Of a stretch of DNA of 64,000 bases, positions 1-64,000 are shown one piece after another. The notes beneath the pieces are model-generated. The model ran no database searches. It saw nothing but the letters and a program-made list of their open reading frames with translations, and was not told where the DNA came from. Every line of letters begins with the position of its first letter. Position 1 is the stretch's first letter. The DNA is from Alphaproteobacteria bacterium (lineage in GTDB: Bacteria > Pseudomonadota > Alphaproteobacteria > Caulobacterales > Aquidulcibacteraceae): the NCBI GenBank assembly GCA_016124655.1, contig WGNI01000015.1, forward strand, positions 1 to 64,000, in the 5' to 3' direction. The translations under genes were made by a program, and so were the position numbers.

Positions 1-5
1 CACAT

Positions 6-1010
6 CTAGATCGACAAGCAGATCTTGCCGAAGTGCTTTTGCGATTCCTGATGCGCGAAGGCTTTGCCGATGTCTTCCAGGGAAAATGTGGAATCGATCA
101 CCGGCCTGACGCCTGTGGCTTCGATCGCCTCGATCATGTCGAGCTGTTCCTGGCGTGAGCCCACCGTGATGCCCGTGACGGTGATGGAGTTGGAGAAGAG
201 CGCTGCGGTCGGCACTTCGCCTGCCATGCCGGTCAAGACGCCGATCAGGCCGATATGGCCGCCCACGCGATTGGCGAAGATCGATTGCGCGAAGGTGCCG
301 GGACCGCCCACCTCCACCACTGTATCGACGCCGCGGCCGCCCGTCAGGCGCTTGGCTTCCTTGCCCCATTCAGGGGTGGATTTGTAATTGATCAAATGAT
401 CTGCACCGAGCGCCTTGAGGCGCTCAAGCTTGGCGTCGGAGGACGAGGTGGCGATCACGCGCGCGCCGGCCGCCTTGGCGAATTGCAGCGCGAAAATCGA
501 TACCCCGCCGGTGCCTTGTGTGAGCACCCAATCGCCGGGCTTGATGCGCGTGGCGACAAACAGAGCGTTCCATGCCGTCAAGGCGGCGCACGGCAAGGTC
601 GCGGCTTCGGCCATGGAATAGCCCTTGGGCGCCCGCGTGAACGCGCTTTCTGGCGCGGCAACGTATTCAGCGGCAAATCCATCGGCGTGGTCGCCGGGAA
701 CGCCGAGTTTCTTCCACCCCGTCGGCGGCCCATCCACGTAGCGCGGGAAGAACAGCGAGAGCGCGGCATCGCCGACCTTGAAACTCTTCACGCCTTCGCC
801 GACAGCGACGACTTCGCCGGCGCCGTCCGACATCGGAATGCGGCCGTCTTCCACAGGAAGCCAGCCCATGATCACGGCGTAGTCGTGAAAGTTGAGCGAA
901 CTTGCGCGCACGCGCACCAGAATCTCGCCGGCCTTCGGCGAGGGATCGGGGCGTTCAACGACCTTCAGGTTGGCGTGTCCGCCGGGCTTCACATAGGTGG
1001 CGACGCGCAT
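6..1010 (-). CDS. Zinc-independent MDR oxidoreductase (quinone reductase-like)
   Basis: A 334-residue medium-chain dehydrogenase/reductase that probably moves hydride from NADPH to a quinone or enone in the cytoplasm. The N-terminal GroES-like half carries SSLNFHDYAVIMGW and SDGAGEVVAVGEG. The Rossmann half carries TQGTGGVSIFALQFAKAAGA near residue 165. The cysteine cluster of the structural zinc site is absent, which fits the quinone-reductase branch. The frame is open 18 codons further upstream, but the start chosen (MRVATYV) has an AGGAAGG ribosome site just before it. The substrate cannot be told from sequence. Confidence 0.85.
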   Translation of the reverse strand: MRVATYVKPGGHANLKVVERPDPSPKAGEILVRVRASSLNFHDYAVIMGWLPVEDGRIPMSDGAGEVVAVGEGVKSFKVGDAALSLFFPRYVDGPPTGWKKLGVPGDHADGFAAEYVAAPESAFTRAPKGYSMAEAATLPCAALTAWNALFVATRIKPGDWVLTQGTGGVSIFALQFAKAAGARVIATSSSDAKLERLKALGADHLINYKSTPEWGKEAKRLTGGRGVDTVVEVGGPGTFAQSIFANRVGGHIGLIGVLTGMAGEVPTAALFSNSITVTGITVGSRQEQLDMIEAIEATGVRPVIDSTFSLEDIGKAFAHQESQKHFGKICLSI

Positions 1011-1093
1011 GACTGACCTTCCTTTTTCGCTCAATTTCGGCGCAGCGTAGAAGCGGCGCCGCACGCGATCAACAGACGCTAGGGAAGGCGGCG

Positions 1094-1891
1094 CTAGCTT
1101 TCAAAGCTTCCGCCGCGTCCGGCGCCGGAGGCAAAGCGCGCGGCGCCGGCGACGCCTTCGGCCTCCACGATCGGCGCGCCTTTCAGGCCCTCGAGCATCA
1201 GCGCTTCATGCATGGCGCGGCTCCATCCGGCATACGCGGAAGCGCGGTCGGCGCGCATGCATTGTTGCGGGAAGCGTGAAATGTCCGCGACGAGCGATTT
1301 TGCGGCGGCAAGCGCCTGGCCTTGCGGGACGAGCCGATTGGCGAGACCCCAATCATACGCCTCGCGCGCATCGACGGGACGACCGGTGAGGATCATGTCC
1401 ATCGCACGGCCCTGGCCGATGATGCGCGGCAGGCGCACTGTGCCGCCATCGATCAAGGGCACGCCCCAGCGTCGGCAGAATACGCCGAACACTGCGGTTT
1501 CGGACGCGACCCGCATGTCCGCCAGGAGCGCGAGCTCGAGCCCGCCGGCGACCGCGTGGCCCTCAACAGCGGCGATCAGGGGCTTGGACAGCGTGACGCC
1601 GGGCTCGGCCTGCGCGCGATCGGCGACGAGGCGCGTTGGACCGAGCGGGCCCGCGCCCCAAGCGGCAGGGCGCCAGCGGTCGCCTCTGCCGACGGATTTT
1701 AAGTCCGCGCCGGCGCAGAAATAGCCGCCCGCGCCCGTCAGGATCGTCACCGAGACGCCGTCATCGGCCTCGGCGTCCTTTAAAGCGGCGAACAACGCCG
1801 CAGCGGTCTCTCCGTCCACTGCGTTGCGGGATTCCGGCCGGTTGATCGTCACGATCACGATCGGCCCCTCGCGTTCTGTGAGCACCTTCAA
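1094..1891 (-). CDS. Enoyl-CoA hydratase/isomerase (crotonase) family protein
   Basis: A 265-residue crotonase-fold protein. The oxyanion-hole segment CAGADLK and the helix segment AGGLELALLAD are clear. The first catalytic glutamate of enoyl-CoA hydratase (in GLELA) is present. The second, normally in FGQPE, is replaced: the aligned stretch reads FGVFCRRWG with cysteine there. Ordinary hydratase activity is therefore doubtful, and another crotonase reaction such as isomerisation or thioester hydrolysis is possible. The start is TTG, 7 bases after GGGAGG. It lies downstream of no clear operon partner; the oxidoreductase gene follows 83 bases later on the same strand. Confidence 0.85.
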   Translation of the reverse strand: MKVLTEREGPIVIVTINRPESRNAVDGETAAALFAALKDAEADDGVSVTILTGAGGYFCAGADLKSVGRGDRWRPAAWGAGPLGPTRLVADRAQAEPGVTLSKPLIAAVEGHAVAGGLELALLADMRVASETAVFGVFCRRWGVPLIDGGTVRLPRIIGQGRAMDMILTGRPVDAREAYDWGLANRLVPQGQALAAAKSLVADISRFPQQCMRADRASAYAGWSRAMHEALMLEGLKGAPIVEAEGVAGAARFASGAGRGGSFES

Positions 1892-1961
1892 GACTTTTCC
1901 TCCCGGCGAAAGCGCGCTAGCGCCAGCTTAGCACGCCAGCCGGCGGCGACAGGAGCAAAGC

Positions 1962-2903
1962 ATGCGCATCGGCGTGCAAATGGACCCGATCGAGACGATG
2001 GTGGTCGCGCGCGACACCTCGCTGGCGTTCATGCTGGAGGCGCAGGCGCGCGGGTTCGAGGTGTGGTGGCATCACGCCAACGACCTCTTCTACGAGCATG
2101 GTCGTGTGCGCGCGTTCGCCCACCGCGTGCGCGTGGCGCTCGACGAAGCGGCGCATTACGAAACTCTGGAGAGCCGTGTGATTGACGCGGAAAGCCTGCG
2201 CGTTCTGTTGATCCGTCAGGATCCGCCGTTCGACATGGGCTATGTGTCCAACACCTATCTCCTGGAGCTGATCGATCCTGCGCGTACGCTGGTGCTGAAC
2301 AATCCCCGCGGCGTGCGCAACATTCCCGAGAAGCTCTCCACATTGGCGTTCGCCGATCTGATTCCAGCGACCTTCGTCGGGCGCAACCTCGATGCGATCG
2401 AAGCGTTTGCGAATTCTTTTGAGGCGGTCGTGCTGAAGCCCGCCTTCCTGGCCGGCGGCGAGGGCGTCATCAAAGCGGTTCCGTCTGAGCCGGATTTTCG
2501 GTGGCGCGTCGGCAAATTCATTGAGGAGGCCGGCCGTGAGCCGATCATCGTGCAGGAGTTCATGTCGCGCGTGACGGAAGGCGACAAGCGGGTGTTCTCG
2601 CTTGGCGGGGAAGCGATCGGCGCGGTGCGGCGCATGCCGCAGACGGGCGAGTTCCGCGCCAATCTGCATGTCGGCGGCTACGCCGTCGCCACGGACCTCG
2701 ACGTGCGCGACATTGAAATCGTGCAGCGCACCGCGCCCTTGCTCGCGCGGGAAAACATCCTGTTCGCCGGCCTGGATGTCATCGACGGCCGGCTGACAGA
2801 GATCAACGTCACGTCGCCGACGCTGGTGCAGGAGCTGAAGCGCTTTTCCGGCATCGATGTCCCGAAGCTGTTCTGGGACAAGGTGGCGGCGACGATCGCG
2901 TAG
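1962..2903 (+). CDS. gshB: Glutathione synthase
   Basis: A 313-residue ATP-grasp enzyme that joins gamma-glutamylcysteine and glycine to make glutathione. The opening MRIGVQMDPIETMV and the family pattern QDPPFDMGYVSNTYLLE mark the prokaryotic GshB N-domain. The ATP-grasp part shows KPAFLAGGEGVIK and, near the end, DVIDGRLTEINVTSPT, which supplies metal-binding residues. Length is normal. An AGGAG site precedes the ATG. It converges on folE with four bases between the two stop codons. Glutathione made here would serve the glutaredoxin encoded 5.6 kb away. Confidence 0.95.
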   Translation: MRIGVQMDPIETMVVARDTSLAFMLEAQARGFEVWWHHANDLFYEHGRVRAFAHRVRVALDEAAHYETLESRVIDAESLRVLLIRQDPPFDMGYVSNTYLLELIDPARTLVLNNPRGVRNIPEKLSTLAFADLIPATFVGRNLDAIEAFANSFEAVVLKPAFLAGGEGVIKAVPSEPDFRWRVGKFIEEAGREPIIVQEFMSRVTEGDKRVFSLGGEAIGAVRRMPQTGEFRANLHVGGYAVATDLDVRDIEIVQRTAPLLARENILFAGLDVIDGRLTEINVTSPTLVQELKRFSGIDVPKLFWDKVAATIA

Positions 2904-2907
2904 CGGC

Positions 2908-3492
2908 CTACACGCCGTTGCGCGCCAGCTTGAGAAACTCCTCGCGCGTGCGCGGGTCGTCCCGCAATACGCCCAACAGGTGCGAGGTGATCAGCCGCGA
3001 TCCAGCCGTGTTCACGCCGCGCAGCGTCATGCAGGAATGCTCGGCCTCGACGACGACGCCGACGCCATGGGGGTCGAGGATGTCCTGAATCGCCTGCGCG
3101 ATCTCGGCCGTCATCTTTTCCTGAATCTGCAGGCGGCGGGAGAAGCCGTTCACCACGCGCGCCAGCTTGGAGATGCCGACCACGCGATTGCGCGGCAGAT
3201 AGCCGACATGCGCGCGGCCCGTGACCGGCAGCATGTGGTGTTCGCAGAAGCTGACGACGCGGATGTCCCGGAGGACGACGAGTTCGTCATAGCCGCCGAC
3301 TTCGTCAAACGTGCGCGAGAGATATTCCCGCGGGTCGCTCTCATAGCCTTCGAACAGTTCGCGATAGGAGCGCGCCACGCGCCCTGGGGTTTCGCGTAAG
3401 CCTTCGCGGTCCGGGTCGTCGCCGGCCCACTCGATCAAGACCCGGACGGCGGCCTCGGCTTCTTCTTGCGTGCGTTTCGTCATGCTCTTCAT
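2908..3492 (-). CDS. folE: GTP cyclohydrolase I
   Basis: A 194-residue enzyme making dihydroneopterin triphosphate from GTP, the first step to folate. Zinc ligands are visible in SFCEHHMLP (Cys83, His86) and EHSCMTLRG (Cys154). The segments VGISKLARVVNGFSRRLQ and QEKMTAEIAQAI are typical of the family. The start used gives MKSMTKR; an internal ATG three codons later has a slightly better AAGAG ribosome site and may be the real start. It ends four bases from the stop of convergent gshB. Confidence 0.95.
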   Translation of the reverse strand: MKSMTKRTQEEAEAAVRVLIEWAGDDPDREGLRETPGRVARSYRELFEGYESDPREYLSRTFDEVGGYDELVVLRDIRVVSFCEHHMLPVTGRAHVGYLPRNRVVGISKLARVVNGFSRRLQIQEKMTAEIAQAIQDILDPHGVGVVVEAEHSCMTLRGVNTAGSRLITSHLLGVLRDDPRTREEFLKLARNGV

Positions 3493-3639
3493 CTAAGGCG
3501 CCGACGGTCGTCAGCCCACCTCTATCCCCCGCGCGGCGGCGCAAGCGCCTGAAACCGTGTTGTACGCTTGCGGGCCGCGTCCGGATTGACATTTTTGGCC
3601 GCCCCCGACTACCTCCGGGCCTCGCCCGCGCAGCGGCGC

Positions 3640-3726
3640 GCCCCAGTGGCGGAATCGGTAGACGCAGCAGACTCAAAATCTGCCGTTCGCAAGGACGTGC
3701 CCGTTCGAGTCGGGCCTGGGGCACCA
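3640..3726 (+). tRNA. tRNA-Leu (anticodon CAA)
   Basis: An 87-base class II tRNA. The acceptor stem GCCCCAG pairs with CTGGGGC, followed by discriminator A and a chromosomally encoded CCA. The anticodon loop is CTCAAAA between GCAGA and TCTGC, giving anticodon CAA, which reads UUG leucine codons. The T arm GTTCGAGTC and a long variable arm are present, as expected for tRNA-Leu. Several genes in this window use TTG as a start codon, but initiation uses tRNA-fMet and is unrelated to this tRNA. No integrated element is seen next to it. Confidence 0.96.
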
Positions 3727-3789
3727 CGCCGCGCCAACGCCGGACCTTGCGGCCTTGAGCGCTCCCGGTTCGCCCGGCAAGGTCCGCAT

Positions 3790-4476
3790 GTGCCTGCCGA
3801 CGCTGAAACTCCTCTCCGTCCGTTGCGCGACGATCCCAATCTGAGCTTCGTGGCCGCGCTGCGCGCCATGGCGGATCGCGCCGAACGGGAAGCGCCGGAT
3901 GGCGCATTGCCGGTCGCCCGACTGATTGATCAGCTCGACGAGCGCGCCTTCGGAATTCTCATTCTCCTTCTCTCCTTGCCGTGCCTCGTGCCTGCGCTCC
4001 CTGGCGCGCAGATCATTGCCGTCCCGATTTTCCTTCTGGCGGTGCAGATGCTGGCGGGTCGGGACGAGCCTTGGCTGCCGGGATGGTTCCTGCGCCTCGA
4101 CGTGAAGACGACGTGGCTGGTCGCCATGGCGCGATTTGCGGAGCGCCGACTGGCCTGGGCGGAACGCGCCGCCAGGCCCAGGCTCGTGTTTTTGGCGCAT
4201 GGCGCGGCGGAGAAGGCGGTGGCGGCGGTCTTGGTTGTCGCGGCGCTGACGATCATGCTGCCTGTCACAAACACCATACCCTCCTTAGGCGTCACTTTGA
4301 TCGCGCTCGGACTCATCGCGCGGGACGGCGTGTTCATTCTTGCCGGCGCGGCGGTGGCGTTTGCGTGGATCGCAGTCGTGGCCGTCGTGATCGTGTCGCT
4401 GGCCGTCGGCGCTGATTTCGCGCTGCGGCTGGCGCGGGAGCATGCGCCCTGGCTGGCGTCGCTTGTCGGCGGTTGA
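3790..4476 (+). CDS. ExoD family membrane protein
   Basis: About 228 residues, matching the ExoD (exopolysaccharide synthesis) family. After an amphipathic N-terminus (LSFVAALRAMADRAE) comes LDERAFGILILLLSLPCLVP and then GWFLRLDVKTTW. Roughly four hydrophobic segments follow, including AAVLVVAALTIMLPVTNTIP. ExoD affects exopolysaccharide production and alkali tolerance in rhizobia; its biochemistry is unknown. The reading frame is open through the tRNA upstream, which cannot be coding. I chose the GTG placed 7 bases after AAGG; an ATG at 3868 would cut into the conserved domain. Confidence 0.8.
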   Translation: MPADAETPLRPLRDDPNLSFVAALRAMADRAEREAPDGALPVARLIDQLDERAFGILILLLSLPCLVPALPGAQIIAVPIFLLAVQMLAGRDEPWLPGWFLRLDVKTTWLVAMARFAERRLAWAERAARPRLVFLAHGAAEKAVAAVLVVAALTIMLPVTNTIPSLGVTLIALGLIARDGVFILAGAAVAFAWIAVVAVVIVSLAVGADFALRLAREHAPWLASLVGG

Positions 4477-4518
4477 ACGCCCCTGCCCATACGGCGCCGA
4501 TCATGCTAGGGCGCGGCC

Positions 4519-5100
4519 ATGCTGGCCGGACTGAAGACCCGAACCCTGGAGCTCGCCCGCGGGCCGAACGCTGAACGCACGCTGTTCGCCATCTCTTTTG
4601 CGGAGAGCTCGTTCTTCCCGATTCCGCCCGACGTGATGCTCGGGCCCATGGCCGCCGCCGATCCGCAGCGCTGGGCGCGCTATGCGCTGACGTGCACGAT
4701 CGCTTCGGTGCTGGGCGGGCTGCTTGGCTACGCCATTGGTTTTTTCCTTTGGGAGTCGGTCGGTCAGGCGATCATCAGCCTGTTCGGCTACGCCGGAAAA
4801 GAGGCCGAGCTGCGCGCCTTCTATGACCAATGGGGCGCTTGGTTCATCTTCCTCAAAGGCCTCACGCCGATCCCCTTCAAGCTGGTGACCATCGTCTCCG
4901 GCGCGATGGCGTTTTCGCTGCCGATCTTCGTCATCGCCGCCATCATCACCCGCGGGTTGCGATTCTTCCTGGTGGCGTGGCTGTTCCAAAAGTATGGGCC
5001 GCGCTTCGCCCCGGTGTTGGAGAAGCGCCTCGGCCTGGTGCTGCTGGGGGTCGCCGCGCTCGTCGTCGCCGGCCTGGTTGCAGCGCACTTCCTGCTCTAG
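4519..5100 (+). CDS. YqaA/DedA-type membrane protein (VTT domain)
   Basis: A 193-residue inner-membrane protein of the YqaA branch of the SNARE-associated/DedA (VTT) superfamily. Visible features are FAESSFFPIPPDVMLGPMA, a glycine-rich helix (SVLGGLLGYAIGFFL), and KGLTPIPFKLVTIVSGAMA. That last is the re-entrant, proline-containing motif of these lipid-handling proteins. Relatives scramble or flip phospholipids or undecaprenyl phosphate; the substrate here is unknown. A final hydrophobic helix ends at the stop. It precedes dsbB by 60 bases on the same strand. Confidence 0.85.
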   Translation: MLAGLKTRTLELARGPNAERTLFAISFAESSFFPIPPDVMLGPMAAADPQRWARYALTCTIASVLGGLLGYAIGFFLWESVGQAIISLFGYAGKEAELRAFYDQWGAWFIFLKGLTPIPFKLVTIVSGAMAFSLPIFVIAAIITRGLRFFLVAWLFQKYGPRFAPVLEKRLGLVLLGVAALVVAGLVAAHFLL

Positions 5101-5148
5101 CGGGGCCGCGCGGCTCTGCGCCGCACGGGCCGAGCGGGTCCGGCGCGC

Positions 5149-5154
5149 TATAAT
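5149..5154 (+). promoter_or_regulatory. Candidate -10 box for leaderless dsbB transcript
   Basis: A perfect TATAAT ends six bases before the dsbB ATG, so transcription would begin at or next to the start codon. No Shine-Dalgarno-like purine run precedes that ATG. No good -35 hexamer is visible 16-18 bases upstream. This is a candidate from spacing alone. Confidence 0.4.
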
Positions 5155-5160
5155 TCCATT

Positions 5161-5670
5161 ATGACCGCTTGGGCCCAGTGGATGCAGCCGCGCTGGCCGC
5201 TGTTCGCGCTGCTTGCATCGGCTGCGATGCTTGCGGCGGCGCACGCGTTCGAACGCCTGGGCGGGCTGTTGCCGTGCGAGCTGTGCCTGCGGCAGCGCGA
5301 AGTCTATTGGGGGGCCATGGCCATTGCGGTCGCCGGGCTGGTTGCGCTGCGGTTTTGGCCGCGCCGCGGGGTAAAGCGCGCCTTGGCGGTGTTCCTCGGC
5401 TTGTCGTTCCTGACCGGGGCCCTTGTCGCTGGGTATCATGTCGGGGTGGAGAACGGGGTGTTCATCCATCAATGCGACGCGGCGTTCCACCCCGGCGACA
5501 TCCGTCCGCTGGATGCGACGGGAGACTTCATCGCGCCGGCATGCGACACAGTGCAATGGTCCATGCTCGGCGTGTCGATGGCGGGGTTCAACGCGGCGAT
5601 CTCCGCGGTGCTCGCGGTCGCGAGTTTCGCCATTGCGTTTTCGCCGTCCCTGGAGGAGCAGCGTGACTGA
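5161..5670 (+). CDS. dsbB: Disulfide bond formation protein B
   Basis: A 169-residue inner-membrane protein with four predicted helices that reoxidises DsbA and passes electrons to ubiquinone. The first periplasmic pair is Cys39-Glu-Leu-Cys42 in LPCELCLRQREVYW, where the arginine contributes to quinone binding. The second pair is Cys105 and Cys128 in the later periplasmic loop. The downstream gene coq7 makes ubiquinone, the electron acceptor of DsbB, and the two overlap by 8 bases, so joint expression makes biochemical sense. There is no visible ribosome site before the ATG. Confidence 0.93.
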   Translation: MTAWAQWMQPRWPLFALLASAAMLAAAHAFERLGGLLPCELCLRQREVYWGAMAIAVAGLVALRFWPRRGVKRALAVFLGLSFLTGALVAGYHVGVENGVFIHQCDAAFHPGDIRPLDATGDFIAPACDTVQWSMLGVSMAGFNAAISAVLAVASFAIAFSPSLEEQRD

Positions 5671-6226
5671 GCGCGCCGTCGCGCCCATGCCGATGGACAG
5701 CGGTGCGCGGCGGCGCTTGGCGGAAATGATCCGGGTGGACCACGCCGGAGAATTCGGCGCGGTGCAAATCTATCGCGGCCAGCGTGCGGTGTTCGCGGCG
5801 ACGCGCGGCAAGGCGCAGGCGGATGCGCTCATCGCCGACATGGAAGCCGGCGAGGCGGCGCACCTTGAGACGTTCGATCGGCTGATCGCGGAGCGAAACG
5901 TGCGGCCGACCATGATGGCGCCGCTGTGGCGCATTGCGGGTTTCGGCCTTGGCGCGGCGACGGCGCTGATGGGCGAAAAGGCGGCGCACGCGTGCACGGC
6001 CGCGGTGGAAGAGGTGATCGAGGATCACTACGCCAAGCAGGCTGAAGAATTGCGCGACGCCGATCCGGAATTGCGCGACGTGCTGGAGCGCTTTCGCGCC
6101 GATGAGATGGGGCACCGCGATACCGCCATCGCGCATGGCGCGCGGGAAACCTTTGGCTACGCCGGCTTGTCCGCCGTCATCAAGTTCGGGTGCCGCGCCG
6201 CGATCCGCATATCGGAAAAAGCGTGA
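5663..6226 (+). CDS. coq7: 3-demethoxyubiquinol 3-hydroxylase (Coq7)
   Basis: A 187-residue di-iron oxygenase for the penultimate ring hydroxylation in ubiquinone synthesis. The ferritin-like iron ligands appear as two ExxH repeats: Glu30 in HAGEFGAV with EAAHLETF, then EEVIEDHY with DEMGHRD. The start is GTG, placed 5 bases after a GGAGGAG site inside dsbB, and the two genes overlap by 8 bases. The frame is open further upstream, but only as a shadow of dsbB. Its stop overlaps the GTG of the next gene (GTGA), suggesting a coupled dsbB-coq7-GNAT unit. Confidence 0.95.
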   Translation: MTERAVAPMPMDSGARRRLAEMIRVDHAGEFGAVQIYRGQRAVFAATRGKAQADALIADMEAGEAAHLETFDRLIAERNVRPTMMAPLWRIAGFGLGAATALMGEKAAHACTAAVEEVIEDHYAKQAEELRDADPELRDVLERFRADEMGHRDTAIAHGARETFGYAGLSAVIKFGCRAAIRISEKA

Positions 6227-6840
6227 GCCTTTCGCCTCCGGCAGTGCGCCTGGCGCAGCGAAAAGAACAGCGCATCGCCGCGCGTGTGCTGACCGACGCC
6301 TTCGTGGATGAAGCCGGTTTGAATTACTGGCTCAAGCAAGGGCGGGAGAAGGAACAGGCGCGGCGGAAATTCTTCGACGGCGCGGTGCGCGGCATGGTGA
6401 GTCCCAAGCGCGCGCTGTGGCTGGCGCATGCAGACCGGACGCCGGTCGGCGCGGCGATTTGGCTTCCAGCAGGCGTCGCGGCGTTTGATTTTTCTCCGCT
6501 GCAACAATTTCTGATGACGCCGCTGATGCTCTCCATCGCCGGCGTTGCGGGCATGCGGCGCGCGTTTGAAGTCGGCGATGCGCTGGCGGCGCGCCATCCG
6601 GCGGAGGCGCACGCACATTTGGTGTTTCTCGGCGTTGCGCCCACAGCGCAAGGCCGGGGCGTTGGCTCGGCGATCTTGAAGGAGACGCTCGCCGACGTCG
6701 ATGCGCAGAGCCTGCCGGCCTATTTGGAGACGACAACAGAACGTAACGCGGCGCTCTATCAGCGGCACGGCTTCGAGACGACCGACATTTTCGATCTGCC
6801 GGGCGTGCGCTTCTGGACGATGCTGCGCCCAGCGCGTTGA
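6223..6840 (+). CDS. GNAT family N-acetyltransferase
   Basis: A 205-residue acetyl-CoA-dependent acyltransferase. The acetyl-CoA pyrophosphate-binding loop is visible as VAPTAQGRGVGSAIL near residue 145, followed by the strand and helix TTTERNAALYQRHGFE typical of the C-terminal half. The GTG start overlaps the coq7 stop by the GTGA arrangement. Many members of this subfamily are unassigned; the substrate cannot be inferred from the neighbours. It converges on the methyltransferase gene with 7 bases between stops. Confidence 0.85.
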   Translation: MSLSPPAVRLAQRKEQRIAARVLTDAFVDEAGLNYWLKQGREKEQARRKFFDGAVRGMVSPKRALWLAHADRTPVGAAIWLPAGVAAFDFSPLQQFLMTPLMLSIAGVAGMRRAFEVGDALAARHPAEAHAHLVFLGVAPTAQGRGVGSAILKETLADVDAQSLPAYLETTTERNAALYQRHGFETTDIFDLPGVRFWTMLRPAR

Positions 6841-6847
6841 GGCGACG

Positions 6848-7741
6848 CTACTGCCCGGCTTTTTCGCCGGCGCTGCGCTCTGTCGTCTTCAACGCATCCG
6901 CCAGCCGCGATTGCGCGGCGCCGGGGCGCAGCGGCTTCGGCTGCGTCGGCGCGGGCGCCCAGCCGGTCATAACGATGAGCTCAAACGTGGCGCGAACGCG
7001 TCCGTCGGCTTCCGCGTAGCGCTGGGCGTAGAGATCGAGCGCGCGCGCCAGGATGTTGCGCGTGAGCGGCTTGCCGCGTTCGCGCAGCGCGCTGGTTTCG
7101 CCCATGGCGCGCGAATCTGAAAAGAGGCGCGTCGGATCGCGATAGCGCACTGTCACCAGCTCGCGGTCGGTCGCGGGCAAGGCGAAGCCCGCCCGCTGCA
7201 GCAGGTGCGCGTAGTCCTGCACGACGCCGAACGGCGCGATGCGCGCGCTGGCGCCGCCGGTTTCCTCCAGCTCCGCCTCCAACAAGACTGTGCGCAATTC
7301 CCGGAGCGTTTCCGCCCCGAACGCCGCGCCGAGAAACACGCCGTCAGGCTTCAATGCGCGGCGCAGCTGAACGAGCGCGCCGGGCAGATCATTGCACCAG
7401 TGCAGAAGAAGGGGCGACACCGCTACGCCGAATGCAGCTTCCGCGATTGGCAAGCGTTCGGGATCGCAGGCGATGTCGCCCAGCGCCGCGCAGGGATCAG
7501 CCGTGAAGACCGGCGCCAGGCGTTCGCGCAACGCCGGCCGAGCGTCGAGTACGCGATGAAGCGCGCCGCCGCCGAGAACCAAAGTCGGGCCTCGCGCGCC
7601 GGGAATGGCCTCCAGCCTCTCGGCCAAATCCTCCGCCGCCCGCGCAGGCAAGAAGGCGTCCTCTGCAAATCGAGGCGCGGCGCGGGCCCTATGCAGCCGC
7701 ACCAAATGCGGGTCGAATGGCTTTGGAGGGGCAGAGGTCAT
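6848..7741 (-). CDS. SAM-dependent methyltransferase, BioC/NDUFAF5-like
   Basis: A 297-residue class I methyltransferase. The opening FDPHLVRLHRARAAPRF and the later LLHWCNDLPGALVQLRRALKPDG match the BioC/NDUFAF5-type family, in which the mitochondrial member hydroxylates an arginine of complex I. The SAM-binding strand reads TLVLGGGALHRVL, a weaker than usual glycine motif. The C-terminus carries a proline-rich tail. The ATG lies in a CATG that also contains the proposed ATG of the divergent comF gene, so the promoters of both genes would lie inside each other. Function is not assigned beyond family. Confidence 0.8.
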   Translation of the reverse strand: MTSAPPKPFDPHLVRLHRARAAPRFAEDAFLPARAAEDLAERLEAIPGARGPTLVLGGGALHRVLDARPALRERLAPVFTADPCAALGDIACDPERLPIAEAAFGVAVSPLLLHWCNDLPGALVQLRRALKPDGVFLGAAFGAETLRELRTVLLEAELEETGGASARIAPFGVVQDYAHLLQRAGFALPATDRELVTVRYRDPTRLFSDSRAMGETSALRERGKPLTRNILARALDLYAQRYAEADGRVRATFELIVMTGWAPAPTQPKPLRPGAAQSRLADALKTTERSAGEKAGQ

Positions 7742-8513
7742 GCCGGGACCCTATGGCGCGCGGCCGATCAAGGGAAACCGCAGCGTTCTGGCGCACGCGG
7801 CCGATGTCATCTGGCCGCCGCGATCGCTGCTCACCGGCAGGGTGGTTGATCGGCCCGGCGTGATCGAGGCCGACGCCTGGACGCAGCTGTCATTCCTCAC
7901 AGAGCCCTTATGCAGCCGATGCGGCTTTCCGCTTCCGGAGCCGGCCGGCGACGACGCGGTGTGCGGGGCGTGCGCGGCGGACGCACCCGTCTATGACCGC
8001 GCCCGGGCGGCGCTTGCCTATAACGACGCGGCGCGAACGCTGGTGCTTGATCTCAAGCGCGGCGGCCGCCGGGATGGCTTGGCGCTCTATGCGGCCTGGA
8101 TGCATCAGGCGGCGGCGCGGGAGATCGAAGAGAGCGCCGTTTTGCTGCCCGCGCCCATGCATTGGAGCCGGCTTGCCGGGCGAGGGTTCAACCAGGCGGC
8201 GTGGCTGGCGCAGGCGCTGGCGCGCGCTAGCGGCAAGCCCTGGTCGCCGTTCCTGCTCATCCGCAAGAAGCGCCGGACGAGCCAAGCTGGCCTCACCGCC
8301 GATCAGCGGCGCAGGAATGTGGCCGGGGCGATGGGGGTGTCTGCGGCGGGCGCCAAGCGGATCGCGGGACGCGCGGTGCTCATCGTCGATGACGTGTTCA
8401 CGACCGGCGCCACGATCGAAGCCTGCGCCCGAGCGCTCAGAAAAGCCGGCGCGGCCCAGGTGCATGCTGTGACGCTGGCTCGCGTTGTCCGCCCGGTCGA
8501 CGCGCTTATATGA
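7740..8513 (+). CDS. ComF family phosphoribosyltransferase-like protein
   Basis: A 257-residue ComF protein. A four-cysteine zinc-finger-like segment (CSRCGFPLPEP, then CGAC) is followed by the family signature DRARAALAYNDAARTLVLDLK. A type I phosphoribosyltransferase signature VLIVDDVFTTGATIEAC lies near residue 218. ComF takes part in DNA uptake in naturally competent bacteria, but homologues are widespread in species without known competence. The ATG follows an AGAGG site and shares three bases with the start codon on the opposite strand. The frame continues upstream within the methyltransferase gene, probably by chance. Confidence 0.85.
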   Translation: MPGPYGARPIKGNRSVLAHAADVIWPPRSLLTGRVVDRPGVIEADAWTQLSFLTEPLCSRCGFPLPEPAGDDAVCGACAADAPVYDRARAALAYNDAARTLVLDLKRGGRRDGLALYAAWMHQAAAREIEESAVLLPAPMHWSRLAGRGFNQAAWLAQALARASGKPWSPFLLIRKKRRTSQAGLTADQRRRNVAGAMGVSAAGAKRIAGRAVLIVDDVFTTGATIEACARALRKAGAAQVHAVTLARVVRPVDALI

Positions 8514-8532
8514 TCAGCAGCCGGAGAGCTTG

Positions 8533-8793
8533 ATGGCCAAAGTGACGATCTACACCAAGTTCATGTGCCCCTATTGCAGCCGGGCGATGGCGCTGCTGCA
8601 GCGGAAGGGCGCGGAGATCAATGAAATCGAAGCCGGCTTCAATCGCGACCTGACCGCGGAGATGGCGGCGCGTTCCGGCGGCCGGCGGACCTATCCGCAG
8701 ATATTCATCGGCGACACGCATGTGGGCGGTTGCGACGACCTGATGGCGCTCGACGCTCGGGGCGGGCTTGATCCACTGCTGCAGGGCGCGTGA
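8533..8793 (+). CDS. grxC: Glutaredoxin 3
   Basis: An 86-residue dithiol glutaredoxin. The active site is Cys12-Pro-Tyr-Cys15 after the first strand KVTIYTKFM. The cis-proline segment RRTYPQIFIGDTHVGGCDDL binds glutathione. It reduces protein disulfides and mixed glutathione disulfides in the cytoplasm. A GGAGAG ribosome site precedes the ATG. The stop codon overlaps the ATG of the nitrilase-family gene (TGATG), and a DUF1178 gene follows; grxC-nitrilase-DUF1178 is a familiar alphaproteobacterial trio. Confidence 0.95.
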   Translation: MAKVTIYTKFMCPYCSRAMALLQRKGAEINEIEAGFNRDLTAEMAARSGGRRTYPQIFIGDTHVGGCDDLMALDARGGLDPLLQGA

Positions 8794-9623
8794 TGGCGAC
8801 CATGCTGCGCGTCGGCGTCGTGCAAATGCGCTCCGGCATCGAGCCGGCGGCGAACCGCGCTGCGGCGGCGCCGCTGATCCGCGAGGCCGCGAGCGGCGGC
8901 GCGCGCCTGATCGCGACACCTGAAAACACCATCCGCATGGACAAGAACCGCAAGCGTCTGTTCGCAGCGGTCGGCCCGGAAGAGGGCGATCCGGAATTGA
9001 AGGCCTGGGGGAAGCTGGCGGCGGAGCACGGCGTTTGGCTTCTGGTCGGCTCCGGAGCGATCCAGGCTGCGCCGGAGAAAATTTACAATCGCAGCTTTTT
9101 GTTTGCGCCGGATGGAAAGATCACGGCGCGCTATAACAAGATCAACATGTTTGATGTCGATCTCGAAGGCGGCGAATCCTACCGCGAGAGCGAAACGGTC
9201 GAGCCAGGCACGCGCGCAGTGCTGGCGGAAGGGCCGGGCGGCGTGAAACTTGGCCTGACGATCTGCTACGATCTTCGTTTCGCGCCGCTCTACGCCGCGC
9301 TTGCCCAAGCCGGCGCAGAGGTGATCGCCATTCCTTCCGCATTCACGGTGCCAACGGGCCGGGCCCATTGGGAAACGCTGATCCGCGCGCGCGCGATTGA
9401 AACCGGCGCCTATGTCATCGCGCCCGCACAGGGCGGTCAGCACGAAGACGGGCGCGCCACGTGGGGCCATTCGATGATTGTCGCGCCATGGGGCGAAATC
9501 ATTGCCGCGTTCGATCATGACGATCCAGGCGTTCTGATCGCCGATCTCAATCTTGCAAAGGTCGCGGAGGCGCGCGCGAAAGTGCCAGCCTGGCGCGGCG
9601 GCCGGGCGTTTACGACGCCATGA
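8793..9623 (+). CDS. Carbon-nitrogen hydrolase, Nit1-type amidase
   Basis: A 276-residue nitrilase-superfamily amidase. The catalytic triad is visible as Glu44 (TPENTIR), Lys116 (RYNKINMFDVDL) and Cys158 (LTICYDLRF). The RYNKINMFDVDL segment and the adjacent glutaredoxin favour the Nit1 branch, whose members hydrolyse deaminated glutathione as metabolite repair. A GTG one codon upstream is also possible. Its stop overlaps the next gene as ATGA, so the three genes are probably cotranscribed. Confidence 0.9.
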   Translation: MATMLRVGVVQMRSGIEPAANRAAAAPLIREAASGGARLIATPENTIRMDKNRKRLFAAVGPEEGDPELKAWGKLAAEHGVWLLVGSGAIQAAPEKIYNRSFLFAPDGKITARYNKINMFDVDLEGGESYRESETVEPGTRAVLAEGPGGVKLGLTICYDLRFAPLYAALAQAGAEVIAIPSAFTVPTGRAHWETLIRARAIETGAYVIAPAQGGQHEDGRATWGHSMIVAPWGEIIAAFDHDDPGVLIADLNLAKVAEARAKVPAWRGGRAFTTP

Positions 9624-10045
9624 TCCATTATTCCTTGCGGTGCGATCAGGGCGATGAGTTCGAGGCGTGGTTTGGTTCGATTGCGGATTACGACAAGCAA
9701 TCGGAACAGGGCCTGATCTCGTGCCCGCATTGCGGCTCTGCACGGGTTGAAAAGGCGCCGATGGCGCCGATGGTGCTGCGCCGGGATCGCGATGCGAAGC
9801 CCGATCCGCGCGCCGTCGCCATGGCGATGGCGGCGCAGGTGAAGCAACACATCCAAGAGAAGTTTGACTATGTCGGCGATGGATTCGCCGACGAAGCGCG
9901 CAAGATCCATCACGGGGAATCGGAAGAACGGCCGATTTGGGGCGAAGCGACGCCGGAACAGGCCGAGGCCTTGGCTGAAGAAGGCGTCGGGGTGTCGCCG
10001 TTGCCGTCCGAGCTTGCGCCCACGCCGCCACGGAAACTCAACTGA
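9620..10045 (+). CDS. DUF1178 family protein
   Basis: A 141-residue small protein of the DUF1178 family. The opening IHYSLRCDQGDEFEAWFGS with the zinc-ribbon-like CPHCGS near residue 35 defines the family, though only one CxxC is obvious. A middle helix (MAAQVKQHIQEKFDYVGD) and the segment GFADEARKIHHGE are also typical. Function is unknown. It overlaps the upstream amidase gene by four bases (ATGA). The association with grxC and a Nit1-like amidase hints at glutathione-related housekeeping, which is inference. Confidence 0.9.
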   Translation: MIHYSLRCDQGDEFEAWFGSIADYDKQSEQGLISCPHCGSARVEKAPMAPMVLRRDRDAKPDPRAVAMAMAAQVKQHIQEKFDYVGDGFADEARKIHHGESEERPIWGEATPEQAEALAEEGVGVSPLPSELAPTPPRKLN

Positions 10046-10053
10046 GCGGCGTC

Positions 10054-10836
10054 TTGCTGAAAGCGGTGCTCGCGGGCGCATGGTTCGCGGCGATCAGCGC
10101 CTGGGAGCGGCTATCGCCATCGGCTGCACGGCCCTTGGGATCTGACTTCAAGCGATGGACGCGCAATGGCGGGCTTTGGCTTGCGAATTCGGCGCTCAGC
10201 CCGCTGATCACTCTGCCGATCGCTGCATGGGCTGCGCAGGCGGATATGTGGACGCGGCCCAACGCGGCGAATGGCTGGATCGGGCTGGGGGCCGATCTTC
10301 TGATCCTCGATCTGTGGGCTTACGTTTGGCACCGGCTTAATCACGCATGGCCGCTGTTGTGGCGTTTTCACCAGGTGCATCATCGTGACGAATTTCTCGA
10401 CGCCACCAGCGCGGTTCGGTTTCATCCCGGCGAAGTGCTGATTTCTGCTGTTGCGCGCGCGCCGATCATCATTCTGACGGACATTTCGTTCATATCGGTG
10501 CTGGCGTTTGAAACGCTCGTGTTGCTGGCCGCTGTATTTCACCATTCCAATGCGCGGCTGCCGCCCCGGATTGAAACGGCGCTGTGCATTTTCGTTGTCA
10601 CGCCATCGCATCACTGGGTTCACCACCATGCACAGCGCGCCGACACGGACTCCAATTACGGCACGGTGTTGACGATGTGGGACCGACTGTTCGGCAGTCT
10701 CAGCGCCACGCGCCGTTCTCCCGACATGACGATTGGCGTGGAAGGGCAACGCGACGCGCCGTTGCTCGCGCTCGCCGCGCTGCCTTTCCGCGCAGGTTCA
10801 GATCAGCCTGCGCGCAACACGCGCGCGGCGACATAA
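10054..10836 (+). CDS. Sterol desaturase/fatty acid hydroxylase family membrane protein
   Basis: A 260-residue integral membrane di-iron enzyme. The histidine clusters of the superfamily are present: HRLNH, HQVHH, HHSN and HHWVHHH, with the marker LWRFHQVHHRDEFLDATS. The substrate may be a fatty acid, carotenoid or hopanoid-type lipid; sequence does not decide. No ATG is available near the N-terminus: the frame used begins at TTG, and a GTG five codons on is an alternative. Its 3' end overlaps the convergent lipoprotein gene by 34 bases, which is unusual. Confidence 0.85.
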   Translation: MLKAVLAGAWFAAISAWERLSPSAARPLGSDFKRWTRNGGLWLANSALSPLITLPIAAWAAQADMWTRPNAANGWIGLGADLLILDLWAYVWHRLNHAWPLLWRFHQVHHRDEFLDATSAVRFHPGEVLISAVARAPIIILTDISFISVLAFETLVLLAAVFHHSNARLPPRIETALCIFVVTPSHHWVHHHAQRADTDSNYGTVLTMWDRLFGSLSATRRSPDMTIGVEGQRDAPLLALAALPFRAGSDQPARNTRAAT

Positions 10837-11339
10837 CAAGGCGCAATGGTGCACGTCTTCAAAATGATGCGCACATCGTGCGGCCCCGCTGTGGCGGGCG
10901 TGATGTTCACCAGCGGATAATCGTCTTCCATGACGTCGCTGCCGAGTTCTGCGCCGGAGGCGTCGAACAGGCGCAGATCGACATTGTCGCATTCATTGTC
11001 GCACGCGCCGATGATCCGGTACGACACGCCGCGCTCCAGGTTCACACGCCAAGTGTGCTCCTCCAGAGGCTGAAGCGGCACGATTTCGTCGCTCAAGCCG
11101 GGCGTGGGCTGAAACCCTTGCGCCAAATTCGACGCGTACTCATCGAGATACTGACGCAGAACGCCTTCAAGCTCGGCGCGTTGTTCGGCATTGAGCGTGT
11201 CCTGCCGCGTCGTGACGCGCGCCATGAGACGTTCGGAAGAGGTTGCGCTTTCAGCGGCGTCGCCGGTCTTGGCCGCTTCTTCGGCGCCGCACGCTGCGAT
11301 CATGAGCGCTGCGGCCGCAGCGCATAGAGTTCGAATCAT
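10803..11339 (-). CDS. Predicted lipoprotein of unknown function
   Basis: A 178-residue secreted lipoprotein. The signal peptide MIRTLCAAAAALMIAACG ends in a lipobox with the lipidated cysteine at residue 17. The mature part starts with a low-complexity stretch, then a helix-rich segment (QRAELEGVLRQYLDEYASN) and a beta-rich C-terminal half with four cysteines in two pairs (CDNEC, CTIAPC). I do not recognise the family; the C-terminal half recalls beta-sandwich pre-peptidase-like modules. A GGGGAGGA site precedes the ATG. It overlaps the convergent desaturase-like gene by 34 bases. Confidence 0.75.
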   Translation of the reverse strand: MIRTLCAAAAALMIAACGAEEAAKTGDAAESATSSERLMARVTTRQDTLNAEQRAELEGVLRQYLDEYASNLAQGFQPTPGLSDEIVPLQPLEEHTWRVNLERGVSYRIIGACDNECDNVDLRLFDASGAELGSDVMEDDYPLVNITPATAGPHDVRIILKTCTIAPCYVAARVLRAG

Positions 11340-11420
11340 TGGCTTGTCCTCCCCGCTGTGTCCTGGTTGTGCGTTTGCCTAGGGGAAGGGACGGCGCCTG
11401 TCCACGACTTGAGCGTGCGA

Positions 11421-12128
11421 TCAGCGTTTCGCGCCGGCCATCATGTAGTTCATCGAGACATCGCCGCTGCGTCGCCAATCGCGGCTGAGCAGATCAAAGC
11501 TCAACCCAACCGGCGCGGACCAATCCAGCTCCGGCGTCGCCGCGCGGATTTCATCCGGCGTCACCAATTTTTCAAAGTCGTGCGCGCCCTCCGGCGCCCA
11601 TTTCAGAATCCGTTCCGCGGCGAACAAGGCCAGCGATCGCGCCTGCGGCGTGCGATTGATCGTGGACACGACCAGGCGGCCTCCAGGGCGCACGCACCGT
11701 GCGCACATCGCGAGAAAAACCCTTGGGTCGGCGACGTGCTCGACGATTTCCAGCGCCGTAACCAGATCGAAGATTTCGCCGGTTTGCGCCACGTCCTCGA
11801 TGAGCGCTTCGCGAAATCGTGCGTCCACGCCCTGCAGCGCGGCCTGCGCGCGCGCCGCCGCGATGGCCTCGGGCGCCGCGTCGACGCCCAGAACGTCCGC
11901 GCCCATCCGCGCCAGCGGGATCGTGGCCAGTCCGCCGCCGCAGCCCACGTCGAGCGCGCTCAGCCCCGCCAAGGGCCGAAGCCCGGCGCCGCGTCCCGAA
12001 ACCTCTCGGACGTAGGCGAGCCGCGCGGGGCTCATCTTGTGCAGCGCCGCGAACGGCCCCGCCGGGTCCCACCAATGCGCGGCGAGGCGCGCGAACTTCT
12101 CGATTTCCGCAGGATCCGCTGAAGCCAT
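11421..12128 (-). CDS. ubiG: Ubiquinone biosynthesis O-methyltransferase
   Basis: A 235-residue SAM-dependent enzyme for both O-methylations in ubiquinone synthesis. The N-terminal family signature FARLAAHWWDPAGPFAALH is followed by SAM motif I ALDVGCGGGLATIPLA, the conserved EIVEHVADPRVFL, and the membrane-associating insertion AERILKWAPEGAHDFEK. The start chosen (MASADPAE) lies nine codons inside the longest frame and fits family length. With coq7 it gives two ubiquinone genes in the window. It is divergent from the AGCS symporter gene with a 145-base gap. Confidence 0.95.
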   Translation of the reverse strand: MASADPAEIEKFARLAAHWWDPAGPFAALHKMSPARLAYVREVSGRGAGLRPLAGLSALDVGCGGGLATIPLARMGADVLGVDAAPEAIAAARAQAALQGVDARFREALIEDVAQTGEIFDLVTALEIVEHVADPRVFLAMCARCVRPGGRLVVSTINRTPQARSLALFAAERILKWAPEGAHDFEKLVTPDEIRAATPELDWSAPVGLSFDLLSRDWRRSGDVSMNYMMAGAKR

Positions 12129-12273
12129 GGACGGGTTGTAGCGCCGTTGCCGCAAAAACCGAACTCACGACGCCTCTTCGCATCCTGGCGACCGCGCCGA
12201 TTTGGCGGATTGGCGCGGTGCGGCTAAGCCCAAGGTCACACACGCCGGGGACGGCGCAGCGCGGAGCGGGGCC

Positions 12274-13755
12274 ATGGCGGCGAGTGCGGGTGGGGTCGAG
12301 GCGTTCTACGACCAGGTCACCAATGTCAGCGACTTCATTTGGGGCGGAACCTGGAACGGCGCCCAGGTTCTGCCCTTCGCGCCCATGGTGATCGTGCTCC
12401 TGGGCATCGGCCTCTACTTGATGATTGGGCTTCGGTTTTATCCCATTCTGAATTTGGGCTCGGCATTTGCCGGCCTGTTCAAGCGCGAGGGCGAGGAGCA
12501 GCGGACCGGCGAAATCTCGCCGTTCGCGGCGCTCTCCACGGCGCTCTCGGGGCAGATCGGCACAGGCAATCTCGCGGGCGTGGCGACGGCGATCACGCTG
12601 GGCGGGCCGGGCGCTTTGTTCTGGATGTGGATCACCGCCATCCTCGGCATGGCGCTGGCGTTTGCCGAGGGGGCGCTGGCGATCCGCTATCGGGAGAAGC
12701 GGCCGGACGGGCATTATCAGGGCGGACCGATGTATTACATCCGTCATGGTCTGGGACCGCGCTGGCGCTGGCTGGCGACGCTGTTCTGCATCGGCACGCT
12801 GCTGTCCTCGATCGCGACGGGCAACATGATTCAGGCCAACTCGCTGGCGGATTCGGTGTCGGGGCTGTTTGGCGTTGAAGAATGGATCGCCGGCGTAATC
12901 GCGGCGGGCGCGGTGTTCGCGGTGATTATCGGCGGGATCAAATCCATCGGCGCGGCGGCGGAGAAAATCGTGCCGACGATGGCAATCCTTTATCTCATCA
13001 TGGCGATCGCAGCGCTTGCGCTGAACGTGTCGGCCGTGCCGCAAGCATTCGTGTCCATTTTCGAAAGCGCGTTAACCGGTCACGCCGCGGCCGGCGGCTT
13101 TCTTGGCGCCGGGTTCATGCTGGCGATCCGGGCCGGCGTGGCGCGCGGTCTGTTCTCCAACGAGGCGGGACAGGGCTCCACGCCGATGGCGCACGCTGTG
13201 GCGCAAACGCAAAATCCCGCGCGTCAGGGCCGTTTCGCGATGATGGGCACGTTCATCGATACGATCGTGGTGTGCACAGCCACCGGCCTTGTGATCCTGT
13301 GCGTGCAAGGCGCATTTCCGCACACCGACGCCGCGACCGGCGTCACCGGCGTTCACCCCGTCGCCTGGCAATCGGATTTGCGCGGCTTCGACATGACGTC
13401 GGCTGCGTTCGGCGCGGCCTTTCCCACGATCCTGTTCGCCAATGTCAGCCTGGGCGCGCTGGTCGCGTCGATCGCGCTGATTTTGTTCGTGTTCACCACG
13501 TTGATCACGTGGAGCTATTATGGCGAGCGCGCGACGACCTATCTGTTCGGGCAGCAGTTCGCCACGCCGTTCCGCATCCTGTGGGTCGTGATGATCGTGG
13601 TCGGCTCAGTGCAGCAGGTCGAGTTCGTCTGGCGGCTCGGGGACATATCCAACGCGCTGATGGCGTTCCCGAACCTGATCGCGCTGGCGTTGCTCTCCAC
13701 CGTGGTGTTCGCGCTCGCCAAGGGCGAGCGGACCGCAGGAAAGGATTTCGATTAG
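12274..13755 (+). CDS. Alanine/glycine:cation symporter (AGCS)
   Basis: A 493-residue inner-membrane transporter of the AGCS family, which takes up alanine or glycine with sodium or proton. Visible marks are FAALSTALSGQIGTGNLAG, the repeated helix-breaking glycines of TM1-3, GGPMYYIRHGL, and RGLFSNEAGQGSTPMAHA. About ten or eleven hydrophobic segments can be counted. Length is normal. The ATG (MAASAGGVEAF) follows a GGAG site; the frame opens further upstream from a TTG that lacks one. No glycine riboswitch is recognisable in the leader. Confidence 0.92.
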   Translation: MAASAGGVEAFYDQVTNVSDFIWGGTWNGAQVLPFAPMVIVLLGIGLYLMIGLRFYPILNLGSAFAGLFKREGEEQRTGEISPFAALSTALSGQIGTGNLAGVATAITLGGPGALFWMWITAILGMALAFAEGALAIRYREKRPDGHYQGGPMYYIRHGLGPRWRWLATLFCIGTLLSSIATGNMIQANSLADSVSGLFGVEEWIAGVIAAGAVFAVIIGGIKSIGAAAEKIVPTMAILYLIMAIAALALNVSAVPQAFVSIFESALTGHAAAGGFLGAGFMLAIRAGVARGLFSNEAGQGSTPMAHAVAQTQNPARQGRFAMMGTFIDTIVVCTATGLVILCVQGAFPHTDAATGVTGVHPVAWQSDLRGFDMTSAAFGAAFPTILFANVSLGALVASIALILFVFTTLITWSYYGERATTYLFGQQFATPFRILWVVMIVVGSVQQVEFVWRLGDISNALMAFPNLIALALLSTVVFALAKGERTAGKDFD

Positions 13756-13827
13756 CCGCAGCCCTGCCGCCTTGAATGCCGCAAGGTCAATTTCTGCATA
13801 TACACAACGATCAGCGAGGAGACAGAT

Positions 13828-15069
13828 ATGCCGGAAGCCTACATCATCGACGCCTGCCGGACACCGCGTGGCATCGGCAAAGTCGGCAAGGGCGCGCTCG
13901 CCGATCAACATCCGCAGCTTCTGGGCGCAACCGTGCTCCGGGCGCTGAAAGAGCGCAACGACCTGAAGACCAATGAAGTCGACGACATCATCTGGGGCAC
14001 CTCGACCCAGCGCGGCAAGCAAGGCTTCGACCTTGGCCGCATGTCGGCGCTCTATGCGGGATACGACATCAAGGCCTCCGGCGTGACGCTGGACCGCTTC
14101 TGCGGCTCGGGCATCACGACGGTGAATTTCGCGGCCGCCTCGATCATGTCGGGGATGGAGGATCTGGTGATCGCCGGCGGCTGCGAGATGATGTCGTATA
14201 CGGCGTCGCTCGCTGATCCGAACGCAGCGCCGACCTTGATGGACGCGGGCAATCCGGGTCTGCGCGCGATCCATCCGCAGAGCCATCAGGGCGTGTGCGG
14301 CGATGCGATCGCGACGCTGGAGGGCATTCCGCGCCAGGCGCTGGACGAACTCGCCTTGGTCAGCCAGCAGCGGGCCGATGCGGCGATCAAGGCCGGACAT
14401 TTCAAGAAGAGCGTGGTGCCGGTCTATCGCGAAGACGGCTCGGTCGCGCTCGACCATGAAGAGTTTCCGCGTCCCCAGACGACGATGGAGGGCCTCACGG
14501 CGCTGAAGCCGTCCTTCGCCGCGATGGCGGGCTTTCCGCTTGACGAGAAGGGCACGACCTTCGCGGGACTGATCCAGCAAAAGTACAAGGACCTCGAGAT
14601 CGTGCACGTGCACCATGCCGGCAATTCGTCGGGTGTGGTGGACGGTTCGGGTGCGGTGCTTTTGGCGTCCGAGCGCTATGCGAAGAAGAACGGCTTGAAG
14701 CCGCGCGCGCGCATCGTCGCGATGGCGAATGTCGGCGATTGCCCGACGCTGATGCTCAATGCGCCGGTGCCGGCGGCGAAGAAGGTGCTCGACAAGGCCG
14801 GCCTGAAGAAAGAGGACATCGACCTTTGGGAGATCAATGAAGCGTTCGCCGTCGTGGCGGAGAAGTTCATCCGCGACCTCGATCTCGACCGCGAGAAGGT
14901 CAATGTGAATGGCGGCGCGATGGCTCTGGGCCATCCGATCGGGGCGACGGGCTCGATCCTGATCGGCACGATCCTGGATGAACTGGAGCGGCGCGATCTC
15001 AAGCGCGGCCTGGTGACGATGTGCGCCGCCGGCGGCATGGCGCCGGCGATCATTATTGAACGCGTGTGA
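13828..15069 (+). CDS. Acetyl-CoA C-acyltransferase (thiolase)
   Basis: A 413-residue thiolase. The nucleophile is Cys92 in LDRFCGSGITTVN; the acid/base residues are His369 in ALGHPIGATG and Cys399 in TMCAAGGMAPA. The segment NVNGGAMALGHP is the thiolase signature. Whether it condenses acetyl-CoA or cleaves 3-ketoacyl-CoA in beta-oxidation cannot be settled here. The gene is single, with a GGAGGAGACAGAT leader, and is followed by a strong hairpin. Confidence 0.93.
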   Translation: MPEAYIIDACRTPRGIGKVGKGALADQHPQLLGATVLRALKERNDLKTNEVDDIIWGTSTQRGKQGFDLGRMSALYAGYDIKASGVTLDRFCGSGITTVNFAAASIMSGMEDLVIAGGCEMMSYTASLADPNAAPTLMDAGNPGLRAIHPQSHQGVCGDAIATLEGIPRQALDELALVSQQRADAAIKAGHFKKSVVPVYREDGSVALDHEEFPRPQTTMEGLTALKPSFAAMAGFPLDEKGTTFAGLIQQKYKDLEIVHVHHAGNSSGVVDGSGAVLLASERYAKKNGLKPRARIVAMANVGDCPTLMLNAPVPAAKKVLDKAGLKKEDIDLWEINEAFAVVAEKFIRDLDLDREKVNVNGGAMALGHPIGATGSILIGTILDELERRDLKRGLVTMCAAGGMAPAIIIERV

Positions 15070-15076
15070 TGGTTTG

Positions 15077-15101
15077 CGCGGGCGTTCCGGCGCCCGCGTT
15101 T
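15077..15101 (+). terminator. Hairpin terminator after thiolase gene
   Basis: The arms CGCGGGCG and CGCCCGCG form an 8-bp perfect stem around the loop TTCCGG, followed by TTT, seven bases past the thiolase stop. The U-tract is short. The hairpin sits between convergent genes and reaches the stop of the DUF427 gene. Confidence 0.6.
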
Positions 15102-15438
15102 AACCGACCTCGATCTCCACGTGTGCGGGATCGAACGCAAAACAATCCGCGATGGCCGCGCAATCCGCGATCGGCGTCAGATAGGCCCAGACGGCGTTTT
15201 CCGCCGCATGGCCGTTGGCGTGCACCGACCAATAGGAAGCGCGCCCCTTGAAGGGGCAGACCGATTTGTGCGCAGTCGGCGTAAGGTATTGAACGCGCAC
15301 GTCTTCCGGCGGGAAATAGTAGCGCGTGGGGTAGCCGGCTTCGTCGAGCCACAGGGCACGCGTGGAATCTGCGATCTCCAGGCCAGAAAACCTGACGCGC
15401 ACGCGCCGGGCGTCGCGCTGGATCTGGATGCGGCTCAT
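15100..15438 (-). CDS. DUF427 domain-containing protein
   Basis: A 112-residue protein of the DUF427 family. The marks are LWLDEAGYPTRYYFPPEDV, the conserved HKSVCPFKGRASYW with its cysteine, and NAVWAYLTP. The family folds as a small beta-barrel; its function is unknown. The start (MSRIQIQ) has a GGAGG site 6 bases ahead, so the 24-codon upstream extension of the frame is rejected. It is convergent with the thiolase gene. Confidence 0.92.
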   Translation of the reverse strand: MSRIQIQRDARRVRVRFSGLEIADSTRALWLDEAGYPTRYYFPPEDVRVQYLTPTAHKSVCPFKGRASYWSVHANGHAAENAVWAYLTPIADCAAIADCFAFDPAHVEIEVG

Positions 15439-15569
15439 GCGCAGCCTCCGTGCGGGAAGTATGGTTTCCCGCAGCGCGATCACATTGCCCAGATGACGGC
15501 TTGACGACAATCCGCTAAACGGCCCGCTTCGCGGAAATCGCTGCGCGGGAGGGCGGCCGGCAGGCGCGC

Positions 15570-16835
15570 ATGGCGAGAGTTGTTTTGAAGTTCGGCGGGA
15601 CGTCCGTCGGCGACGTCGAGCGCATCCAGCGCGTCGCGCGCATCGTCGCGCATGCGCGAAACGGGGGCCAACCCTTGGCGGTCGTCGTCTCGGCCATGGC
15701 GGGGGAAACGGACCGGCTGGTCAAGCTCGCGCGCGCGGCAGGCGGAGAAACGCCGAACAGCGCGCCCGCGGGCGGGCCCGGCTTTGACGACGAGTACGAC
15801 GTCATCGTGTCATCCGGCGAGCAGGTGACGACGGGGCTTCTGGCGCTGGCGCTGCGGCAATTGGGCATTCCGGCGCGGTCCTGGCAGAATTGGCAGATTC
15901 CGATCCGGTCCAACGCCGATCACGCCAAAGCGCGGATCGACAGCATCGACGATGGTCGCCTGGGCGCAGCAATCGATGCCGGCGAAGTCGCGATCATCCC
16001 CGGGTTTCAGGCGGTCACGCACGAAGACCGGATCACCACGCTGGGACGCGGCGGGTCCGACACGTCGGCGGTTGCGGTCGCTGCGGCGCTGAACGCGGAA
16101 CGGTGCGACATCTACACCGATGTCGACGGCGTCTACACGACCGATCCGCGCATCACGCAGAAGGCGCAGCGCCTGGCGCGGATTTCCTATGAAGAAATGC
16201 TGGAAATGGCTTCGCTCGGCGCGAAGGTCTTGCAGACCCGCTCGGTCGAACTCGCGATGGCCAAGCGCGTGCGCGTGCGCGTGCTCTCCAGCTTTGTGGA
16301 GCCGGGCGAACCCAATCCCGGCACGATCGTTTGCGACGAGGAAGAGATCGTGGAGAAGCAAGTCGTTTCCGGCGTCGCCTATAGCCGCGACGAAGCCAAA
16401 GTCTCGCTGTTGGGCGTCGAGGATCATCCCGGCGTCGCTGCGGAAATCTTTGGGCGGTTGGCGGATGCGAACGTCAATGTCGACATGATCGTGCAAAGCC
16501 AGGCGCGCCATGAAGGGCGGCAGAACATCGTCTTCACGTGTCCGGAGCGCGAAGCGCAGCGCGCCGCGGATGCGCTTGCGGCCGTGCGCGAGAAGATCGG
16601 CTATGAAGACATCCTGATCCGCCGCGATGTCGCGAAGGTTTCCGTGATCGGCATTGGCATGCGCAGCCAGGTCGGCGTGGCGCGAACCATGTTTCAAGCA
16701 CTGTCGCAGCGCAACATCAACATCGAAGCGATCGCGACGTCGGAAATCAAAATCTCGGTGCTGATCGATTCCGCGTACACCGAACTTGCCGTGCGCGCGC
16801 TGCACACCGCCTATGGGCTGGACGCCGTCGGCTGA
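15570..16835 (+). CDS. lysC: Aspartate kinase
   Basis: A 421-residue enzyme phosphorylating aspartate for lysine, threonine, methionine and diaminopimelate synthesis. The kinase domain begins VLKFGGTSVGDVERI and contains TTLGRGGSDTSAVAVAAAL and DIYTDVDGVYTTDPRI. Two ACT domains follow: VSLLGVEDHPGVAAEIFG and VSVIGIGMRSQVGVARTMF, which would bind lysine or threonine as feedback inhibitors. Its place upstream of ptsP and opposite a nearby ubiG is a common alphaproteobacterial arrangement. No leader peptide or riboswitch is seen. Confidence 0.95.
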   Translation: MARVVLKFGGTSVGDVERIQRVARIVAHARNGGQPLAVVVSAMAGETDRLVKLARAAGGETPNSAPAGGPGFDDEYDVIVSSGEQVTTGLLALALRQLGIPARSWQNWQIPIRSNADHAKARIDSIDDGRLGAAIDAGEVAIIPGFQAVTHEDRITTLGRGGSDTSAVAVAAALNAERCDIYTDVDGVYTTDPRITQKAQRLARISYEEMLEMASLGAKVLQTRSVELAMAKRVRVRVLSSFVEPGEPNPGTIVCDEEEIVEKQVVSGVAYSRDEAKVSLLGVEDHPGVAAEIFGRLADANVNVDMIVQSQARHEGRQNIVFTCPEREAQRAADALAAVREKIGYEDILIRRDVAKVSVIGIGMRSQVGVARTMFQALSQRNINIEAIATSEIKISVLIDSAYTELAVRALHTAYGLDAVG

Positions 16836-16840
16836 TCGTT

Positions 16841-18097
16841 TTGGGCGGACGCTTCGCGATCATCGTCATCGCCGCGCTCGCGGCTGGAGTGGGGTTCGGC
16901 TTCGCGGCGCAAGCGATGGGCGGCGCGCGCTTCGCGCCCGCGGTGTCCATCATCGAGTCCGTTGGCGCGGTCTGGCTTGGCGCGCTGCGCATGACGGTTG
17001 TGCCGCTGGTGTATGCGTTGCTGGTGTCCGGAATCGGATCCGTGGCGAACGCGGTGGCGACCGGGCGGCTGGCGGCGCGCGCGCTAGCGCTGTTCGCCGG
17101 CTTGCTCTTCCTGGCGATCGGGTACGCCATCGCGGCGTCGACTGCGGGCCTAGCGCTTGCGCCGATCGATCCGGCGCAGGCGCGCAATCTGATCGAGGCG
17201 CTGGGCGGCGGCGCTGTGTCCGCGACTGCGCCGACGGCGGCGCAATGGCTCTCGACGTTCGCGCCGGCCAATCCGGTGCAGGCAGCGGCGGAAGAGAACA
17301 TCGTCCAGATCGTGATTTTTGCAGCGCTGTTCGGCTTCGCCGTGACGCGGCTGCCGCAGGCGTTGCGCGACCCGCTTCTCATGCTGCACACGGCGCTGGC
17401 GGAAGCGATGGTCATTATTGTGCGCTGGGTGTTGTATGCCGCGCCGATTGGCGTGTTCGCGCTGAGCATCGGCGTGGCGTCGCGCGCGGGCGCAGGCGTG
17501 GTCGGCCTGATCGCGCACTATGTGGCGTTCGTGTCCGCGATCACGGCGGGGTCGTGTCTCATCGCATTCCTTGTCGGCGCGGTGTTCAGTCGCGTCGGGC
17601 CTGCTCGCTTCGCGCAGGCCGCCGCGCCGGTGTGGACGGTTGCGTTGTCGACGCAATCCTCCCTGGCATCGCTGCCGGTGATGATTGCGCGGTCGCGCGA
17701 TGTCCTTGCCGCGTCGGAGCGCGTGGTGGATCTGGTCCTGCCGCTGGCGGTCGCAGTGTTTCGCTTTACCAGCCCAATCGCCAACCTGGCCGTGGTGTTC
17801 TTCCTGGCCCGCTTGCACGGCGTCGAGCTGAGCGGCGCGGACATCGCGGCTGGCGCTTTGGTGGCGTTGGCGATCAGCATCGGCACGGTCGGCCTGCCTG
17901 GCCAGGCGTCGTTCTTCGCCAGCGTCGCGCCGATCTGTCTGGCGATGGGCGCGCCGGTCATTCTGCTGCCCGTGCTTTTGGCGGTGGAAGTGATCCCCGA
18001 CATCTTCCGCACGCTCGGCAATGTCACCGCGGACATGGCCGCCGTCGCCATCCTCGATCGCGGCGCGGCGGATGACCGCGACGAAAGGCTTGGGTAA
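16841..18097 (+). CDS. Dicarboxylate/amino acid:cation symporter (DAACS)
   Basis: A 418-residue inner-membrane symporter of the glutamate/aspartate/dicarboxylate family. The signatures are GALRMTVVPLVYALLVSG, the serine-rich re-entrant loop STQSSLASLPVMIA, and TSPIANLAVVFFLARLHGV. The later helix carries IGTVGLPGQASFF. It starts with TTG five bases after the aspartate kinase stop, and ptsP follows nine bases after its own stop, so the three are probably one transcript. Insertion of a transporter between aspartate kinase and ptsP is uncommon and could supply aspartate, which is inference. Confidence 0.9.
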   Translation: MGGRFAIIVIAALAAGVGFGFAAQAMGGARFAPAVSIIESVGAVWLGALRMTVVPLVYALLVSGIGSVANAVATGRLAARALALFAGLLFLAIGYAIAASTAGLALAPIDPAQARNLIEALGGGAVSATAPTAAQWLSTFAPANPVQAAAEENIVQIVIFAALFGFAVTRLPQALRDPLLMLHTALAEAMVIIVRWVLYAAPIGVFALSIGVASRAGAGVVGLIAHYVAFVSAITAGSCLIAFLVGAVFSRVGPARFAQAAAPVWTVALSTQSSLASLPVMIARSRDVLAASERVVDLVLPLAVAVFRFTSPIANLAVVFFLARLHGVELSGADIAAGALVALAISIGTVGLPGQASFFASVAPICLAMGAPVILLPVLLAVEVIPDIFRTLGNVTADMAAVAILDRGAADDRDERLG

Positions 18098-18106
18098 GGT
18101 CGCGGC

Positions 18107-20374
18107 GTGACTGGACCTTCGCCCTCTCTCGGCGGCTCCCGCATTCTCCTGCGCAAGCTGCGCGAAATCATGGAGGCGGGGGCTGACGCTCAGCAGCGCC
18201 TCGATCGGCTCGTGGTGATGATCGCGGCGACGATGGTCGCCGACGTATGCTCGATCTATCTCAAGCGCGGCCGCGTCTACGAATTGTTCGCCACCGAAGG
18301 GCTGAAGGCGGACGCGGTGCATCGCACCAAGCTGAAGGAAGGCGAGGGGCTGGTCGGCCTCGTGGCGGAAACCGCGCGCCCCCTGAACATCGCCGACGCG
18401 CCGCGCCACGAGCGGTTTTCCTATCGCCCGGAAACGGGCGAAGACCCGTATCAATCGTTTCTCGGCGTGCCGATTGTGCGCTCCGAGCGCGCGTTTGGCG
18501 TGCTGGTGGTGCAGAACAAGGTCGCGCGCACGTACGGCGAGGATGAAGTAGAAGCGCTGCAGACCATCGCCATGGTGCTCGCGGAGATGGTGGCGTCCGG
18601 CGCGTACGGCGACGTCGCCGCGCTCGGCGAGATCGACGCGCGGCCGATGAAGCCGGAGCGGCTTGCCGGGCGCGCGTTCTCCGATGGCCTGGCGATTGGC
18701 GTCGCAGTGCTGCATGAGCCGCACGCGCCGCTCGGCCGCATCGTCGCGGACGATCCCGCGGGTGAAGAGGCCCGCCTCCGCCAGGCGCTGGAGCGCATCC
18801 GCAGCGACATCGCGGAGCTCGTGAACGGCGATCCCGCCGCGATTTCGGGCGTGTCGCGGGAGGTGCTTGAGACCTTCCTGATGCTGGCGTCCGACGCGTC
18901 ATGGGAAAATCGCATTGTTTCTGGCGTGCGTGCGGGCCTGTCGGCGGATGCTGCGGTCGAACGGATTCGCGCCGAACACCGCGCCAAGGCCGCCGCCACG
19001 CGCGATCCGCACATGCGCGCGCGGTTTCATGATCTGGAGGATCTCGACAATCGCCTGCTGCGCGCGCTTGCCGGCGGCGAGCACTCAGGCCGTCAAGCGA
19101 TCGCGGGCGACGCGATCCTGATCGCGCGGGAAATCGGGCCCGCGGAATTGTTCGATTATGGCGCGCGGCAATTGCGCGGCGTGGCGCTGGAGGAGGGCGC
19201 GCCGACCGCGCACGCCGCGATCGTTGCGCGCGCCCTGGGCATTGCGATGGTGGGGCGGTTGCCGAACCTCACATCGCGGGTGGAGGCGGGCGACGCGGTG
19301 ATCCTCGACGGTGAAAGCGGCGAGGTGCGCCTGCGCCCGGAATCGGACGTCGTGAAGGCGTATGAACAGCGGCAGGCGCTGCGCAGCGAACGTGCTGCGG
19401 AGTTCAGGCGGCTGCGGGATCAACCAGCGATCACCAAGGACGGCGCGCGCGTCACGCTGCTGCTCAATGCCGGGCTGGCGCTGGACGCGGTGCACCTTGA
19501 GGAAGCCGGCGCGGAAGGCATCGGGCTGTTTCGCACCGAGTTCCAATTCATGGTGTCGGAGACGCTGCCCAAACTCGAAGCGCAGACGGAGCTTTATCGC
19601 AACGTGCTGCAGGCCGCGGGCGACAAGCCGGTGACGTTCCGGACGCTTGATCTCGGCGGCGACAAGGTCTTGCCGTACATGGCGTCGGAACGGGAAGACA
19701 ATCCGGCGCTGGGATGGCGCGCGATCCGCATCGGTCTCGATCGACCTGCGCTGTTGCGCTATCAACTGCGCGCGCTTGTGGAGGCGGCGGAAGGCCGGTT
19801 GCTGCGCGTGATGTTCCCGCTGGTGACGACCGCGCCGGAATTCGACGCCGCCAAGGCTTTGGTGCTGCGTGAGGTCGAGTGGGCCAAGAAGCGCGGCGCG
19901 CAAGGGCCAGCGAATCTTGAAGTCGGCGCAATGATTGAAGCGCCGGCGCTGGCGTTCGCGATCGACGCGCTGAAAGGCAAAGCGAACTTTCTTTCGATCG
20001 GCACGAACGATCTGATGCAGTATTTTTTCGCGGCCGATCGCGGCAATCCCAAAGTCGCTGATCGGTACGACATTCTGTCGCCGCCGGCTTTGCGTTTGCT
20101 CAAACGCATCCGCGAAGATGCGCGCGCGGCGGACTTGCCCGTGTCGATTTGCGGCGAAGCTGCAGGAAGGCCATTGGAGGCGATCGCCTTCGTCGCCTTG
20201 GGATATGAGCGTTTGTCCATGCCGGCGTCAGGCGTCGGACCTGTAAAACGCATGCTTGCGTCCCTAGATAGACGCCTCGCGGAAGAGGCGGTGATGTCGA
20301 TGTTGGACAGTGCGCGCGCCTCGGTTCGCGGCGAGATTTTGGCGTTTGCGCAGCGCAGCGGCGTAAGTCTTTAG
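18107..20374 (+). CDS. ptsP: Nitrogen phosphotransferase system enzyme I
   Basis: A 755-residue PEP-protein phosphotransferase that starts the PTS-Ntr phosphorelay. An N-terminal GAF domain (about residues 25-165, LVVMIAATMVADVCSIYLK) senses a small ligand, glutamine in known cases. The phosphohistidine domain has the active-site segment APTAHAAIVARALGIAMVG. The PEP-binding barrel shows GIGLFRTEFQFM, TLDLGGDKVLPYM and FLSIGTNDLMQYFFAADRGN. The start is GTG. Its usual partners (HPr-like NPr and EIIA-Ntr) are not in the window. Confidence 0.95.
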   Translation: MTGPSPSLGGSRILLRKLREIMEAGADAQQRLDRLVVMIAATMVADVCSIYLKRGRVYELFATEGLKADAVHRTKLKEGEGLVGLVAETARPLNIADAPRHERFSYRPETGEDPYQSFLGVPIVRSERAFGVLVVQNKVARTYGEDEVEALQTIAMVLAEMVASGAYGDVAALGEIDARPMKPERLAGRAFSDGLAIGVAVLHEPHAPLGRIVADDPAGEEARLRQALERIRSDIAELVNGDPAAISGVSREVLETFLMLASDASWENRIVSGVRAGLSADAAVERIRAEHRAKAAATRDPHMRARFHDLEDLDNRLLRALAGGEHSGRQAIAGDAILIAREIGPAELFDYGARQLRGVALEEGAPTAHAAIVARALGIAMVGRLPNLTSRVEAGDAVILDGESGEVRLRPESDVVKAYEQRQALRSERAAEFRRLRDQPAITKDGARVTLLLNAGLALDAVHLEEAGAEGIGLFRTEFQFMVSETLPKLEAQTELYRNVLQAAGDKPVTFRTLDLGGDKVLPYMASEREDNPALGWRAIRIGLDRPALLRYQLRALVEAAEGRLLRVMFPLVTTAPEFDAAKALVLREVEWAKKRGAQGPANLEVGAMIEAPALAFAIDALKGKANFLSIGTNDLMQYFFAADRGNPKVADRYDILSPPALRLLKRIREDARAADLPVSICGEAAGRPLEAIAFVALGYERLSMPASGVGPVKRMLASLDRRLAEEAVMSMLDSARASVRGEILAFAQRSGVSL

Positions 20375-20491
20375 AGATTGTAAAGATTGAAGCGGCAGCG
20401 TTGATCACGCGCCGGATTCGCGAGTAAGCTCGAAACGTGGCTCAAAACTTGCTTCTTGGATGGACGAGGTCTGCAAAGGACCGGATCGACG

Positions 20492-21334
20492 ATGTTGCGC
20501 CCTGACGGATCAGACACCCCACCGCCCGAAGGCCAGAGCGCCGCTGCGCCGGCGCGCGCGAGCGCGCGCGTGGTGACGGTCGATCCCGGCTTGCGCGCGG
20601 GCGAGAAGCTGGAAGCCGCGCGCACGCAGCTCGGCCTGTCTCTGGAGGAATTGTCCGAGCGGCTGCGCATCCGCGCGGATTTCCTGGAGGCGCTGGAGGC
20701 GATGAACGCCAAGCTGCTTCCCGGCAAGGCCTACACGCTTGCCTATCTGCGCTCCTATGCGCGCGAACTCGGCCTCGATGCGCCGCGGATCGTGACGCAG
20801 TTTCAAGAGGAATGCGCGCTGTCGCGCGAAGACGATCGCCCGCAGGTGCGCAGCCCGCGCTCGCGGCCGCGGACCGAGCGGCCCTGGCTGGCGTTCCTGG
20901 CTGTCGGCGCAATCGCCGCCGGGTTTGTGGCGTGGCAGGCCTTGCGCCCGCCGCCTGCGGAAGAGGTCGCGGCTGCGGTCCCGCCGCCCGTGGTGTCGGG
21001 ACCGGCGCCGAGCCTGGCGGATGCGCCGCCGGCCTATGCCCCTCGCTCCTATGTGATCAAAGCGGTCGCGCAGGCGCGGCTGGAGGTCAGGGGCGCGGAC
21101 GGCACGACGCAATTGTACCGGGAAATGCAGCCAGGCGATTCCTATACGCCCGACCCCAGCCCAGGCTGGACGCTCCACACCAGCGATGGCGGCGCGTTCG
21201 AAGTCTATGTCGATGGAACCTTCGCGGGGCTGCTTGGCGACGAGGGCAAGCCGGTGATCGGCCGGCGGCTGGATTCCATTCAACCGCCCGTCCAGGCGGG
21301 CGCGACCCAAGCCTCCCAGCGTCCTGCGGGCTGA
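20492..21334 (+). CDS. RodZ-like HTH membrane protein
   Basis: A 280-residue protein with RodZ architecture. A cytoplasmic helix-turn-helix of the Xre/HTH_25 type lies near residues 30-95 ([20 protein letters not shown] and [20 protein letters not shown]). One transmembrane helix follows near 132-152 ([17 protein letters not shown]), then a proline-rich linker and a DUF4115-like periplasmic beta domain ([19 protein letters not shown]). RodZ links MreB to the cell-wall elongation complex. The ATG used has AAGGA 10 bases upstream; an earlier TTG is less likely. ispG follows 65 bases later, a frequent pairing. Confidence 0.82.
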
Positions 21335-21399
21335 TACGACGCGCTCGCGCCCAGGCGCGGCCCGTCATATGGTCAGCAAGAAGCCCTAGGATTTCGCCG

Positions 21400-22521
21400 A
21401 TGGATGGCGGTTCGCCAGACCTGCACCACTTGCGCCCATGGCGGCGCATCGACCGGCGCGTCAGCCGCCAGATCATGGTGGGCAAGGTTCCCGTCGGCGG
21501 GGGTGCGCCGATCACGGTGCAGACCATGACGAACACGGTCACGGCGGATGCCGAGGCCACCATTGCGCAGATCCGCCGCGCCGAAGAAGCCGGGGCAGAC
21601 ATCGTCAGGGTTTCCTGCCCCGATGAGGACTCCACCGCCGCATTCGCGAAGATAGCGCGGGCGGTGAGCGTGCCGCTGGTGGCCGATATCCACTTCCACT
21701 ACCGCCGGGGGATCGAGGCCGCGACCGCCGGCGCGGCGTGCCTGCGGATCAATCCCGGCAATATCGGGAAGCCGGAGCGCGTTCGCGAGGTGATCCAGGC
21801 GGCGAAGGATCACGGCTGCTCGATGCGCATCGGGGTCAATGCCGGGTCGCTCGAGCCGGACCTTCTGGAGAAGTATGGCGAGCCATGTCCGGAGGCGATG
21901 GTGGAAAGCGCGCTGAAGCACGCGGCCATTCTCGAAGACCATGATTTCCGCGCGTACAAGATATCGGTGAAGGCGTCGGATCCGTTCCTGACGGTCGCGG
22001 CTTATCAGCAGCTTGCGGAAGCGACCGATGCGCCGTTGCATCTTGGCGTCACCGAAGCAGGCGCTCTGCGCACGGGCACGGTGAAATCCTCCATCGGAAT
22101 TGGCTCGCTTCTGTGGGCCGGCATCGGCGACACGATCCGCGTTTCGCTTGCCGCTGATCCGGTGGAGGAAGTGAAGGTCGGCCACGACATCTTGAAATCG
22201 CTGGGCCTGCGTCAGCGCGGCGTGAATGTCATTGCGTGCCCATCCTGCGCGCGGCAGGGCTTTGACGTGATCAAGACCGTGGAGGCGCTGGAGCAACGCC
22301 TGGCGCACATCGCGGAGCCGATTTCGCTGTCGATCATCGGCTGCGTGGTGAACGGGCCGGGCGAAGCGCTGATGACCGATCTTGGGTTCACCGGCGGCGG
22401 CAAGGGCGCCGGCATGGTCTATGTCGCGGGTAAGCAAGACCATAAATGCGACAACGATCAGATGATCGATCACATTGTCGCGCTGGTGGAGAAGCGCGCG
22501 GAAGAGATGCGCGGGGCGTAG
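21400..22521 (+). CDS. ispG: (E)-4-hydroxy-3-methylbut-2-enyl-diphosphate synthase
   Basis: A 373-residue iron-sulfur enzyme of the MEP isoprenoid pathway. The N-terminal TIM barrel has [31 protein letters not shown] and LRINPGNIG. The C-terminal half carries the 4Fe-4S cysteines in [10 protein letters not shown] and [11 protein letters not shown], with the glutamate in the last segment. Length is normal. The frame extends far upstream through rodZ-like coding in another frame; the ATG used (MDGGSPDL) fits family starts and follows a modest AGG. Confidence 0.95.
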
Positions 22522-22568
22522 CATCAAGCGGGACGCGCTGCGTGCGCCGGTCACGCTCAGGAGACCGC

Positions 22569-23501
22569 ATGCGTTCGGGGGATGATCTGAGCGCGCAGAC
22601 TGCGCTGGCGCTGCGCCTGTTGCGCGAAGCGAGCAGCCGCGCAGAAGGTTTGGCTCTGCTTAAGGACGCCGCGGACAAAGGCGACGGCGAAGCGCTCGCC
22701 GTCATGGCGGTGTTTGTTGCCGGCGGCGTTCTTGAAGGCGGCGATTGGGGCGTTGCGCTTGGCTATTTGGCCGATGCGGCGGATGCGGGCTGGGCGGATG
22801 CCCGGGATGAATTGCGCTTTCTTGCCGACGATGGGGCGGGCGTGGATTGGCGTGCGTTGGCGGCGCGCGTCGCAATCGAGCATTGGCTCACGCCGCCGCG
22901 GCCGCGCATCGTTTGTGAAGCGCCGCGCATCGGCGTGATCGAAGGGTTACTGTGGCCGGGCGCCTGCACATGGTTCATGTCGCTTGGCGCGGGATGGCTC
23001 AAGCCTGCGGCGGTGTACGACGCCGCGGAGGCCATTCCGCGCCGCGCGCATGAGCGCACCAATAGCGACTTCCCCTTCGATCTCTTCCGCGCGCGCGTCT
23101 CCACGTGCTTGTTGCAGGCGCGTATCGAGGCGGCGCTCGGCGCGCCGGTTGAAACGTTCGAAGCCTTGACGCTGATGCATTATGCGCGCGGCGAAGAATT
23201 TACGCCGCACCACGACTTTCTCGATCCAGCCATTCCAGGACACGCGGCAGACCTGCGCCACCGCGGGCAGCGCGTGATGACCGCGTTGGTTTGGCTCAAC
23301 GATGATTTCGAGGGCGGCGAGACGGCGTTTCCTCTCATCGATTTTTCGTTCCGAGGTCGGCCTGGCGATGCGCTCGTATTCGCCAATGTCGGGCCTGACG
23401 GCGCGCCCGACAGCCGCACGCTGCACGCCGGTGGACCGCCGACGCAGGGGGAGAAGTGGATTCTTTCGCAATGGATTCGCGATCGGCCGCAGCAATGGTG
23501 A
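22569..23501 (+). CDS. 2OG-Fe(II) oxygenase (prolyl 4-hydroxylase-like) with Sel1-like N-terminus
   Basis: A 310-residue protein. The C-terminal half is a prolyl-4-hydroxylase-type double-stranded beta-helix: the iron motif is His214-x-Asp216 in FTPHHDFLD, the distal histidine is in SRTLHAGGPP, and QWIRDRP closes the domain. GGETAFPLIDFSFRGRPGDA is also typical. The N-terminal 90 residues look like Sel1/TPR-type helical repeats (EGLALLKDAADKGDGEALAV, then GYLADAADAGWADA). It probably hydroxylates a protein side chain; the target is unknown. An AGGAGA site precedes the ATG. Confidence 0.85.
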   Translation: MRSGDDLSAQTALALRLLREASSRAEGLALLKDAADKGDGEALAVMAVFVAGGVLEGGDWGVALGYLADAADAGWADARDELRFLADDGAGVDWRALAARVAIEHWLTPPRPRIVCEAPRIGVIEGLLWPGACTWFMSLGAGWLKPAAVYDAAEAIPRRAHERTNSDFPFDLFRARVSTCLLQARIEAALGAPVETFEALTLMHYARGEEFTPHHDFLDPAIPGHAADLRHRGQRVMTALVWLNDDFEGGETAFPLIDFSFRGRPGDALVFANVGPDGAPDSRTLHAGGPPTQGEKWILSQWIRDRPQQW

Positions 23502-23615
23502 GGCATCGGCCTCACGCGCGCGGCGCGCGGCATTGATCGGGCCATGTCCGTCGCCCATGTGACAGGTCTTCCGGCGCCGCTCGCGCACGGCCGGCAGACG
23601 CGCTAGGATAGAGCC

Positions 23616-24044
23616 ATGCTCCAGGAACACATGAAGGAGACCTACGAATTCCTGTTCGACGAGGCGCATGTCGCCTTGCAACAGGGCGGGTCGCTGCGCC
23701 CGCTTGGCGCCGGCATTCGCCGTACGGGAGAGCGCATCCAGGCGCAGGTGGAGACCAAGCCCGGCGATGAAGGCGCAGACGCGCATATCCGCGGCCTGAT
23801 TGCGGGGTTCCAGCACGAAGACAAGACCAACGGTCTGATCGCGGCGGGGCTGGTGTTCGACGCGGCGATGACCGATGGCGGCACGGCGTATGCGCGCGCG
23901 CTCTATTTTCATCTGGAAGCGGCGAATGGCCGGGCGATCGAAGTGGTGATCCCGTATGAATCCCAGCTTGGCGTGATCGATTTCGCCGAGCCCGCAGTGT
24001 CTGAGGTCGCGGCGGAGATCTTCACCAACGCCACCCAGTCTTAG
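23616..24044 (+). CDS. Conserved-looking hypothetical protein
   Basis: A 142-residue acidic cytoplasmic protein that I do not recognise. It has an N-terminal helix ([20 protein letters not shown]), a middle part with alternating strands, and a C-terminal segment [17 protein letters not shown]. There is no signal peptide, cysteine or membrane segment. AGGATAGAG precedes the ATG by a few bases, and codon use resembles the neighbours, so it is likely a real gene. It ends 11 bases before prfA and may be cotranscribed with it. Confidence 0.7.
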
Positions 24045-24055
24045 CTGTACGCCCG

Positions 24056-25138
24056 ATGTTCGATTTGACCCGCCTGGAACGGCGGCTGACGCAGGCCGCC
24101 GATCGCTTCGAGATGATCGAAGGCCGCATGGCTGCGACGACGGACGGCGCAGAGATCACGCGTCTTTCGAAAGAACATGCTGAACTGAAGCCGTTTGCCG
24201 ACGCCGTGCGGGCGCTCGGGCGCGCGCGAGAGGATGTCGCGCAGGCGCGCGCCATGGCGGATGACCCCGATCCCGAGATGGCGGCGCTGGCGCGCGAGGA
24301 GCTTGAAGCGGCGGAAGCGCGGCTTGAGGCGGCCGCAGAAGTCGCGCAAATGCTGCTCATTCCCAAGGACAAGGACGAGCAGGCGTCCGCCATTCTCGAA
24401 GTGCGCGCCGGCACGGGCGGCGAAGAGGCCGGCCTGTTCGCGGCGGACCTGCTGCGCATGTATCAGCGGTTCGCCGGCCTTCAGGGTTGGAAGTTCGAGC
24501 TTGAAGACTCCAACGAAACCGGGCTCGGGGGCGTGCGCGAGGCGGTGGCGACGATCACAGGCTCGGGCGTTTTCGGGAAGCTGAAATTCGAAAGCGGCGT
24601 GCATCGCGTGCAGCGCGTGCCTGAAACCGAGGCGGGCGGGCGTATTCACACGTCGGCGGCAACGGTGGCTGTGTTGCCGCAACCGGATGAGGTCGATCTT
24701 GTCATTCATGACAACGACATCCGGATCGACACCATGCGCGCATCGGGCGCCGGCGGGCAGCACGTGAACAAGACCGACAGCGCGGTGCGCATCACGCACA
24801 TCCCCACCGGCATTGTCGTGGTGTCGCAGGAAAAATCGCAGCACCAGAACCGCGCGCAGGCCATGAAGATCCTGCGCGCGCGGCTCTATGATCTGGAGCA
24901 GCAGAAGCGCGACGCTGCGCGCGCCGCGGAGCGCAAAGGCCAGGTCGGCTCCGGCGATCGCAGCGAACGCATCCGCACGTACAATTTTCCGCAGGGCCGC
25001 GTGACGGACCATCGCATCAATCTCACGGTCTACAATTTGCCGGACGTGATCGAGGGCCCAGGACTTGCGCCCATCGTCGATGCGCTGTTGGCCGATGAGC
25101 GTGCGGCCAAGCTGGCCGCGCTCGGGGAGGAGGCGTGA
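24056..25138 (+). CDS. prfA: Peptide chain release factor 1
   Basis: A 360-residue class I release factor reading UAA and UAG. The GGQ loop is in [17 protein letters not shown] near residue 230. The codon-recognition tripeptide is of the RF1 PxT type, here PET in [17 protein letters not shown]. The helical N-domain and the C-terminal [19 protein letters not shown] are standard. Its stop overlaps the GTG of prmC, whose product methylates the glutamine of this GGQ motif, so the pair is coupled. Confidence 0.97.
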
Positions 25139-25983
25139 CAACGCTCGTTGCGGCTTGGACCGCCGCGCGGCGCGCGCTCGAAGCCGCGGGCGTCGATACG
25201 CCGGTGTTCGACGCGCGCCTGCTGATCGAGGCGGGCGCTGGCGTCAATCGTCTTGATATCCTGACCGATCCGCATCGCGCCCTGGACGCTGTGCAGATCG
25301 AGGCGATCGATGCGCAGGTGACTCGGCGCGCAGCGCGCGAACCGGTCAGCCAAATTTTGGGGCGCAAAGAGTTCAGAAGCCTGTCGTTTGTCGTCACGCC
25401 CGACGTGCTGACGCCGCGGCCCGAGACGGAGTTTCTCGTCGAGGCTGGGCTGGCGATGCTCGATCCGCAGGCGCCCGCACGCGTGCTCGATTTGGGCGTC
25501 GGCTCGGGGGCCGCGCTGCTTTCAGTGCTGATGGAGCGGCCGAACGCCGTGGGCGTCGGCGTGGACAAGAGCGCGGCCGCGCTGGCGGTGGCGCGGGAGA
25601 ACGCAGCTGCGCTGGGTTTGTCCGCGCGCGCGGCGCTGGTTGAAGGCGATTGGGCGGAGGGACTGGACGGCCCTTTCGATCTTGTGGTGTCCAACCCGCC
25701 TTATGTGCGCACCGGCGCGCTCGGCCTTCTGGCCCCGGAGGTGTCCAAGTTCGAGCCGGCGCTGGCGCTGGACGGCGGCCCGGACGGTCTTGCGGCGTAT
25801 CGGGCGATCATGCCGGCGATCCGGCGCGTGCTGCGGCCCGGCGGCGGCTGGGCGGTGGAGGTCGGCGAAGGGCAGGCCGAGGCCGTTTGGGCGCATGCCG
25901 ACGCCGCAGGCCTTGCCCCGCAGGATGTGGTGAATGACTTTTCAGGAATCGCGCGGATCGTGCATGGCCGCAGCCCAGCCTGA
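25135..25983 (+). CDS. prmC: Release factor glutamine methyltransferase
   Basis: A 282-residue SAM-dependent enzyme that methylates the GGQ glutamine of release factors. SAM motif I is [16 protein letters not shown] and the substrate-binding NPPY motif is [13 protein letters not shown]. The N-terminal helical domain carries [14 protein letters not shown] and [11 protein letters not shown], both family marks. The start is GTG, overlapping the prfA stop (GTGA) behind a GGGGAGGAGG site. It ends before a 346-base stretch without a clear gene. Confidence 0.95.
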
Positions 25984-26329
25984 ACGGGAACTTGCAGGTC
26001 TTGAAGAAATTAGTCTTGGAGCGGCGCGCGCGAAGCATTATGAGTTTGCTTGGAGAGTTTGAGGGTCCAAAGCACAGGGTTTTGGAGAGTCAGGGCTCCA
26101 GAGGCGGCGGGCGCCCCAGAAGCGCCGCCTTGCGTCGCAAAAGCGAGGCGTTCAAGCGGCAGGCCTTTCGAGGCTTTCACGCGGAAGCCAGCCGGGACGC
26201 GAAGGGCGCATTGTTCCGGATTGGTGATGCTGTTCGTGATTTGCGCCGCTGCGCGTCAGAACTTCGCGAAGGGGCTTCATTCAGCCGACTGGCATGGGCG
26301 AACAGCGCCAACCTAATAGGTGAAACTTG
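25984..26329 (+). other. 346-base stretch without a clear gene, possible structured leader
   Basis: No convincing gene lies here; the two short open frames lack family features and good starts. Two imperfect copies of GGAGAGT...GGGxTCC begin near 26053 and 26095. A hairpin with arms AGGCGGCG (26102-26109) and CGCCGCCT (26123-26130) follows, with no T-run behind it. The stretch could hold the prmC terminator region, the DUF4167 promoter and leader, or a small RNA; none is proved. Confidence 0.4.
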
Positions 26330-27133
26330 ATGAAAAGACAGAGGGGCCGTGGCCGCAAGCCCGGTGGGGGGCACCAGCCCAACCGGTCATTCGAGAGCCA
26401 AGGTCCAGAGATGAAGGTGCGGGGCCCGGCGTCCCACATCTACGAGAAATATACGCAGCTTGCGCGCGACGCCTCGTCCGCCGGCGACCGCGTGATGGCG
26501 GAAAACTGCCTGCAGCACGCTGAGCACTATTTTCGCGTCATGCGCGCGATGCAGCCGGCCTATGTGCCGGCGCCGCAATCGGACCGCTTTGGCTACGACC
26601 AAGACGATGACATCGATGACGATGTGAATGACGGCAGCGAAGGCGCCGACCAACCCGACATGGCGGCGGAAGACGGCCGCGAGGGCATGGAGAACGGCGA
26701 ACGGCAGGACAATCGCGACCGATACGGCCGCGGGCCGCGGCGCGGCCGGCGCGGACGGTTCCGGCCGGACGGCGATCGCCAATCCTATGGCGAGGGCGGA
26801 CGCGGCGAGTACCGCGAAGGCCAAGATCGGCGCGAAGCCTATGGCGACGATCGCCGCGAGCGGCGTGAAGATCGCGACAACCGGGAAGGTAGAGAGCCGC
26901 GCGAAGAGCGTGACTCCTCCGCGCGCGAGCATCAAAGCGAAGAGCGTGGCGATCGGCACGAGCGCGCAGAGCGCCCGGAGCGTTCGGAGCGCCCAGAGCG
27001 CGCAGAGCGACACGATCGCCAGGACCGTCCGGACCGTCCCGAGCGGCGTCCGCGCGGCGACCGGCGGCCCCGGGAACAGGACGATTCAGAGGGCTTCGGC
27101 GGTCAGGCTCCGGCGTTTCTCAGCACCGACTAA
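26330..27133 (+). CDS. DUF4167 domain protein with long Arg/Glu/Asp-rich tail
   Basis: A 267-residue protein. The first 80 residues form the DUF4167 domain: a basic start (MKRQRGRGRKPG), then VRGPASHIYEKYTQLARDAS, VMAENCLQHAEHYFRVM and YVPAP. The remainder is low-complexity and highly charged, with runs such as RRGRRGRFRPDG and repeated ERPER/DRPDR units. The basic RG-rich character suggests RNA binding or ribosome association, which is inference; the family is unassigned. An AGGTGA site precedes the ATG. The prmC-DUF4167-clpB order recurs in alphaproteobacteria. Confidence 0.88.
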   Translation: MKRQRGRGRKPGGGHQPNRSFESQGPEMKVRGPASHIYEKYTQLARDASSAGDRVMAENCLQHAEHYFRVMRAMQPAYVPAPQSDRFGYDQDDDIDDDVNDGSEGADQPDMAAEDGREGMENGERQDNRDRYGRGPRRGRRGRFRPDGDRQSYGEGGRGEYREGQDRREAYGDDRRERREDRDNREGREPREERDSSAREHQSEERGDRHERAERPERSERPERAERHDRQDRPDRPERRPRGDRRPREQDDSEGFGGQAPAFLSTD

Positions 27134-27150
27134 ACGCCGCACCCGGTCCA

Positions 27151-27178
27151 CTTGTGTGACATTCGCGCCACACCTACC
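27151..27178 (+). promoter_or_regulatory. Possible RpoH-type promoter before clpB
   Basis: CTTGTG and CCTACC lie 16 bases apart, about 60 bases before the clpB start. The -35 half fits the alphaproteobacterial heat-shock sigma pattern (CTTG), while the -10 half is a partial match. The guess leans on clpB being a usual RpoH target. Confidence 0.3.
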
Positions 27179-27239
27179 TGCTTAGGGAACAAGCGGGAGG
27201 CGGCGCGCGTCGCCTCGTCAACGACGCCGAGGCGAAGTT

Positions 27240-29819
<2,580 letters not shown>

Positions 29820-29840
29820 GCGGCGTAATGCTTGCACACA

Positions 29841-30233
29841 TCATGCGCGAAACACGATGCGTTTCGACAGCGTGAAATTGATCGCCATGCCCGAGAGCGA
29901 TCCGGCGGCCACCGCCAGGAAGGGGTGGTTCGCCGGCGCCGGGGCGAAGGCGGTCAACAGAGCGTACGTCGTGTAATTGACCGCGCCGCCGCTCAGATTG
30001 GCGAGCAGGAACGCGCCCCATTGCTTGAAGAAATTCTCTCTGCCGCGCACGCCGAAGGTGAACCGGCGGTTCATGAGAAAGGTTGTCGTCGCTGCCGCGA
30101 AGTAGGAGATGACGCGCCCGCCATATGGGCCGGCGAAGGGCGCTGCGACATGCAGCACGGCGACATCCACCACGTATCCAACCACGCCGGAGACCGCGAA
30201 CATGCCGATCTGGCGCAGCGTTTCGCGATTCAT
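29841..30233 (-). CDS. GtrA family membrane protein
   Basis: A 130-residue protein with four predicted helices, of the GtrA family. Such proteins are thought to help move polyprenyl-phosphate-linked sugars across the membrane. FAVSGVVGYVVDVAVLH and the conserved TTTFLMNRRFTFGVRG are visible, with SKRIVFRA at the end. It overlaps the upstream glycosyltransferase gene by four bases (ATGA), and GT2-GtrA pairs typically attach a sugar to undecaprenyl phosphate. It is the last gene of the tryptophanase-led run and converges on clpB. Confidence 0.88.
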   Translation of the reverse strand: MNRETLRQIGMFAVSGVVGYVVDVAVLHVAAPFAGPYGGRVISYFAAATTTFLMNRRFTFGVRGRENFFKQWGAFLLANLSGGAVNYTTYALLTAFAPAPANHPFLAVAAGSLSGMAINFTLSKRIVFRA

Positions 30234-31204
30234 GGCGCCGGGGCCTGCGGCGCGGACAAAGCGAGATAGGCAAGCCGGCGCGCTTCGCGCCGGCCCTTGG
30301 TGACGGTGTCCAGGATCAAGCCGCAGGTCAACGAGAAAAATCCCATCACCACAAGCGCGGTCGCCGCGACCCAGGTGGGCAGGCGCGGCACCAAGCCGGT
30401 GTTGAGATATTCTACGAGCACCGGCGCGGCAAAAATTGCTGCGATCGCAATCATCGCCGCGCCCAAGCCGCCAAAAAACTCCATCGGCCGTTCCTCGCGT
30501 ACGAGCCGGGCGATAAATCGGCCGATGCGAGCGCCGTCGCGCACGGTGCGCAGTTTGCTTGCGGAACCGGCTGGGCGCTCTTTGTAGGTGGTCTCGACCT
30601 CGCCGAACGGTGCGCCAATTTCGAGCGCATGGACGGTCAGCTCTGTTTCGACTTCAAAGCCGCGCGAGAGCGCTGGAAAGCTCTTGACGAAGCGCCGCGT
30701 CATGACGCGATAGCCGGAGAGCATGTCCTTGAGATCGGCGCCGAAGACACCGGCGATGACGGAGGTCAGCACGCGATTGCCGAATTGATGGCCGGGCCGG
30801 TATGCGGCGTCGGAGGCGTGACGGCGAGCGCCCACGACCATGTCGAGCCTCTCGGCAAGCAAATGATGGATCAAGCTGGGCGCGGCGGCGGCGTCATAGG
30901 TGTCGTCGCCGTCCACCATCACATACAGATCAGCCTCTACGTCCGACAGCATGCGGCGCACGACATTGCCTTTGCCGCGCCTCGTTTCGGTGCGCACGAT
31001 CGCGCCGGAGGCGGCGGCGATGTCCGCGGTTTTGTCCGTAGAGGCGTTGTCGTAAACGTAGATGTCGGCGTGCGGCAGCGCGCGGCGAAAGTCGCGCACG
31101 ACCGCGCCGATGGCCGCCGCTTCGTTGAAGCACGGCGCCAGCACCGCGATGCGCAAGGGTGACGCCGCGGGCGCATTCTCGTTGGATGGCGAGAGCGCCG
31201 CCAT
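30230..31204 (-). CDS. GT2 glycosyltransferase, dolichyl-phosphate-mannose synthase-like
   Basis: A 324-residue GT-A fold enzyme. The nucleotide-sugar site appears as VLAPCFNEAAAIGAVV, then VYDNASTDKTADIAA, and the metal-binding DGDDTYDA. An acceptor-side segment reads MLSGYRVMTRRFVKSFP. Two C-terminal transmembrane helices anchor it, as in DPM1-like synthases that load polyprenyl phosphate. The ATG overlaps the stop of the upstream thioesterase gene (TGATG). The much longer open frame upstream is only a shadow of that gene. Sugar and acceptor are unknown. Confidence 0.9.
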   Translation of the reverse strand: MAALSPSNENAPAASPLRIAVLAPCFNEAAAIGAVVRDFRRALPHADIYVYDNASTDKTADIAAASGAIVRTETRRGKGNVVRRMLSDVEADLYVMVDGDDTYDAAAAPSLIHHLLAERLDMVVGARRHASDAAYRPGHQFGNRVLTSVIAGVFGADLKDMLSGYRVMTRRFVKSFPALSRGFEVETELTVHALEIGAPFGEVETTYKERPAGSASKLRTVRDGARIGRFIARLVREERPMEFFGGLGAAMIAIAAIFAAPVLVEYLNTGLVPRLPTWVAATALVVMGFFSLTCGLILDTVTKGRREARRLAYLALSAPQAPAP

Positions 31205-31599
31205 CAGACGCCGAGCGCCATTTGCGTTTGAATGACAAGCGCCACGGGTTTTCCGTCTTCCGTGCGGATTGCGGTTTGCCAAACGCTGGTGCGCTTGCCG
31301 CGATGAATGGGCGTGGTCTCGCCGATTACGGTTGCGCCTCGCGGCGCGGCGCCGAGAAAGTTGGTCTTGCTTTCCAGCGTGGTCGTACCTTTGGCCCCTG
31401 CGGGCAAGGCGAGAAATCCAGCGATGGCGCCGAGGCTGTCTGCGAACGCCATGCTGGCCCCGCCGTGGAGAATGGCGCCTGCGGTGCACAGATCATCGCG
31501 CACAACCAAGCGGCCCACCACGCGCTCTGCGCTGGCCTCCACAATCTCCACGCCCATGGCCTTGGCGAACGGCATGGCGCCGGCGTCGAACTGGGTCAC
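31204..31599 (-). CDS. PaaI-type hotdog thioesterase
   Basis: A 131-residue hotdog-fold protein that probably hydrolyses an acyl-CoA or aryl-CoA. HGGASMAFADSLGAIAGF is the hotdog helix with the catalytic-type aspartate, followed by TTLESKTNFLGAAPRG and KRTSVWQTAI. The start is GTG overlapping the transporter stop (GTGA); the longer frame upstream lies inside the transporter gene. The gene sits between a DMT transporter and a GT2 enzyme, so its physiological substrate is unclear. Aromatic thioesters would fit the tryptophanase upstream, but this is inference. Confidence 0.85.
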   Translation of the reverse strand: MTQFDAGAMPFAKAMGVEIVEASAERVVGRLVVRDDLCTAGAILHGGASMAFADSLGAIAGFLALPAGAKGTTTLESKTNFLGAAPRGATVIGETTPIHRGKRTSVWQTAIRTEDGKPVALVIQTQMALGV

Positions 31600-32477
31600 G
31601 GATGGTTCTCCATCGGCGCAACGATACGGCGCGCCTGCCAGGCAGACCAGAGGCATGCCGCCATGATCACCGCAGCGCCGGCGAAGATTTCCGGCCGCGG
31701 CGTTTCTCGAAAGACGACATAGCCGAGAATGCTGGCCCACAGCAATTCGGTGTAGTGCACCGGCGCGAGACGCTGTGCTTCCGCTGCCGCATAGGCGCGC
31801 GCCACCAGATACATGCCCGAAGCGCCCAAGGCGCCCATCAGCATGAAGACCGGCCAATCGGCCCAGCGCGGCGGCGGCGCAAACGCGAGCGTTGGGCCCA
31901 AGACGATCAAGCCGGGAAGCAATGTCGCCAACAGGCCGACGATCGGCGCGCCATCGGTGCGGGCGCGTGCGCGCATGAGCGCCACTGCAACCGCAAACGT
32001 CGTGGCGGATACGATTACCGCCGCAATGCCCAAGGCGTGCCGCGGATCCTGCTCAAAGCTCGGTGCGCCGCGCGTGGCGATCAGGACGCCGGCAAAACCA
32101 AGCGCGATGGCGGCGAAGCTCGTTGCGCGCACGGGTTCGCCGACGATCGCGGCGGCGGCGAACGGCACCAGCAGAGGATAGACGAACGAATACGCCACCG
32201 CCTCGGCAAAGGGCAGGACTGTGAGGCTCCAGAAGAACGTCACTGCGGAAATGGCGATGACAAGGCCGCGCAGCGCGTGGGCGCGCCACATGTCAAGCGT
32301 GATCGCTGGGCTTCCCGCGCGCGTCCAAATCGCAAACGCGAACACCGCGCCAAAGACGTAGCGCCCCAGCGTCACGATCAGGGTGTGATTGGTCTCGGAC
32401 GCGAACTTGATGGTCGCGTCCATCGCCGACAGCAGCGCAATCCCGCCGAGCAGGATGAGAAAGGGCGAGAGGCGCAC
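31596..32477 (-). CDS. DMT superfamily transporter (EamA)
   Basis: A 293-residue inner-membrane protein with ten predicted helices in two EamA repeats. The first repeat includes SAMDATIKFASETNHTLIVTLGRYVFGAVF and AEAVAYSFVYPLLVPFAAA; the second ends with APVHYTELLWASILGYVVF. Family members export amino acids, metabolites or drugs. The start is GTG, two bases after the tryptophanase stop, so the two genes are very probably coexpressed. Movement of tryptophan, indole or a related product is a reasonable but unproved role. Confidence 0.88.
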   Translation of the reverse strand: MRLSPFLILLGGIALLSAMDATIKFASETNHTLIVTLGRYVFGAVFAFAIWTRAGSPAITLDMWRAHALRGLVIAISAVTFFWSLTVLPFAEAVAYSFVYPLLVPFAAAAIVGEPVRATSFAAIALGFAGVLIATRGAPSFEQDPRHALGIAAVIVSATTFAVAVALMRARARTDGAPIVGLLATLLPGLIVLGPTLAFAPPPRWADWPVFMLMGALGASGMYLVARAYAAAEAQRLAPVHYTELLWASILGYVVFRETPRPEIFAGAAVIMAACLWSAWQARRIVAPMENHP

Positions 32478-32479
32478 GT

Positions 32480-33850
32480 TCAGTCCGAGACAAAGGCGAA
32501 GCGCGCGGTGAAGTGGCGGAGCGCCTTGGGCTCCTGCGTGATGCGCATGCCGCGGAGGCCCTCGCGGCGTTCATGCACGGCGATGATGGTTTCGATCAGA
32601 TAGTCGGCATGGCTTTGGGTGTAGACGCGCCGCGGCATGGCGAGGCGAACGAGCTCCAGCGCGGCCGGCTGCTCTGAGCCGTCGGGTTTGCGGCCGAACA
32701 TCACAGTGCCGATCTCGCAGCCGCGCACGCCGCCTTCTTCGTACAGCGCGACCGCCAGCGATTGTCCGGGATAGCGCAGCGGGGGAATGTGCGGGAGCAT
32801 CGCCTTGGCGTCGAGAAACACGGCGTGACCGCCGACAGGTTCAACAATCGGAACGCCGGCGGCGATCAGCCGCTCGCCGATATATTCGTTCGCGCGGATG
32901 CGGTAGCGCAGGTAGTCTTCATCCACGATCTCGCTCAAGCCTTGGGCGAGCGCTTCAAGATCGCGGCCCGCCAGGCCGCCATACGTGGGAAAGCCCTCCG
33001 TCAGAATGAGACGCGCGCGGGCGGCTTCGGCCAGCGCATCGTCGTTCAACGCCAGCCAGCCGCCGATATTGCCGAACGCGTCCTTCTTCGCCGACATCGT
33101 CATGCCTTCGGCGCAGGAGAAGATGTCGCGCACGATATCGGGAATGGCGCGATCGTGCTGGCCGGGTTCGCGGGTCTTGATGAACCAGGCGTTTTCGGCA
33201 AAGCGGCAACCGTCGATGATGAAGGGCTTTGCGTATTTTCGTGCGATCGCTGCTGCTGCATGAATGTTGGCGAGGCTTGCGGGCTGGCCGCCGCCGGCAT
33301 TGTTGGTGATCGTCATCATCACGCACGGCACGCGATGGCCATCGCGTTTCAGCGTGTCCTCCAAGCGTGCGAGATCCATGTCGCCTTTGAAGGGCAGACG
33401 CGCGCGGGGATCGCGCGCCGCGTCCGGCAAGAGATCGAGCGCCTCGGCGCCGGTGGCTTCGATGTTGCCGCGCGTGGTGTCGAAATGCGTGTTAGACGGC
33501 ACGAGCTTGCCGGGACCGCCAATCAGAGAAAACAGGATCGCCTCGGCCGCACGGCCCTGATGCGTGGGGATGACGTGGCGAAACGGCATGAGCGCTTTCA
33601 CCGCCGCCTCGAAGCGCTCGAAGGAGGGCGAGCCGGCATAGGATTCATCGCCGCGCTGAAGGGCCGCCCATTGTTCGGCGCTCATCGCGGCGGCGCCGGA
33701 ATCGGTCAACAGATCGATCAGCACGTCGCGCGAAGGGATGGCAAACAGATTGTACGCCGCGCGTTCGAGGATTGCGGTCCGTTCGGCATGCGTGGTCATG
33801 CGGATCGGCTCGACGGCCTTGATCCGGAACGGCTCGATGATCGTTTTCAA
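32480..33850 (-). CDS. tnaA: Tryptophanase (tryptophan indole-lyase)
   Basis: A 456-residue PLP enzyme splitting tryptophan into indole, pyruvate and ammonia. PLP lysine 256 is in MSAKKDAFGNIGG; PTHQGRAAE and DGCRFAENAWFIKTRE are family marks. Many segments look like tyrosine phenol-lyase (AGVPIVEPVGGHAVFLDA), yet three known discriminating positions are tryptophanase-like. They are Asp124 where phenol-lyase has Thr, Ile380 where it has the phenol-binding Arg, and His446 where it has Phe. The start is TTG 8 bases after GGGGGAGG. No tnaC leader peptide or tnaB permease is nearby. It heads a five-gene minus-strand run. Confidence 0.92.
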   Translation of the reverse strand: MKTIIEPFRIKAVEPIRMTTHAERTAILERAAYNLFAIPSRDVLIDLLTDSGAAAMSAEQWAALQRGDESYAGSPSFERFEAAVKALMPFRHVIPTHQGRAAEAILFSLIGGPGKLVPSNTHFDTTRGNIEATGAEALDLLPDAARDPRARLPFKGDMDLARLEDTLKRDGHRVPCVMMTITNNAGGGQPASLANIHAAAAIARKYAKPFIIDGCRFAENAWFIKTREPGQHDRAIPDIVRDIFSCAEGMTMSAKKDAFGNIGGWLALNDDALAEAARARLILTEGFPTYGGLAGRDLEALAQGLSEIVDEDYLRYRIRANEYIGERLIAAGVPIVEPVGGHAVFLDAKAMLPHIPPLRYPGQSLAVALYEEGGVRGCEIGTVMFGRKPDGSEQPAALELVRLAMPRRVYTQSHADYLIETIIAVHERREGLRGMRITQEPKALRHFTARFAFVSD

Positions 33851-33922
33851 GGCCTGAGCCTCCCCCTCCAAGCATAGGCCGCGCGCACGCGAAACGCGAG
33901 CGGGCGGGCGCGGATGCGGCGC

Positions 33923-33951
33923 TTGGGCCGGGCGGTCAAAGCGTCTATACA
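33923..33951 (+). promoter_or_regulatory. Candidate promoter for acyl-CoA dehydrogenase gene
   Basis: TTGGGC and TATACA are spaced by 17 bases, with the -10 box about 20 bases before the ATG. Both hexamers are partial consensus matches, found by eye in the divergent gap to tnaA. Confidence 0.4.
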
Positions 33952-33972
33952 CCCGGCGCAAGGATCGCTCGT

Positions 33973-35115
33973 ATGCCGTTTGACCTCACCGAAGACCAGA
34001 CCCTGATCGTCGATACCGCCGCGGCGTTCGCCACTGAACGCCTCCGCCCCAACGCTGCGCGCTGGGAAGAGGAGGGGTCGCTGGATCGCGGCGTGCTGCA
34101 GGAGATGGCCGCGCTCGGGTTTGCCGGCATCTATGTGCGCGACGATGTGGGCGGGGCCGGGCTCGGGCGGCTCGATGCGGCGCTGATCTTTGAGCAATTG
34201 TCGCGTGGATGCGTGTCCCATGCGTCGTTCGTGTCGATCCACAATATGTGCTCGTGGATGATCGATTGCTTCGCCAGCGATGAGCAGAGACGGAAATATT
34301 TGCCAAAACTCGCAAGCATGGACCTGATCGCGTCGTACTGCCTCACCGAGCCGAACGCGGGATCAGACGCCGCGAGCTTGCGCACGAGCGCCAAGCCCGA
34401 CGGGAACTCACATTATGTGCTGAACGGCTCCAAGGCGTTCATCTCCGGCGGCGGGTTCTCCGACGTTTATGTCGTGATGGCGCGGACCGGCGGCGACGGC
34501 GCGGGCGGGGTCTCGACGTTTGTGGTCGAGAATGGAACGCCAGGGCTATCGTTCGGCAAGAACGAACGCAAGATGGGCTGGAAGGCGCAGCCCACCGCGC
34601 AAGTGATTTTCGAGGATTGCCGGGTGCCGGCTGAAAATCGCATCGGCCCTGAGGGCGATGGGTTCAAGTTTGCGATGCGCGGGCTCGATGGCGGGCGCCT
34701 TAATATCGCGGCGTGCTCTCTGGGCGGCGCGCAAGATGCGTTCGACAGAGCGATCGCTTACGCCAAGGACCGCAAGCAATTCGGCAAGGCGCTCGCGGAT
34801 TTCCAAGCCACGCAGTTCAAGCTTGCCGACATGGAGACCGAACTGCAGGCGGGCCGCGCGATTTTGTATGAAGCGGCGCGGCGGCTTGATGCGAAGGATC
34901 CCCACGCCACGAAATTCTGCGCGATGGCGAAGCGGCTCGTGACGGATATGGGGTTCAAGGTCGCCAATGACGCGCTGCAGATTCATGGCGGATATGGCTA
35001 TCTCGCGGACTATGAGGTTGAACGCATCGTGCGGGATTTGCGGGTGCATCAGATCCTTGAAGGCGCCAACGAGATCATGCGCGTGATCATCGCGCGCGAG
35101 CTGTTGCGCGCTTAG
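33973..35115 (+). CDS. Acyl-CoA dehydrogenase, isobutyryl-CoA dehydrogenase-like
   Basis: A 380-residue FAD enzyme. The signatures are YCLTEPNAGSDAASLRT and QIHGGYGYLADYEVERIVRDL, with the catalytic glutamate in HQILEGANEIMRVI near residue 366. The start LTEDQTLIVDTAAAFATERL and the segment SIHNMCSWMIDCF resemble isobutyryl-CoA dehydrogenase of valine breakdown. The 3-hydroxyisobutyryl-CoA hydrolase gene 1.5 kb downstream supports that. It would deliver electrons to electron-transfer flavoprotein. The GATCGCTCGT leader has only a weak AAGGA site further up. Confidence 0.88.
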   Translation: MPFDLTEDQTLIVDTAAAFATERLRPNAARWEEEGSLDRGVLQEMAALGFAGIYVRDDVGGAGLGRLDAALIFEQLSRGCVSHASFVSIHNMCSWMIDCFASDEQRRKYLPKLASMDLIASYCLTEPNAGSDAASLRTSAKPDGNSHYVLNGSKAFISGGGFSDVYVVMARTGGDGAGGVSTFVVENGTPGLSFGKNERKMGWKAQPTAQVIFEDCRVPAENRIGPEGDGFKFAMRGLDGGRLNIAACSLGGAQDAFDRAIAYAKDRKQFGKALADFQATQFKLADMETELQAGRAILYEAARRLDAKDPHATKFCAMAKRLVTDMGFKVANDALQIHGGYGYLADYEVERIVRDLRVHQILEGANEIMRVIIARELLRA

Positions 35116-35135
35116 GCGGCATCGGGAGAGGCGGG

Positions 35136-35525
35136 ATGATTCTACGCGGCGCGGGTTTCGGATTTGCGCTTTGGCTGGCGGCGACGCTGGCGTTTCGATT
35201 CTATGGGCACGTGTTTTTCTATCCGGATGAGCGGCTGCAATTGATGCTGCTGATCGGCGCTCCAATCGCCATGATGGTGTTGACGGCGCTACTGTTGCGC
35301 TTGATCGCGGAAGCGCGCGGGGACGAGGCGGAAGCCGCGATCGCCTTGGCGTTCCCCGGCATGGCGATGGATGTTTTCGTCGTCACCAATTTTGCGCAAG
35401 TTTTTCCCAATCTGGATCAGTCCTTGAGCGAAGCGTTCGCGGGGCTGATGCTGGCGTGCTACGCGGCGGTCATCTTCACTGGATTGATGCTCACGCAGCT
35501 TGCGCCGCAGGATGAGCGGCTGTGA
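35136..35525 (+). CDS. DUF5367-like small membrane protein
   Basis: A 129-residue protein with four predicted helices, resembling the DUF5367 family. Hydrophobic segments are GFGFALWLAATLAFRF, LMLLIGAPIAMMVLTALLL, a central PGMAMDVFVVTNFAQVFPN, and LMLACYAAVIFTGLML. The polar FYPDERLQ loop and the PN segment after helix three are characteristic. Function is unknown. GGGAGAGG precedes the ATG, and the stop overlaps the next start (TGATG), so it is coupled to the glycerophosphodiesterase gene. Confidence 0.75.
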   Translation: MILRGAGFGFALWLAATLAFRFYGHVFFYPDERLQLMLLIGAPIAMMVLTALLLRLIAEARGDEAEAAIALAFPGMAMDVFVVTNFAQVFPNLDQSLSEAFAGLMLACYAAVIFTGLMLTQLAPQDERL

Positions 35526-36610
35526 TGCGCAGGCGCGCATTTCTTGCGGCCGCCGCCGGCGCTGCGGGGTGCAGCGCTTTGCCGGAGGTGGCCATGCCTG
35601 TTCTCGACTTGCCGGAGATCGGTGCGCGAAGGCCGATGATCATCGCCCATCGCGGCGCCAGCGGAGAACGGCCTGAGCACACCGCAGCGGCGTATCGTCT
35701 GGCGATTGCGCAACGCGCCGATCTGATCGAGCCGGATCTCGTTGTGTCCAAGGACGGCGTGCTGGTTTGCCGCCACGAGAATGAAATCTCCGAGACGACA
35801 GATGTGGCGGGGCGCCCGGAGTTCGCCGCGCGGCGGACCACGAAAACCATCGATGGCGCAAACATCACCGGGTGGTTCACGGAAGATTTCACGCTGGCGG
35901 AATTGAAGACGCTGCGCTGCAAGGAGCGCTTGCCGCAAATCCGGCCGTCGAACGCCTTCTTTGACGGGCAGGAGCAAATCCTCACCCTGGAGGAAGCGCT
36001 GCGCATCGCGCACGAGGGCGGCGTCGGACTGTGCCCCGAACTGAAGCATCCGAGCTTCTTTCAATCGCTGGGCACGGACGTCACGGACATCTTTGACGAG
36101 ACCGTGCGGTCGTGGCGGCGCCGGTTCGCCAGCCCGCGCATCTTTGTGCAGTGCTTTGAAACCGAGCCATTGCGGCGTCTGTCGCGATTGAGCGCCTTCG
36201 CCAGCACGCGCTCGGTGCAATTGATCGCCGCCGACGGCGGGCCAGCGGATGCGCCGCACCTGCTTTACGCGGCGATGTTGAGCGACCAGGGACTGGCCGA
36301 TATCGCGCGCTACGCCGGCATTATCGGCGTCGAGAAGTCGCTGATCGCGCCTCGCGATCCCGCAGGCCGGTCACTGCAGCCGACGGACCTTGTCGAGCGG
36401 GCGCACAGCGCGGGATTGCGGGTGTTCGCCTGGACGTTTCGTGCGGAGAATTATTTCCTTCCCTCGGAATTGCGGCGCGGCGAGTCGGACGCGCCGGACT
36501 ATCTGCGCACGCGCGGGGACCTGGAGGCTGAGTTGCTGCAATTCGCGGATCTTGGCGTCGATGGCGTGTTTACGGATTTCACCGCGCCGGCGGCCGCGGT
36601 GTTGCGATAG
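35525..36610 (+). CDS. Glycerophosphodiester phosphodiesterase (GlpQ-type), exported
   Basis: A 361-residue exported enzyme releasing an alcohol and glycerol 3-phosphate from glycerophosphodiesters. The N-terminus MRRRAFLAAAAGAAGCSALP looks like a Tat signal with a possible lipidation cysteine at 16, though the lipobox is not canonical. The catalytic region has IAHRGASGERPEHT, then LIEPDLVVSKDGVLVCRHE, and later GLCPELKHPSFF, all GlpQ-type. The C-terminus has RVFAWTFRAENYF and DLGVDGVFTDF. Its position between two valine-degradation genes has no obvious metabolic reason. Confidence 0.9.
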   Translation: MRRRAFLAAAAGAAGCSALPEVAMPVLDLPEIGARRPMIIAHRGASGERPEHTAAAYRLAIAQRADLIEPDLVVSKDGVLVCRHENEISETTDVAGRPEFAARRTTKTIDGANITGWFTEDFTLAELKTLRCKERLPQIRPSNAFFDGQEQILTLEEALRIAHEGGVGLCPELKHPSFFQSLGTDVTDIFDETVRSWRRRFASPRIFVQCFETEPLRRLSRLSAFASTRSVQLIAADGGPADAPHLLYAAMLSDQGLADIARYAGIIGVEKSLIAPRDPAGRSLQPTDLVERAHSAGLRVFAWTFRAENYFLPSELRRGESDAPDYLRTRGDLEAELLQFADLGVDGVFTDFTAPAAAVLR

Positions 36611-36619
36611 GGGGCGGCG

Positions 36620-37687
36620 TTGGGAACGACGGATATTTTGGCGCGCATTGAGGGCAATATCGGGCGGCTGACGCTCAACCGCCCTGACGCGCTGCATGCG
36701 CTCAACGCCGACATGTGCGCGGCGATGATCGAGGCGCTGCTCGCCTGGCGCGATGATCCCGGCGTGCGGATTGTGCTCGTGGATCATGCGGAAGGCACGC
36801 GCGGGTTTTGCGCAGGCGGCGACATTCGCATGTTGGCGGAGAGCGGCGCGAAGGACGGCGCCGATGCGCGGCGGTTCTTCCACACGGAATATCGCTTGAA
36901 CCATCTCATTCACGACTATCCCAAGCCCTATGTCGCGCTGATCGACGGCGTGACGATGGGCGGCGGCGTCGGCATCTCCGTGCATGGCTCCTTCCGCATC
37001 GCGACGGAGCGCACGACGTTCGCCATGCCGGAAACGGGGATCGGCCTTTTTCCGGATGTCGGCGGCGGCTGGTTCTTGCCGCGCTTGCCGGAGGCTGAGC
37101 TCGGCACATGGCTCGCGCTCACCGGTGCGCGGCTGAAGGGGGAAGGCTGCGTCACGGCCGGCGTCGCGACGCACTACGTGCCGTCGGAACTGCTCGGCGT
37201 TGTGCGCACGCAGATCGCAGGCGCGGCGGTTTCGCACGACCCCATGCGCGCCTTGCGCTCCGGACTCGACGCCCTGTGTGAGGCCAAGCGCGAACCGATC
37301 GCGCCCGCGTCCGGCGCGCTGAAATCCCTGTTCGGGTACGACACCGTCGAAGAGATTTTCGCCGCGCTGGAGCGCAGCGGCGACGACTGGGCGGGCAAGC
37401 AGCTGGAGGCGCTGCGCACGAAATCGCCGCAGACGATGAAGGTCGCGCTGCGGCAGCTCCGCGAGGGCGCGTGCTGCGTCACGTTCGCGGACAACATGCG
37501 CATGGAGTATCGCATCGCCTGCCGCGTGGTGCGCCGGCGCGACTTCCTGGAAGGGGTGCGCGCCGTCATCGTCGACAAGGACAATGCGCCCAAATGGGAT
37601 CCGGCTTCACTCGACGGCGTGACGACCCAAATTCTGGACGAGATTTTCGCGCCATTGCCCGCAAACGAGGAATGGACGCCGCTGTAA
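36620..37687 (+). CDS. 3-hydroxyisobutyryl-CoA hydrolase-like enzyme
   Basis: A 355-residue crotonase-fold thioesterase of valine catabolism. The oxyanion loop is GFCAGGDIRMLAE, and the hydrolase signature is VTMGGGVGISVHGSFRIATE followed by FAMPETGIGLFPDVGGGWFL, which holds the catalytic glutamate and aspartate. The long C-terminal region (RRRDFLEGVRAVIVDKDNAPKW) separates it from ordinary hydratases. It starts with TTG nine bases after the upstream stop, behind GGGGGCGG. Together with the upstream dehydrogenase it covers two steps of the valine route. Confidence 0.92.
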   Translation: MGTTDILARIEGNIGRLTLNRPDALHALNADMCAAMIEALLAWRDDPGVRIVLVDHAEGTRGFCAGGDIRMLAESGAKDGADARRFFHTEYRLNHLIHDYPKPYVALIDGVTMGGGVGISVHGSFRIATERTTFAMPETGIGLFPDVGGGWFLPRLPEAELGTWLALTGARLKGEGCVTAGVATHYVPSELLGVVRTQIAGAAVSHDPMRALRSGLDALCEAKREPIAPASGALKSLFGYDTVEEIFAALERSGDDWAGKQLEALRTKSPQTMKVALRQLREGACCVTFADNMRMEYRIACRVVRRRDFLEGVRAVIVDKDNAPKWDPASLDGVTTQILDEIFAPLPANEEWTPL

Positions 37688-37699
37688 CCTTTACCGCCC

Positions 37700-38044
37700 T
37701 TAGGCGACGCGGCGGAGCATCTGCTTGTTCAGGATCGGCGTCTGCGATTGCAGCAGGTCATTGTAGATCGCGTCGCGCTGGCGCGGATCGGCGACCGGAT
37801 AGAGGTGAATCTCCTTGGCGCCGAGCTGGTCGGCCGCGGCCCACATATCGTGGCGCGCGAGCGCATCGGCGAAATTCGACGTCTGCGCCAGAAATAGCAG
37901 CACAGGACCGCCGGCCTCCATCGTCGCGTCCGGGCTCGGCTTGACGAACATGTAGACGCCGCCGACGGGCTCCCATGCGCGTTTCGCGCGGGCCACGTCG
38001 ACTTCATACCACCGTCCGCTTTCGCCTTGCCAAGAGAAGCTCAC
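37700..38044 (-). CDS. Unknown small protein, possible degenerate GIY-YIG fold
   Basis: A 114-residue protein that I do not recognise with certainty. The order of a conserved-looking VGGVYMFVKPSPD, then VLLFLAQTSNFADALARHD, then RDAIYNDLLQSQTPILN resembles the GIY-YIG nuclease layout (GIY strand, YIG strand, arginine helix, final helix ending P-x-LN). The second tyrosine and the catalytic glutamate are not in place, so nuclease activity is doubtful. There is no signal peptide. The gene ends 12 bases from the convergent hydrolase gene. The family assignment is inference from pattern only. Confidence 0.6.
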   Translation of the reverse strand: MSFSWQGESGRWYEVDVARAKRAWEPVGGVYMFVKPSPDATMEAGGPVLLFLAQTSNFADALARHDMWAAADQLGAKEIHLYPVADPRQRDAIYNDLLQSQTPILNKQMLRRVA

Positions 38045-38114
38045 GCGATCGCTCCGCTGAATTGATCCAAGAGCGAAACGTTAGCGCGAGTCGACGCAGA
38101 TGAAAGAGCGCGCG

Positions 38115-38915
38115 TCAGGGCGTGGGATCGAATTCCACAGTCCTCGCGTCCGCGGCGTCGAAGTATGGCGTCCAGAACACATCGCGCGCACGGCGCTGGC
38201 GCGCGATCTGGTCGTCGCGATCCAACATGACGATGCGGACATCCACGCCCGCGAGGTCCGGCGCGCCGGCGGCGCCGTTCGCGCTCTGCAGGAATGCGGC
38301 GAAGTCGGCATCGTCGGCGTACAATGAAAATCCCTGTGGATTATTTTCGAGCAGATCCGAGATCAGCACAAAGCGGCGCTGCGCAATCGAAGCAGTAAAG
38401 TCCATGTCCGCGGCCGCCGCGCGCACGCCGGCGGCAATCGGGGAGGCGGGCGCGTTGCGTCTGGACGTCGCGCGCCGCAGCGCACGATCGAGTGCGGCGC
38501 CGAAATCAGAGTCCCAGCGCTCCTGCAGGCGTTTCGGATTCTCGATCAGCGGATTGGCGACGTCGCCGCTGCGCGGGGCGCACAAGGAGGCCAGAATGTC
38601 TGGATCGCTCGGCCGGTCGGCGCGTATGCGCGCGATCGTCAGGCGTTCATACGGATTGAGGCGCGCGCGTTCCTGGTCAAGCACGGCGCGCACGCGGCGG
38701 CGGTGCCGCGGCTCGAGAGAATCGGTGGCGTCGACGAGGATGTAGGTGTGCGCTGCGACGGGCTGGTCACGGCGGCACAAGGTCTGCGCATCGATAGGCG
38801 GCGGACGCAGAAGGATGCCGGCAGCCGCCATCGTGGCCAGTGCGACCAATCCCAACGCCAAAAGAGCATATCCGAGCGCGTCGCGGCGGCGTTTGCGCGC
38901 GCGCCGCGTTCTCAT
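38115..38915 (-). CDS. Membrane-anchored von Willebrand A-like protein
   Basis: A 266-residue protein. A basic N-terminus (RTRRARKRRRD) precedes one transmembrane helix at about 13-36 (ALGYALLALGLVALATMAAA), leaving the rest in the periplasm. The domain begins HTYILVDATDSLEPRHRRRV, a DxTxS form of the MIDAS metal motif (Asp62, Thr64, Ser66). It continues with NPYERLTIARI and the later strand RRFVLISDLLENNPQG, as in vWA folds. Specific function is unknown. The start overlaps the stop of the upstream coiled-coil membrane protein gene (ATGA), so the two are coupled. Confidence 0.72.
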   Translation of the reverse strand: MRTRRARKRRRDALGYALLALGLVALATMAAAGILLRPPPIDAQTLCRRDQPVAAHTYILVDATDSLEPRHRRRVRAVLDQERARLNPYERLTIARIRADRPSDPDILASLCAPRSGDVANPLIENPKRLQERWDSDFGAALDRALRRATSRRNAPASPIAAGVRAAAADMDFTASIAQRRFVLISDLLENNPQGFSLYADDADFAAFLQSANGAAGAPDLAGVDVRIVMLDRDDQIARQRRARDVFWTPYFDAADARTVEFDPTP

Positions 38916-40240
38916 GGGGACCGTCCGCCAAGTCGGCTGCACGCGTCTTCCATATCCTGAGCAAGGCGCTGCAGATGGTCCGCGGCCAGCGCCTGGGTTT
39001 GCGCATCCTCGCGCCGGGCCGCGTCCAGCGCATCGCTTGCGGCGGTCAAGCGGTCGATCCGCGGCGGCGCGCCCTGCAGGCGGGGGCTGGAGACATCCTC
39101 CGGAATTGGCGTGCTTCGCGCGGCGGCGTTGGCGCGGCGATACTCCGCAACCAGATCGGCAGCACTTGCGGCGCAGGCGCGGGATTGCTCATCGAGCGCG
39201 GACAGGGCTGCGGCGGCTTCGTCGAAGGCGGCGATGCGGCCGTCGGCGGCCTTCTGCACTGTCGAGAGTGCTATTCGAACGGTCTTGCCGCAGGCGTCGA
39301 CGGCCTCCTCGATGGATTCGCGCGCTTCCTCCCGCAATGCGTCGGCGTCGTCGGCCGCGCGTTGGGCGGCGCGATCGAGCTTGCCGTAGTCGGGGTACGG
39401 ATCGTCGAAGCCGGAATAGCCTTTGAGCGCGGCAAACACCCAAACGCCGCCGCCCAGCATCAACAGGATCACGGCCTGGGGTTCGGTGAGGCCCAGGAGA
39501 TTGAAGGCGGTGGGGGCGTAGAGATCTTGGGCGCCGCCGAGGGTGAACTGACGCCAATTCGCAGCGAACCAATTGAGCGCGAGCCCGAGTGCTGCGCCGA
39601 TCGCCAAGGCGACACCGCCGCCGATGCGCGGCGCAAGACGAACATGCTGGAGGTAGCGCAGGCCGAGGAACCCGCTCAGGAAGCCTATCGCCACGTTCGC
39701 GCCGGATAGCCCCACCGCGATGGCCGCCCCGCCCAGAAGGCCTTGTTCGGATTCCTGGGCGAACAGCGTGGCGCTGAACAGCGCTTCAAAAACTGCGGCC
39801 ACGACAAGCAGGCCGGCCTGAAGCGCGGTGGACGCCGGATACACCGCCGCACGGCGCAAGCCGTTGCGTTCCCGGAAGCCGTCCAAATCCGTTCGCGCTA
39901 GAGCGGCGCGCGCTTGCGCTTGTGCGCATTGCGCGGCGAAGCGGCCTTCGATCTGACGAATGGCCAGCCTGGCTTCGGCGATCGGCGTTTCGAGATCGAT
40001 GTGGGGCGCTGCGGCGCGCATACGGCGCAGCAGGGCGTCGCTCAGGGCTGCGCCTTGGGCGTCGAGACGGGCTTGTGCATCGGCATGCGCGGCGAGGATC
40101 TCCTCTTCGGCGTCAGAGGGATCAGCGGCGCCCGAAGGCGGTTGCTCGGCGGCGCCGTCGGCGCGGGCGCGGGCGCGGACGTCCGCCGCGCGCGGCATCG
40201 GCCCCGCTTTCGAGACGGTGCGGCTGCGCGCGCTCGCCAT
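38912..40240 (-). CDS. Coiled-coil membrane protein of unknown family, partner of vWA-like protein
   Basis: A 442-residue protein that I do not recognise. A polar, alanine-rich N-terminal region of about 140 residues (EEEILAAHADAQARLDAQGA, later IEGRFAAQCAQAQARAALAR) looks helical and coiled. Four hydrophobic segments follow near 142-160, 168-193, 207-227 and 254-272. A long C-terminal helical region (about 285-442) is rich in Ala, Glu, Asp and Arg and probably forms a second coiled coil. The start used is MASARSR; the frame is open 21 codons upstream. It is translationally coupled to the vWA-like gene and divergent from the phosphatase gene by 74 bases. Confidence 0.72.
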   Translation of the reverse strand: MASARSRTVSKAGPMPRAADVRARARADGAAEQPPSGAADPSDAEEEILAAHADAQARLDAQGAALSDALLRRMRAAAPHIDLETPIAEARLAIRQIEGRFAAQCAQAQARAALARTDLDGFRERNGLRRAAVYPASTALQAGLLVVAAVFEALFSATLFAQESEQGLLGGAAIAVGLSGANVAIGFLSGFLGLRYLQHVRLAPRIGGGVALAIGAALGLALNWFAANWRQFTLGGAQDLYAPTAFNLLGLTEPQAVILLMLGGGVWVFAALKGYSGFDDPYPDYGKLDRAAQRAADDADALREEARESIEEAVDACGKTVRIALSTVQKAADGRIAAFDEAAAALSALDEQSRACAASAADLVAEYRRANAAARSTPIPEDVSSPRLQGAPPRIDRLTAASDALDAARREDAQTQALAADHLQRLAQDMEDACSRLGGRSP

Positions 40241-40314
40241 GCCTCCAAGCCCCCTAGTTCGATGCGCTACTCCTCCAACTGGCGGGGCGAAAGGCAAGCG
40301 CATAAAACGAAGCC

Positions 40315-41079
40315 ATGGATCACAAAGAGCTCCGCGACGCGCTGGCGCTGGCGCTTTCCACCGCCAAGGCCGCAGGCGCAGCGTTGCGCGCTCACCGCGG
40401 CGAATGGTCGGGCGTGGAGGCGGAAGCCGGGCGCGAGGTCAAGATCGACGCCGACAAGCGCGCGGAGGCGCTGATCGTTGCGGCGCTGCGGCGGGAAACG
40501 TCGTGGCCCATTCTCTCTGAGGAAGCGGGCTGGGTCGATGGCGGCGAAGCGCCGTTAATTTGGGCGGTGGATCCGTTGGACGGCAGCGTGAATTATGCGC
40601 TGGGCTATCCGCATTGCGCGGTGTCCATCGCGCTGGTGCAGGATCGCACACCCATTCTTGGCGTCGTGGACTGTTTCGCGCTGGACGAGACGTTCGCCGG
40701 CGCGGCCGGAGTGGGCGCAACGCTGAATGACGCGCCGATCCGCGTTTCGGCGGTCGCCGATCCAAAGCGCGGGGTGGTGCAGACCGGCATTCCCGCGCGC
40801 ATGGCGACCGATCCCGCGCGGCAGGCGGCGCTGATGCGCACGCTGATGACATGGCGCAAAGTGCGGATGATCGGCTCAGCGGCGAGCGCGCTAGCCAGCG
40901 TGGCGTGCGGGCGCGCGGATGCCTATTCCGAGTCCGGCTCCATGTTGTGGGATGTCGCAGGCGGGCTGGCGCTGGTGCGGGCGGCCGGCGGGGCGGTGCG
41001 GATCTCGGAGGGTGCGCTTGACGCGCCGCTGGACGTTTGGGCGAGCAACGGTCAGCCTGGGCTTGGTGCGCAGAACTAA
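40315..41079 (+). CDS. Inositol monophosphatase family phosphatase
   Basis: A 254-residue lithium-sensitive-type phosphatase. Metal ligands appear as EEAGWVDGG, WAVDPLDGSVNYALGYP and SMLWDVAGGLALVRAAGG, the three family motifs in order. Substrates in bacteria include inositol phosphate, histidinol phosphate and 3'-phosphoadenosine 5'-phosphate; the neighbourhood does not choose among them. Length is slightly short but complete. The next gene, a nucleotide-sugar dehydratase, begins 122 bases later on the same strand. Confidence 0.9.
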   Translation: MDHKELRDALALALSTAKAAGAALRAHRGEWSGVEAEAGREVKIDADKRAEALIVAALRRETSWPILSEEAGWVDGGEAPLIWAVDPLDGSVNYALGYPHCAVSIALVQDRTPILGVVDCFALDETFAGAAGVGATLNDAPIRVSAVADPKRGVVQTGIPARMATDPARQAALMRTLMTWRKVRMIGSAASALASVACGRADAYSESGSMLWDVAGGLALVRAAGGAVRISEGALDAPLDVWASNGQPGLGAQN

Positions 41080-41201
41080 GGCGCCCTTGGGCGCGCGAAT
41101 CTGCAAAAGTGGGTCTCCATGCGACGGTTGACGCGCGTGGACACGTATAAGTCGCAGGGATACACCTGACGGCGGTGGGACATTCGAGACGCAGGTGAAC
41201 G

Positions 41202-42680
41202 ATGGCGCGACCTAGATCGAGGGATGCCATGGACCGCGGCGCGCGTCGTCGCGGCATTGTCTACGCCGGGTCCGGCGACGATCTAGCGGCGTTGATTGCG
41301 GGCAGCGACCGCCCCGCGTCCAAGGACATCCTGGGATTTTTGCTGCTGGACGGCCGGGGCGGCGCGCCGTCCGCAACCCTTCCGGTGTTTGAGCGCGCCG
41401 AGGCGTTTGCCGCTGCGCTTGCCCGTGGCGACCTCGGGGATATTGAGGCCCTGGCCTTGGTTGGGTCCTTGTCGCCACGCGAGCGCGTGCGGGAGGCGCT
41501 TTGGGCTGCGGCCGCGGCGCATATTTCCGTTCTGAAGGTCGTTCAGCGCGATGGCGCGGCTCGGCTTGCGCCGCTCAGCATCGACGACTTGCTGGATTCC
41601 AGCGCGCCTGAGTTCGATCGCGCGCCGATTGCCGCCATGATCCAAGGCAAGCGGGTGCTGATTACGGGCGGCGGCGGCAGCATCGGCGCGGAACTGGCGC
41701 GCCGGGTCGCGGCGCTCGGACCGGCGTCACTGACGATCATGGAAAATTCCGAGTGCAATTTGTTCGAGATCGACCACGAGATCGGCGTCGCGCACCCCGG
41801 CGTCCCCCGCGTGACTGCGCTCTGCGACATCCGCGATCAAAAGGCTGTGCAGCGCTGGTTTGATCGGACCGCGCCGGAGATCGTTCTGCACGCTGCAGCG
41901 CTGAAGCAGGTGCCGCTTCTGGAATCACATCCGTGTGAAGCGGCGCTGACGAACATCTGGGGCTCGAAGGTGATCGCGCAGGCGGCGGAGGCCGTCGGCG
42001 CACACTTGATCTATGTCTCGACCGATAAGGCTGTGCACCCCTCCAGCGTGATGGGCGCAACGAAGCGGCTGGGCGAGTTGTATTGCCAAGCGCTGGATCG
42101 CGCGTCCGCGCGGCCGGAAAAGCCGCGCCGGATCGTCATTCGGCTTGGCAACGTCATTGGCTCGGCCGGATCGGTGACGCCAATGTTCGAGCGCCAGATT
42201 GCCGCCGGCGGGCCGCTGACCGTCACGCACCTTGAGATCGAGCGGTACTTCATCACGGTTCGGCGGGCGGCGGATTTCATCCTCCAGGCGGGCGCCTATG
42301 GGCTAGCGCGCCCTGACCTGCGGGGCGCGACGTATCTTTTGGAGATGGGCGAGCCGATCAAAGTCGCCGACCTCGCGCACGACATGATCCTGTTGGCGGG
42401 CAAGCGGCCGGGCCTCGACATCGCGCTGAAGACGATCGGGCTGCGGCCCGGTGAAAAGCTCTACGAAGACCTCTTGGCCCAGGACGAATGGCTTGAAACA
42501 GAGACGCCGTGCGGGCTTCGCGTGATCCTGTCGCCGAGCCTTGATCTTGGCGCGGTTTCCGCGCGGGTGGGCGAAGTCGTCGCCCGGGCGCGCGCCGGCG
42601 TCGATGACGGCGTGCGCGCGCTGGTGCGGGCGCCATTGCCCCTGCCCATGAGCGGGGTTGCGGAGGCCGTCGGAGGCTGA
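41202..42680 (+). CDS. CapD/FlaA1-type nucleotide-sugar 4,6-dehydratase without membrane helices
   Basis: A 492-residue SDR-family protein. The catalytic domain has the NAD motif VLITGGGGSIGAEL, VLHAAALKQVPLLESHPCEA, the active-site STDKAVHPSSVMGATKR and IRLGNVIGSAGSVTPMF, all of the UDP-GlcNAc 4,6-dehydratase/CapD family. About 130 N-terminal residues (GIVYAGSGDDLAALIAG) resemble the nucleotide-binding domain that in large WbpM-type members follows four membrane helices, but no helices are present here. It probably starts synthesis of a modified sugar for surface polysaccharide. GCAGGTGAACG precedes the ATG. Confidence 0.88.
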   Translation: MARPRSRDAMDRGARRRGIVYAGSGDDLAALIAGSDRPASKDILGFLLLDGRGGAPSATLPVFERAEAFAAALARGDLGDIEALALVGSLSPRERVREALWAAAAAHISVLKVVQRDGAARLAPLSIDDLLDSSAPEFDRAPIAAMIQGKRVLITGGGGSIGAELARRVAALGPASLTIMENSECNLFEIDHEIGVAHPGVPRVTALCDIRDQKAVQRWFDRTAPEIVLHAAALKQVPLLESHPCEAALTNIWGSKVIAQAAEAVGAHLIYVSTDKAVHPSSVMGATKRLGELYCQALDRASARPEKPRRIVIRLGNVIGSAGSVTPMFERQIAAGGPLTVTHLEIERYFITVRRAADFILQAGAYGLARPDLRGATYLLEMGEPIKVADLAHDMILLAGKRPGLDIALKTIGLRPGEKLYEDLLAQDEWLETETPCGLRVILSPSLDLGAVSARVGEVVARARAGVDDGVRALVRAPLPLPMSGVAEAVGG

Positions 42681-42705
42681 TGGTCCCGCGTGGACGGCGG
42701 ACGCT

Positions 42706-43347
42706 TTGAGCGCGCTGTTCCCGCCGCTGGGCGTGTTCCTCGACTTGGCGGGACGCTCGGTTGTCGTGCTCGGATTCGATCAGGAGACATTGACGTTGGC
42801 GCGCCGCTGCCACGGCTGCGGCGCGAGCGTCTCGATTATCGATCCAGAGCCTCGCGCGACGCCGCCGGCGGAGAGGGCGATGCGCGTGGAGCGGCGGCGC
42901 TGGCGCGCATCGGATTTGCGGGCCGCGCATCTTGTGATCGCCGCGCGGCACGAGCGGCGATGGGCCCGTGCGGCGCGAATGATGGCGAACGGTCTGTTCG
43001 TGTTCCTCGGAGACCGGAGCTCCAGCGACCTCAGCTTTGGCGCCAACGCGGCGCACAGCGGCGTTTCGATCGCCGTGCAGGTTGCAGATGCGCCGGCGTC
43101 GGTTGAGGAAGCCGCGCAGCGCTGCGTGCTCGATCATGCGCCGGCGCAGTTGTTTGCCTACATGAACGCGGTTCGCCGCGCCGCGCCAATGGTGGCCGAT
43201 GCGCTGCGCGACGCCGAACAGCGTTCGACGTTTTGGTCGGACACAACGCAGGCGGCGTTGGCGCCGGGCGCGGCGCCTGCGACATCGTGGGATGATTTCA
43301 TCGCCGAGCGCTTGAACATCGCGGCCGCACGCGACGCGTTTCGCTAA
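42706..43347 (+). CDS. Degenerate siroheme-synthase N-domain-like protein
   Basis: A 213-residue protein resembling the precorrin-2 dehydrogenase/ferrochelatase domain of CysG. The opening PPLGVFLDLAGRSVVVLG and the later AAHLVIAARHERRW, LGDRSSSDLSFGANAAHSG and SIAVQVADAPASVEEAAQR follow that fold in order. The NAD-binding GGG is replaced by GFD, and the following RK pair is lost, so dehydrogenase activity is unlikely. A TTG start is assumed; an earlier TTG at 42658 would overlap the dehydratase gene. It may be a regulatory or structural derivative; function unknown. Confidence 0.65.
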   Translation: MSALFPPLGVFLDLAGRSVVVLGFDQETLTLARRCHGCGASVSIIDPEPRATPPAERAMRVERRRWRASDLRAAHLVIAARHERRWARAARMMANGLFVFLGDRSSSDLSFGANAAHSGVSIAVQVADAPASVEEAAQRCVLDHAPAQLFAYMNAVRRAAPMVADALRDAEQRSTFWSDTTQAALAPGAAPATSWDDFIAERLNIAAARDAFR

Positions 43348-43577
43348 ACGTGCGTTGATGATGTGCCGTGTGCGCGCGTTTTTGTGGCGCCGCGGCAACG
43401 GCGACTGCACCTTCCTCTTTGTAATCTCGACGCTTTGCGTGCGCCGCCTTAGTTTGCGCTCAGCGCTTGTGGGGGCGCAGATCATTCGGAGTATCGCCAG
43501 CAGACGTGGCAACGGCGCACGCGCGTCGAGGCAACGCTTGCGTCGCTGTGCGACCTTCCATCTTTGAGGGTTCATTG

Positions 43578-46193
43578 ATGTCTGACACGCGTCGTAATTT
43601 CTGGCTCTTCGCGGCGTGCGCGACCGCCGCCATCAGCGCGAGCGAGTACGCCGCCGCGCAGGATGTAAGCTCCGACATCGTCGTCACCGCAACGCGGCGC
43701 GAAAGCGCGCTGCAGGACGTGCCGGTCGCAGTCACTCCGGTGACGGCGGCGTTGATCCAAAACGCCGGCATCCGCGACATGCAGGATCTGGCGAATGTCG
43801 CGCCGTCCTTGCAGTTCAACGTGTCGGAGAATGAAACGTCGGCCACGGCGCGTCTGCGCGGCGTCGGCACGCAGGGCTCCAATCCCGGGCTTGAATCGGC
43901 GGTCGGGATTTTCGTGGACGGCGTCTATCGCGCGCGCAACGGCGTGGCGCTGACCGACCTCGGCGAGATGAGCCAGATTGAAGTGCTGCGCGGGCCGCAG
44001 GGCACTCTGTTCGGGCGCAACACGTCGGCCGGCCTGATCAGCGTGCGGACGGCCGGACCGGACATGACCAAGTTCGGGGCCGAACTCGAAGCGACGTACG
44101 GCAATTATGAAGAGACGCGCATCGCTGGCCATGTTACCGGGCCGGTGGTGGAGGACGTGCTCGGCCTGCGCCTGTTTGCAGCGCGGTCGACGCGCGACGG
44201 CCTGGTTGACGTGTCGAACGCTGCGGGCGCGCAAACCGAGTCCAATGATCGCGACTTGTGGACCGTGCGCGGGCAGGCGCTGTTCACGCCCAGCGACAAC
44301 ATCGATTTCAGATTGATCGCCGACTACACCGAACGCGACGAATTGTGCTGCGCAGCTTCGCACTATTCTCCGTCGACGGTGAATGGCGTCGCCGGGCCTT
44401 TCCCAGTCAGCGGCAATGGCCCGATCGGCGGCGCGTCAGCGCAGCAGGCGATCCTGTCGGTGTTCGGCGGTTTCGGCACGCCGATCGCAGGCGCATTCCC
44501 GCCCGGCCTTGGAACCGCTGCGGCGATCGGGGCTTTGAACTCGCGGCTCGGCGGCGGCGATCTGCAGGAGCGGATCGCGTTCGCCAATCAGCCCTATGCG
44601 CAGATGCTTGAGGATTGGGGCGTTTCCGGCGAACTCAATTGGGATCTTCCGATCGGCACGCTCACGTCCGTCACCGCGTACCGCGACTGGCAATACGATC
44701 AGGGTCAGGATTCCGATTTCACGTCCGCCGATCTGTGGGGTCGCGCGGCGGATGGGGGCGCGGGCTTCGGATTTGAAATCTTCACGCAAGAGCTGCGGCT
44801 GACCGGTCAAGCGGGCGCCCTGGATTGGCTGGTCGGCGCGTTCTATTCCGACGAAACGCTGACGCGGGACGACAACCTCTCGGCCGGCACGCAATTCGGA
44901 CCGTACTTCGCCACGCTCGGCGCGGCGCTGGCGGCCAGCTTCAACGGCGCCAACCCGTTTGCGCAATTGGGCGCGGTGCCCGCCGGTTCCGGCGTGACGG
45001 ATTTCTATGAGCAGGAGGGCAAGTCCTGGGCGCTGTTCACGCACAACATCTTTGCGATGGATGATCGCACCGATCTCACCATCGGCCTGCGCTACACGAA
45101 CGAATCGAAAGACCTGAACGCGCGCTTTGCGACGGACTTCAATTCTGCGCCGCTGTTGACCGCTCAGGTCGCAGCGCTGGAGCCGGCGCTGGGCTTGCCG
45201 GGAGGAACATTGGCCGGCTTTGCGAACTGCGATCCGGCCTTGCAGCCGGGATCGGCGCAATTGGCGGCGGTGATCGCGACGGTGCGCTCCGCGTATTGCA
45301 ACCCGATCCTGCGGACCGAGCTCGACGGCGCCACACGCGCGCAAAGCCGGGACGAAGAGGAGTGGTCGGGCGTCATCTCGGCGCGGCGCGAATTCACCGA
45401 CAACATCTCGGGCTATGTGTCGATCTCGCGCGGGTACAAGGGCGGCGGCTTCAATCTCGACCGCAATTACGGGTTCGTGAGCACGCCTGGCGCGCAATAC
45501 GACACGTCGTTCGCCGCAGAAACCGTGGACGCGTACGAACTTGGCGCGAAAACAAATTGGATGGACGGCGCGCTCATTCTGAACCTCGCGGCCTATTTCA
45601 ATGAGTACAAAGACTTCCAGCTCAACACCTTCAACGGCATCAGCTTCCAGGTGACGTCGGTGCCGGAAGTCGTGTCGCAAGGCGTGGAGCTTGACGCGAT
45701 CTGGCGCATGCCGATCGACGGCCTATCGTTCCAGGGCGGTGTGGCCTACACGGAAGCGGAATACGGCAAGGACGACGGTTGGGTGCGGGCATCCGCCAAT
45801 CCGGTGACGGGCGCGCTGGTCAATGGACGTTTGCCTAATGCGCGTTTGACCAATGCGCCGCTGTGGACGACGACGGGATCGTTCACCTACGAACGCCCTG
45901 TGTTCAATGATGCGGCGATGGCGCTCTTCTATATCGATGCGCGCTATGTGTCGGACCAGAACACGGGATCGAACCTCGATCCTGCGAAGATTCAGCAAGC
46001 CTACACGCTGGTGAATGCGCGATTTGGACTGTCGACCGCGGATGAGCGCTACGCGATCGAATTCTGGGGCCGCAATCTCACGGACGAAGACTATTATCAG
46101 ATCGCGTTCGACGTGCCGCTGCAGACGGGTTCGTACGGGGCGTTCTGGGGCGATCCCTTGACGTACGGCGTGACGCTGCGCGCGCGGTACTGA
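43578..46193 (+). CDS. TonB-dependent outer-membrane receptor
   Basis: An 871-residue outer-membrane importer. A signal peptide (to about AAAQ near residue 27) is followed by a TonB box and plug start SSDIVVTATRRESALQDVP. Plug marks IFVDGVYRARNG and IEVLRGPQGTLFGRNTSAG come next, then a 22-strand-type barrel ending in aromatic-rich GVTLRARY. The gene stands alone, so the ligand (siderophore, vitamin or carbohydrate) is unknown; no Fur box is evident. GAGGGTTC precedes the ATG, and the frame's upstream extension is not supported. A strong terminator follows. Confidence 0.93.
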   Translation: MSDTRRNFWLFAACATAAISASEYAAAQDVSSDIVVTATRRESALQDVPVAVTPVTAALIQNAGIRDMQDLANVAPSLQFNVSENETSATARLRGVGTQGSNPGLESAVGIFVDGVYRARNGVALTDLGEMSQIEVLRGPQGTLFGRNTSAGLISVRTAGPDMTKFGAELEATYGNYEETRIAGHVTGPVVEDVLGLRLFAARSTRDGLVDVSNAAGAQTESNDRDLWTVRGQALFTPSDNIDFRLIADYTERDELCCAASHYSPSTVNGVAGPFPVSGNGPIGGASAQQAILSVFGGFGTPIAGAFPPGLGTAAAIGALNSRLGGGDLQERIAFANQPYAQMLEDWGVSGELNWDLPIGTLTSVTAYRDWQYDQGQDSDFTSADLWGRAADGGAGFGFEIFTQELRLTGQAGALDWLVGAFYSDETLTRDDNLSAGTQFGPYFATLGAALAASFNGANPFAQLGAVPAGSGVTDFYEQEGKSWALFTHNIFAMDDRTDLTIGLRYTNESKDLNARFATDFNSAPLLTAQVAALEPALGLPGGTLAGFANCDPALQPGSAQLAAVIATVRSAYCNPILRTELDGATRAQSRDEEEWSGVISARREFTDNISGYVSISRGYKGGGFNLDRNYGFVSTPGAQYDTSFAAETVDAYELGAKTNWMDGALILNLAAYFNEYKDFQLNTFNGISFQVTSVPEVVSQGVELDAIWRMPIDGLSFQGGVAYTEAEYGKDDGWVRASANPVTGALVNGRLPNARLTNAPLWTTTGSFTYERPVFNDAAMALFYIDARYVSDQNTGSNLDPAKIQQAYTLVNARFGLSTADERYAIEFWGRNLTDEDYYQIAFDVPLQTGSYGAFWGDPLTYGVTLRARY

Positions 46194-46223
46194 TTGATCG
46201 CAAATCTGCGCCGTTGTCAGAAG

Positions 46224-46254
46224 AGGCCCTTGGATCTGCATCCAGGGGCCTTTT
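46224..46254 (+). terminator. Rho-independent terminator after TonB receptor gene
   Basis: A 12-bp stem (AGGCCCTTGGAT with ATCCAGGGGCCT, one G-T pair) closes the loop CTGC and runs into TTTT. It lies 31 bases past the receptor stop, between convergent genes. Confidence 0.9.
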
Positions 46255-46258
46255 GCTT

Positions 46259-47035
46259 TCAGGGCGCCTGCACGTCCACCGATGCACGCCGCCAGCGCAC
46301 CAATTCAATCGAGGCGCTGCCGACCGGCAGCGGCACGGTGATCCGCACCGGAGGCGCAAAGGCGTCGCTGACCAGTCCAAACCAGATTTCGCCGCGACGC
46401 ACGCGCATGCGCCGCCCGCCGTCATCGGATTCAAATCCCGAGACCGGTTCGTAGCGCAGCGTGCAGCGCACCGCCCGGCCTTCGAACCCGCCGCTGTCGA
46501 ATGCGGCGGTCCGGCCGCCGGACAGCGTCATGCGATAGTAGAACCGGCCGTCGAATGTCGGGTAAGCGCCGGCGCAGCGCTGCGTGCGCGCAACATCCAC
46601 GCCCATCGCCAGCAGCGTCGAGAGCGGGTCGCGCGCAGTATTGCGTTGCGCCTCGGTCGCCGGCGGATCGCCCCACAAGCGATAGGTCGGCGCGATGGCG
46701 GATTGCACGCCGCCGTTCAACCATTGCAGCGTGATCGTGCGGTGCTTGCGGGAATAGAAGTGATTGAGATCGTAGCGGCCGGCGCGCACCTCGCCGCCGA
46801 TCAGGCTGCCTTCGGCCAGCGCGTTGAGCGTCGTGCGTTCAAAGAGCGCGAGCAACCCGCCGGATCGCAGCGTGCTGGCGGCGCGGTACTCCGCTTCCCC
46901 GATGTCGGCGTCCAGCGTCGCTGCGCCCAGGGGCGCTACGCCGAATGCCTCGCCGCGATAGTCCAGGATGTAGCGCTCCGCATGCGCGGGCGACGCAAAC
47001 CCCAGGATCAATGCGGCAAAAGCGATGACGCGCAT
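46259..47035 (-). CDS. DUF3108 family exported protein
   Basis: A 258-residue protein with a signal peptide (MRVIAFAALILGFASPAHA). The mature part, starting ERYILDYRGEAFGVAPLG, has the alternating strand pattern of DUF3108: YRAASTLRSGGLLALFER, a middle segment DPLSTLLAMGVDVART, and a FDGRFYYRMTLSGG strand. Members are periplasmic and unassigned. The leader before the ATG lacks a clear ribosome site. It ends just inside the terminator region of the TonB receptor gene. Confidence 0.82.
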   Translation of the reverse strand: MRVIAFAALILGFASPAHAERYILDYRGEAFGVAPLGAATLDADIGEAEYRAASTLRSGGLLALFERTTLNALAEGSLIGGEVRAGRYDLNHFYSRKHRTITLQWLNGGVQSAIAPTYRLWGDPPATEAQRNTARDPLSTLLAMGVDVARTQRCAGAYPTFDGRFYYRMTLSGGRTAAFDSGGFEGRAVRCTLRYEPVSGFESDDGGRRMRVRRGEIWFGLVSDAFAPPVRITVPLPVGSASIELVRWRRASVDVQAP

Positions 47036-47081
47036 GGGCTGCGTTTTACGCGCAGCGTGCGGCGAAGACGAGGCTACGACG

Positions 47082-48275
47082 CTAAGCCCCTACCAAACCT
47101 GGCGTTGCGCGCGCCGCGGCGCTGTCTGGAAAAACCGTCCGCTCCAGAGCTGCGTTCGGCGCTTGGAGGTGATCGGCGAGGACGCCCTTGAGGACGGCGC
47201 GCAAATCCGTGGTCGGACGCAGGTCCCGGCCCTCATACAAGGCGGACGGCGCAAGCCCGGGCCAGTCCGCCAGCACTCTACCGCCCTGGACGGCGCCGCC
47301 GACGAGAATCGCAGCGCCAGCCGTGCCGTGATCCGTGCCGCCCGCGCCGTTGGGCGCGACTGTCCGGCCGAATTCGGTGGCCGCGACCACGATGGTATGG
47401 CGCCAGCGCTCGCCCATCGCGGTTTTGAGCGCATCGAGGCCGGCATCGAGCGTGCGCAGATTTCTGGCGAGGGCGCCTTGCGCAAGCCCCTGCTGAGCGT
47501 GGGTGTCCCAACCGTTCAACTCGATCATCGCGGCGATCGGGCCGTCGTCGCGGGCCAGAAAGTTCGCGGCGACGCGGGCGAGCGCATCGATGGCGCGGGG
47601 TCCGCGCGCGCCGTTCATGGCGTCGTCGCCTGCGAGGGCGTTCGCGGCGATCGCGTCGTCGAGAGCCTGGGCGAGTTGCGCGTCGCGTTCACGGTAGAGC
47701 GCCATCAAGCGCGCGAGCGTGTCGGCATTGGTCTCGGGCAACGGCGAGGGCGACCAAGTCGCGACCGCGGTTTCACCGCGCATCGCCAGCGGCGCCTGTG
47801 ACGCCAGCGCCAGACCCAGTTCACGACGCGAACCACGCAATGCGCCGGGCAAGGCGCCGAGGGCGGCATTGAGCCATCCCGCATCGCGGGCGAACGGCGC
47901 GGCGGCGCCGGATTCCAGAACATTTTGCGCGTCGAAATGCGAGCGATCGCGATAGGCCGTGGCGCAGGCGTGCACGATGAGCGCTTCTCCTGCGGCGTAC
48001 ATCCCGTGCAGCTTCGGCAGGTTCGGGTGCAGGGCGAATGTGGAGTCGAGGCGCAGCGCGTCGTCTGCCGCCAAGCGGCCGCGCGCGGACGCATAGGCGG
48101 CATCGCCGATGGCGGGAACCGCCGCCAATCCATCCATCCCGCCGCGCAGAATGATGAAGATGAAGCGCTTGTCCGTGGCGTTGTTCTGCCCGAACGCGGC
48201 CAAAGGGAAACTCAAGCTTAGCGCGCCGGCGCCGGCGGCGAGAACAGTTCTTCGGGAGGCGCGCATGCGTGTCAT
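47082..48275 (-). CDS. DUF1501 protein with Tat signal
   Basis: A 397-residue exported protein of the DUF1501 family, related to sulfatase/alkaline-phosphatase-like folds. The N-terminus MRASRRTVLAAGAGALSLSF carries the twin arginine and hydrophobic core of a Tat signal. Family marks are FIFIILRGGMDGLAAVP, ELNGWDTHAQQG, VVAATEFGRTVAPNGAGG and TDHGTAGAAILVGG, which resemble the metal-binding end of sulfatases. The start overlaps the stop of the DUF1800 gene (ATGA). The two families are almost always adjacent; function is unknown. Confidence 0.9.
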   Translation of the reverse strand: MTRMRASRRTVLAAGAGALSLSFPLAAFGQNNATDKRFIFIILRGGMDGLAAVPAIGDAAYASARGRLAADDALRLDSTFALHPNLPKLHGMYAAGEALIVHACATAYRDRSHFDAQNVLESGAAAPFARDAGWLNAALGALPGALRGSRRELGLALASQAPLAMRGETAVATWSPSPLPETNADTLARLMALYRERDAQLAQALDDAIAANALAGDDAMNGARGPRAIDALARVAANFLARDDGPIAAMIELNGWDTHAQQGLAQGALARNLRTLDAGLDALKTAMGERWRHTIVVAATEFGRTVAPNGAGGTDHGTAGAAILVGGAVQGGRVLADWPGLAPSALYEGRDLRPTTDLRAVLKGVLADHLQAPNAALERTVFPDSAAARATPGLVGA

Positions 48276-49750
48276 CTCCGTTGAAATTCCGGCGCGCTGA
48301 ACAGGATCGCCAACCCTTGCGCCGGGCTCTCGGCGCGCTGCACGGCAAGGCTTGTTTGCGCGGACAATGCTGGCCCCAGCGTCGCGTCGGCGATCGCCAA
48401 AGGATCGACATCGGCGCGCGCGATGCGCTCGGCGTAGGCCTGCGCGTACGCTAGCCGCTTCCAGACGAGGTCCGCTGAAAGCCATGCGTCTGCGCTGTCG
48501 GCCCACCCATCGGGGCCGGGCGCTGCATAGACGCGCTGGCCCATCGCCGCGATCGCGCCGAGACCGGCGCCGGTCGGCAGGACGCGCACATTCGCCGCGC
48601 GCAGCGTTGAGATGGCGTATTCTTCCGGACGTTTGAACTTCGCGAACGGCTCCGCCCAGGCCTCCGGGCTGTCGATGACGGCGAATAGCGTTTCGCGCAA
48701 ATCGCCATCGGTGCGGGCGAACGTCTGTGCAATGCGCGCGACTGCAGCAGGCGGCGGATCGTCGGCGATGTAGTGGCGCGCGAGTTTGGTTGCGACGTGA
48801 ATCGCCGTTGCGGGATGGCGCGCGAGCGCGTCGAGCGCGTCGACGCCTTCCTGGACGCCGCTCTCGACATAGGTTTGGCCGAGCAGCGTCTTTGGGCCAG
48901 GCTCGTGCGCGTCGGCGTCAAACGTGAACAGCTCCGGTCCTGTGCGTTCGCCGGGGCGGTCGTTCAGGAACTGCATCAGGCGCGGGCGATCGTAGGTCCA
49001 GCCAGTGATGATCGCCGCCAGCGCCTGGACGTCCGTCTGCGTGTAGCCGCCATTCACGCCCAGCGTATGCAGCTCCAGAATCTCGCGGGCGAGATTCTCA
49101 TTGATGCCGGTGGGGCGGCCGCCGCCGGGGATGCGGCGCGCGCGGCGCGGATTGCGCGCGGCGATCGAATTGGGTCCGATCGACAGCCAGTTATCCAGGT
49201 AGAGCAGCATGCCGGGATGCTGCGTGGCGGCGCGCAGCATGTCCTTGAAGGCGCCGGCGACATGGGGGCGGACGGCTTCGCGCTCGAACGAGGGCGGCAG
49301 CGCGACGGCCGCCGGCTTTGCCGCGGAGACCGTGAAGTGGTTGGACCAGAAGTGCACCGCGCGTTCGCGCGCGGGCGCGTCCGTCGTCAGTGCGGCCTCG
49401 AGGCGCGCGCCGACCGCGCGCTGCGTGCGTGCGCGGAAATTCTCCACGAATTGCTCTTCGATCGAAAGCTGGCGCAATTGCTCGGCCGTGACGCCGCTTT
49501 CCTGGGCCCTGGCGCGGAAGCGCTCGCCATTGGGACCGTTGAGCCGCAATTGTGCGATCCAACGGCCGAACGCGAGGAGATCATCCTCGCCCGGGGGCAG
49601 CGCAGCGATCTGCGCCGGCGGCGCCGCCTCGCGGGCGAACTGCGCCTTGATCCAGCCCCGCGGATCCCTGGAGATGACCTGCAGCTCGCCGGGGCGCGCG
49701 CCGAAGCCAAACCGATTGGCCGCAATGGCGGCTTGCGCAAGATCGGGCAT
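48272..49750 (-). CDS. DUF1800 family protein
   Basis: A 492-residue protein of the DUF1800 family. The opening AAIAANRFGFGARPGELQVI is the family start; HFWSNHFTVSAAKP and NENLAREILELHTLGVNGGY are further marks, the second being a very conserved helix. It lacks a classical signal peptide, so location is uncertain, although the partner is exported by Tat. AAGGAGG precedes the ATG, and the frame's 27-codon upstream extension is not needed. It is translationally coupled to the DUF1501 gene. Confidence 0.9.
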   Translation of the reverse strand: MPDLAQAAIAANRFGFGARPGELQVISRDPRGWIKAQFAREAAPPAQIAALPPGEDDLLAFGRWIAQLRLNGPNGERFRARAQESGVTAEQLRQLSIEEQFVENFRARTQRAVGARLEAALTTDAPARERAVHFWSNHFTVSAAKPAAVALPPSFEREAVRPHVAGAFKDMLRAATQHPGMLLYLDNWLSIGPNSIAARNPRRARRIPGGGRPTGINENLAREILELHTLGVNGGYTQTDVQALAAIITGWTYDRPRLMQFLNDRPGERTGPELFTFDADAHEPGPKTLLGQTYVESGVQEGVDALDALARHPATAIHVATKLARHYIADDPPPAAVARIAQTFARTDGDLRETLFAVIDSPEAWAEPFAKFKRPEEYAISTLRAANVRVLPTGAGLGAIAAMGQRVYAAPGPDGWADSADAWLSADLVWKRLAYAQAYAERIARADVDPLAIADATLGPALSAQTSLAVQRAESPAQGLAILFSAPEFQRR

Positions 49751-49831
49751 CGCGAGCCTCCTTGGCTTTTCAACGACGCGGCGCGCACGGTCCGTCGCGC
49801 GAAAGATGCGCGCCGTGACCCTGAAACGCAA

Positions 49832-49856
49832 AGGGCCCCGGCGACGCCGAGGCCCT
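49832..49856 (-). terminator. Hairpin terminator after MBL-like gene
   Basis: On the minus strand the arms AGGGCCTCGGC and GCCGGGGCCCT pair with one mismatch around a GTC loop, followed by TTGCGTTT. It lies 24 bases beyond the stop of the MBL-fold gene. Confidence 0.6.
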
Positions 49857-49879
49857 CATGCACATTGTGTTGAAATTCG

Positions 49880-50857
49880 TCAGAGCGGACGGACGTTTAC
49901 GTCCTGGTTCGCCAGAGGCAGCTCGAGCAGCATGCCGATGCGGCCGGCGATGACGTCTTCCAGACCCGCGGCGCGCGCTTCGCTCATTTGGATGGCGGCG
50001 GACACGGAATCATCTGCAGCGCCGGTGAGCACCACAGTGCCGGCGTTCGCCAGGCGCGCCTCGGCCGCCACTTCGGCGACCGTCGCCATGGGCTCGGCCG
50101 GCTGATGGAGATGCGAGAGCGCCTGCGATTGCGCGCCGTGAAGCACGACGTCGGCATTGGCGGCGGCTTGGGCCCATTCCGCGCGACCATCGCCGGCGAT
50201 CACGAGCGATCGGCCGCGATAATCGAAGCGGTATCCAACCCGGCCGGTGTAGGCGTCTTGTTCAGTGGTGAAGGCGGACACGATCAGGCCTTCGGATTCG
50301 TAGACGATGACTGAGCGGCCGGGCTCCGGCGCGGGGGCCCAGGCCTGCAGGCCGCTGGCGATGCCATCCAGGCCCGCGGCGGCGTTCAGTCCTTCGACGA
50401 GGCGCTGGGTATCGGCCGGGCCATAGACCGGGAGCAGCTGCTGATCGCGATCGTAGGTGGCGCGCTGGAACAGCACGTCGAGATCGGCGGTCTGCACGAA
50501 GCCTGCATTGGTCAGCAGGACAGCTTCGAGACGGTCGACCGGAACATTGCGCTGATGCAGCGCGTCCGCGGCGCCGGAGCCGGCGTCGATCACAAAGAGC
50601 TTGCCGGCCGCGACCACGGCGAGGCAGGGCCGGGCTTCGCGGTTCTCCGCGCCGCCGCCGGTGCCGCACACAACGGCGCGCAACGCGTTGGGCGCGAACA
50701 AATCCTCATTGTGTTCAGCTTGTTGATTGGCATAGGCCGCATAGGCGCGCGCAATCGCTTCCTGGCCTTCTGGCGTCTGTGATCCCACGACCCAGCCGCC
50801 CCAGAACAGACCGGAGAGCGTAACGAAGACGATGGATGATGTGCCGACCGGATTCAT
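49880..50857 (-). CDS. Membrane-anchored metallo-beta-lactamase-fold protein lacking metal ligands
   Basis: A 325-residue protein with one N-terminal membrane helix (IVFVTLSGLFWGGWVVG). The fold is recognised from VVCGTGGGAENREARPCLAV, FVIDAGSGAAD, and YRFDYRGRSLVIAGDGRAEW followed by NADVVLHGAQ, as in RNase Z-like MBL enzymes. The metal motif, normally THxHxDH, reads TNAGFVQTADL, so all three histidines and the aspartate are gone. Hydrolase activity is therefore unlikely. Function may be structural or ligand-binding. It is divergent from the dipeptidase gene by 130 bases. Confidence 0.8.
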   Translation of the reverse strand: MNPVGTSSIVFVTLSGLFWGGWVVGSQTPEGQEAIARAYAAYANQQAEHNEDLFAPNALRAVVCGTGGGAENREARPCLAVVAAGKLFVIDAGSGAADALHQRNVPVDRLEAVLLTNAGFVQTADLDVLFQRATYDRDQQLLPVYGPADTQRLVEGLNAAAGLDGIASGLQAWAPAPEPGRSVIVYESEGLIVSAFTTEQDAYTGRVGYRFDYRGRSLVIAGDGRAEWAQAAANADVVLHGAQSQALSHLHQPAEPMATVAEVAAEARLANAGTVVLTGAADDSVSAAIQMSEARAAGLEDVIAGRIGMLLELPLANQDVNVRPL

Positions 50858-50987
50858 GACGTACCCCTAAGCGGTTTCCGAGCGCCGCGCCACAGCGCGG
50901 ATGCGAATCGTTGACCCTTGCCCTCCAGACAATCAGTAACCCACACGCTAGGATTAGGGAATCTGGTAAACAAATCCTTACACAGAA

Positions 50988-51773
50988 ATGTTCGCGACCC
51001 TGGCGCATTGGCGCGATAAGCCCATTCCGGACCTCACTTCCTTAAGAGAAGTGACGGATTCCTCGCCGCCGCGGATCGATATCCACAACCCGCTGTACAG
51101 CGATGCGCTTGCGCCCGCGGAGCAGTTTGGATTGTCGGGGCGGAATCATTACGCGCACGATCGCAATCCGCCGTATTGGCGCGCAGCGGAGGGCGCGATC
51201 GATGCGTTGTTGCTGCGCCCTGCGGTGGGCGCGCGGCTGCGCGCAGTGAACGAACGGCTTGCGCAGGATGGCGTGATGCTTTGGCTGCTCGATGCGTGGC
51301 GGCCGCGGGCCGTGCAGCGGTATTTCTTTGAAGTCTGGACGCCCGACACTCTGCGCCGGCGTCATCCGGAATGGGACGAGGCTGCGGTGCGCGCGGCTGT
51401 GCGCCGCTATTGGTCGCCGCCGACGGAAGATCCCAATCGCCCAGCGCCGCACGAGACCGGCGCCGCGGTCGATCTCACGCTGGCCTGGCGCGACGGCGGC
51501 GGCATGCTGTGGATGGGATCGCTGTTTGATGATCCCTCTCCGGTTTCGTGGCCTGACCGCTACGAAGGACACGCGCCTGAGCCTTTGTCGGTTTCGGATG
51601 AAGAAGCGCGCGCCAATCGGCGGCTGCTGCACTGGGCGATGCAGGAAGAGGGATTTGCGCCGAATCCGACTGAGTGGTGGCACTTTTCCTACGGCGATCA
51701 GTACTGGGCGAAACTGACTGGCGCGTCGGCGGCGCTGTTTGGCCTCGCTGCGCCGTCGGAGAGCGGCGCATGA
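50988..51773 (+). CDS. D-alanyl-D-alanine dipeptidase (VanX/DdpX-like)
   Basis: A 261-residue zinc dipeptidase. Motifs are LLDAWRPRAVQ with the transition-state arginine, zinc ligands in HETGAAVDLTL (HxxGxxxD), and the catalytic glutamate with the third ligand in PTEWWHFSYGD. It lacks an obvious signal peptide, so it probably recycles D-Ala-D-Ala in the cytoplasm. Resistance function is not implied: no vanHA genes are near. Its stop overlaps the murI start (ATGA), which joins two cell-wall amino-acid genes. Confidence 0.9.
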   Translation: MFATLAHWRDKPIPDLTSLREVTDSSPPRIDIHNPLYSDALAPAEQFGLSGRNHYAHDRNPPYWRAAEGAIDALLLRPAVGARLRAVNERLAQDGVMLWLLDAWRPRAVQRYFFEVWTPDTLRRRHPEWDEAAVRAAVRRYWSPPTEDPNRPAPHETGAAVDLTLAWRDGGGMLWMGSLFDDPSPVSWPDRYEGHAPEPLSVSDEEARANRRLLHWAMQEEGFAPNPTEWWHFSYGDQYWAKLTGASAALFGLAAPSESGA

Positions 51774-52606
51774 CGCGGGTGTTGGTGTTTGATTCCGGCG
51801 TGGGCGGGCTGTCGGTGTTCGATGCGATCGCGGCTCAAGGGCTTTCGGTGCGGCTCGATTATGCGGCAGACACTGCCTGGCTGCCCTATGGCGAAAAACC
51901 CGACGCGGCGTTGATCGCGCGTGCGCCCGCGCTGCTGGCCGCCGCGGTCGCGCAACTGGAGTGTGACGCCGTGGTGGTCGCGTGCAACACGCTGTCGACC
52001 ATTGCGCTCGACGCGATCCGCGCCGCGCTACCGATCCCGGTGGTGGGCGTTGTCCCGCCGATCAAGCCGGCGGCGGCGATGACGCGGAGCGGCGTCATCG
52101 GCCTCTTGGCGACGCCCGCCACAGTGCGGCGCGCGTACACGGATCGGCTGATCGCGGAGCACGCACCTGACAAAATTGTCATTCGGTACGGCTCCTCCGC
52201 ACTTGTTCAATTTGCCGAGGCTGTGGTGCGCGGCGACCCCGGCGCTCCAGACGCGATCGCCGACGCGATCGCCGGACTATTCGGCGCGCCGCGCGGCGAG
52301 GAGATCGATGTCGTCGCGTTGGCCTGCACCCATTTTCCGTTTCTCACGCCGACGCTTGCAGCGGCTTCGCCGCGCGCGGTGGCTTGGCTCGATTCCGGCG
52401 CCGCGGTGGCGCGCCGGCTCGCAACCGTCTGCGCGCTCTCGCCTGGCGCGACGGCGCTCGGCGTCGCGGCGGTGACCGACGCGGGGGCGGGCGCCTCGCT
52501 CGCCGCCGCGTTCAAGCGTCGCGGTTTCAGCGATTTGCGCGCCTTTGATGATCGATTCATATTGCGTTCAGGTTGGTCCGACCTCATGGGTGTAACGCAT
52601 TCGTAA
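51770..52606 (+). CDS. murI: Glutamate racemase
   Basis: A 278-residue cofactor-independent racemase supplying D-glutamate for peptidoglycan. The two catalytic cysteines are Cys72 (VVVACNTLST) and Cys186 (VALACTHFPFL). The N-terminus VLVFDSGVGGLSV with Asp9 and the segment YAADTAWLPYGEK are family marks. The ATG overlaps the dipeptidase stop; the frame's 32-codon extension into that gene is rejected. An uncommon partner for murI is the dipeptidase upstream. Confidence 0.95.
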   Translation: MTRVLVFDSGVGGLSVFDAIAAQGLSVRLDYAADTAWLPYGEKPDAALIARAPALLAAAVAQLECDAVVVACNTLSTIALDAIRAALPIPVVGVVPPIKPAAAMTRSGVIGLLATPATVRRAYTDRLIAEHAPDKIVIRYGSSALVQFAEAVVRGDPGAPDAIADAIAGLFGAPRGEEIDVVALACTHFPFLTPTLAAASPRAVAWLDSGAAVARRLATVCALSPGATALGVAAVTDAGAGASLAAAFKRRGFSDLRAFDDRFILRSGWSDLMGVTHS

Positions 52607-52692
52607 CGTAGAGACTTTCAAGGGCGAGGGGGGTGCGCCTGCGCAGCCATAAGCGCTGTCGCCGCCACGATGCGGGCGTGTGGGGATATTGA

Positions 52693-54381
52693 ATGCCGAG
52701 CGAGTTCAAGGACGTGCCGCTCGGGCTAGCGGCCAAGATCGAAAGCCTATCGTCGCTGCTGCAGCGGCAGGTGGCCATGCGCATGCCGCGCTATCAGCGG
52801 CCCTATGTGTGGGAAGCGGGCGAAGTCACCCAATTGATGGAGGATCTGCTCGCTGCTTACGAACGGCAGGCGCATTCGTATTTCGTCGGGCAGATGGTTT
52901 TCGTGCGCAGAAACCGTCTGGAGGTCGAGATCGCCGACGGCCAACAACGCCTAACGACGCTGACAATGTTTCTGGCCTATGTGCGCGACCGCGCCGCCGC
53001 TCATGGCGACATGTATCAGCGGCTGATCGCGCTGAACGATGGAACGCCGCGCATCCATCTGCGCCCGGCAGACGAAAACTTCTTTGCGGAGTATGTGCAA
53101 AAGCCGGGGAAGCTATCGACGCTTCTGACGGCGGAAGGCACCGCCACGGACTCGCAGGGACTTCTGTGCAACACCGCGAAGGTGCTCAGCTCGCTGTTTG
53201 AGTCCATGGACGCGGAGACGCTGCATGACTTCGCGTATTATGTCAGCTGCGCCACGGTGTTGAACATCATCGAAGCCGACGAGCGCGGCGGCGCGCTTAC
53301 CGTGTTCAATGCCATGAACCGGGAAGGCAAGATCGTCTCCGGACCGGACATCGTGAAATCGGAATTGCTGGAGCGGGCGCACCTTTCGGAAGAGGATGCT
53401 GAAGACATCGCGCGCGAATGGGAGAATCTGGAAGACGCCATGTCGCGCGGGGCGTTCGAAGAATTGATCCGGCTAACGCCGCGCCTGCTGTATGGGGAGC
53501 CTGTGGTCGCGCAGGGCGATCTCGGCGCGTTCCGCCGCGTCGTCGATGAGCGCCTTTCGCCCAAGGAATTCGTGCGCGCGACGTTGCCGCGCTATTCCGC
53601 GGCGCTGACCGGCATTCGCACGCGAACGGTGGCCGCGGGCCCGCACACGCAGGACGTCAATCGCCGCATTGCGTGTCTGTTTAATGTCGCGTCGGTGGAG
53701 TGGCTTCCCCTGGTGGTGCGCTACGTCGCCGATTTCGGCGGCAATCACGACAAGCTGGCGCGGTTCGTTCGGGCGATGGATGCGCTGGCGTTCGCGTTGG
53801 CGCTGAACATTGGCGATCCCAACGAAAAATCGAAGCGGCTGGCGCGGATCTGGGCCGCGGGCGCGGATGAAAAGCTGCTGTTCGGCGCAGACGGCGCGCT
53901 GACGCTTTCGGAGGCGGAGCGCCGCGCGTTGCTGGGCCGCGTGAGCGGTCAATTCAATCGCGACAACAAAACCGACGCGAGCTTGCGGCGCATCGTGTGC
54001 GCGCGGACCAATGCGGCGATGGAGGGCGGAGAAGTGCCTTCGCTGGACGATCGGGTCACGACGCTGGAGCACATCCTGCCGGCGCGCGGCGGGGGGAAAT
54101 CTTGGGAAACGAACTTTCCGACCTTGGAGCAGCGCGATCGCTACGCCCACATTCTCGGCAATTGGACGTTCGTCACCAAGCGGCAGAATGGCCGGTGCGG
54201 CGCCAAATCATTTCAGGAAAAACGAAAGATCTACTTTGAGTCTCCCGACGGGCAGATGTGGGCCATCATGCGCGACATCCAGGATGTCGAAGACTGGACC
54301 TGGGAGGCGATCGAGCGGCGGCACCAGCGGCTGACGGGACTTCTGGCGCGCGATCTCAACCTACACGGCGGCGAATTCTAG
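52693..54381 (+). CDS. GmrSD-type DUF262-DUF1524 protein
   Basis: A 562-residue fused protein. The N-terminal DUF262 (ParB/sulfiredoxin-like nucleotide-using) part has MPRYQRPYVW near 31-40 and IADGQQRLTTL near 80-90. The C-terminal DUF1524 HNH part has TLEHILPARGG (His460), LGNWTFVTKRQN and KSFQEKRKIYF. This is the single-chain GmrSD layout, a type IV restriction enzyme family that cuts modified (glucosylated or hydroxymethylated) phage DNA; some relatives act in BREX systems. It stands alone between murI and a glycosyltransferase. Defence function is inferred from the family. Confidence 0.85.
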   Translation: MPSEFKDVPLGLAAKIESLSSLLQRQVAMRMPRYQRPYVWEAGEVTQLMEDLLAAYERQAHSYFVGQMVFVRRNRLEVEIADGQQRLTTLTMFLAYVRDRAAAHGDMYQRLIALNDGTPRIHLRPADENFFAEYVQKPGKLSTLLTAEGTATDSQGLLCNTAKVLSSLFESMDAETLHDFAYYVSCATVLNIIEADERGGALTVFNAMNREGKIVSGPDIVKSELLERAHLSEEDAEDIAREWENLEDAMSRGAFEELIRLTPRLLYGEPVVAQGDLGAFRRVVDERLSPKEFVRATLPRYSAALTGIRTRTVAAGPHTQDVNRRIACLFNVASVEWLPLVVRYVADFGGNHDKLARFVRAMDALAFALALNIGDPNEKSKRLARIWAAGADEKLLFGADGALTLSEAERRALLGRVSGQFNRDNKTDASLRRIVCARTNAAMEGGEVPSLDDRVTTLEHILPARGGGKSWETNFPTLEQRDRYAHILGNWTFVTKRQNGRCGAKSFQEKRKIYFESPDGQMWAIMRDIQDVEDWTWEAIERRHQRLTGLLARDLNLHGGEF

Positions 54382-54386
54382 ACGTG

Positions 54387-55973
54387 CTACTGGCGCAGTC
54401 GCGCCATGTATTCTGCGTCGCGAGCAACGGGCTCAAAGCCGGACGCTACGGCCAGGTAGACGTCGCGGTTCTGCGTTGGGCCGAGCGGCACGGCGTGGAT
54501 CGCGTGTTCCGAAAACGCATCAAAGTCGGCTGCGATCTGCGCGCGATAAGGCTCGGTGGTTGAGACGACGAGCGTGCGGGCGCCGACATCGGCCGTCATC
54601 GGCGCGACCGCTTCGGCGTGGTTGCCGGGCGCGTCGCCGATCACCCACATGCGCAGGGGCGCGGGCGGGCCATCCTCACGCCAATGATAGGCCAGCTCGA
54701 AGAACATGGAGCGATCGTCGACAAGGATCGCGGTCACGGGGCCCGCGCGCGAGACGTCCCGCGCGGCGTTGCGGACAAGGTCGGCGGTCTCCTGCCAGGC
54801 CCAGGCCTCGCGCAGACCGCGCGGGCGCTTGTTGGAGAATGCGTCGACCGTTGTCGGCGCAACGAGCGCAACCGCCAGGATTGCGCCGAGCACGGCGTGC
54901 AGCGCTGCGCTGGAGATCAGCGCGACCCGTCCTGGCCGGGTTTCGCTCAGCTGCCCCGCCAACCAGAGGATGGCGGCGGGATAGGCTGCCGCCGCCCAAT
55001 TGGCGTGTGCGCGCACAAGCAAGGCCTGACCCAAGATGATGATGAGCGGGGGCAGGGTGAAGGCGAGGAGGAATTTGTCGCGGTCGTCGAGCCGCGCTGG
55101 CGCGCGCGCCGCGTGGAAGACCAAGATCAGCAGGGCGATCAGCAGAATGGGCCCGACCACGCCGGCTTGGCTGGCGAGGAAGTCCCACGCTTCGTCGGGG
55201 TGGATGAGCGCCTGGTCCAGACTGGCGTTGGCGGCGGTGTGCGAGACGGTGGCGAAGCGATGCGTCGCATTCCAGACGGCGTTTGGCGCAACGACGATCA
55301 GTGCGGCCGCCCAGGCGACGAGGCCCTCGCGCGAAAACAGCGCCTGACGCACTGGCTTGGACCAGATCGCGGCAATGGCGGCGCACAGCGGGAAATAGCC
55401 CATGGCGTACTTCGCCAGCATGCCGAGGCCGGCCGCGGCGCCCAGCGCTGCGGCCCAGCGCCAGTCGCGCGTCTCGATGAAGCGGTAGAGGGCGAATAGC
55501 GCTGCGGACCAGAGCGGGAGCAAAAGCGCGTCGGTGGAAATGACCGCGGTCGAGAATTGGACGCCGGGCATCAAGAGCCAGCCGACGCCGGCCCAGAGCC
55601 CCGCCATCGGCGAATAGGCGCGATGCGCTAATGCATAGAGCGCGAAGGCGCCTAATGTGTGTGCAATCGGCGATACCAAACGCACCGCCCAGGGCGCATC
55701 CCCGAACAGCGCTGTGCTGCCGGCAATCGCCCAACCAATTAGCGGCGGTTTTGAGAAGTAACCCCAATCAAGATTTTTGCCCCACCACCAGTATTGCGCT
55801 TCGTCAAAATGCAAATCGAGCGGCGAAGCAATCAATGTCGCCACGCGCAGCGCCAGTAATGCGGCGGCGATCGCCACGAACACCATAAACTCACGGTCTG
55901 AGGTCTTTGCGCCGCTTCGCATTTTCTTTGTCTTTCGTCGCGGTTGTTTTTGGCGACCGCGCGTCTCGCTCAT
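54387..55973 (-). CDS. GT39-type membrane glycosyltransferase (PMT/ArnT-like)
   Basis: A 528-residue polyprenyl-phosphate-sugar-dependent glycosyltransferase with about ten to twelve helices. The first periplasmic loop has LHFDEAQYWWWGKNLDWGY with the catalytic-type Asp-Glu, then SKPPLIGW, both typical of the PMT_2/ArnT family. GMLAKYAMGYF and HANWAAAAYPA are further family segments, and a soluble C-terminal domain follows. The substrate may be lipid A, protein or polysaccharide. The basic N-terminus (SETRGRQKQPRRK) is predicted cytoplasmic. Its start is close to that of the divergent receptor gene and lacks a clear ribosome site. Confidence 0.87.
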   Translation of the reverse strand: MSETRGRQKQPRRKTKKMRSGAKTSDREFMVFVAIAAALLALRVATLIASPLDLHFDEAQYWWWGKNLDWGYFSKPPLIGWAIAGSTALFGDAPWAVRLVSPIAHTLGAFALYALAHRAYSPMAGLWAGVGWLLMPGVQFSTAVISTDALLLPLWSAALFALYRFIETRDWRWAAALGAAAGLGMLAKYAMGYFPLCAAIAAIWSKPVRQALFSREGLVAWAAALIVVAPNAVWNATHRFATVSHTAANASLDQALIHPDEAWDFLASQAGVVGPILLIALLILVFHAARAPARLDDRDKFLLAFTLPPLIIILGQALLVRAHANWAAAAYPAAILWLAGQLSETRPGRVALISSAALHAVLGAILAVALVAPTTVDAFSNKRPRGLREAWAWQETADLVRNAARDVSRAGPVTAILVDDRSMFFELAYHWREDGPPAPLRMWVIGDAPGNHAEAVAPMTADVGARTLVVSTTEPYRAQIAADFDAFSEHAIHAVPLGPTQNRDVYLAVASGFEPVARDAEYMARLRQ

Positions 55974-56154
55974 TGCATGACTTTTCAGCGGCGTCACCCA
56001 CACGTCGCTGCAAGCTGTGGCGCGAAAGCGACAGTCACAAAATAGAGAAAAAATTGTGTCCCAACCTTCGCAACGCGCCGCTAAGGCGAGCGCGTCGCCG
56101 CGCGATCCATCGGTGTGCTCGCAGCGCGCGTCTCCAAAACAGGGGTTGGGTGTC

Positions 56155-59100
56155 ATGATCCGGAAGAGATTGGCGGGGGGCATTGCCCTGTCCGCGATGG
56201 CGATGGCGTTTGGAAGCGCAGCCTGGGCGCAAGAGACGACGTCCGCTGTTCGCGGCACGGTTACCGACGACACTGGCGCGCCGATTGACGGGGCCACAGT
56301 GACCGTGACGCACGAGCCGTCCGGCACGACGCGAACCGAAGAGACGTTCGGCGGCGGGGTGTTCGATCTGCGCGGCCTGCCGACGGGCGGTCCGTTCACC
56401 GTGGAAGTCAATGCGGACGGCTATCAGGGCGAACGCTACGGCGACATCTTCCTGACGATCGGCAACCCGTTCCGCATCACGGTCGACCTCGAACCGTCGA
56501 TGGAGGACATCGTCGTGGTGGCGACGATCCAACGCGCGGGCGTGGACGCGGTCGGCTCAGAGACGGTGCTCAATCGCGACGACATTGACGGCGTTGTTTC
56601 GGTCAACCGCGACATTCGCGACCTCGCGCGCCGCGATCCGCTGGTGTCGCAAACCGCGGGCGGCAACCAGGGCATCCGCATCGCCGGCTCCAATCCGCGC
56701 ACGAACCGGATCACGATCGACGGCGTGCAGGCGCAGGACAATTACGGCCTCAACACCGGCGGCTTGCCGACCCGGCGCGGCCCGGTGTCGATCGACGCCA
56801 TCGAAACCTTTCAGGTCGAGGCGGTGCCGTTCGACGTTGAGAACGGCGATTTCCTCGGCGGGGCGATTAACGTGGTGCTCGCCCAGGGCGGCAACGAACT
56901 CGATGGTTCGGCATTCATAAAATATCTGAACGAAGGCCTGGTCGGCACGACCTTGAACGGCGCCCGGTCGCCGCGTCTGGTCACACAGGAAAACTATGGC
57001 GGCACGCTGCGCGGGCCGATCATTCAAGACACGCTGTTCTACGCGTTGTCGTATGAATACTATAATTCTGCGGACGTGACGGATCGCGGTCCCGCCGGCG
57101 CCGGCTTTCCCAACACGATCACCGGACCGAGCGGCGCGCTCACCCAGGCGCAGATCGATAACATCACCGGCATCTACTACAATACCTATGGCGGCACACG
57201 GCCGCTCGGCGGCATTCCGCAAACGCTGCCGATCTATGACGAAAAGTATACCGGCCGGATCGACTGGAACATCAACGAAGACCACCGCGCTTTCGCGACG
57301 TATCGCTATTCGGAATCCGGTCTGCGCCAGCGGACCAATCTGAATCAGACTTCTGCGGGTCTGGATTCTCAATGGTACCTCACCGGGGAAGAAGACCAGA
57401 CGTTCGCGTTCCAGCTGAACAGCGATTGGACCTCGGCGTTCTCTACCGAAGCGCGCTACAGCCAGCGCGATTATACGCGCCTGCAGGAACCGCCGAACGG
57501 ACAGACATTCTCCGACGTTCAGGTCTGCACGTCGTTGACCGCGACGTCGGGCGGATCAGCCACTGGCTGCGATTCGATCGGTATTGTCCGGTTCGGCCCG
57601 GACCAGTTCCGCCACGCAAACTTCCTGCAAACGCAAAACCAGCAGGCGTCCTTCTCGGGTGAGTACGTCCTCGGCGACCATCTGGTGAAGGCCGGCGTTC
57701 AATGGTTTCGCCGGGACGTATTCAACCTGTTCCTGCCGCAATCGGACGGCGTCTATTATTTCGACTCGGTCGCGGATTTCACCGCCGGCCGGGCCAACCA
57801 ATTGGTCTACCGCAATGCGTTGACCAACAATCCGAGCGATGGCGCGGCGTCATTCGACTACAATGTGTGGTCGGCGTTCGTGCAAGACCGCTGGGACATC
57901 ACCGATACGCTGACGGTCAATGCGGGCCTGCGGTATGATGCGTATGCCAGCGATGACAAGCCGCGGCTGAACCAGGGTTTTGTCAACCGGTACGGATTCG
58001 ACAATCTGGAGACCTATGCCGGTCGCGACGTTTTGATGCCGCGGATCTCCGCGGAGTGGACGCCGCTCGACGAGCTAAAAATTTCCGGCGGCGTCGGCCT
58101 GTTCTCCGGCGGTCTGCCGGACGTGTTCCTGGCGAACTCATTCTCGAACACGGGCGTGATCGACAACTCGTTCGACTTCCGGCGCAGCACCGCCGGCGTG
58201 CTGAGCGAAAACAACGGCAACGTCAATTGCAGCCTTGCGACGCCGATCTATGGCGGCTTCACGGGTCCGCAGGTCTGTTCAGACGCATTGAACGTCCCGG
58301 TGAATTCCGGTTTCGGCCAATCGGTTCCGGCATCCGTGCAGGCAGCACTCGGCAGCCTGACCGCGTCGCCGTTTGGCGAAACCAATTCGATTGCGCCGGA
58401 CTTCGAAATTCCGTCGGATTGGCGGGCCAATTTCTCGGCGAAGTATGACCGATGGGGCTATGATTTCGGCTTCGATGCGGTGTTCGTGCGCACGAATGAG
58501 GGTTTGGCGTTCCGCGATCTGCGCGCCGTGCCGCTGCTCATCAATGGCCAGCGCGCCCTGACGCCGGACGGTCGGGTGCGCTATGACGGCTTGACGACGG
58601 CGATCAGAAATTCCGTTTCCGGCACGACGGTCTCTACGCCGCCATCGGCGATCCCGCTGAGCTCAACCGGCGCCATCGGCAACAACCGGGACATCCAAGC
58701 GTACAATCCTGGCGAAGAGAGCGAGTATATCACCGTCGCCTTCTCGGTGGCGCGGGAGTACGATTTCGGCCTGGACTGGAGCCTTGCCTACACGTTCCAG
58801 GACTTCGACGAATATTCCGCTGCGGCGCGTTTTGCATCCACCGCAAGCTCTCTCTATGGCGATCAGTTCACCGCGCTCGATCCGAATGCGCCGGTGTCCG
58901 GCCGCGGTCTGGAGCAGATCGACGATTCCTGGAAAGGCGAACTGAACTGGCGCCGCAATTTCGTCGGCGATCTGGAGACGCGTTTCTCGCTGTTCGGCGA
59001 ATGGTTCTCCGATCGGCCGTCGACGCCGACGATGGGCACTGTCGGCGGCGGCCGCTCCACCACGTTCGGCGTCAATCGCGCCAACCAGATCGCTTACATT

Positions 59101-59580
59101 CCGAACTTCTCGGGATGGAACGGCACGTCGACGACGCTTCCCAATGACACACGGGTCGTGTTCGACACCGCCACGACCGCGCAACGCGTGCTGAACTCCG
59201 TGCGGCAATTCAATCTGCCGCAAGGCCAGATTGCCGAGCGCGGCTCGATCGAGAACGACGACATTGCGCGCTTCGATCTGACTTTCAGCCAGGAGCTGCC
59301 CGCGCTGCGCGACAGCCACCGCATGCTGCTGACGTTTGAAATTCAGAACCTGGGCAATCTGATCAATGACGAATGGGGCATCATCCGCACGCGCACAGAG
59401 ACAGGCGTGCGCCTGTATGACGTCACGTGCGCGGGCGCCGACGGCGTGGCGGACAATGACGGTCAGCTGACTTGCCAGACGTATCGCATCACCAACGCGA
59501 ATACGACCGCCACCAGTGAAACGCTCGATAGCGAAACCTCGCGCTGGTATATTCAGATCGGTTTGAAATACGAGTTCTAG
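56155..59580 (+). CDS. TonB-dependent receptor with carboxypeptidase regulatory-like domain (Oar-like)
   Basis: An 1141-residue outer-membrane protein. After a signal peptide (to AWAQ near residue 26) comes a carboxypeptidase regulatory-like domain, AVRGTVTDDTGAPIDGATVT, about 85 residues. The plug follows, with VVATIQRAGVDAVG, RIAGSNPRTNRITIDGVQAQ and EAVPFDVENGDFLGGAIN. The barrel ends IQIGLKYEF. This layout is of the Oar type. Three cysteine pairs (spacers 13, 15 and 14 residues) lie in loops and could be disulfides. AGGGG precedes the ATG; an upstream GTG frame of 46 codons looks spurious. Confidence 0.92.
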   Translation: MIRKRLAGGIALSAMAMAFGSAAWAQETTSAVRGTVTDDTGAPIDGATVTVTHEPSGTTRTEETFGGGVFDLRGLPTGGPFTVEVNADGYQGERYGDIFLTIGNPFRITVDLEPSMEDIVVVATIQRAGVDAVGSETVLNRDDIDGVVSVNRDIRDLARRDPLVSQTAGGNQGIRIAGSNPRTNRITIDGVQAQDNYGLNTGGLPTRRGPVSIDAIETFQVEAVPFDVENGDFLGGAINVVLAQGGNELDGSAFIKYLNEGLVGTTLNGARSPRLVTQENYGGTLRGPIIQDTLFYALSYEYYNSADVTDRGPAGAGFPNTITGPSGALTQAQIDNITGIYYNTYGGTRPLGGIPQTLPIYDEKYTGRIDWNINEDHRAFATYRYSESGLRQRTNLNQTSAGLDSQWYLTGEEDQTFAFQLNSDWTSAFSTEARYSQRDYTRLQEPPNGQTFSDVQVCTSLTATSGGSATGCDSIGIVRFGPDQFRHANFLQTQNQQASFSGEYVLGDHLVKAGVQWFRRDVFNLFLPQSDGVYYFDSVADFTAGRANQLVYRNALTNNPSDGAASFDYNVWSAFVQDRWDITDTLTVNAGLRYDAYASDDKPRLNQGFVNRYGFDNLETYAGRDVLMPRISAEWTPLDELKISGGVGLFSGGLPDVFLANSFSNTGVIDNSFDFRRSTAGVLSENNGNVNCSLATPIYGGFTGPQVCSDALNVPVNSGFGQSVPASVQAALGSLTASPFGETNSIAPDFEIPSDWRANFSAKYDRWGYDFGFDAVFVRTNEGLAFRDLRAVPLLINGQRALTPDGRVRYDGLTTAIRNSVSGTTVSTPPSAIPLSSTGAIGNNRDIQAYNPGEESEYITVAFSVAREYDFGLDWSLAYTFQDFDEYSAAARFASTASSLYGDQFTALDPNAPVSGRGLEQIDDSWKGELNWRRNFVGDLETRFSLFGEWFSDRPSTPTMGTVGGGRSTTFGVNRANQIAYIPNFSGWNGTSTTLPNDTRVVFDTATTAQRVLNSVRQFNLPQGQIAERGSIENDDIARFDLTFSQELPALRDSHRMLLTFEIQNLGNLINDEWGIIRTRTETGVRLYDVTCAGADGVADNDGQLTCQTYRITNANTTATSETLDSETSRWYIQIGLKYEF

Positions 59581-59611
59581 GCGTCTCCAACTCCGCAGGA
59601 ACTTTCGTCTC

Positions 59612-59639
59612 GGGGCGGCTCGGTCGGGCCGCCCCTTTT
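59612..59639 (+). terminator. Rho-independent terminator after Oar-like receptor gene
   Basis: A perfect 8-bp stem, GGGGCGGC with GCCGCCCC, around an 8-base loop, followed by TTTT. It lies 31 bases past the receptor stop. Confidence 0.9.
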
Positions 59640-59718
59640 GTTTGCACGGAAGCGATCGGCGCTTGAATGCGGCGCGGAAACGCTTATCTCGGCGGACTTG
59701 CCCGCAAGGACCGCGCCC

Positions 59719-60720
59719 ATGTTCGCCATCCAGGTTCCGCCCGAATGGGCGCCGCACAAGGCGATGTGGACGGCGTGGCCGTCCGACGCCGATCTCTGGC
59801 AAGACGATCTGGAGCCGGCGCGCGCGGAGGTCGCCGCCATGATCGGCGCTTTGCATGCCGGCGGCCGCGGCGAGCGCGTGCGCGTCCTGGTCAATGGCGA
59901 AGAGGCGGCGGCATCCGCCCGCGCGGCGCTGGGCGCCATGGCGGACGTCACTCCGCATCTGTTTGGCGACATCTGGCTGCGGGACACGGGGCCTATCTTC
60001 GCGCGGCGCGACGGCGCGCCGGTCGCGGTGGGGTTCGCCTTCAATGGCTGGGGCGAGAAATATGTGCTCGAGGGCGATCACGCGGTGGCCGCGGGCGTTG
60101 CAGATATCGCCGGCGCGCGGCTGGAGGCGCATGGCTATGTGCTGGAAGGCGGCGCCATCGAGATGGACGGCGAAGGTACGCTGATCACGACGCGGCAATG
60201 CCTGCTCAATCGCAACCGCAATCCGAGTTGGGGCGAAGCGGAAGCGGAAGCTGCGCTGCGCAGTGCATTGGGCATTCACAAGGTGATCTGGCTCGATGAC
60301 GGGCTCATCAATGATCACACGGACGGCCATGTCGACAATCTGGCGCGGTTCGTTGCGCCTGGCCGCGTGGTGATTCAGGCGCCATACGGCGCAGGCGATC
60401 CGAACGCCGCCGTTTACGACGCCATTGCGCGTGTTCTCGATCGCGCGATCGATGCGGCGGGCCGGCGGCTTGAGGTTATTCGCATTCCATCGCCTGGCGC
60501 GATCGCTGACGAAGACAATCGCATCGTGCCCGCGTCGCACATGAATTTCATCATCGGCAACGCGACCGTGGTCGCGCCCATCTATTCCGACAGCGGCGAT
60601 GACGCGGTAAAGGCGCTGGCGCCGTTGTTTCCGGGCCGAGAAACAATCGGATTATCGGCGCACGCCATCCTGACCGGCGGGGGATCGTTTCACTGCATCA
60701 CGCAGCAGGAGCCCGCGTGA
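59719..60720 (+). CDS. aguA: Agmatine deiminase
   Basis: A 333-residue guanidino-modifying enzyme converting agmatine to N-carbamoylputrescine. The nucleophile is Cys326 in [15 protein letters not shown]; acid/base residues lie in [28 protein letters not shown] and [10 protein letters not shown]. Length is a little short of the common 340-370. The start follows AAGGA; the frame's earlier part is not conserved-looking. The operon continues with an isomerase-like gene and aguB, which takes the product to putrescine. Confidence 0.92.
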
Positions 60721-61313
60721 TGGTCGCGCTCGATTTCTGGTTCGAGTTCGCCTCGACCTATTCCTATCCTGCGGCGATGCGCATTGAACGCGCCGCTGAA
60801 GCGCGCGGCGTGACCGTGCGCTGGCGCCCCGTTCTGCTCGGCCCAATCTTCGCCGCGCAGGGGCTCACCGATTCGCCCTTCAACGCGTATCCGCAGAAGG
60901 GCGCTTATATGTGGCGGGACATGGCGCGCATCTGCGCCAGTCTGGACCTGCCGTTCCGAAGGCCGTCGCCGTTTCCGCAGAACGGGCTTTTGGGCGCACG
61001 CGTCGCGACCGCGCTCGACGATGCCGCGCGACCCGCGTTCGTGAAGGCGCTCTACACCGCTGCATTCGGCGACGGCGCGCAGATCAGCGATCCCGATGTC
61101 GTGAGCGACGTGTTGGTTGGGTGCGGGCTACCGGCGCGGGAAACGCTGACGCGCGCGCAATCGGAGGACACAAAGTCGCGACTGCGCTCCGCCGTGGACA
61201 CGGCGCAAGCGGCAGGCGTGTTCGGCGCGCCGAGCTTTGTGTGCGAGGATGGCGAATTGTTTTGGGGCAATGATCGACTGGAGGCCGCCCTGGATTGGGC
61301 GGCGGGAGTTTGA
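60720..61313 (+). CDS. DsbA-fold 2-hydroxychromene-2-carboxylate isomerase-like protein
   Basis: A 197-residue thioredoxin-fold protein of the HCCA isomerase/kappa-GST group. The start FWFEFASTYSYPAAMRIERA is the family opening, with serine in place of the DsbA cysteine. WRPVLLGPIFAAQGL follows, and the cis-proline loop is FGAPSFVCEDGELFWGNDR. Known members isomerise 2-hydroxychromene-2-carboxylate in naphthalene breakdown using glutathione. Here the gene sits between aguA and aguB, overlapping aguA (TGATG), so a role with polyamines or glutathione is possible but unproved. Confidence 0.87.
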   Translation: MVALDFWFEFASTYSYPAAMRIERAAEARGVTVRWRPVLLGPIFAAQGLTDSPFNAYPQKGAYMWRDMARICASLDLPFRRPSPFPQNGLLGARVATALDDAARPAFVKALYTAAFGDGAQISDPDVVSDVLVGCGLPARETLTRAQSEDTKSRLRSAVDTAQAAGVFGAPSFVCEDGELFWGNDRLEAALDWAAGV

Positions 61314-61316
61314 GGC

Positions 61317-62153
61317 ATGAGCCGCATGCTGTCCGTGGCGGTGATTCAAACCGCTTATGGCGCCGACATGGACGCCAACATCGCCAAGACTGAATCGCTC
61401 GTTCGCGATGCGGCGAAGCAAGGCGCGCAGGTTATCCTGGCGTCGGAATTGCTGCAGGGGCCGTACTTTTGCACATCGCAAGAGGAGCGCTGGTTCGCGG
61501 GCGCCTATGCGGCGCTTGAGCATCCGGTTGTGCAAAAGCTTGCGCCGTTGGCGAAAGACCTGAACGTCGCTCTGCCGCTGTCGATCTTCGAACGTGACGG
61601 GCCGGCCTATTACAATTCGCTGGTGATGGTGGACGCGGGCGGGGAAATCCTTGGCGTCTATCGTAAGAGCCACATCCCCGACGGGCCGGGCTATCAGGAG
61701 AAGTATTATTTCCGCCCCGGCGATACCGGCTTCAAAGTGTGGGACACGAAGTTTGGGCGCGTGGGCGTCGGCATCTGCTGGGACCAATGGTTTCCCGAAG
61801 CCGCGCGCGCGATGGCGCTGATGGGCGCGGATGTGTTGATGTATCCCACCGCGATCGGTTCGGAGCCGCATGATTCATCGCTTGACACCCGCGATCCGTG
61901 GCGCCGCGCCATGCAGGGCCATGCGGTGGCGAATGTGATTCCGGTCGCAGCCGCGAACCGGATCGGCTTGGAAGAGAGCGGACAAGCGTTTTACGGCTCA
62001 TCGTTCATCGCCGATCACCGCGGCGATTTGGTTGCAGCGTTTGATCGCCAGGACGAAGGCGTGCTGGTGCATGCGTTCGATCTGGACTTCCTCGACCGCC
62101 ACCGCGCGGCGTGGGGGTTCTTTCGCGACCGGCGCCCGGACCTTTACCGCTAG
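61317..62153 (+). CDS. aguB: N-carbamoylputrescine amidase
   Basis: A 278-residue nitrilase-superfamily amidase giving putrescine, CO2 and ammonia. The catalytic triad is Glu44 (LASELLQGPYFC), Lys117 (YRKSHIPDGPGY) and Cys154 (VGICWDQWFPE). The segment GPGYQEKYYFRPGDTGF is diagnostic for this amidase branch. GAGGC precedes the ATG. With aguA upstream it completes the agmatine route to putrescine; no arginine decarboxylase gene is in the window. A second, different nitrilase (Nit1-like) lies 52 kb upstream. Confidence 0.94.
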   Translation: MSRMLSVAVIQTAYGADMDANIAKTESLVRDAAKQGAQVILASELLQGPYFCTSQEERWFAGAYAALEHPVVQKLAPLAKDLNVALPLSIFERDGPAYYNSLVMVDAGGEILGVYRKSHIPDGPGYQEKYYFRPGDTGFKVWDTKFGRVGVGICWDQWFPEAARAMALMGADVLMYPTAIGSEPHDSSLDTRDPWRRAMQGHAVANVIPVAAANRIGLEESGQAFYGSSFIADHRGDLVAAFDRQDEGVLVHAFDLDFLDRHRAAWGFFRDRRPDLYR

Positions 62154-62166
62154 GTCAGCGCGACGC

Positions 62167-62733
62167 TTAATCGAAAGCTTCGCGCATGCCGGCGGCGAGA
62201 GCGCGCGCGAGCGCGCGCACGTCCTCCTCAAACTGCGCTTCATCCTGCGCGGACGCTTTTACGCCGTCGAGCGCGCGCGCGGCCATGCGCGCGAACGCTT
62301 GCGCACCCTTGCGGCGGCCGATGCGCGACGCAATCAAGGCGGAGAACCGCGCGGCCATCGCCTCGCGCATGCCGTCGTTGGATTGTGCGCTGGCTTCCAT
62401 CAACTCTTTGCCGTGGGGCGATGACTTCAGCAGCCGAAACAGAGGCAAGCCTTTGGCGAGCGCGGCTGCAGCAAAGCCCTCTTCAAACTGAGCGTGTTCC
62501 GGCCACGCCGCTTCCGCATCGGCCATGATGCGCTCCGACAGCCATTGCGCGCCGGAGGCGAACAAATCCGCCTTGTTCTTGAAGTGCGTATAGACGAGCG
62601 GCCGCGAGACGCCCGCCAAGTCCGCGACGTCCTCCATCGACGTGCGACGAAAGCCGTAGCGCGAAAACGCCTCGAGGGCGGCGTTCATGATCGCTTCGCG
62701 GCGATCGAGGGGGGCGGGCTGCCGAATTGACAT
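62167..62733 (-). CDS. TetR/AcrR family repressor
   Basis: A 188-residue transcription regulator. The N-terminal helix-turn-helix domain is typical: IMNAALEAFSRYGFRRTSME followed by VADLAGVSRPLVYTHFKNKA, about residues 15-55. The C-terminal ligand domain is not informative. It is divergent from the reductase gene with a 64-base gap, an arrangement in which TetR proteins usually control both genes. A TGACA/TGTCA inverted repeat in the gap covers its start codon. Confidence 0.9.
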   Translation of the reverse strand: MSIRQPAPLDRREAIMNAALEAFSRYGFRRTSMEDVADLAGVSRPLVYTHFKNKADLFASGAQWLSERIMADAEAAWPEHAQFEEGFAAAALAKGLPLFRLLKSSPHGKELMEASAQSNDGMREAMAARFSALIASRIGRRKGAQAFARMAARALDGVKASAQDEAQFEEDVRALARALAAGMREAFD

Positions 62734-62751
62734 ATCTTGCTTATAGTGTCA
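62728..62751. promoter_or_regulatory. Candidate TetR operator in divergent gap
   Basis: TGACA and TGTCA form an inverted repeat with a 14-base centre that covers the tetR start codon. The same bases include a perfect TTGACA (62727-62732) reading towards the reductase gene. The centre is not symmetrical, so this is a weak candidate. Confidence 0.35.
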
Positions 62752-62797
62752 GATCGTAAATCGCGTTTCAATCCCAAGCAGAAAACAGGAGCGGGCC

Positions 62798-63850
62798 ATG
62801 GCGGATCAAGGCCTTGTGTTGGTGACGGGCGGATCGGGTTTCGTTGGCTCGCACTGCATCCTGCAGCTGCTTGAGCAAGGATGGCGGGTCCGCACCACGG
62901 TGCGCAACCTCTCGCGCGAGCCAGGCGTGCGCGACATGCTCGCCGCCGCAGGCGCGCAGGGGCTGGACCGATTGAGCTTCGCGGCCGCCGATCTGGAGTC
63001 TGACGCGGGCTGGGCCGATGCGGTCGCCGGCTGCGCTTATGTGCTGCACGTGGCCTCCCCGTTTCCGGCCGGCGCGCCGAAGCATGAAGATGAACTAATC
63101 ATTCCGGCTCGCGAGGGCGCGCTGCGCGTCCTGCGGGCGGCGAAGGCGGCGGGCGTGCGCCGCGTGGTGATGACGTCTTCGTTCGCCGCGATCGGCTACG
63201 GGCACGGCCCGCAAACGGCGCCGTTTACCGAAAACGATTGGACCAACCCCGACGGCGCGGATGTGCGCGCGTATGTGAAGTCGAAGACGCTGGCGGAACG
63301 CGCCGCCTGGGATTTCATGAAGGCGGACGGCGCGCCGATGGAGCTCTCGGTCGTCAATCCGGTCGCTGTTCTCGGACCCGTGCTCGGCGCGGACTATTCT
63401 ACGTCCATTCTGCTGGTGCAGCGCTTGATGGACGGCGCCATGCCGGGCTGCCCGAAATACGGCATTGGGCTCGTTGATGTGCGCGATGTCGCCGATCTGC
63501 ATCTACGGGCAATGACGCATCCCGCAGCGGCCGGAGAACGTTTCCTGGCGGTCGCTGGGCCGTCGATGTGGATGTCCGACATTGCGAAAGTTCTGAAGGC
63601 CCGGATGGGCGCGGCGGGGAGCCGGGCGCCGACCAATGAGCTGCCGAACTGGATGGTGCGCCTGGCCGCGATGGCTGATCCCGCGATCGGCCAGATTCTT
63701 CCGGAACTCGGCAAGTTGAAGCATGCGTCGAATGAGAAGGCCAAGCGGGTGCTCGGTTGGGCGCCGCGCTCGAATGAAGAGTCCATCGTGGCCAGCGCGG
63801 AAAGCCTGGTGCGGCTGGGTCTCCTGAAGGACCGAGCGCGCGCGGCGTGA
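62798..63850 (+). CDS. NAD-dependent epimerase/dihydroflavonol-4-reductase-like protein
   Basis: A 350-residue extended SDR. The NAD(P) motif is LVTGGSGFVGSHCILQLLEQG, with VLHVASPFPAGAPKHEDELI and the catalytic YVKSKTLAERAAW near residue 158. VNPVAVLGPVL is also typical of the dihydroflavonol-reductase/aldehyde-reductase branch. It probably reduces a small carbonyl compound. AGGAGC precedes the ATG. The divergent TetR gene suggests induction by a substrate or toxic carbonyl, which is inference. Confidence 0.88.
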   Translation: MADQGLVLVTGGSGFVGSHCILQLLEQGWRVRTTVRNLSREPGVRDMLAAAGAQGLDRLSFAAADLESDAGWADAVAGCAYVLHVASPFPAGAPKHEDELIIPAREGALRVLRAAKAAGVRRVVMTSSFAAIGYGHGPQTAPFTENDWTNPDGADVRAYVKSKTLAERAAWDFMKADGAPMELSVVNPVAVLGPVLGADYSTSILLVQRLMDGAMPGCPKYGIGLVDVRDVADLHLRAMTHPAAAGERFLAVAGPSMWMSDIAKVLKARMGAAGSRAPTNELPNWMVRLAAMADPAIGQILPELGKLKHASNEKAKRVLGWAPRSNEESIVASAESLVRLGLLKDRARAA

Positions 63851-63866
63851 CTTTTTTCCGCGCTTC

Positions 63867-63893
63867 TGTCGAAATGGCCTGAGCTTCCACGTC
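63867..63893 (+). promoter_or_regulatory. Candidate ECF42-type sigma-factor promoter
   Basis: TGTCGA and CGTC are separated by 17 bases, about 45 bases before a YCII-type start codon. This matches the TGTCGA / CG(A/T)C pattern known for ECF42-group sigma factors, which are encoded next to DGPF/YCII proteins. Confidence 0.65.
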
Positions 63894-63937
63894 ATTGGGT
63901 CGGAGGCGCACGACGCCCCGCTCAGGAGGTTCAGGCC

Positions 63938-64000
63938 ATGCACTACATGCTTTTGATCTATAGCAGCGACGATGCTTGGGCATCGCTTTCGCCCGACGAC
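63938..64000 (+). CDS. YCII/DGPF family protein (N-terminus only)
   Basis: The first 21 codons of a gene cut by the window edge. MHYMLLIYSSDD followed by AWASLSPDD is the typical start of YCII-related (DGPF) proteins, small alpha-beta barrels. A strong AGGAGG lies 9 bases before the ATG. In many bacteria such a gene is followed by an ECF42-group sigma factor, and the upstream sequence carries a matching promoter. The sigma gene would lie beyond the window, which cannot be checked here. Confidence 0.8.
   Translation, partial: MHYMLLIYSSDDAWASLSPDD

What the first reader, a model, noticed from the sequence alone, without database searches (positions are those of the whole stretch)
38115..40240. 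Unrecognised two-gene membrane module: coiled-coil four-helix protein plus vWA-like protein
Two translationally coupled genes encode a large coiled-coil inner-membrane protein and a membrane-anchored protein with a DxTxS metal motif and vWA-like strands. I recognise no described system with this pair. A periplasmic metal-dependent adhesion domain tied to a cytoplasmic coiled coil could be a sensor or envelope scaffold.
Basis: partly seen in the sequence, partly recalled or inferred. Interest (0 to 1): 0.65.

Follow-up and report, generated by a model that had tools for sequence, protein, structure and literature searches.

The report
Conserved membrane pair, Zorya-like operon relatives
Two side-by-side genes make an undescribed pair of bacterial inner-membrane proteins; in other bacteria the same pair sits in an operon with an ion-motor resembling the anti-virus Zorya motor and often a secreted DNA-cutting enzyme, so it may be part of an unrecognised way of guarding the cell envelope against incoming DNA.

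Summary
The pair is real, exactly at 38115-40240 (minus strand), overlaps by ATGA, and is adjacent in all 45 loci where both genes were detected. Gene 1 is a four-TM protein with long helical cytoplasmic ends; gene 2 is a single-TM protein with a periplasmic vWA domain (AF2 pLDDT 84; best VIA Z 12.2). Neither matches Pfam, NCBIfam, PHROGs or PADLOC. The metal site is not a canonical DxSxS: the conserved set is D64, S/T66, D67, S160, D189. In other Alphaproteobacteria the pair heads a four-gene operon whose third and fourth products are a ZorA/TolQ-like protein and a ZorB/MotB-like peptidoglycan-binding protein. In 12 of 19 such loci a nuclease (mostly SNase; one GmrSD_C/HNH) lies beside them or is fused to the ZorB-like protein. 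In the window's own order the pair stands alone, syntenic, sometimes decayed, with no true ZorA-like gene in 61 genomes. Best reading: a membrane sensor/adaptor pair that is the core of a Zorya-like, periplasmic-nuclease, candidate defence system, kept here as a reduced two-gene form. All function is inferred; nothing was tested experimentally.

The parts
38912..40240 (-). Gene 1: four-TM inner-membrane protein with long N- and C-terminal helical (coiled-coil) cytoplasmic regions; 442 aa. Start could be further upstream (ORF opens at 40303).
   Evidence: invariant E152 within the predicted TM1, R195, R230, G167, G171
38115..38915 (-). Gene 2: single-pass (N-in) protein with periplasmic vWA-fold domain and two invariant cysteines; 266 aa
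   Evidence: invariant C49, D64, C114, S160, S188, D189, W250 (numbered from the GTG at 38921)
38912..38915 (-). ATGA stop/start overlap between gene 1 and gene 2 (translational coupling inferred)
   Evidence: sequence; a 4-nt overlap is available in 18 of 45 related loci
37700..38044 (-). Small conserved ORF (114 aa) downstream on the same strand; directly after gene 2 in most family loci that have it; possible third gene, function unknown
   Evidence: cluster of 7; no Pfam/NCBIfam match

Best explanation
The two genes encode a membrane sub-complex: a four-TM coiled-coil protein (gene 1) and a single-pass protein holding a disulfide-stabilised vWA domain in the periplasm (gene 2). The vWA domain senses or binds something in the periplasm (peptidoglycan strain, an incoming DNA or protein channel, or a partner protein), and gene 1 passes this across the membrane to its cytoplasmic helices. 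In its full form the sub-complex works with an ion-driven, peptidoglycan-anchored ZorA/ZorB-like motor and a periplasmic nuclease (SNase, or HNH of the GmrSD_C type), which would cut DNA as it enters through the periplasm. In the window's lineage the motor and nuclease genes are absent and the pair is kept at a fixed chromosomal site, so it would act as a stand-alone envelope sensor/adaptor. Shown by computation: conservation, adjacency, fold of gene 2, TM segments of gene 1, linkage to ZorA/ZorB-like genes and nucleases. Inferred: complex formation, disulfide, sensing, motor coupling, defence function.
For: Adjacency in 45 of 45 loci with both genes. vWA fold (AF2 pLDDT 83.7, pTM 0.81; VIA Z 12.2, rmsd 3.3, 166 aligned to INTS14, and Z 12.1 to Rpn10). 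Four-gene operons coil-vWA-ZorA-like-ZorB-like. Gene 4 matches PADLOC ZorB2 at E 1e-25 to 2e-33 in several members and its best PDB match is 8vvi, a MotB-like protein I take to be ZorB. Gene 3 carries GFLFTLxSL and FGxAxxSTIxGxxLR helices that fall in register on TolQ/ExbB. All 9 strong ZorA-like genomes in a 372-genome class sample are vWA-positive (P 1e-13). Nuclease beside or fused in 12 of 19 four-gene loci, with Pfam SNase or GmrSD_C confirmed on the fused proteins examined, and signal-peptide-like N-termini on the separate SNases. Some of these loci lie beside an integrase, resolvase or prophage terminase. In Zorya, peptidoglycan binding, ion flow and the ZorA tail are needed for phage defence (PMC11890865).
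Against: No phenotype or interaction data exist. The window genome and its order have no true ZorA-like gene, so the Zorya analogy applies to relatives, not directly to this locus. The two-gene form lies in ordinary conserved synteny, unlike a defence island. Gene 3 homology to TolQ/ZorA is weak (hhalign probability 6.7%, E 0.0055). The AF2 model of gene 1 is only moderate (pLDDT 75.6, TM region roughly 50-76). No complex was modelled.
Confidence: 0.5

Rival explanations
1. Envelope-maintenance module: the pair (with or without motor) couples proton motive force or membrane state to the cell envelope, like Tol-Pal or the recently proposed TolQ-vWA force transducers, with no role in defence.
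For: The two-gene form is vertically kept in conserved synteny in many Caulobacterales. In Gammaproteobacteria a homologous vWA (hhalign 97.9%, E 3e-13) sits with a membrane protein and a glycine-zipper OmpA-type lipoprotein. A 2025 study predicts vWA proteins as partners of TolQ-type motors (PMC12204202). The gene 1 model gives recurring but low matches to TolQ/ExbB (Z 8-9).
Against: The nuclease fusions and secreted nucleases in 12 of 19 four-gene loci are hard to explain by envelope upkeep. The vWA TM helix has no acidic residue and no histidine, unlike the two published TolQ-vWA classes. Patchy and decayed copies argue against an essential upkeep role.
Confidence: 0.3
2. Control of DNA uptake or nutrient use: the module handles extracellular DNA in the periplasm (natural transformation, conjugation entry, or DNA as phosphate source) rather than phage.
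For: Nuclease partners are predicted periplasmic. One plasmid locus (L066) has an annotated ComEC-like gene about 6 kb downstream of the operon.
Against: No consistent link to com or phosphate genes in the neighbourhoods read.
Confidence: 0.12
3. The pair is a decaying remnant of the four-gene system, without present function in the window lineage.
For: Degenerate copies in three genomes of one related genus: a fused remnant in G017 and split vWA frames in G029 and G036.
Against: Most copies are intact and conserve motif and TM residues across genera at about 43-61% identity.
Confidence: 0.08

Closest known systems
Zorya anti-phage systems (ZorA/ZorB core, types I-III)
   Same: Four-gene relatives carry a ZorB/MotB-like peptidoglycan-binding protein and a ZorA/TolQ-like protein with long cytoplasmic helical tail, with a nuclease as likely effector
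   Different: Extra coil and vWA genes come first; the nuclease is predicted periplasmic rather than cytoplasmic; the TM acid of the ZorB-like protein is Glu, not Asp; the window pair itself lacks ZorA/ZorB
TolQ-coupled vWA force transducers (PMC12204202)
   Same: IM-tethered periplasmic vWA protein encoded beside a multi-TM membrane protein
   Different: No SHLS/His motif and no acidic residue in the vWA TM helix; gene 1 is not detectably TolQ by profile comparison
SNIPE membrane nuclease (PMC13190303)
   Same: A membrane-placed nuclease aimed at DNA entering the cell (for the four-gene relatives, inferred)
   Different: SNIPE is one protein with cytoplasmic DUF4041 and GIY-YIG domains; here several proteins and SNase/HNH domains on the periplasmic side
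FtsZl1-vWA-OmpA operons (PMC2875224)
   Same: vWA and OmpA-family proteins encoded together, envelope setting
   Different: Those contain a tubulin-like GTPase and mostly intact DxSxS; no FtsZ-like gene was noticed in the operons here, though none was searched for by profile

Membership tests
vWA domain fold | Rossmann-type alpha/beta vWA fold | tested here: met
   AF2 model, VIA Z 12.2 (rmsd 3.3, 166 aligned) to INTS14 and Z about 12 to Rpn10; Foldseek top E 7.5e-4
vWA domain fold | canonical MIDAS DxSxS...T...D | tested here: not met
   D64, S/T66, S160 and D189 conserved, but the fifth position is variable (S in 2 of 23) and D67 is conserved instead
Zorya (window locus) | ZorA and ZorB genes in the operon or genome | tested here: not met
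   Only two genes plus a small ORF here; no ZorA-like match in G000 and no true one in 61 genomes of relatives, the few hits covering only the coil part. ZorB was not searched genome-wide; genome is about 85% complete
Zorya (four-gene relatives) | ZorB-like MotB protein with TM and peptidoglycan-binding OmpA domain | tested here: met
   PADLOC ZorB2 E 1e-25 to 2e-33 in several members, weaker in others; best PDB match 8vvi
Zorya (four-gene relatives) | ZorA-like MotA/TolQ protein with cytoplasmic tail | tested here: inconclusive
   TM motifs align in register to TolQ/ExbB but hhalign probability is 6.7%, E 0.0055; PADLOC ZorA matches mostly in the tail
Zorya (four-gene relatives) | ZorC/D or ZorE effector | not tested
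   Not searched by name; SNase or GmrSD_C nuclease found instead
TolQ-vWA transducer (PMC12204202) | SHLS/His or acidic residue in the vWA TM helix | tested here: not met
   No D/E and no His in the predicted TM of 23 sequences
MotA/TolQ/ExbB (gene 1) | sequence or fold similarity of the TM core | tested here: inconclusive
   hhalign probability 0.3%; VIA Z 8-9 to TolQ/ExbB, below the range trusted for helical models

The most novel reading that the evidence does not exclude
The pair is the conserved sensing core of an undescribed class of trans-envelope immune machine: a periplasmic vWA sensor plus four-TM coiled-coil transducer that drives a ZorAB-like ion motor and releases or positions a periplasmic nuclease to destroy DNA while it crosses the periplasm; the Caulobacterales version is a domesticated two-gene sensor.
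Probability: 0.3. Interest if true: 0.85.

Novelty: new variant of a known kind. Interest (0 to 1): 0.6.

Why it matters
Zorya is thought to sense phage attack through peptidoglycan and to deliver the signal to cytoplasmic effectors. A related operon with a dedicated periplasmic vWA protein and a nuclease placed in the periplasm would be defence acting before DNA reaches the cytoplasm, and would give a route to ask what these motors sense. The pair itself is a recurrent alphaproteobacterial family without annotation.

Tried and rejected
Sequence matches to Pfam, NCBIfam, PHROGs, PADLOC and PDB for the two window proteins gave nothing usable (coil-only matches in 59). Viral contigs gave no relative of gene 2. 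The small downstream ORF looked GIY-YIG-like by eye, but PF01541 did not match it even at E 1: rejected. Gene 1 as a TolQ/MotA homologue: profile comparison negative, structural matches only at helical-background level. Gene 1 versus the gammaproteobacterial membrane partner: only a marginal match around TM1-2 (probability 5%, E 0.007), so not claimed. FtsZl1 operons considered and set aside. Literature searches found no description of this pair or of the four-gene operon, but the library is open-access only.

Full report
What is there. The window holds two minus-strand genes. Gene 1 runs 40240 to 38912 (442 aa; the ORF could open at 40303) and gene 2 runs 38915 to 38115 (266 aa from its ATG). 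They overlap by ATGA. The divergent neighbour at 40315 looks like an inositol-monophosphatase-type gene (from its sequence; no family search was run on it), and a 114-aa ORF follows on the same strand at 38044-37700.

Conservation. Among 61 genomes (own, same family and same order) 24 have gene 2 and 23 have gene 1. Fetched neighbourhoods, scanned with profiles of both proteins, gave 45 loci with both; in every one they are neighbours in the same order on the same strand, and a 4-nt overlapping start is available in 18. In a phylum sample 18 of 398 genomes, and in a class sample 18 of 385, have gene 2. Named relatives of the window form are Hyphomonadaceae, Caulobacterales and other alphaproteobacterial MAGs.

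Gene 2. An AF2 model from 16 window-lineage sequences has pLDDT 83.7 and pTM 0.81. Residues 51-266 match vWA domains: VIA Z 12.2, rmsd 3.3, 166 aligned to INTS14, and Z about 12 to Rpn10 and to a bacterial vWA; the best Foldseek E-value is 7.5e-4. The N-terminus is basic and followed by one TM helix, so by the positive-inside rule the vWA domain is periplasmic. Two cysteines (49, 114) are invariant in 23 sequences, consistent with a disulfide. The metal site departs from DxSxS: D64, S/T66, D67 (21 of 23), S160, S188 and D189 are kept, while position 68 varies. Motif numbers count from the GTG at 38921, two codons before the ATG; model numbers count from the ATG.

Gene 1. Hydropathy and the model give four TM helices near 138-160, 168-196, 202-234 and 254-276, flanked by long helices on both sides. 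Both termini should be cytoplasmic (inference from charge). E152 lies within TM1 and is invariant, as are R195 and R230. The model is moderate in the TM part (pLDDT roughly 50-76). Structural matches are at helical background level; TolQ and ExbB recur at Z 8-9, which is not enough to claim homology, and profile comparison with TolQ/ExbB/MotA proteins was negative.

The wider system. tblastn into plasmids found gene 2 relatives in Paracoccus, Rhizobium, Microvirga and Tistrella. In the five regions read, the pair is followed by two more genes: a protein with TM helices and a long helical tail, and one annotated in some records as an OmpA-family protein. Chromosomal loci of other Alphaproteobacteria show the same order. 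The fourth product matches PADLOC ZorB2 at E 1e-25 to 2e-33 in several members and more weakly in others, and as a profile its best PDB match is 8vvi, titled as a MotB-like protein and taken by me to be ZorB. True Zorya II proteins in this class score 245-255 bits against the same models, so these are relatives rather than members. Its TM reads GLTxAExxLLLxFCLLL with an invariant Glu. The third product has GDNxYYxGFLFTLxSL and FGxAxxSTIxGxxLR helices, which fall in register on the TolQ/ExbB TM2 and TM3, with weak statistics (probability 6.7%, E 0.0055). In a class sample of 372 genomes all nine with strong ZorA-like hits carry gene 2 (hypergeometric P 1e-13); the hits lie next to gene 2 in the fetched loci.

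Nucleases. Of 19 loci with the pair and a strong ZorA-like gene, 12 have a nuclease: seven as a separate SNase-family gene (upstream of gene 1 in three, downstream of gene 4 in three, on the opposite strand in one) and five fused to the C-terminus of the ZorB-like protein. Pfam confirms SNase on three of the fused proteins and GmrSD_C on another, L093; the remaining fusion, L151, rests on my SNase profile. The six same-strand separate SNases have signal-peptide-like N-termini. Neighbours include a phage integrase (L096), a resolvase (L093) and a phage terminase small subunit with a DNA methylase (L098).

The window form. In Caulobacterales the pair stands alone in conserved synteny, and no true ZorA-like gene was found in 61 genomes of the order; the few hits cover only the coil part. 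Within one related genus some copies are broken: a fused remnant (L051) and split vWA frames in two genomes. Assembly error is not excluded for these. So the pair is inherited but seems dispensable. A diverged second copy occurs in several genomes.

Gammaproteobacterial version. A homologous vWA protein (hhalign 97.9%, E 3e-13) is encoded with a TM protein and a glycine-zipper OmpA-type lipoprotein. The membrane partner shows only a marginal link to gene 1. One locus of this type lies beside a type I restriction-modification set (L165).

Mechanism. In Zorya, ZorA and ZorB form a 5:2 ion-driven complex; peptidoglycan binding by ZorB, ion flow and the ZorA tail are needed for defence (PMC11890865). 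By analogy the four-gene relatives would be an ion-driven motor with an added vWA/four-TM module and a periplasmic nuclease. That the nuclease acts on DNA in transit is inference; SNIPE (PMC13190303) shows that membrane-placed nucleases can cut DNA during injection, from the cytoplasmic side. For the window pair I infer a stand-alone sensor or adaptor role. A 2025 study predicts other vWA proteins as partners of TolQ-type motors, with no deletion phenotypes reported (PMC12204202); the present vWA lacks their TM signatures.

Verdict. Confidence that the pair forms a complex is about 0.75, that the four-gene form is a Zorya relative about 0.8, that the four-gene form is defensive about 0.5, and that the window form is defensive about 0.2; these are judgements.

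Noticed in passing
window 37700-38044 (-): Conserved 114-aa ORF directly downstream of gene 2 in most related loci that have it (cluster of 7), in one locus separated from it by another gene; matches no Pfam or NCBIfam family and not GIY-YIG.
   Followed up: partly
L051 (G017), G029:C4:281801-282491, G036:C8:185523-186304: Broken copies of the pair in three genomes of one related genus: an in-frame remnant fusing coil and vWA, and split vWA frames.
   Followed up: partly
L086-L092 and L165: Gammaproteobacterial-type three-gene version: vWA protein, TM protein, glycine-zipper OmpA-type lipoprotein; L165 lies beside type I restriction-modification genes.
   Followed up: partly
L096, L151, L152, L155 (SNase) and L093 (GmrSD_C): Nuclease domains fused to the C-terminus of a ZorB-like peptidoglycan-binding protein.
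   Followed up: yes
L098:2495-4292: Phage terminase small subunit and N6/N4 DNA methylase next to a four-gene locus.
   Followed up: partly
L059, L060, L056 and other second copies: Diverged second copy of the pair (about 27-31% identity to the window vWA) in several genomes.
   Followed up: no
L209: ZorA-like gene (A7 E 1e-26) followed by a protein with an AE-containing TM helix like the ZorB-like proteins, with the gene only 223 bases from the start of the fetched stretch, so the pair could be missing only because of a contig break.
   Followed up: no
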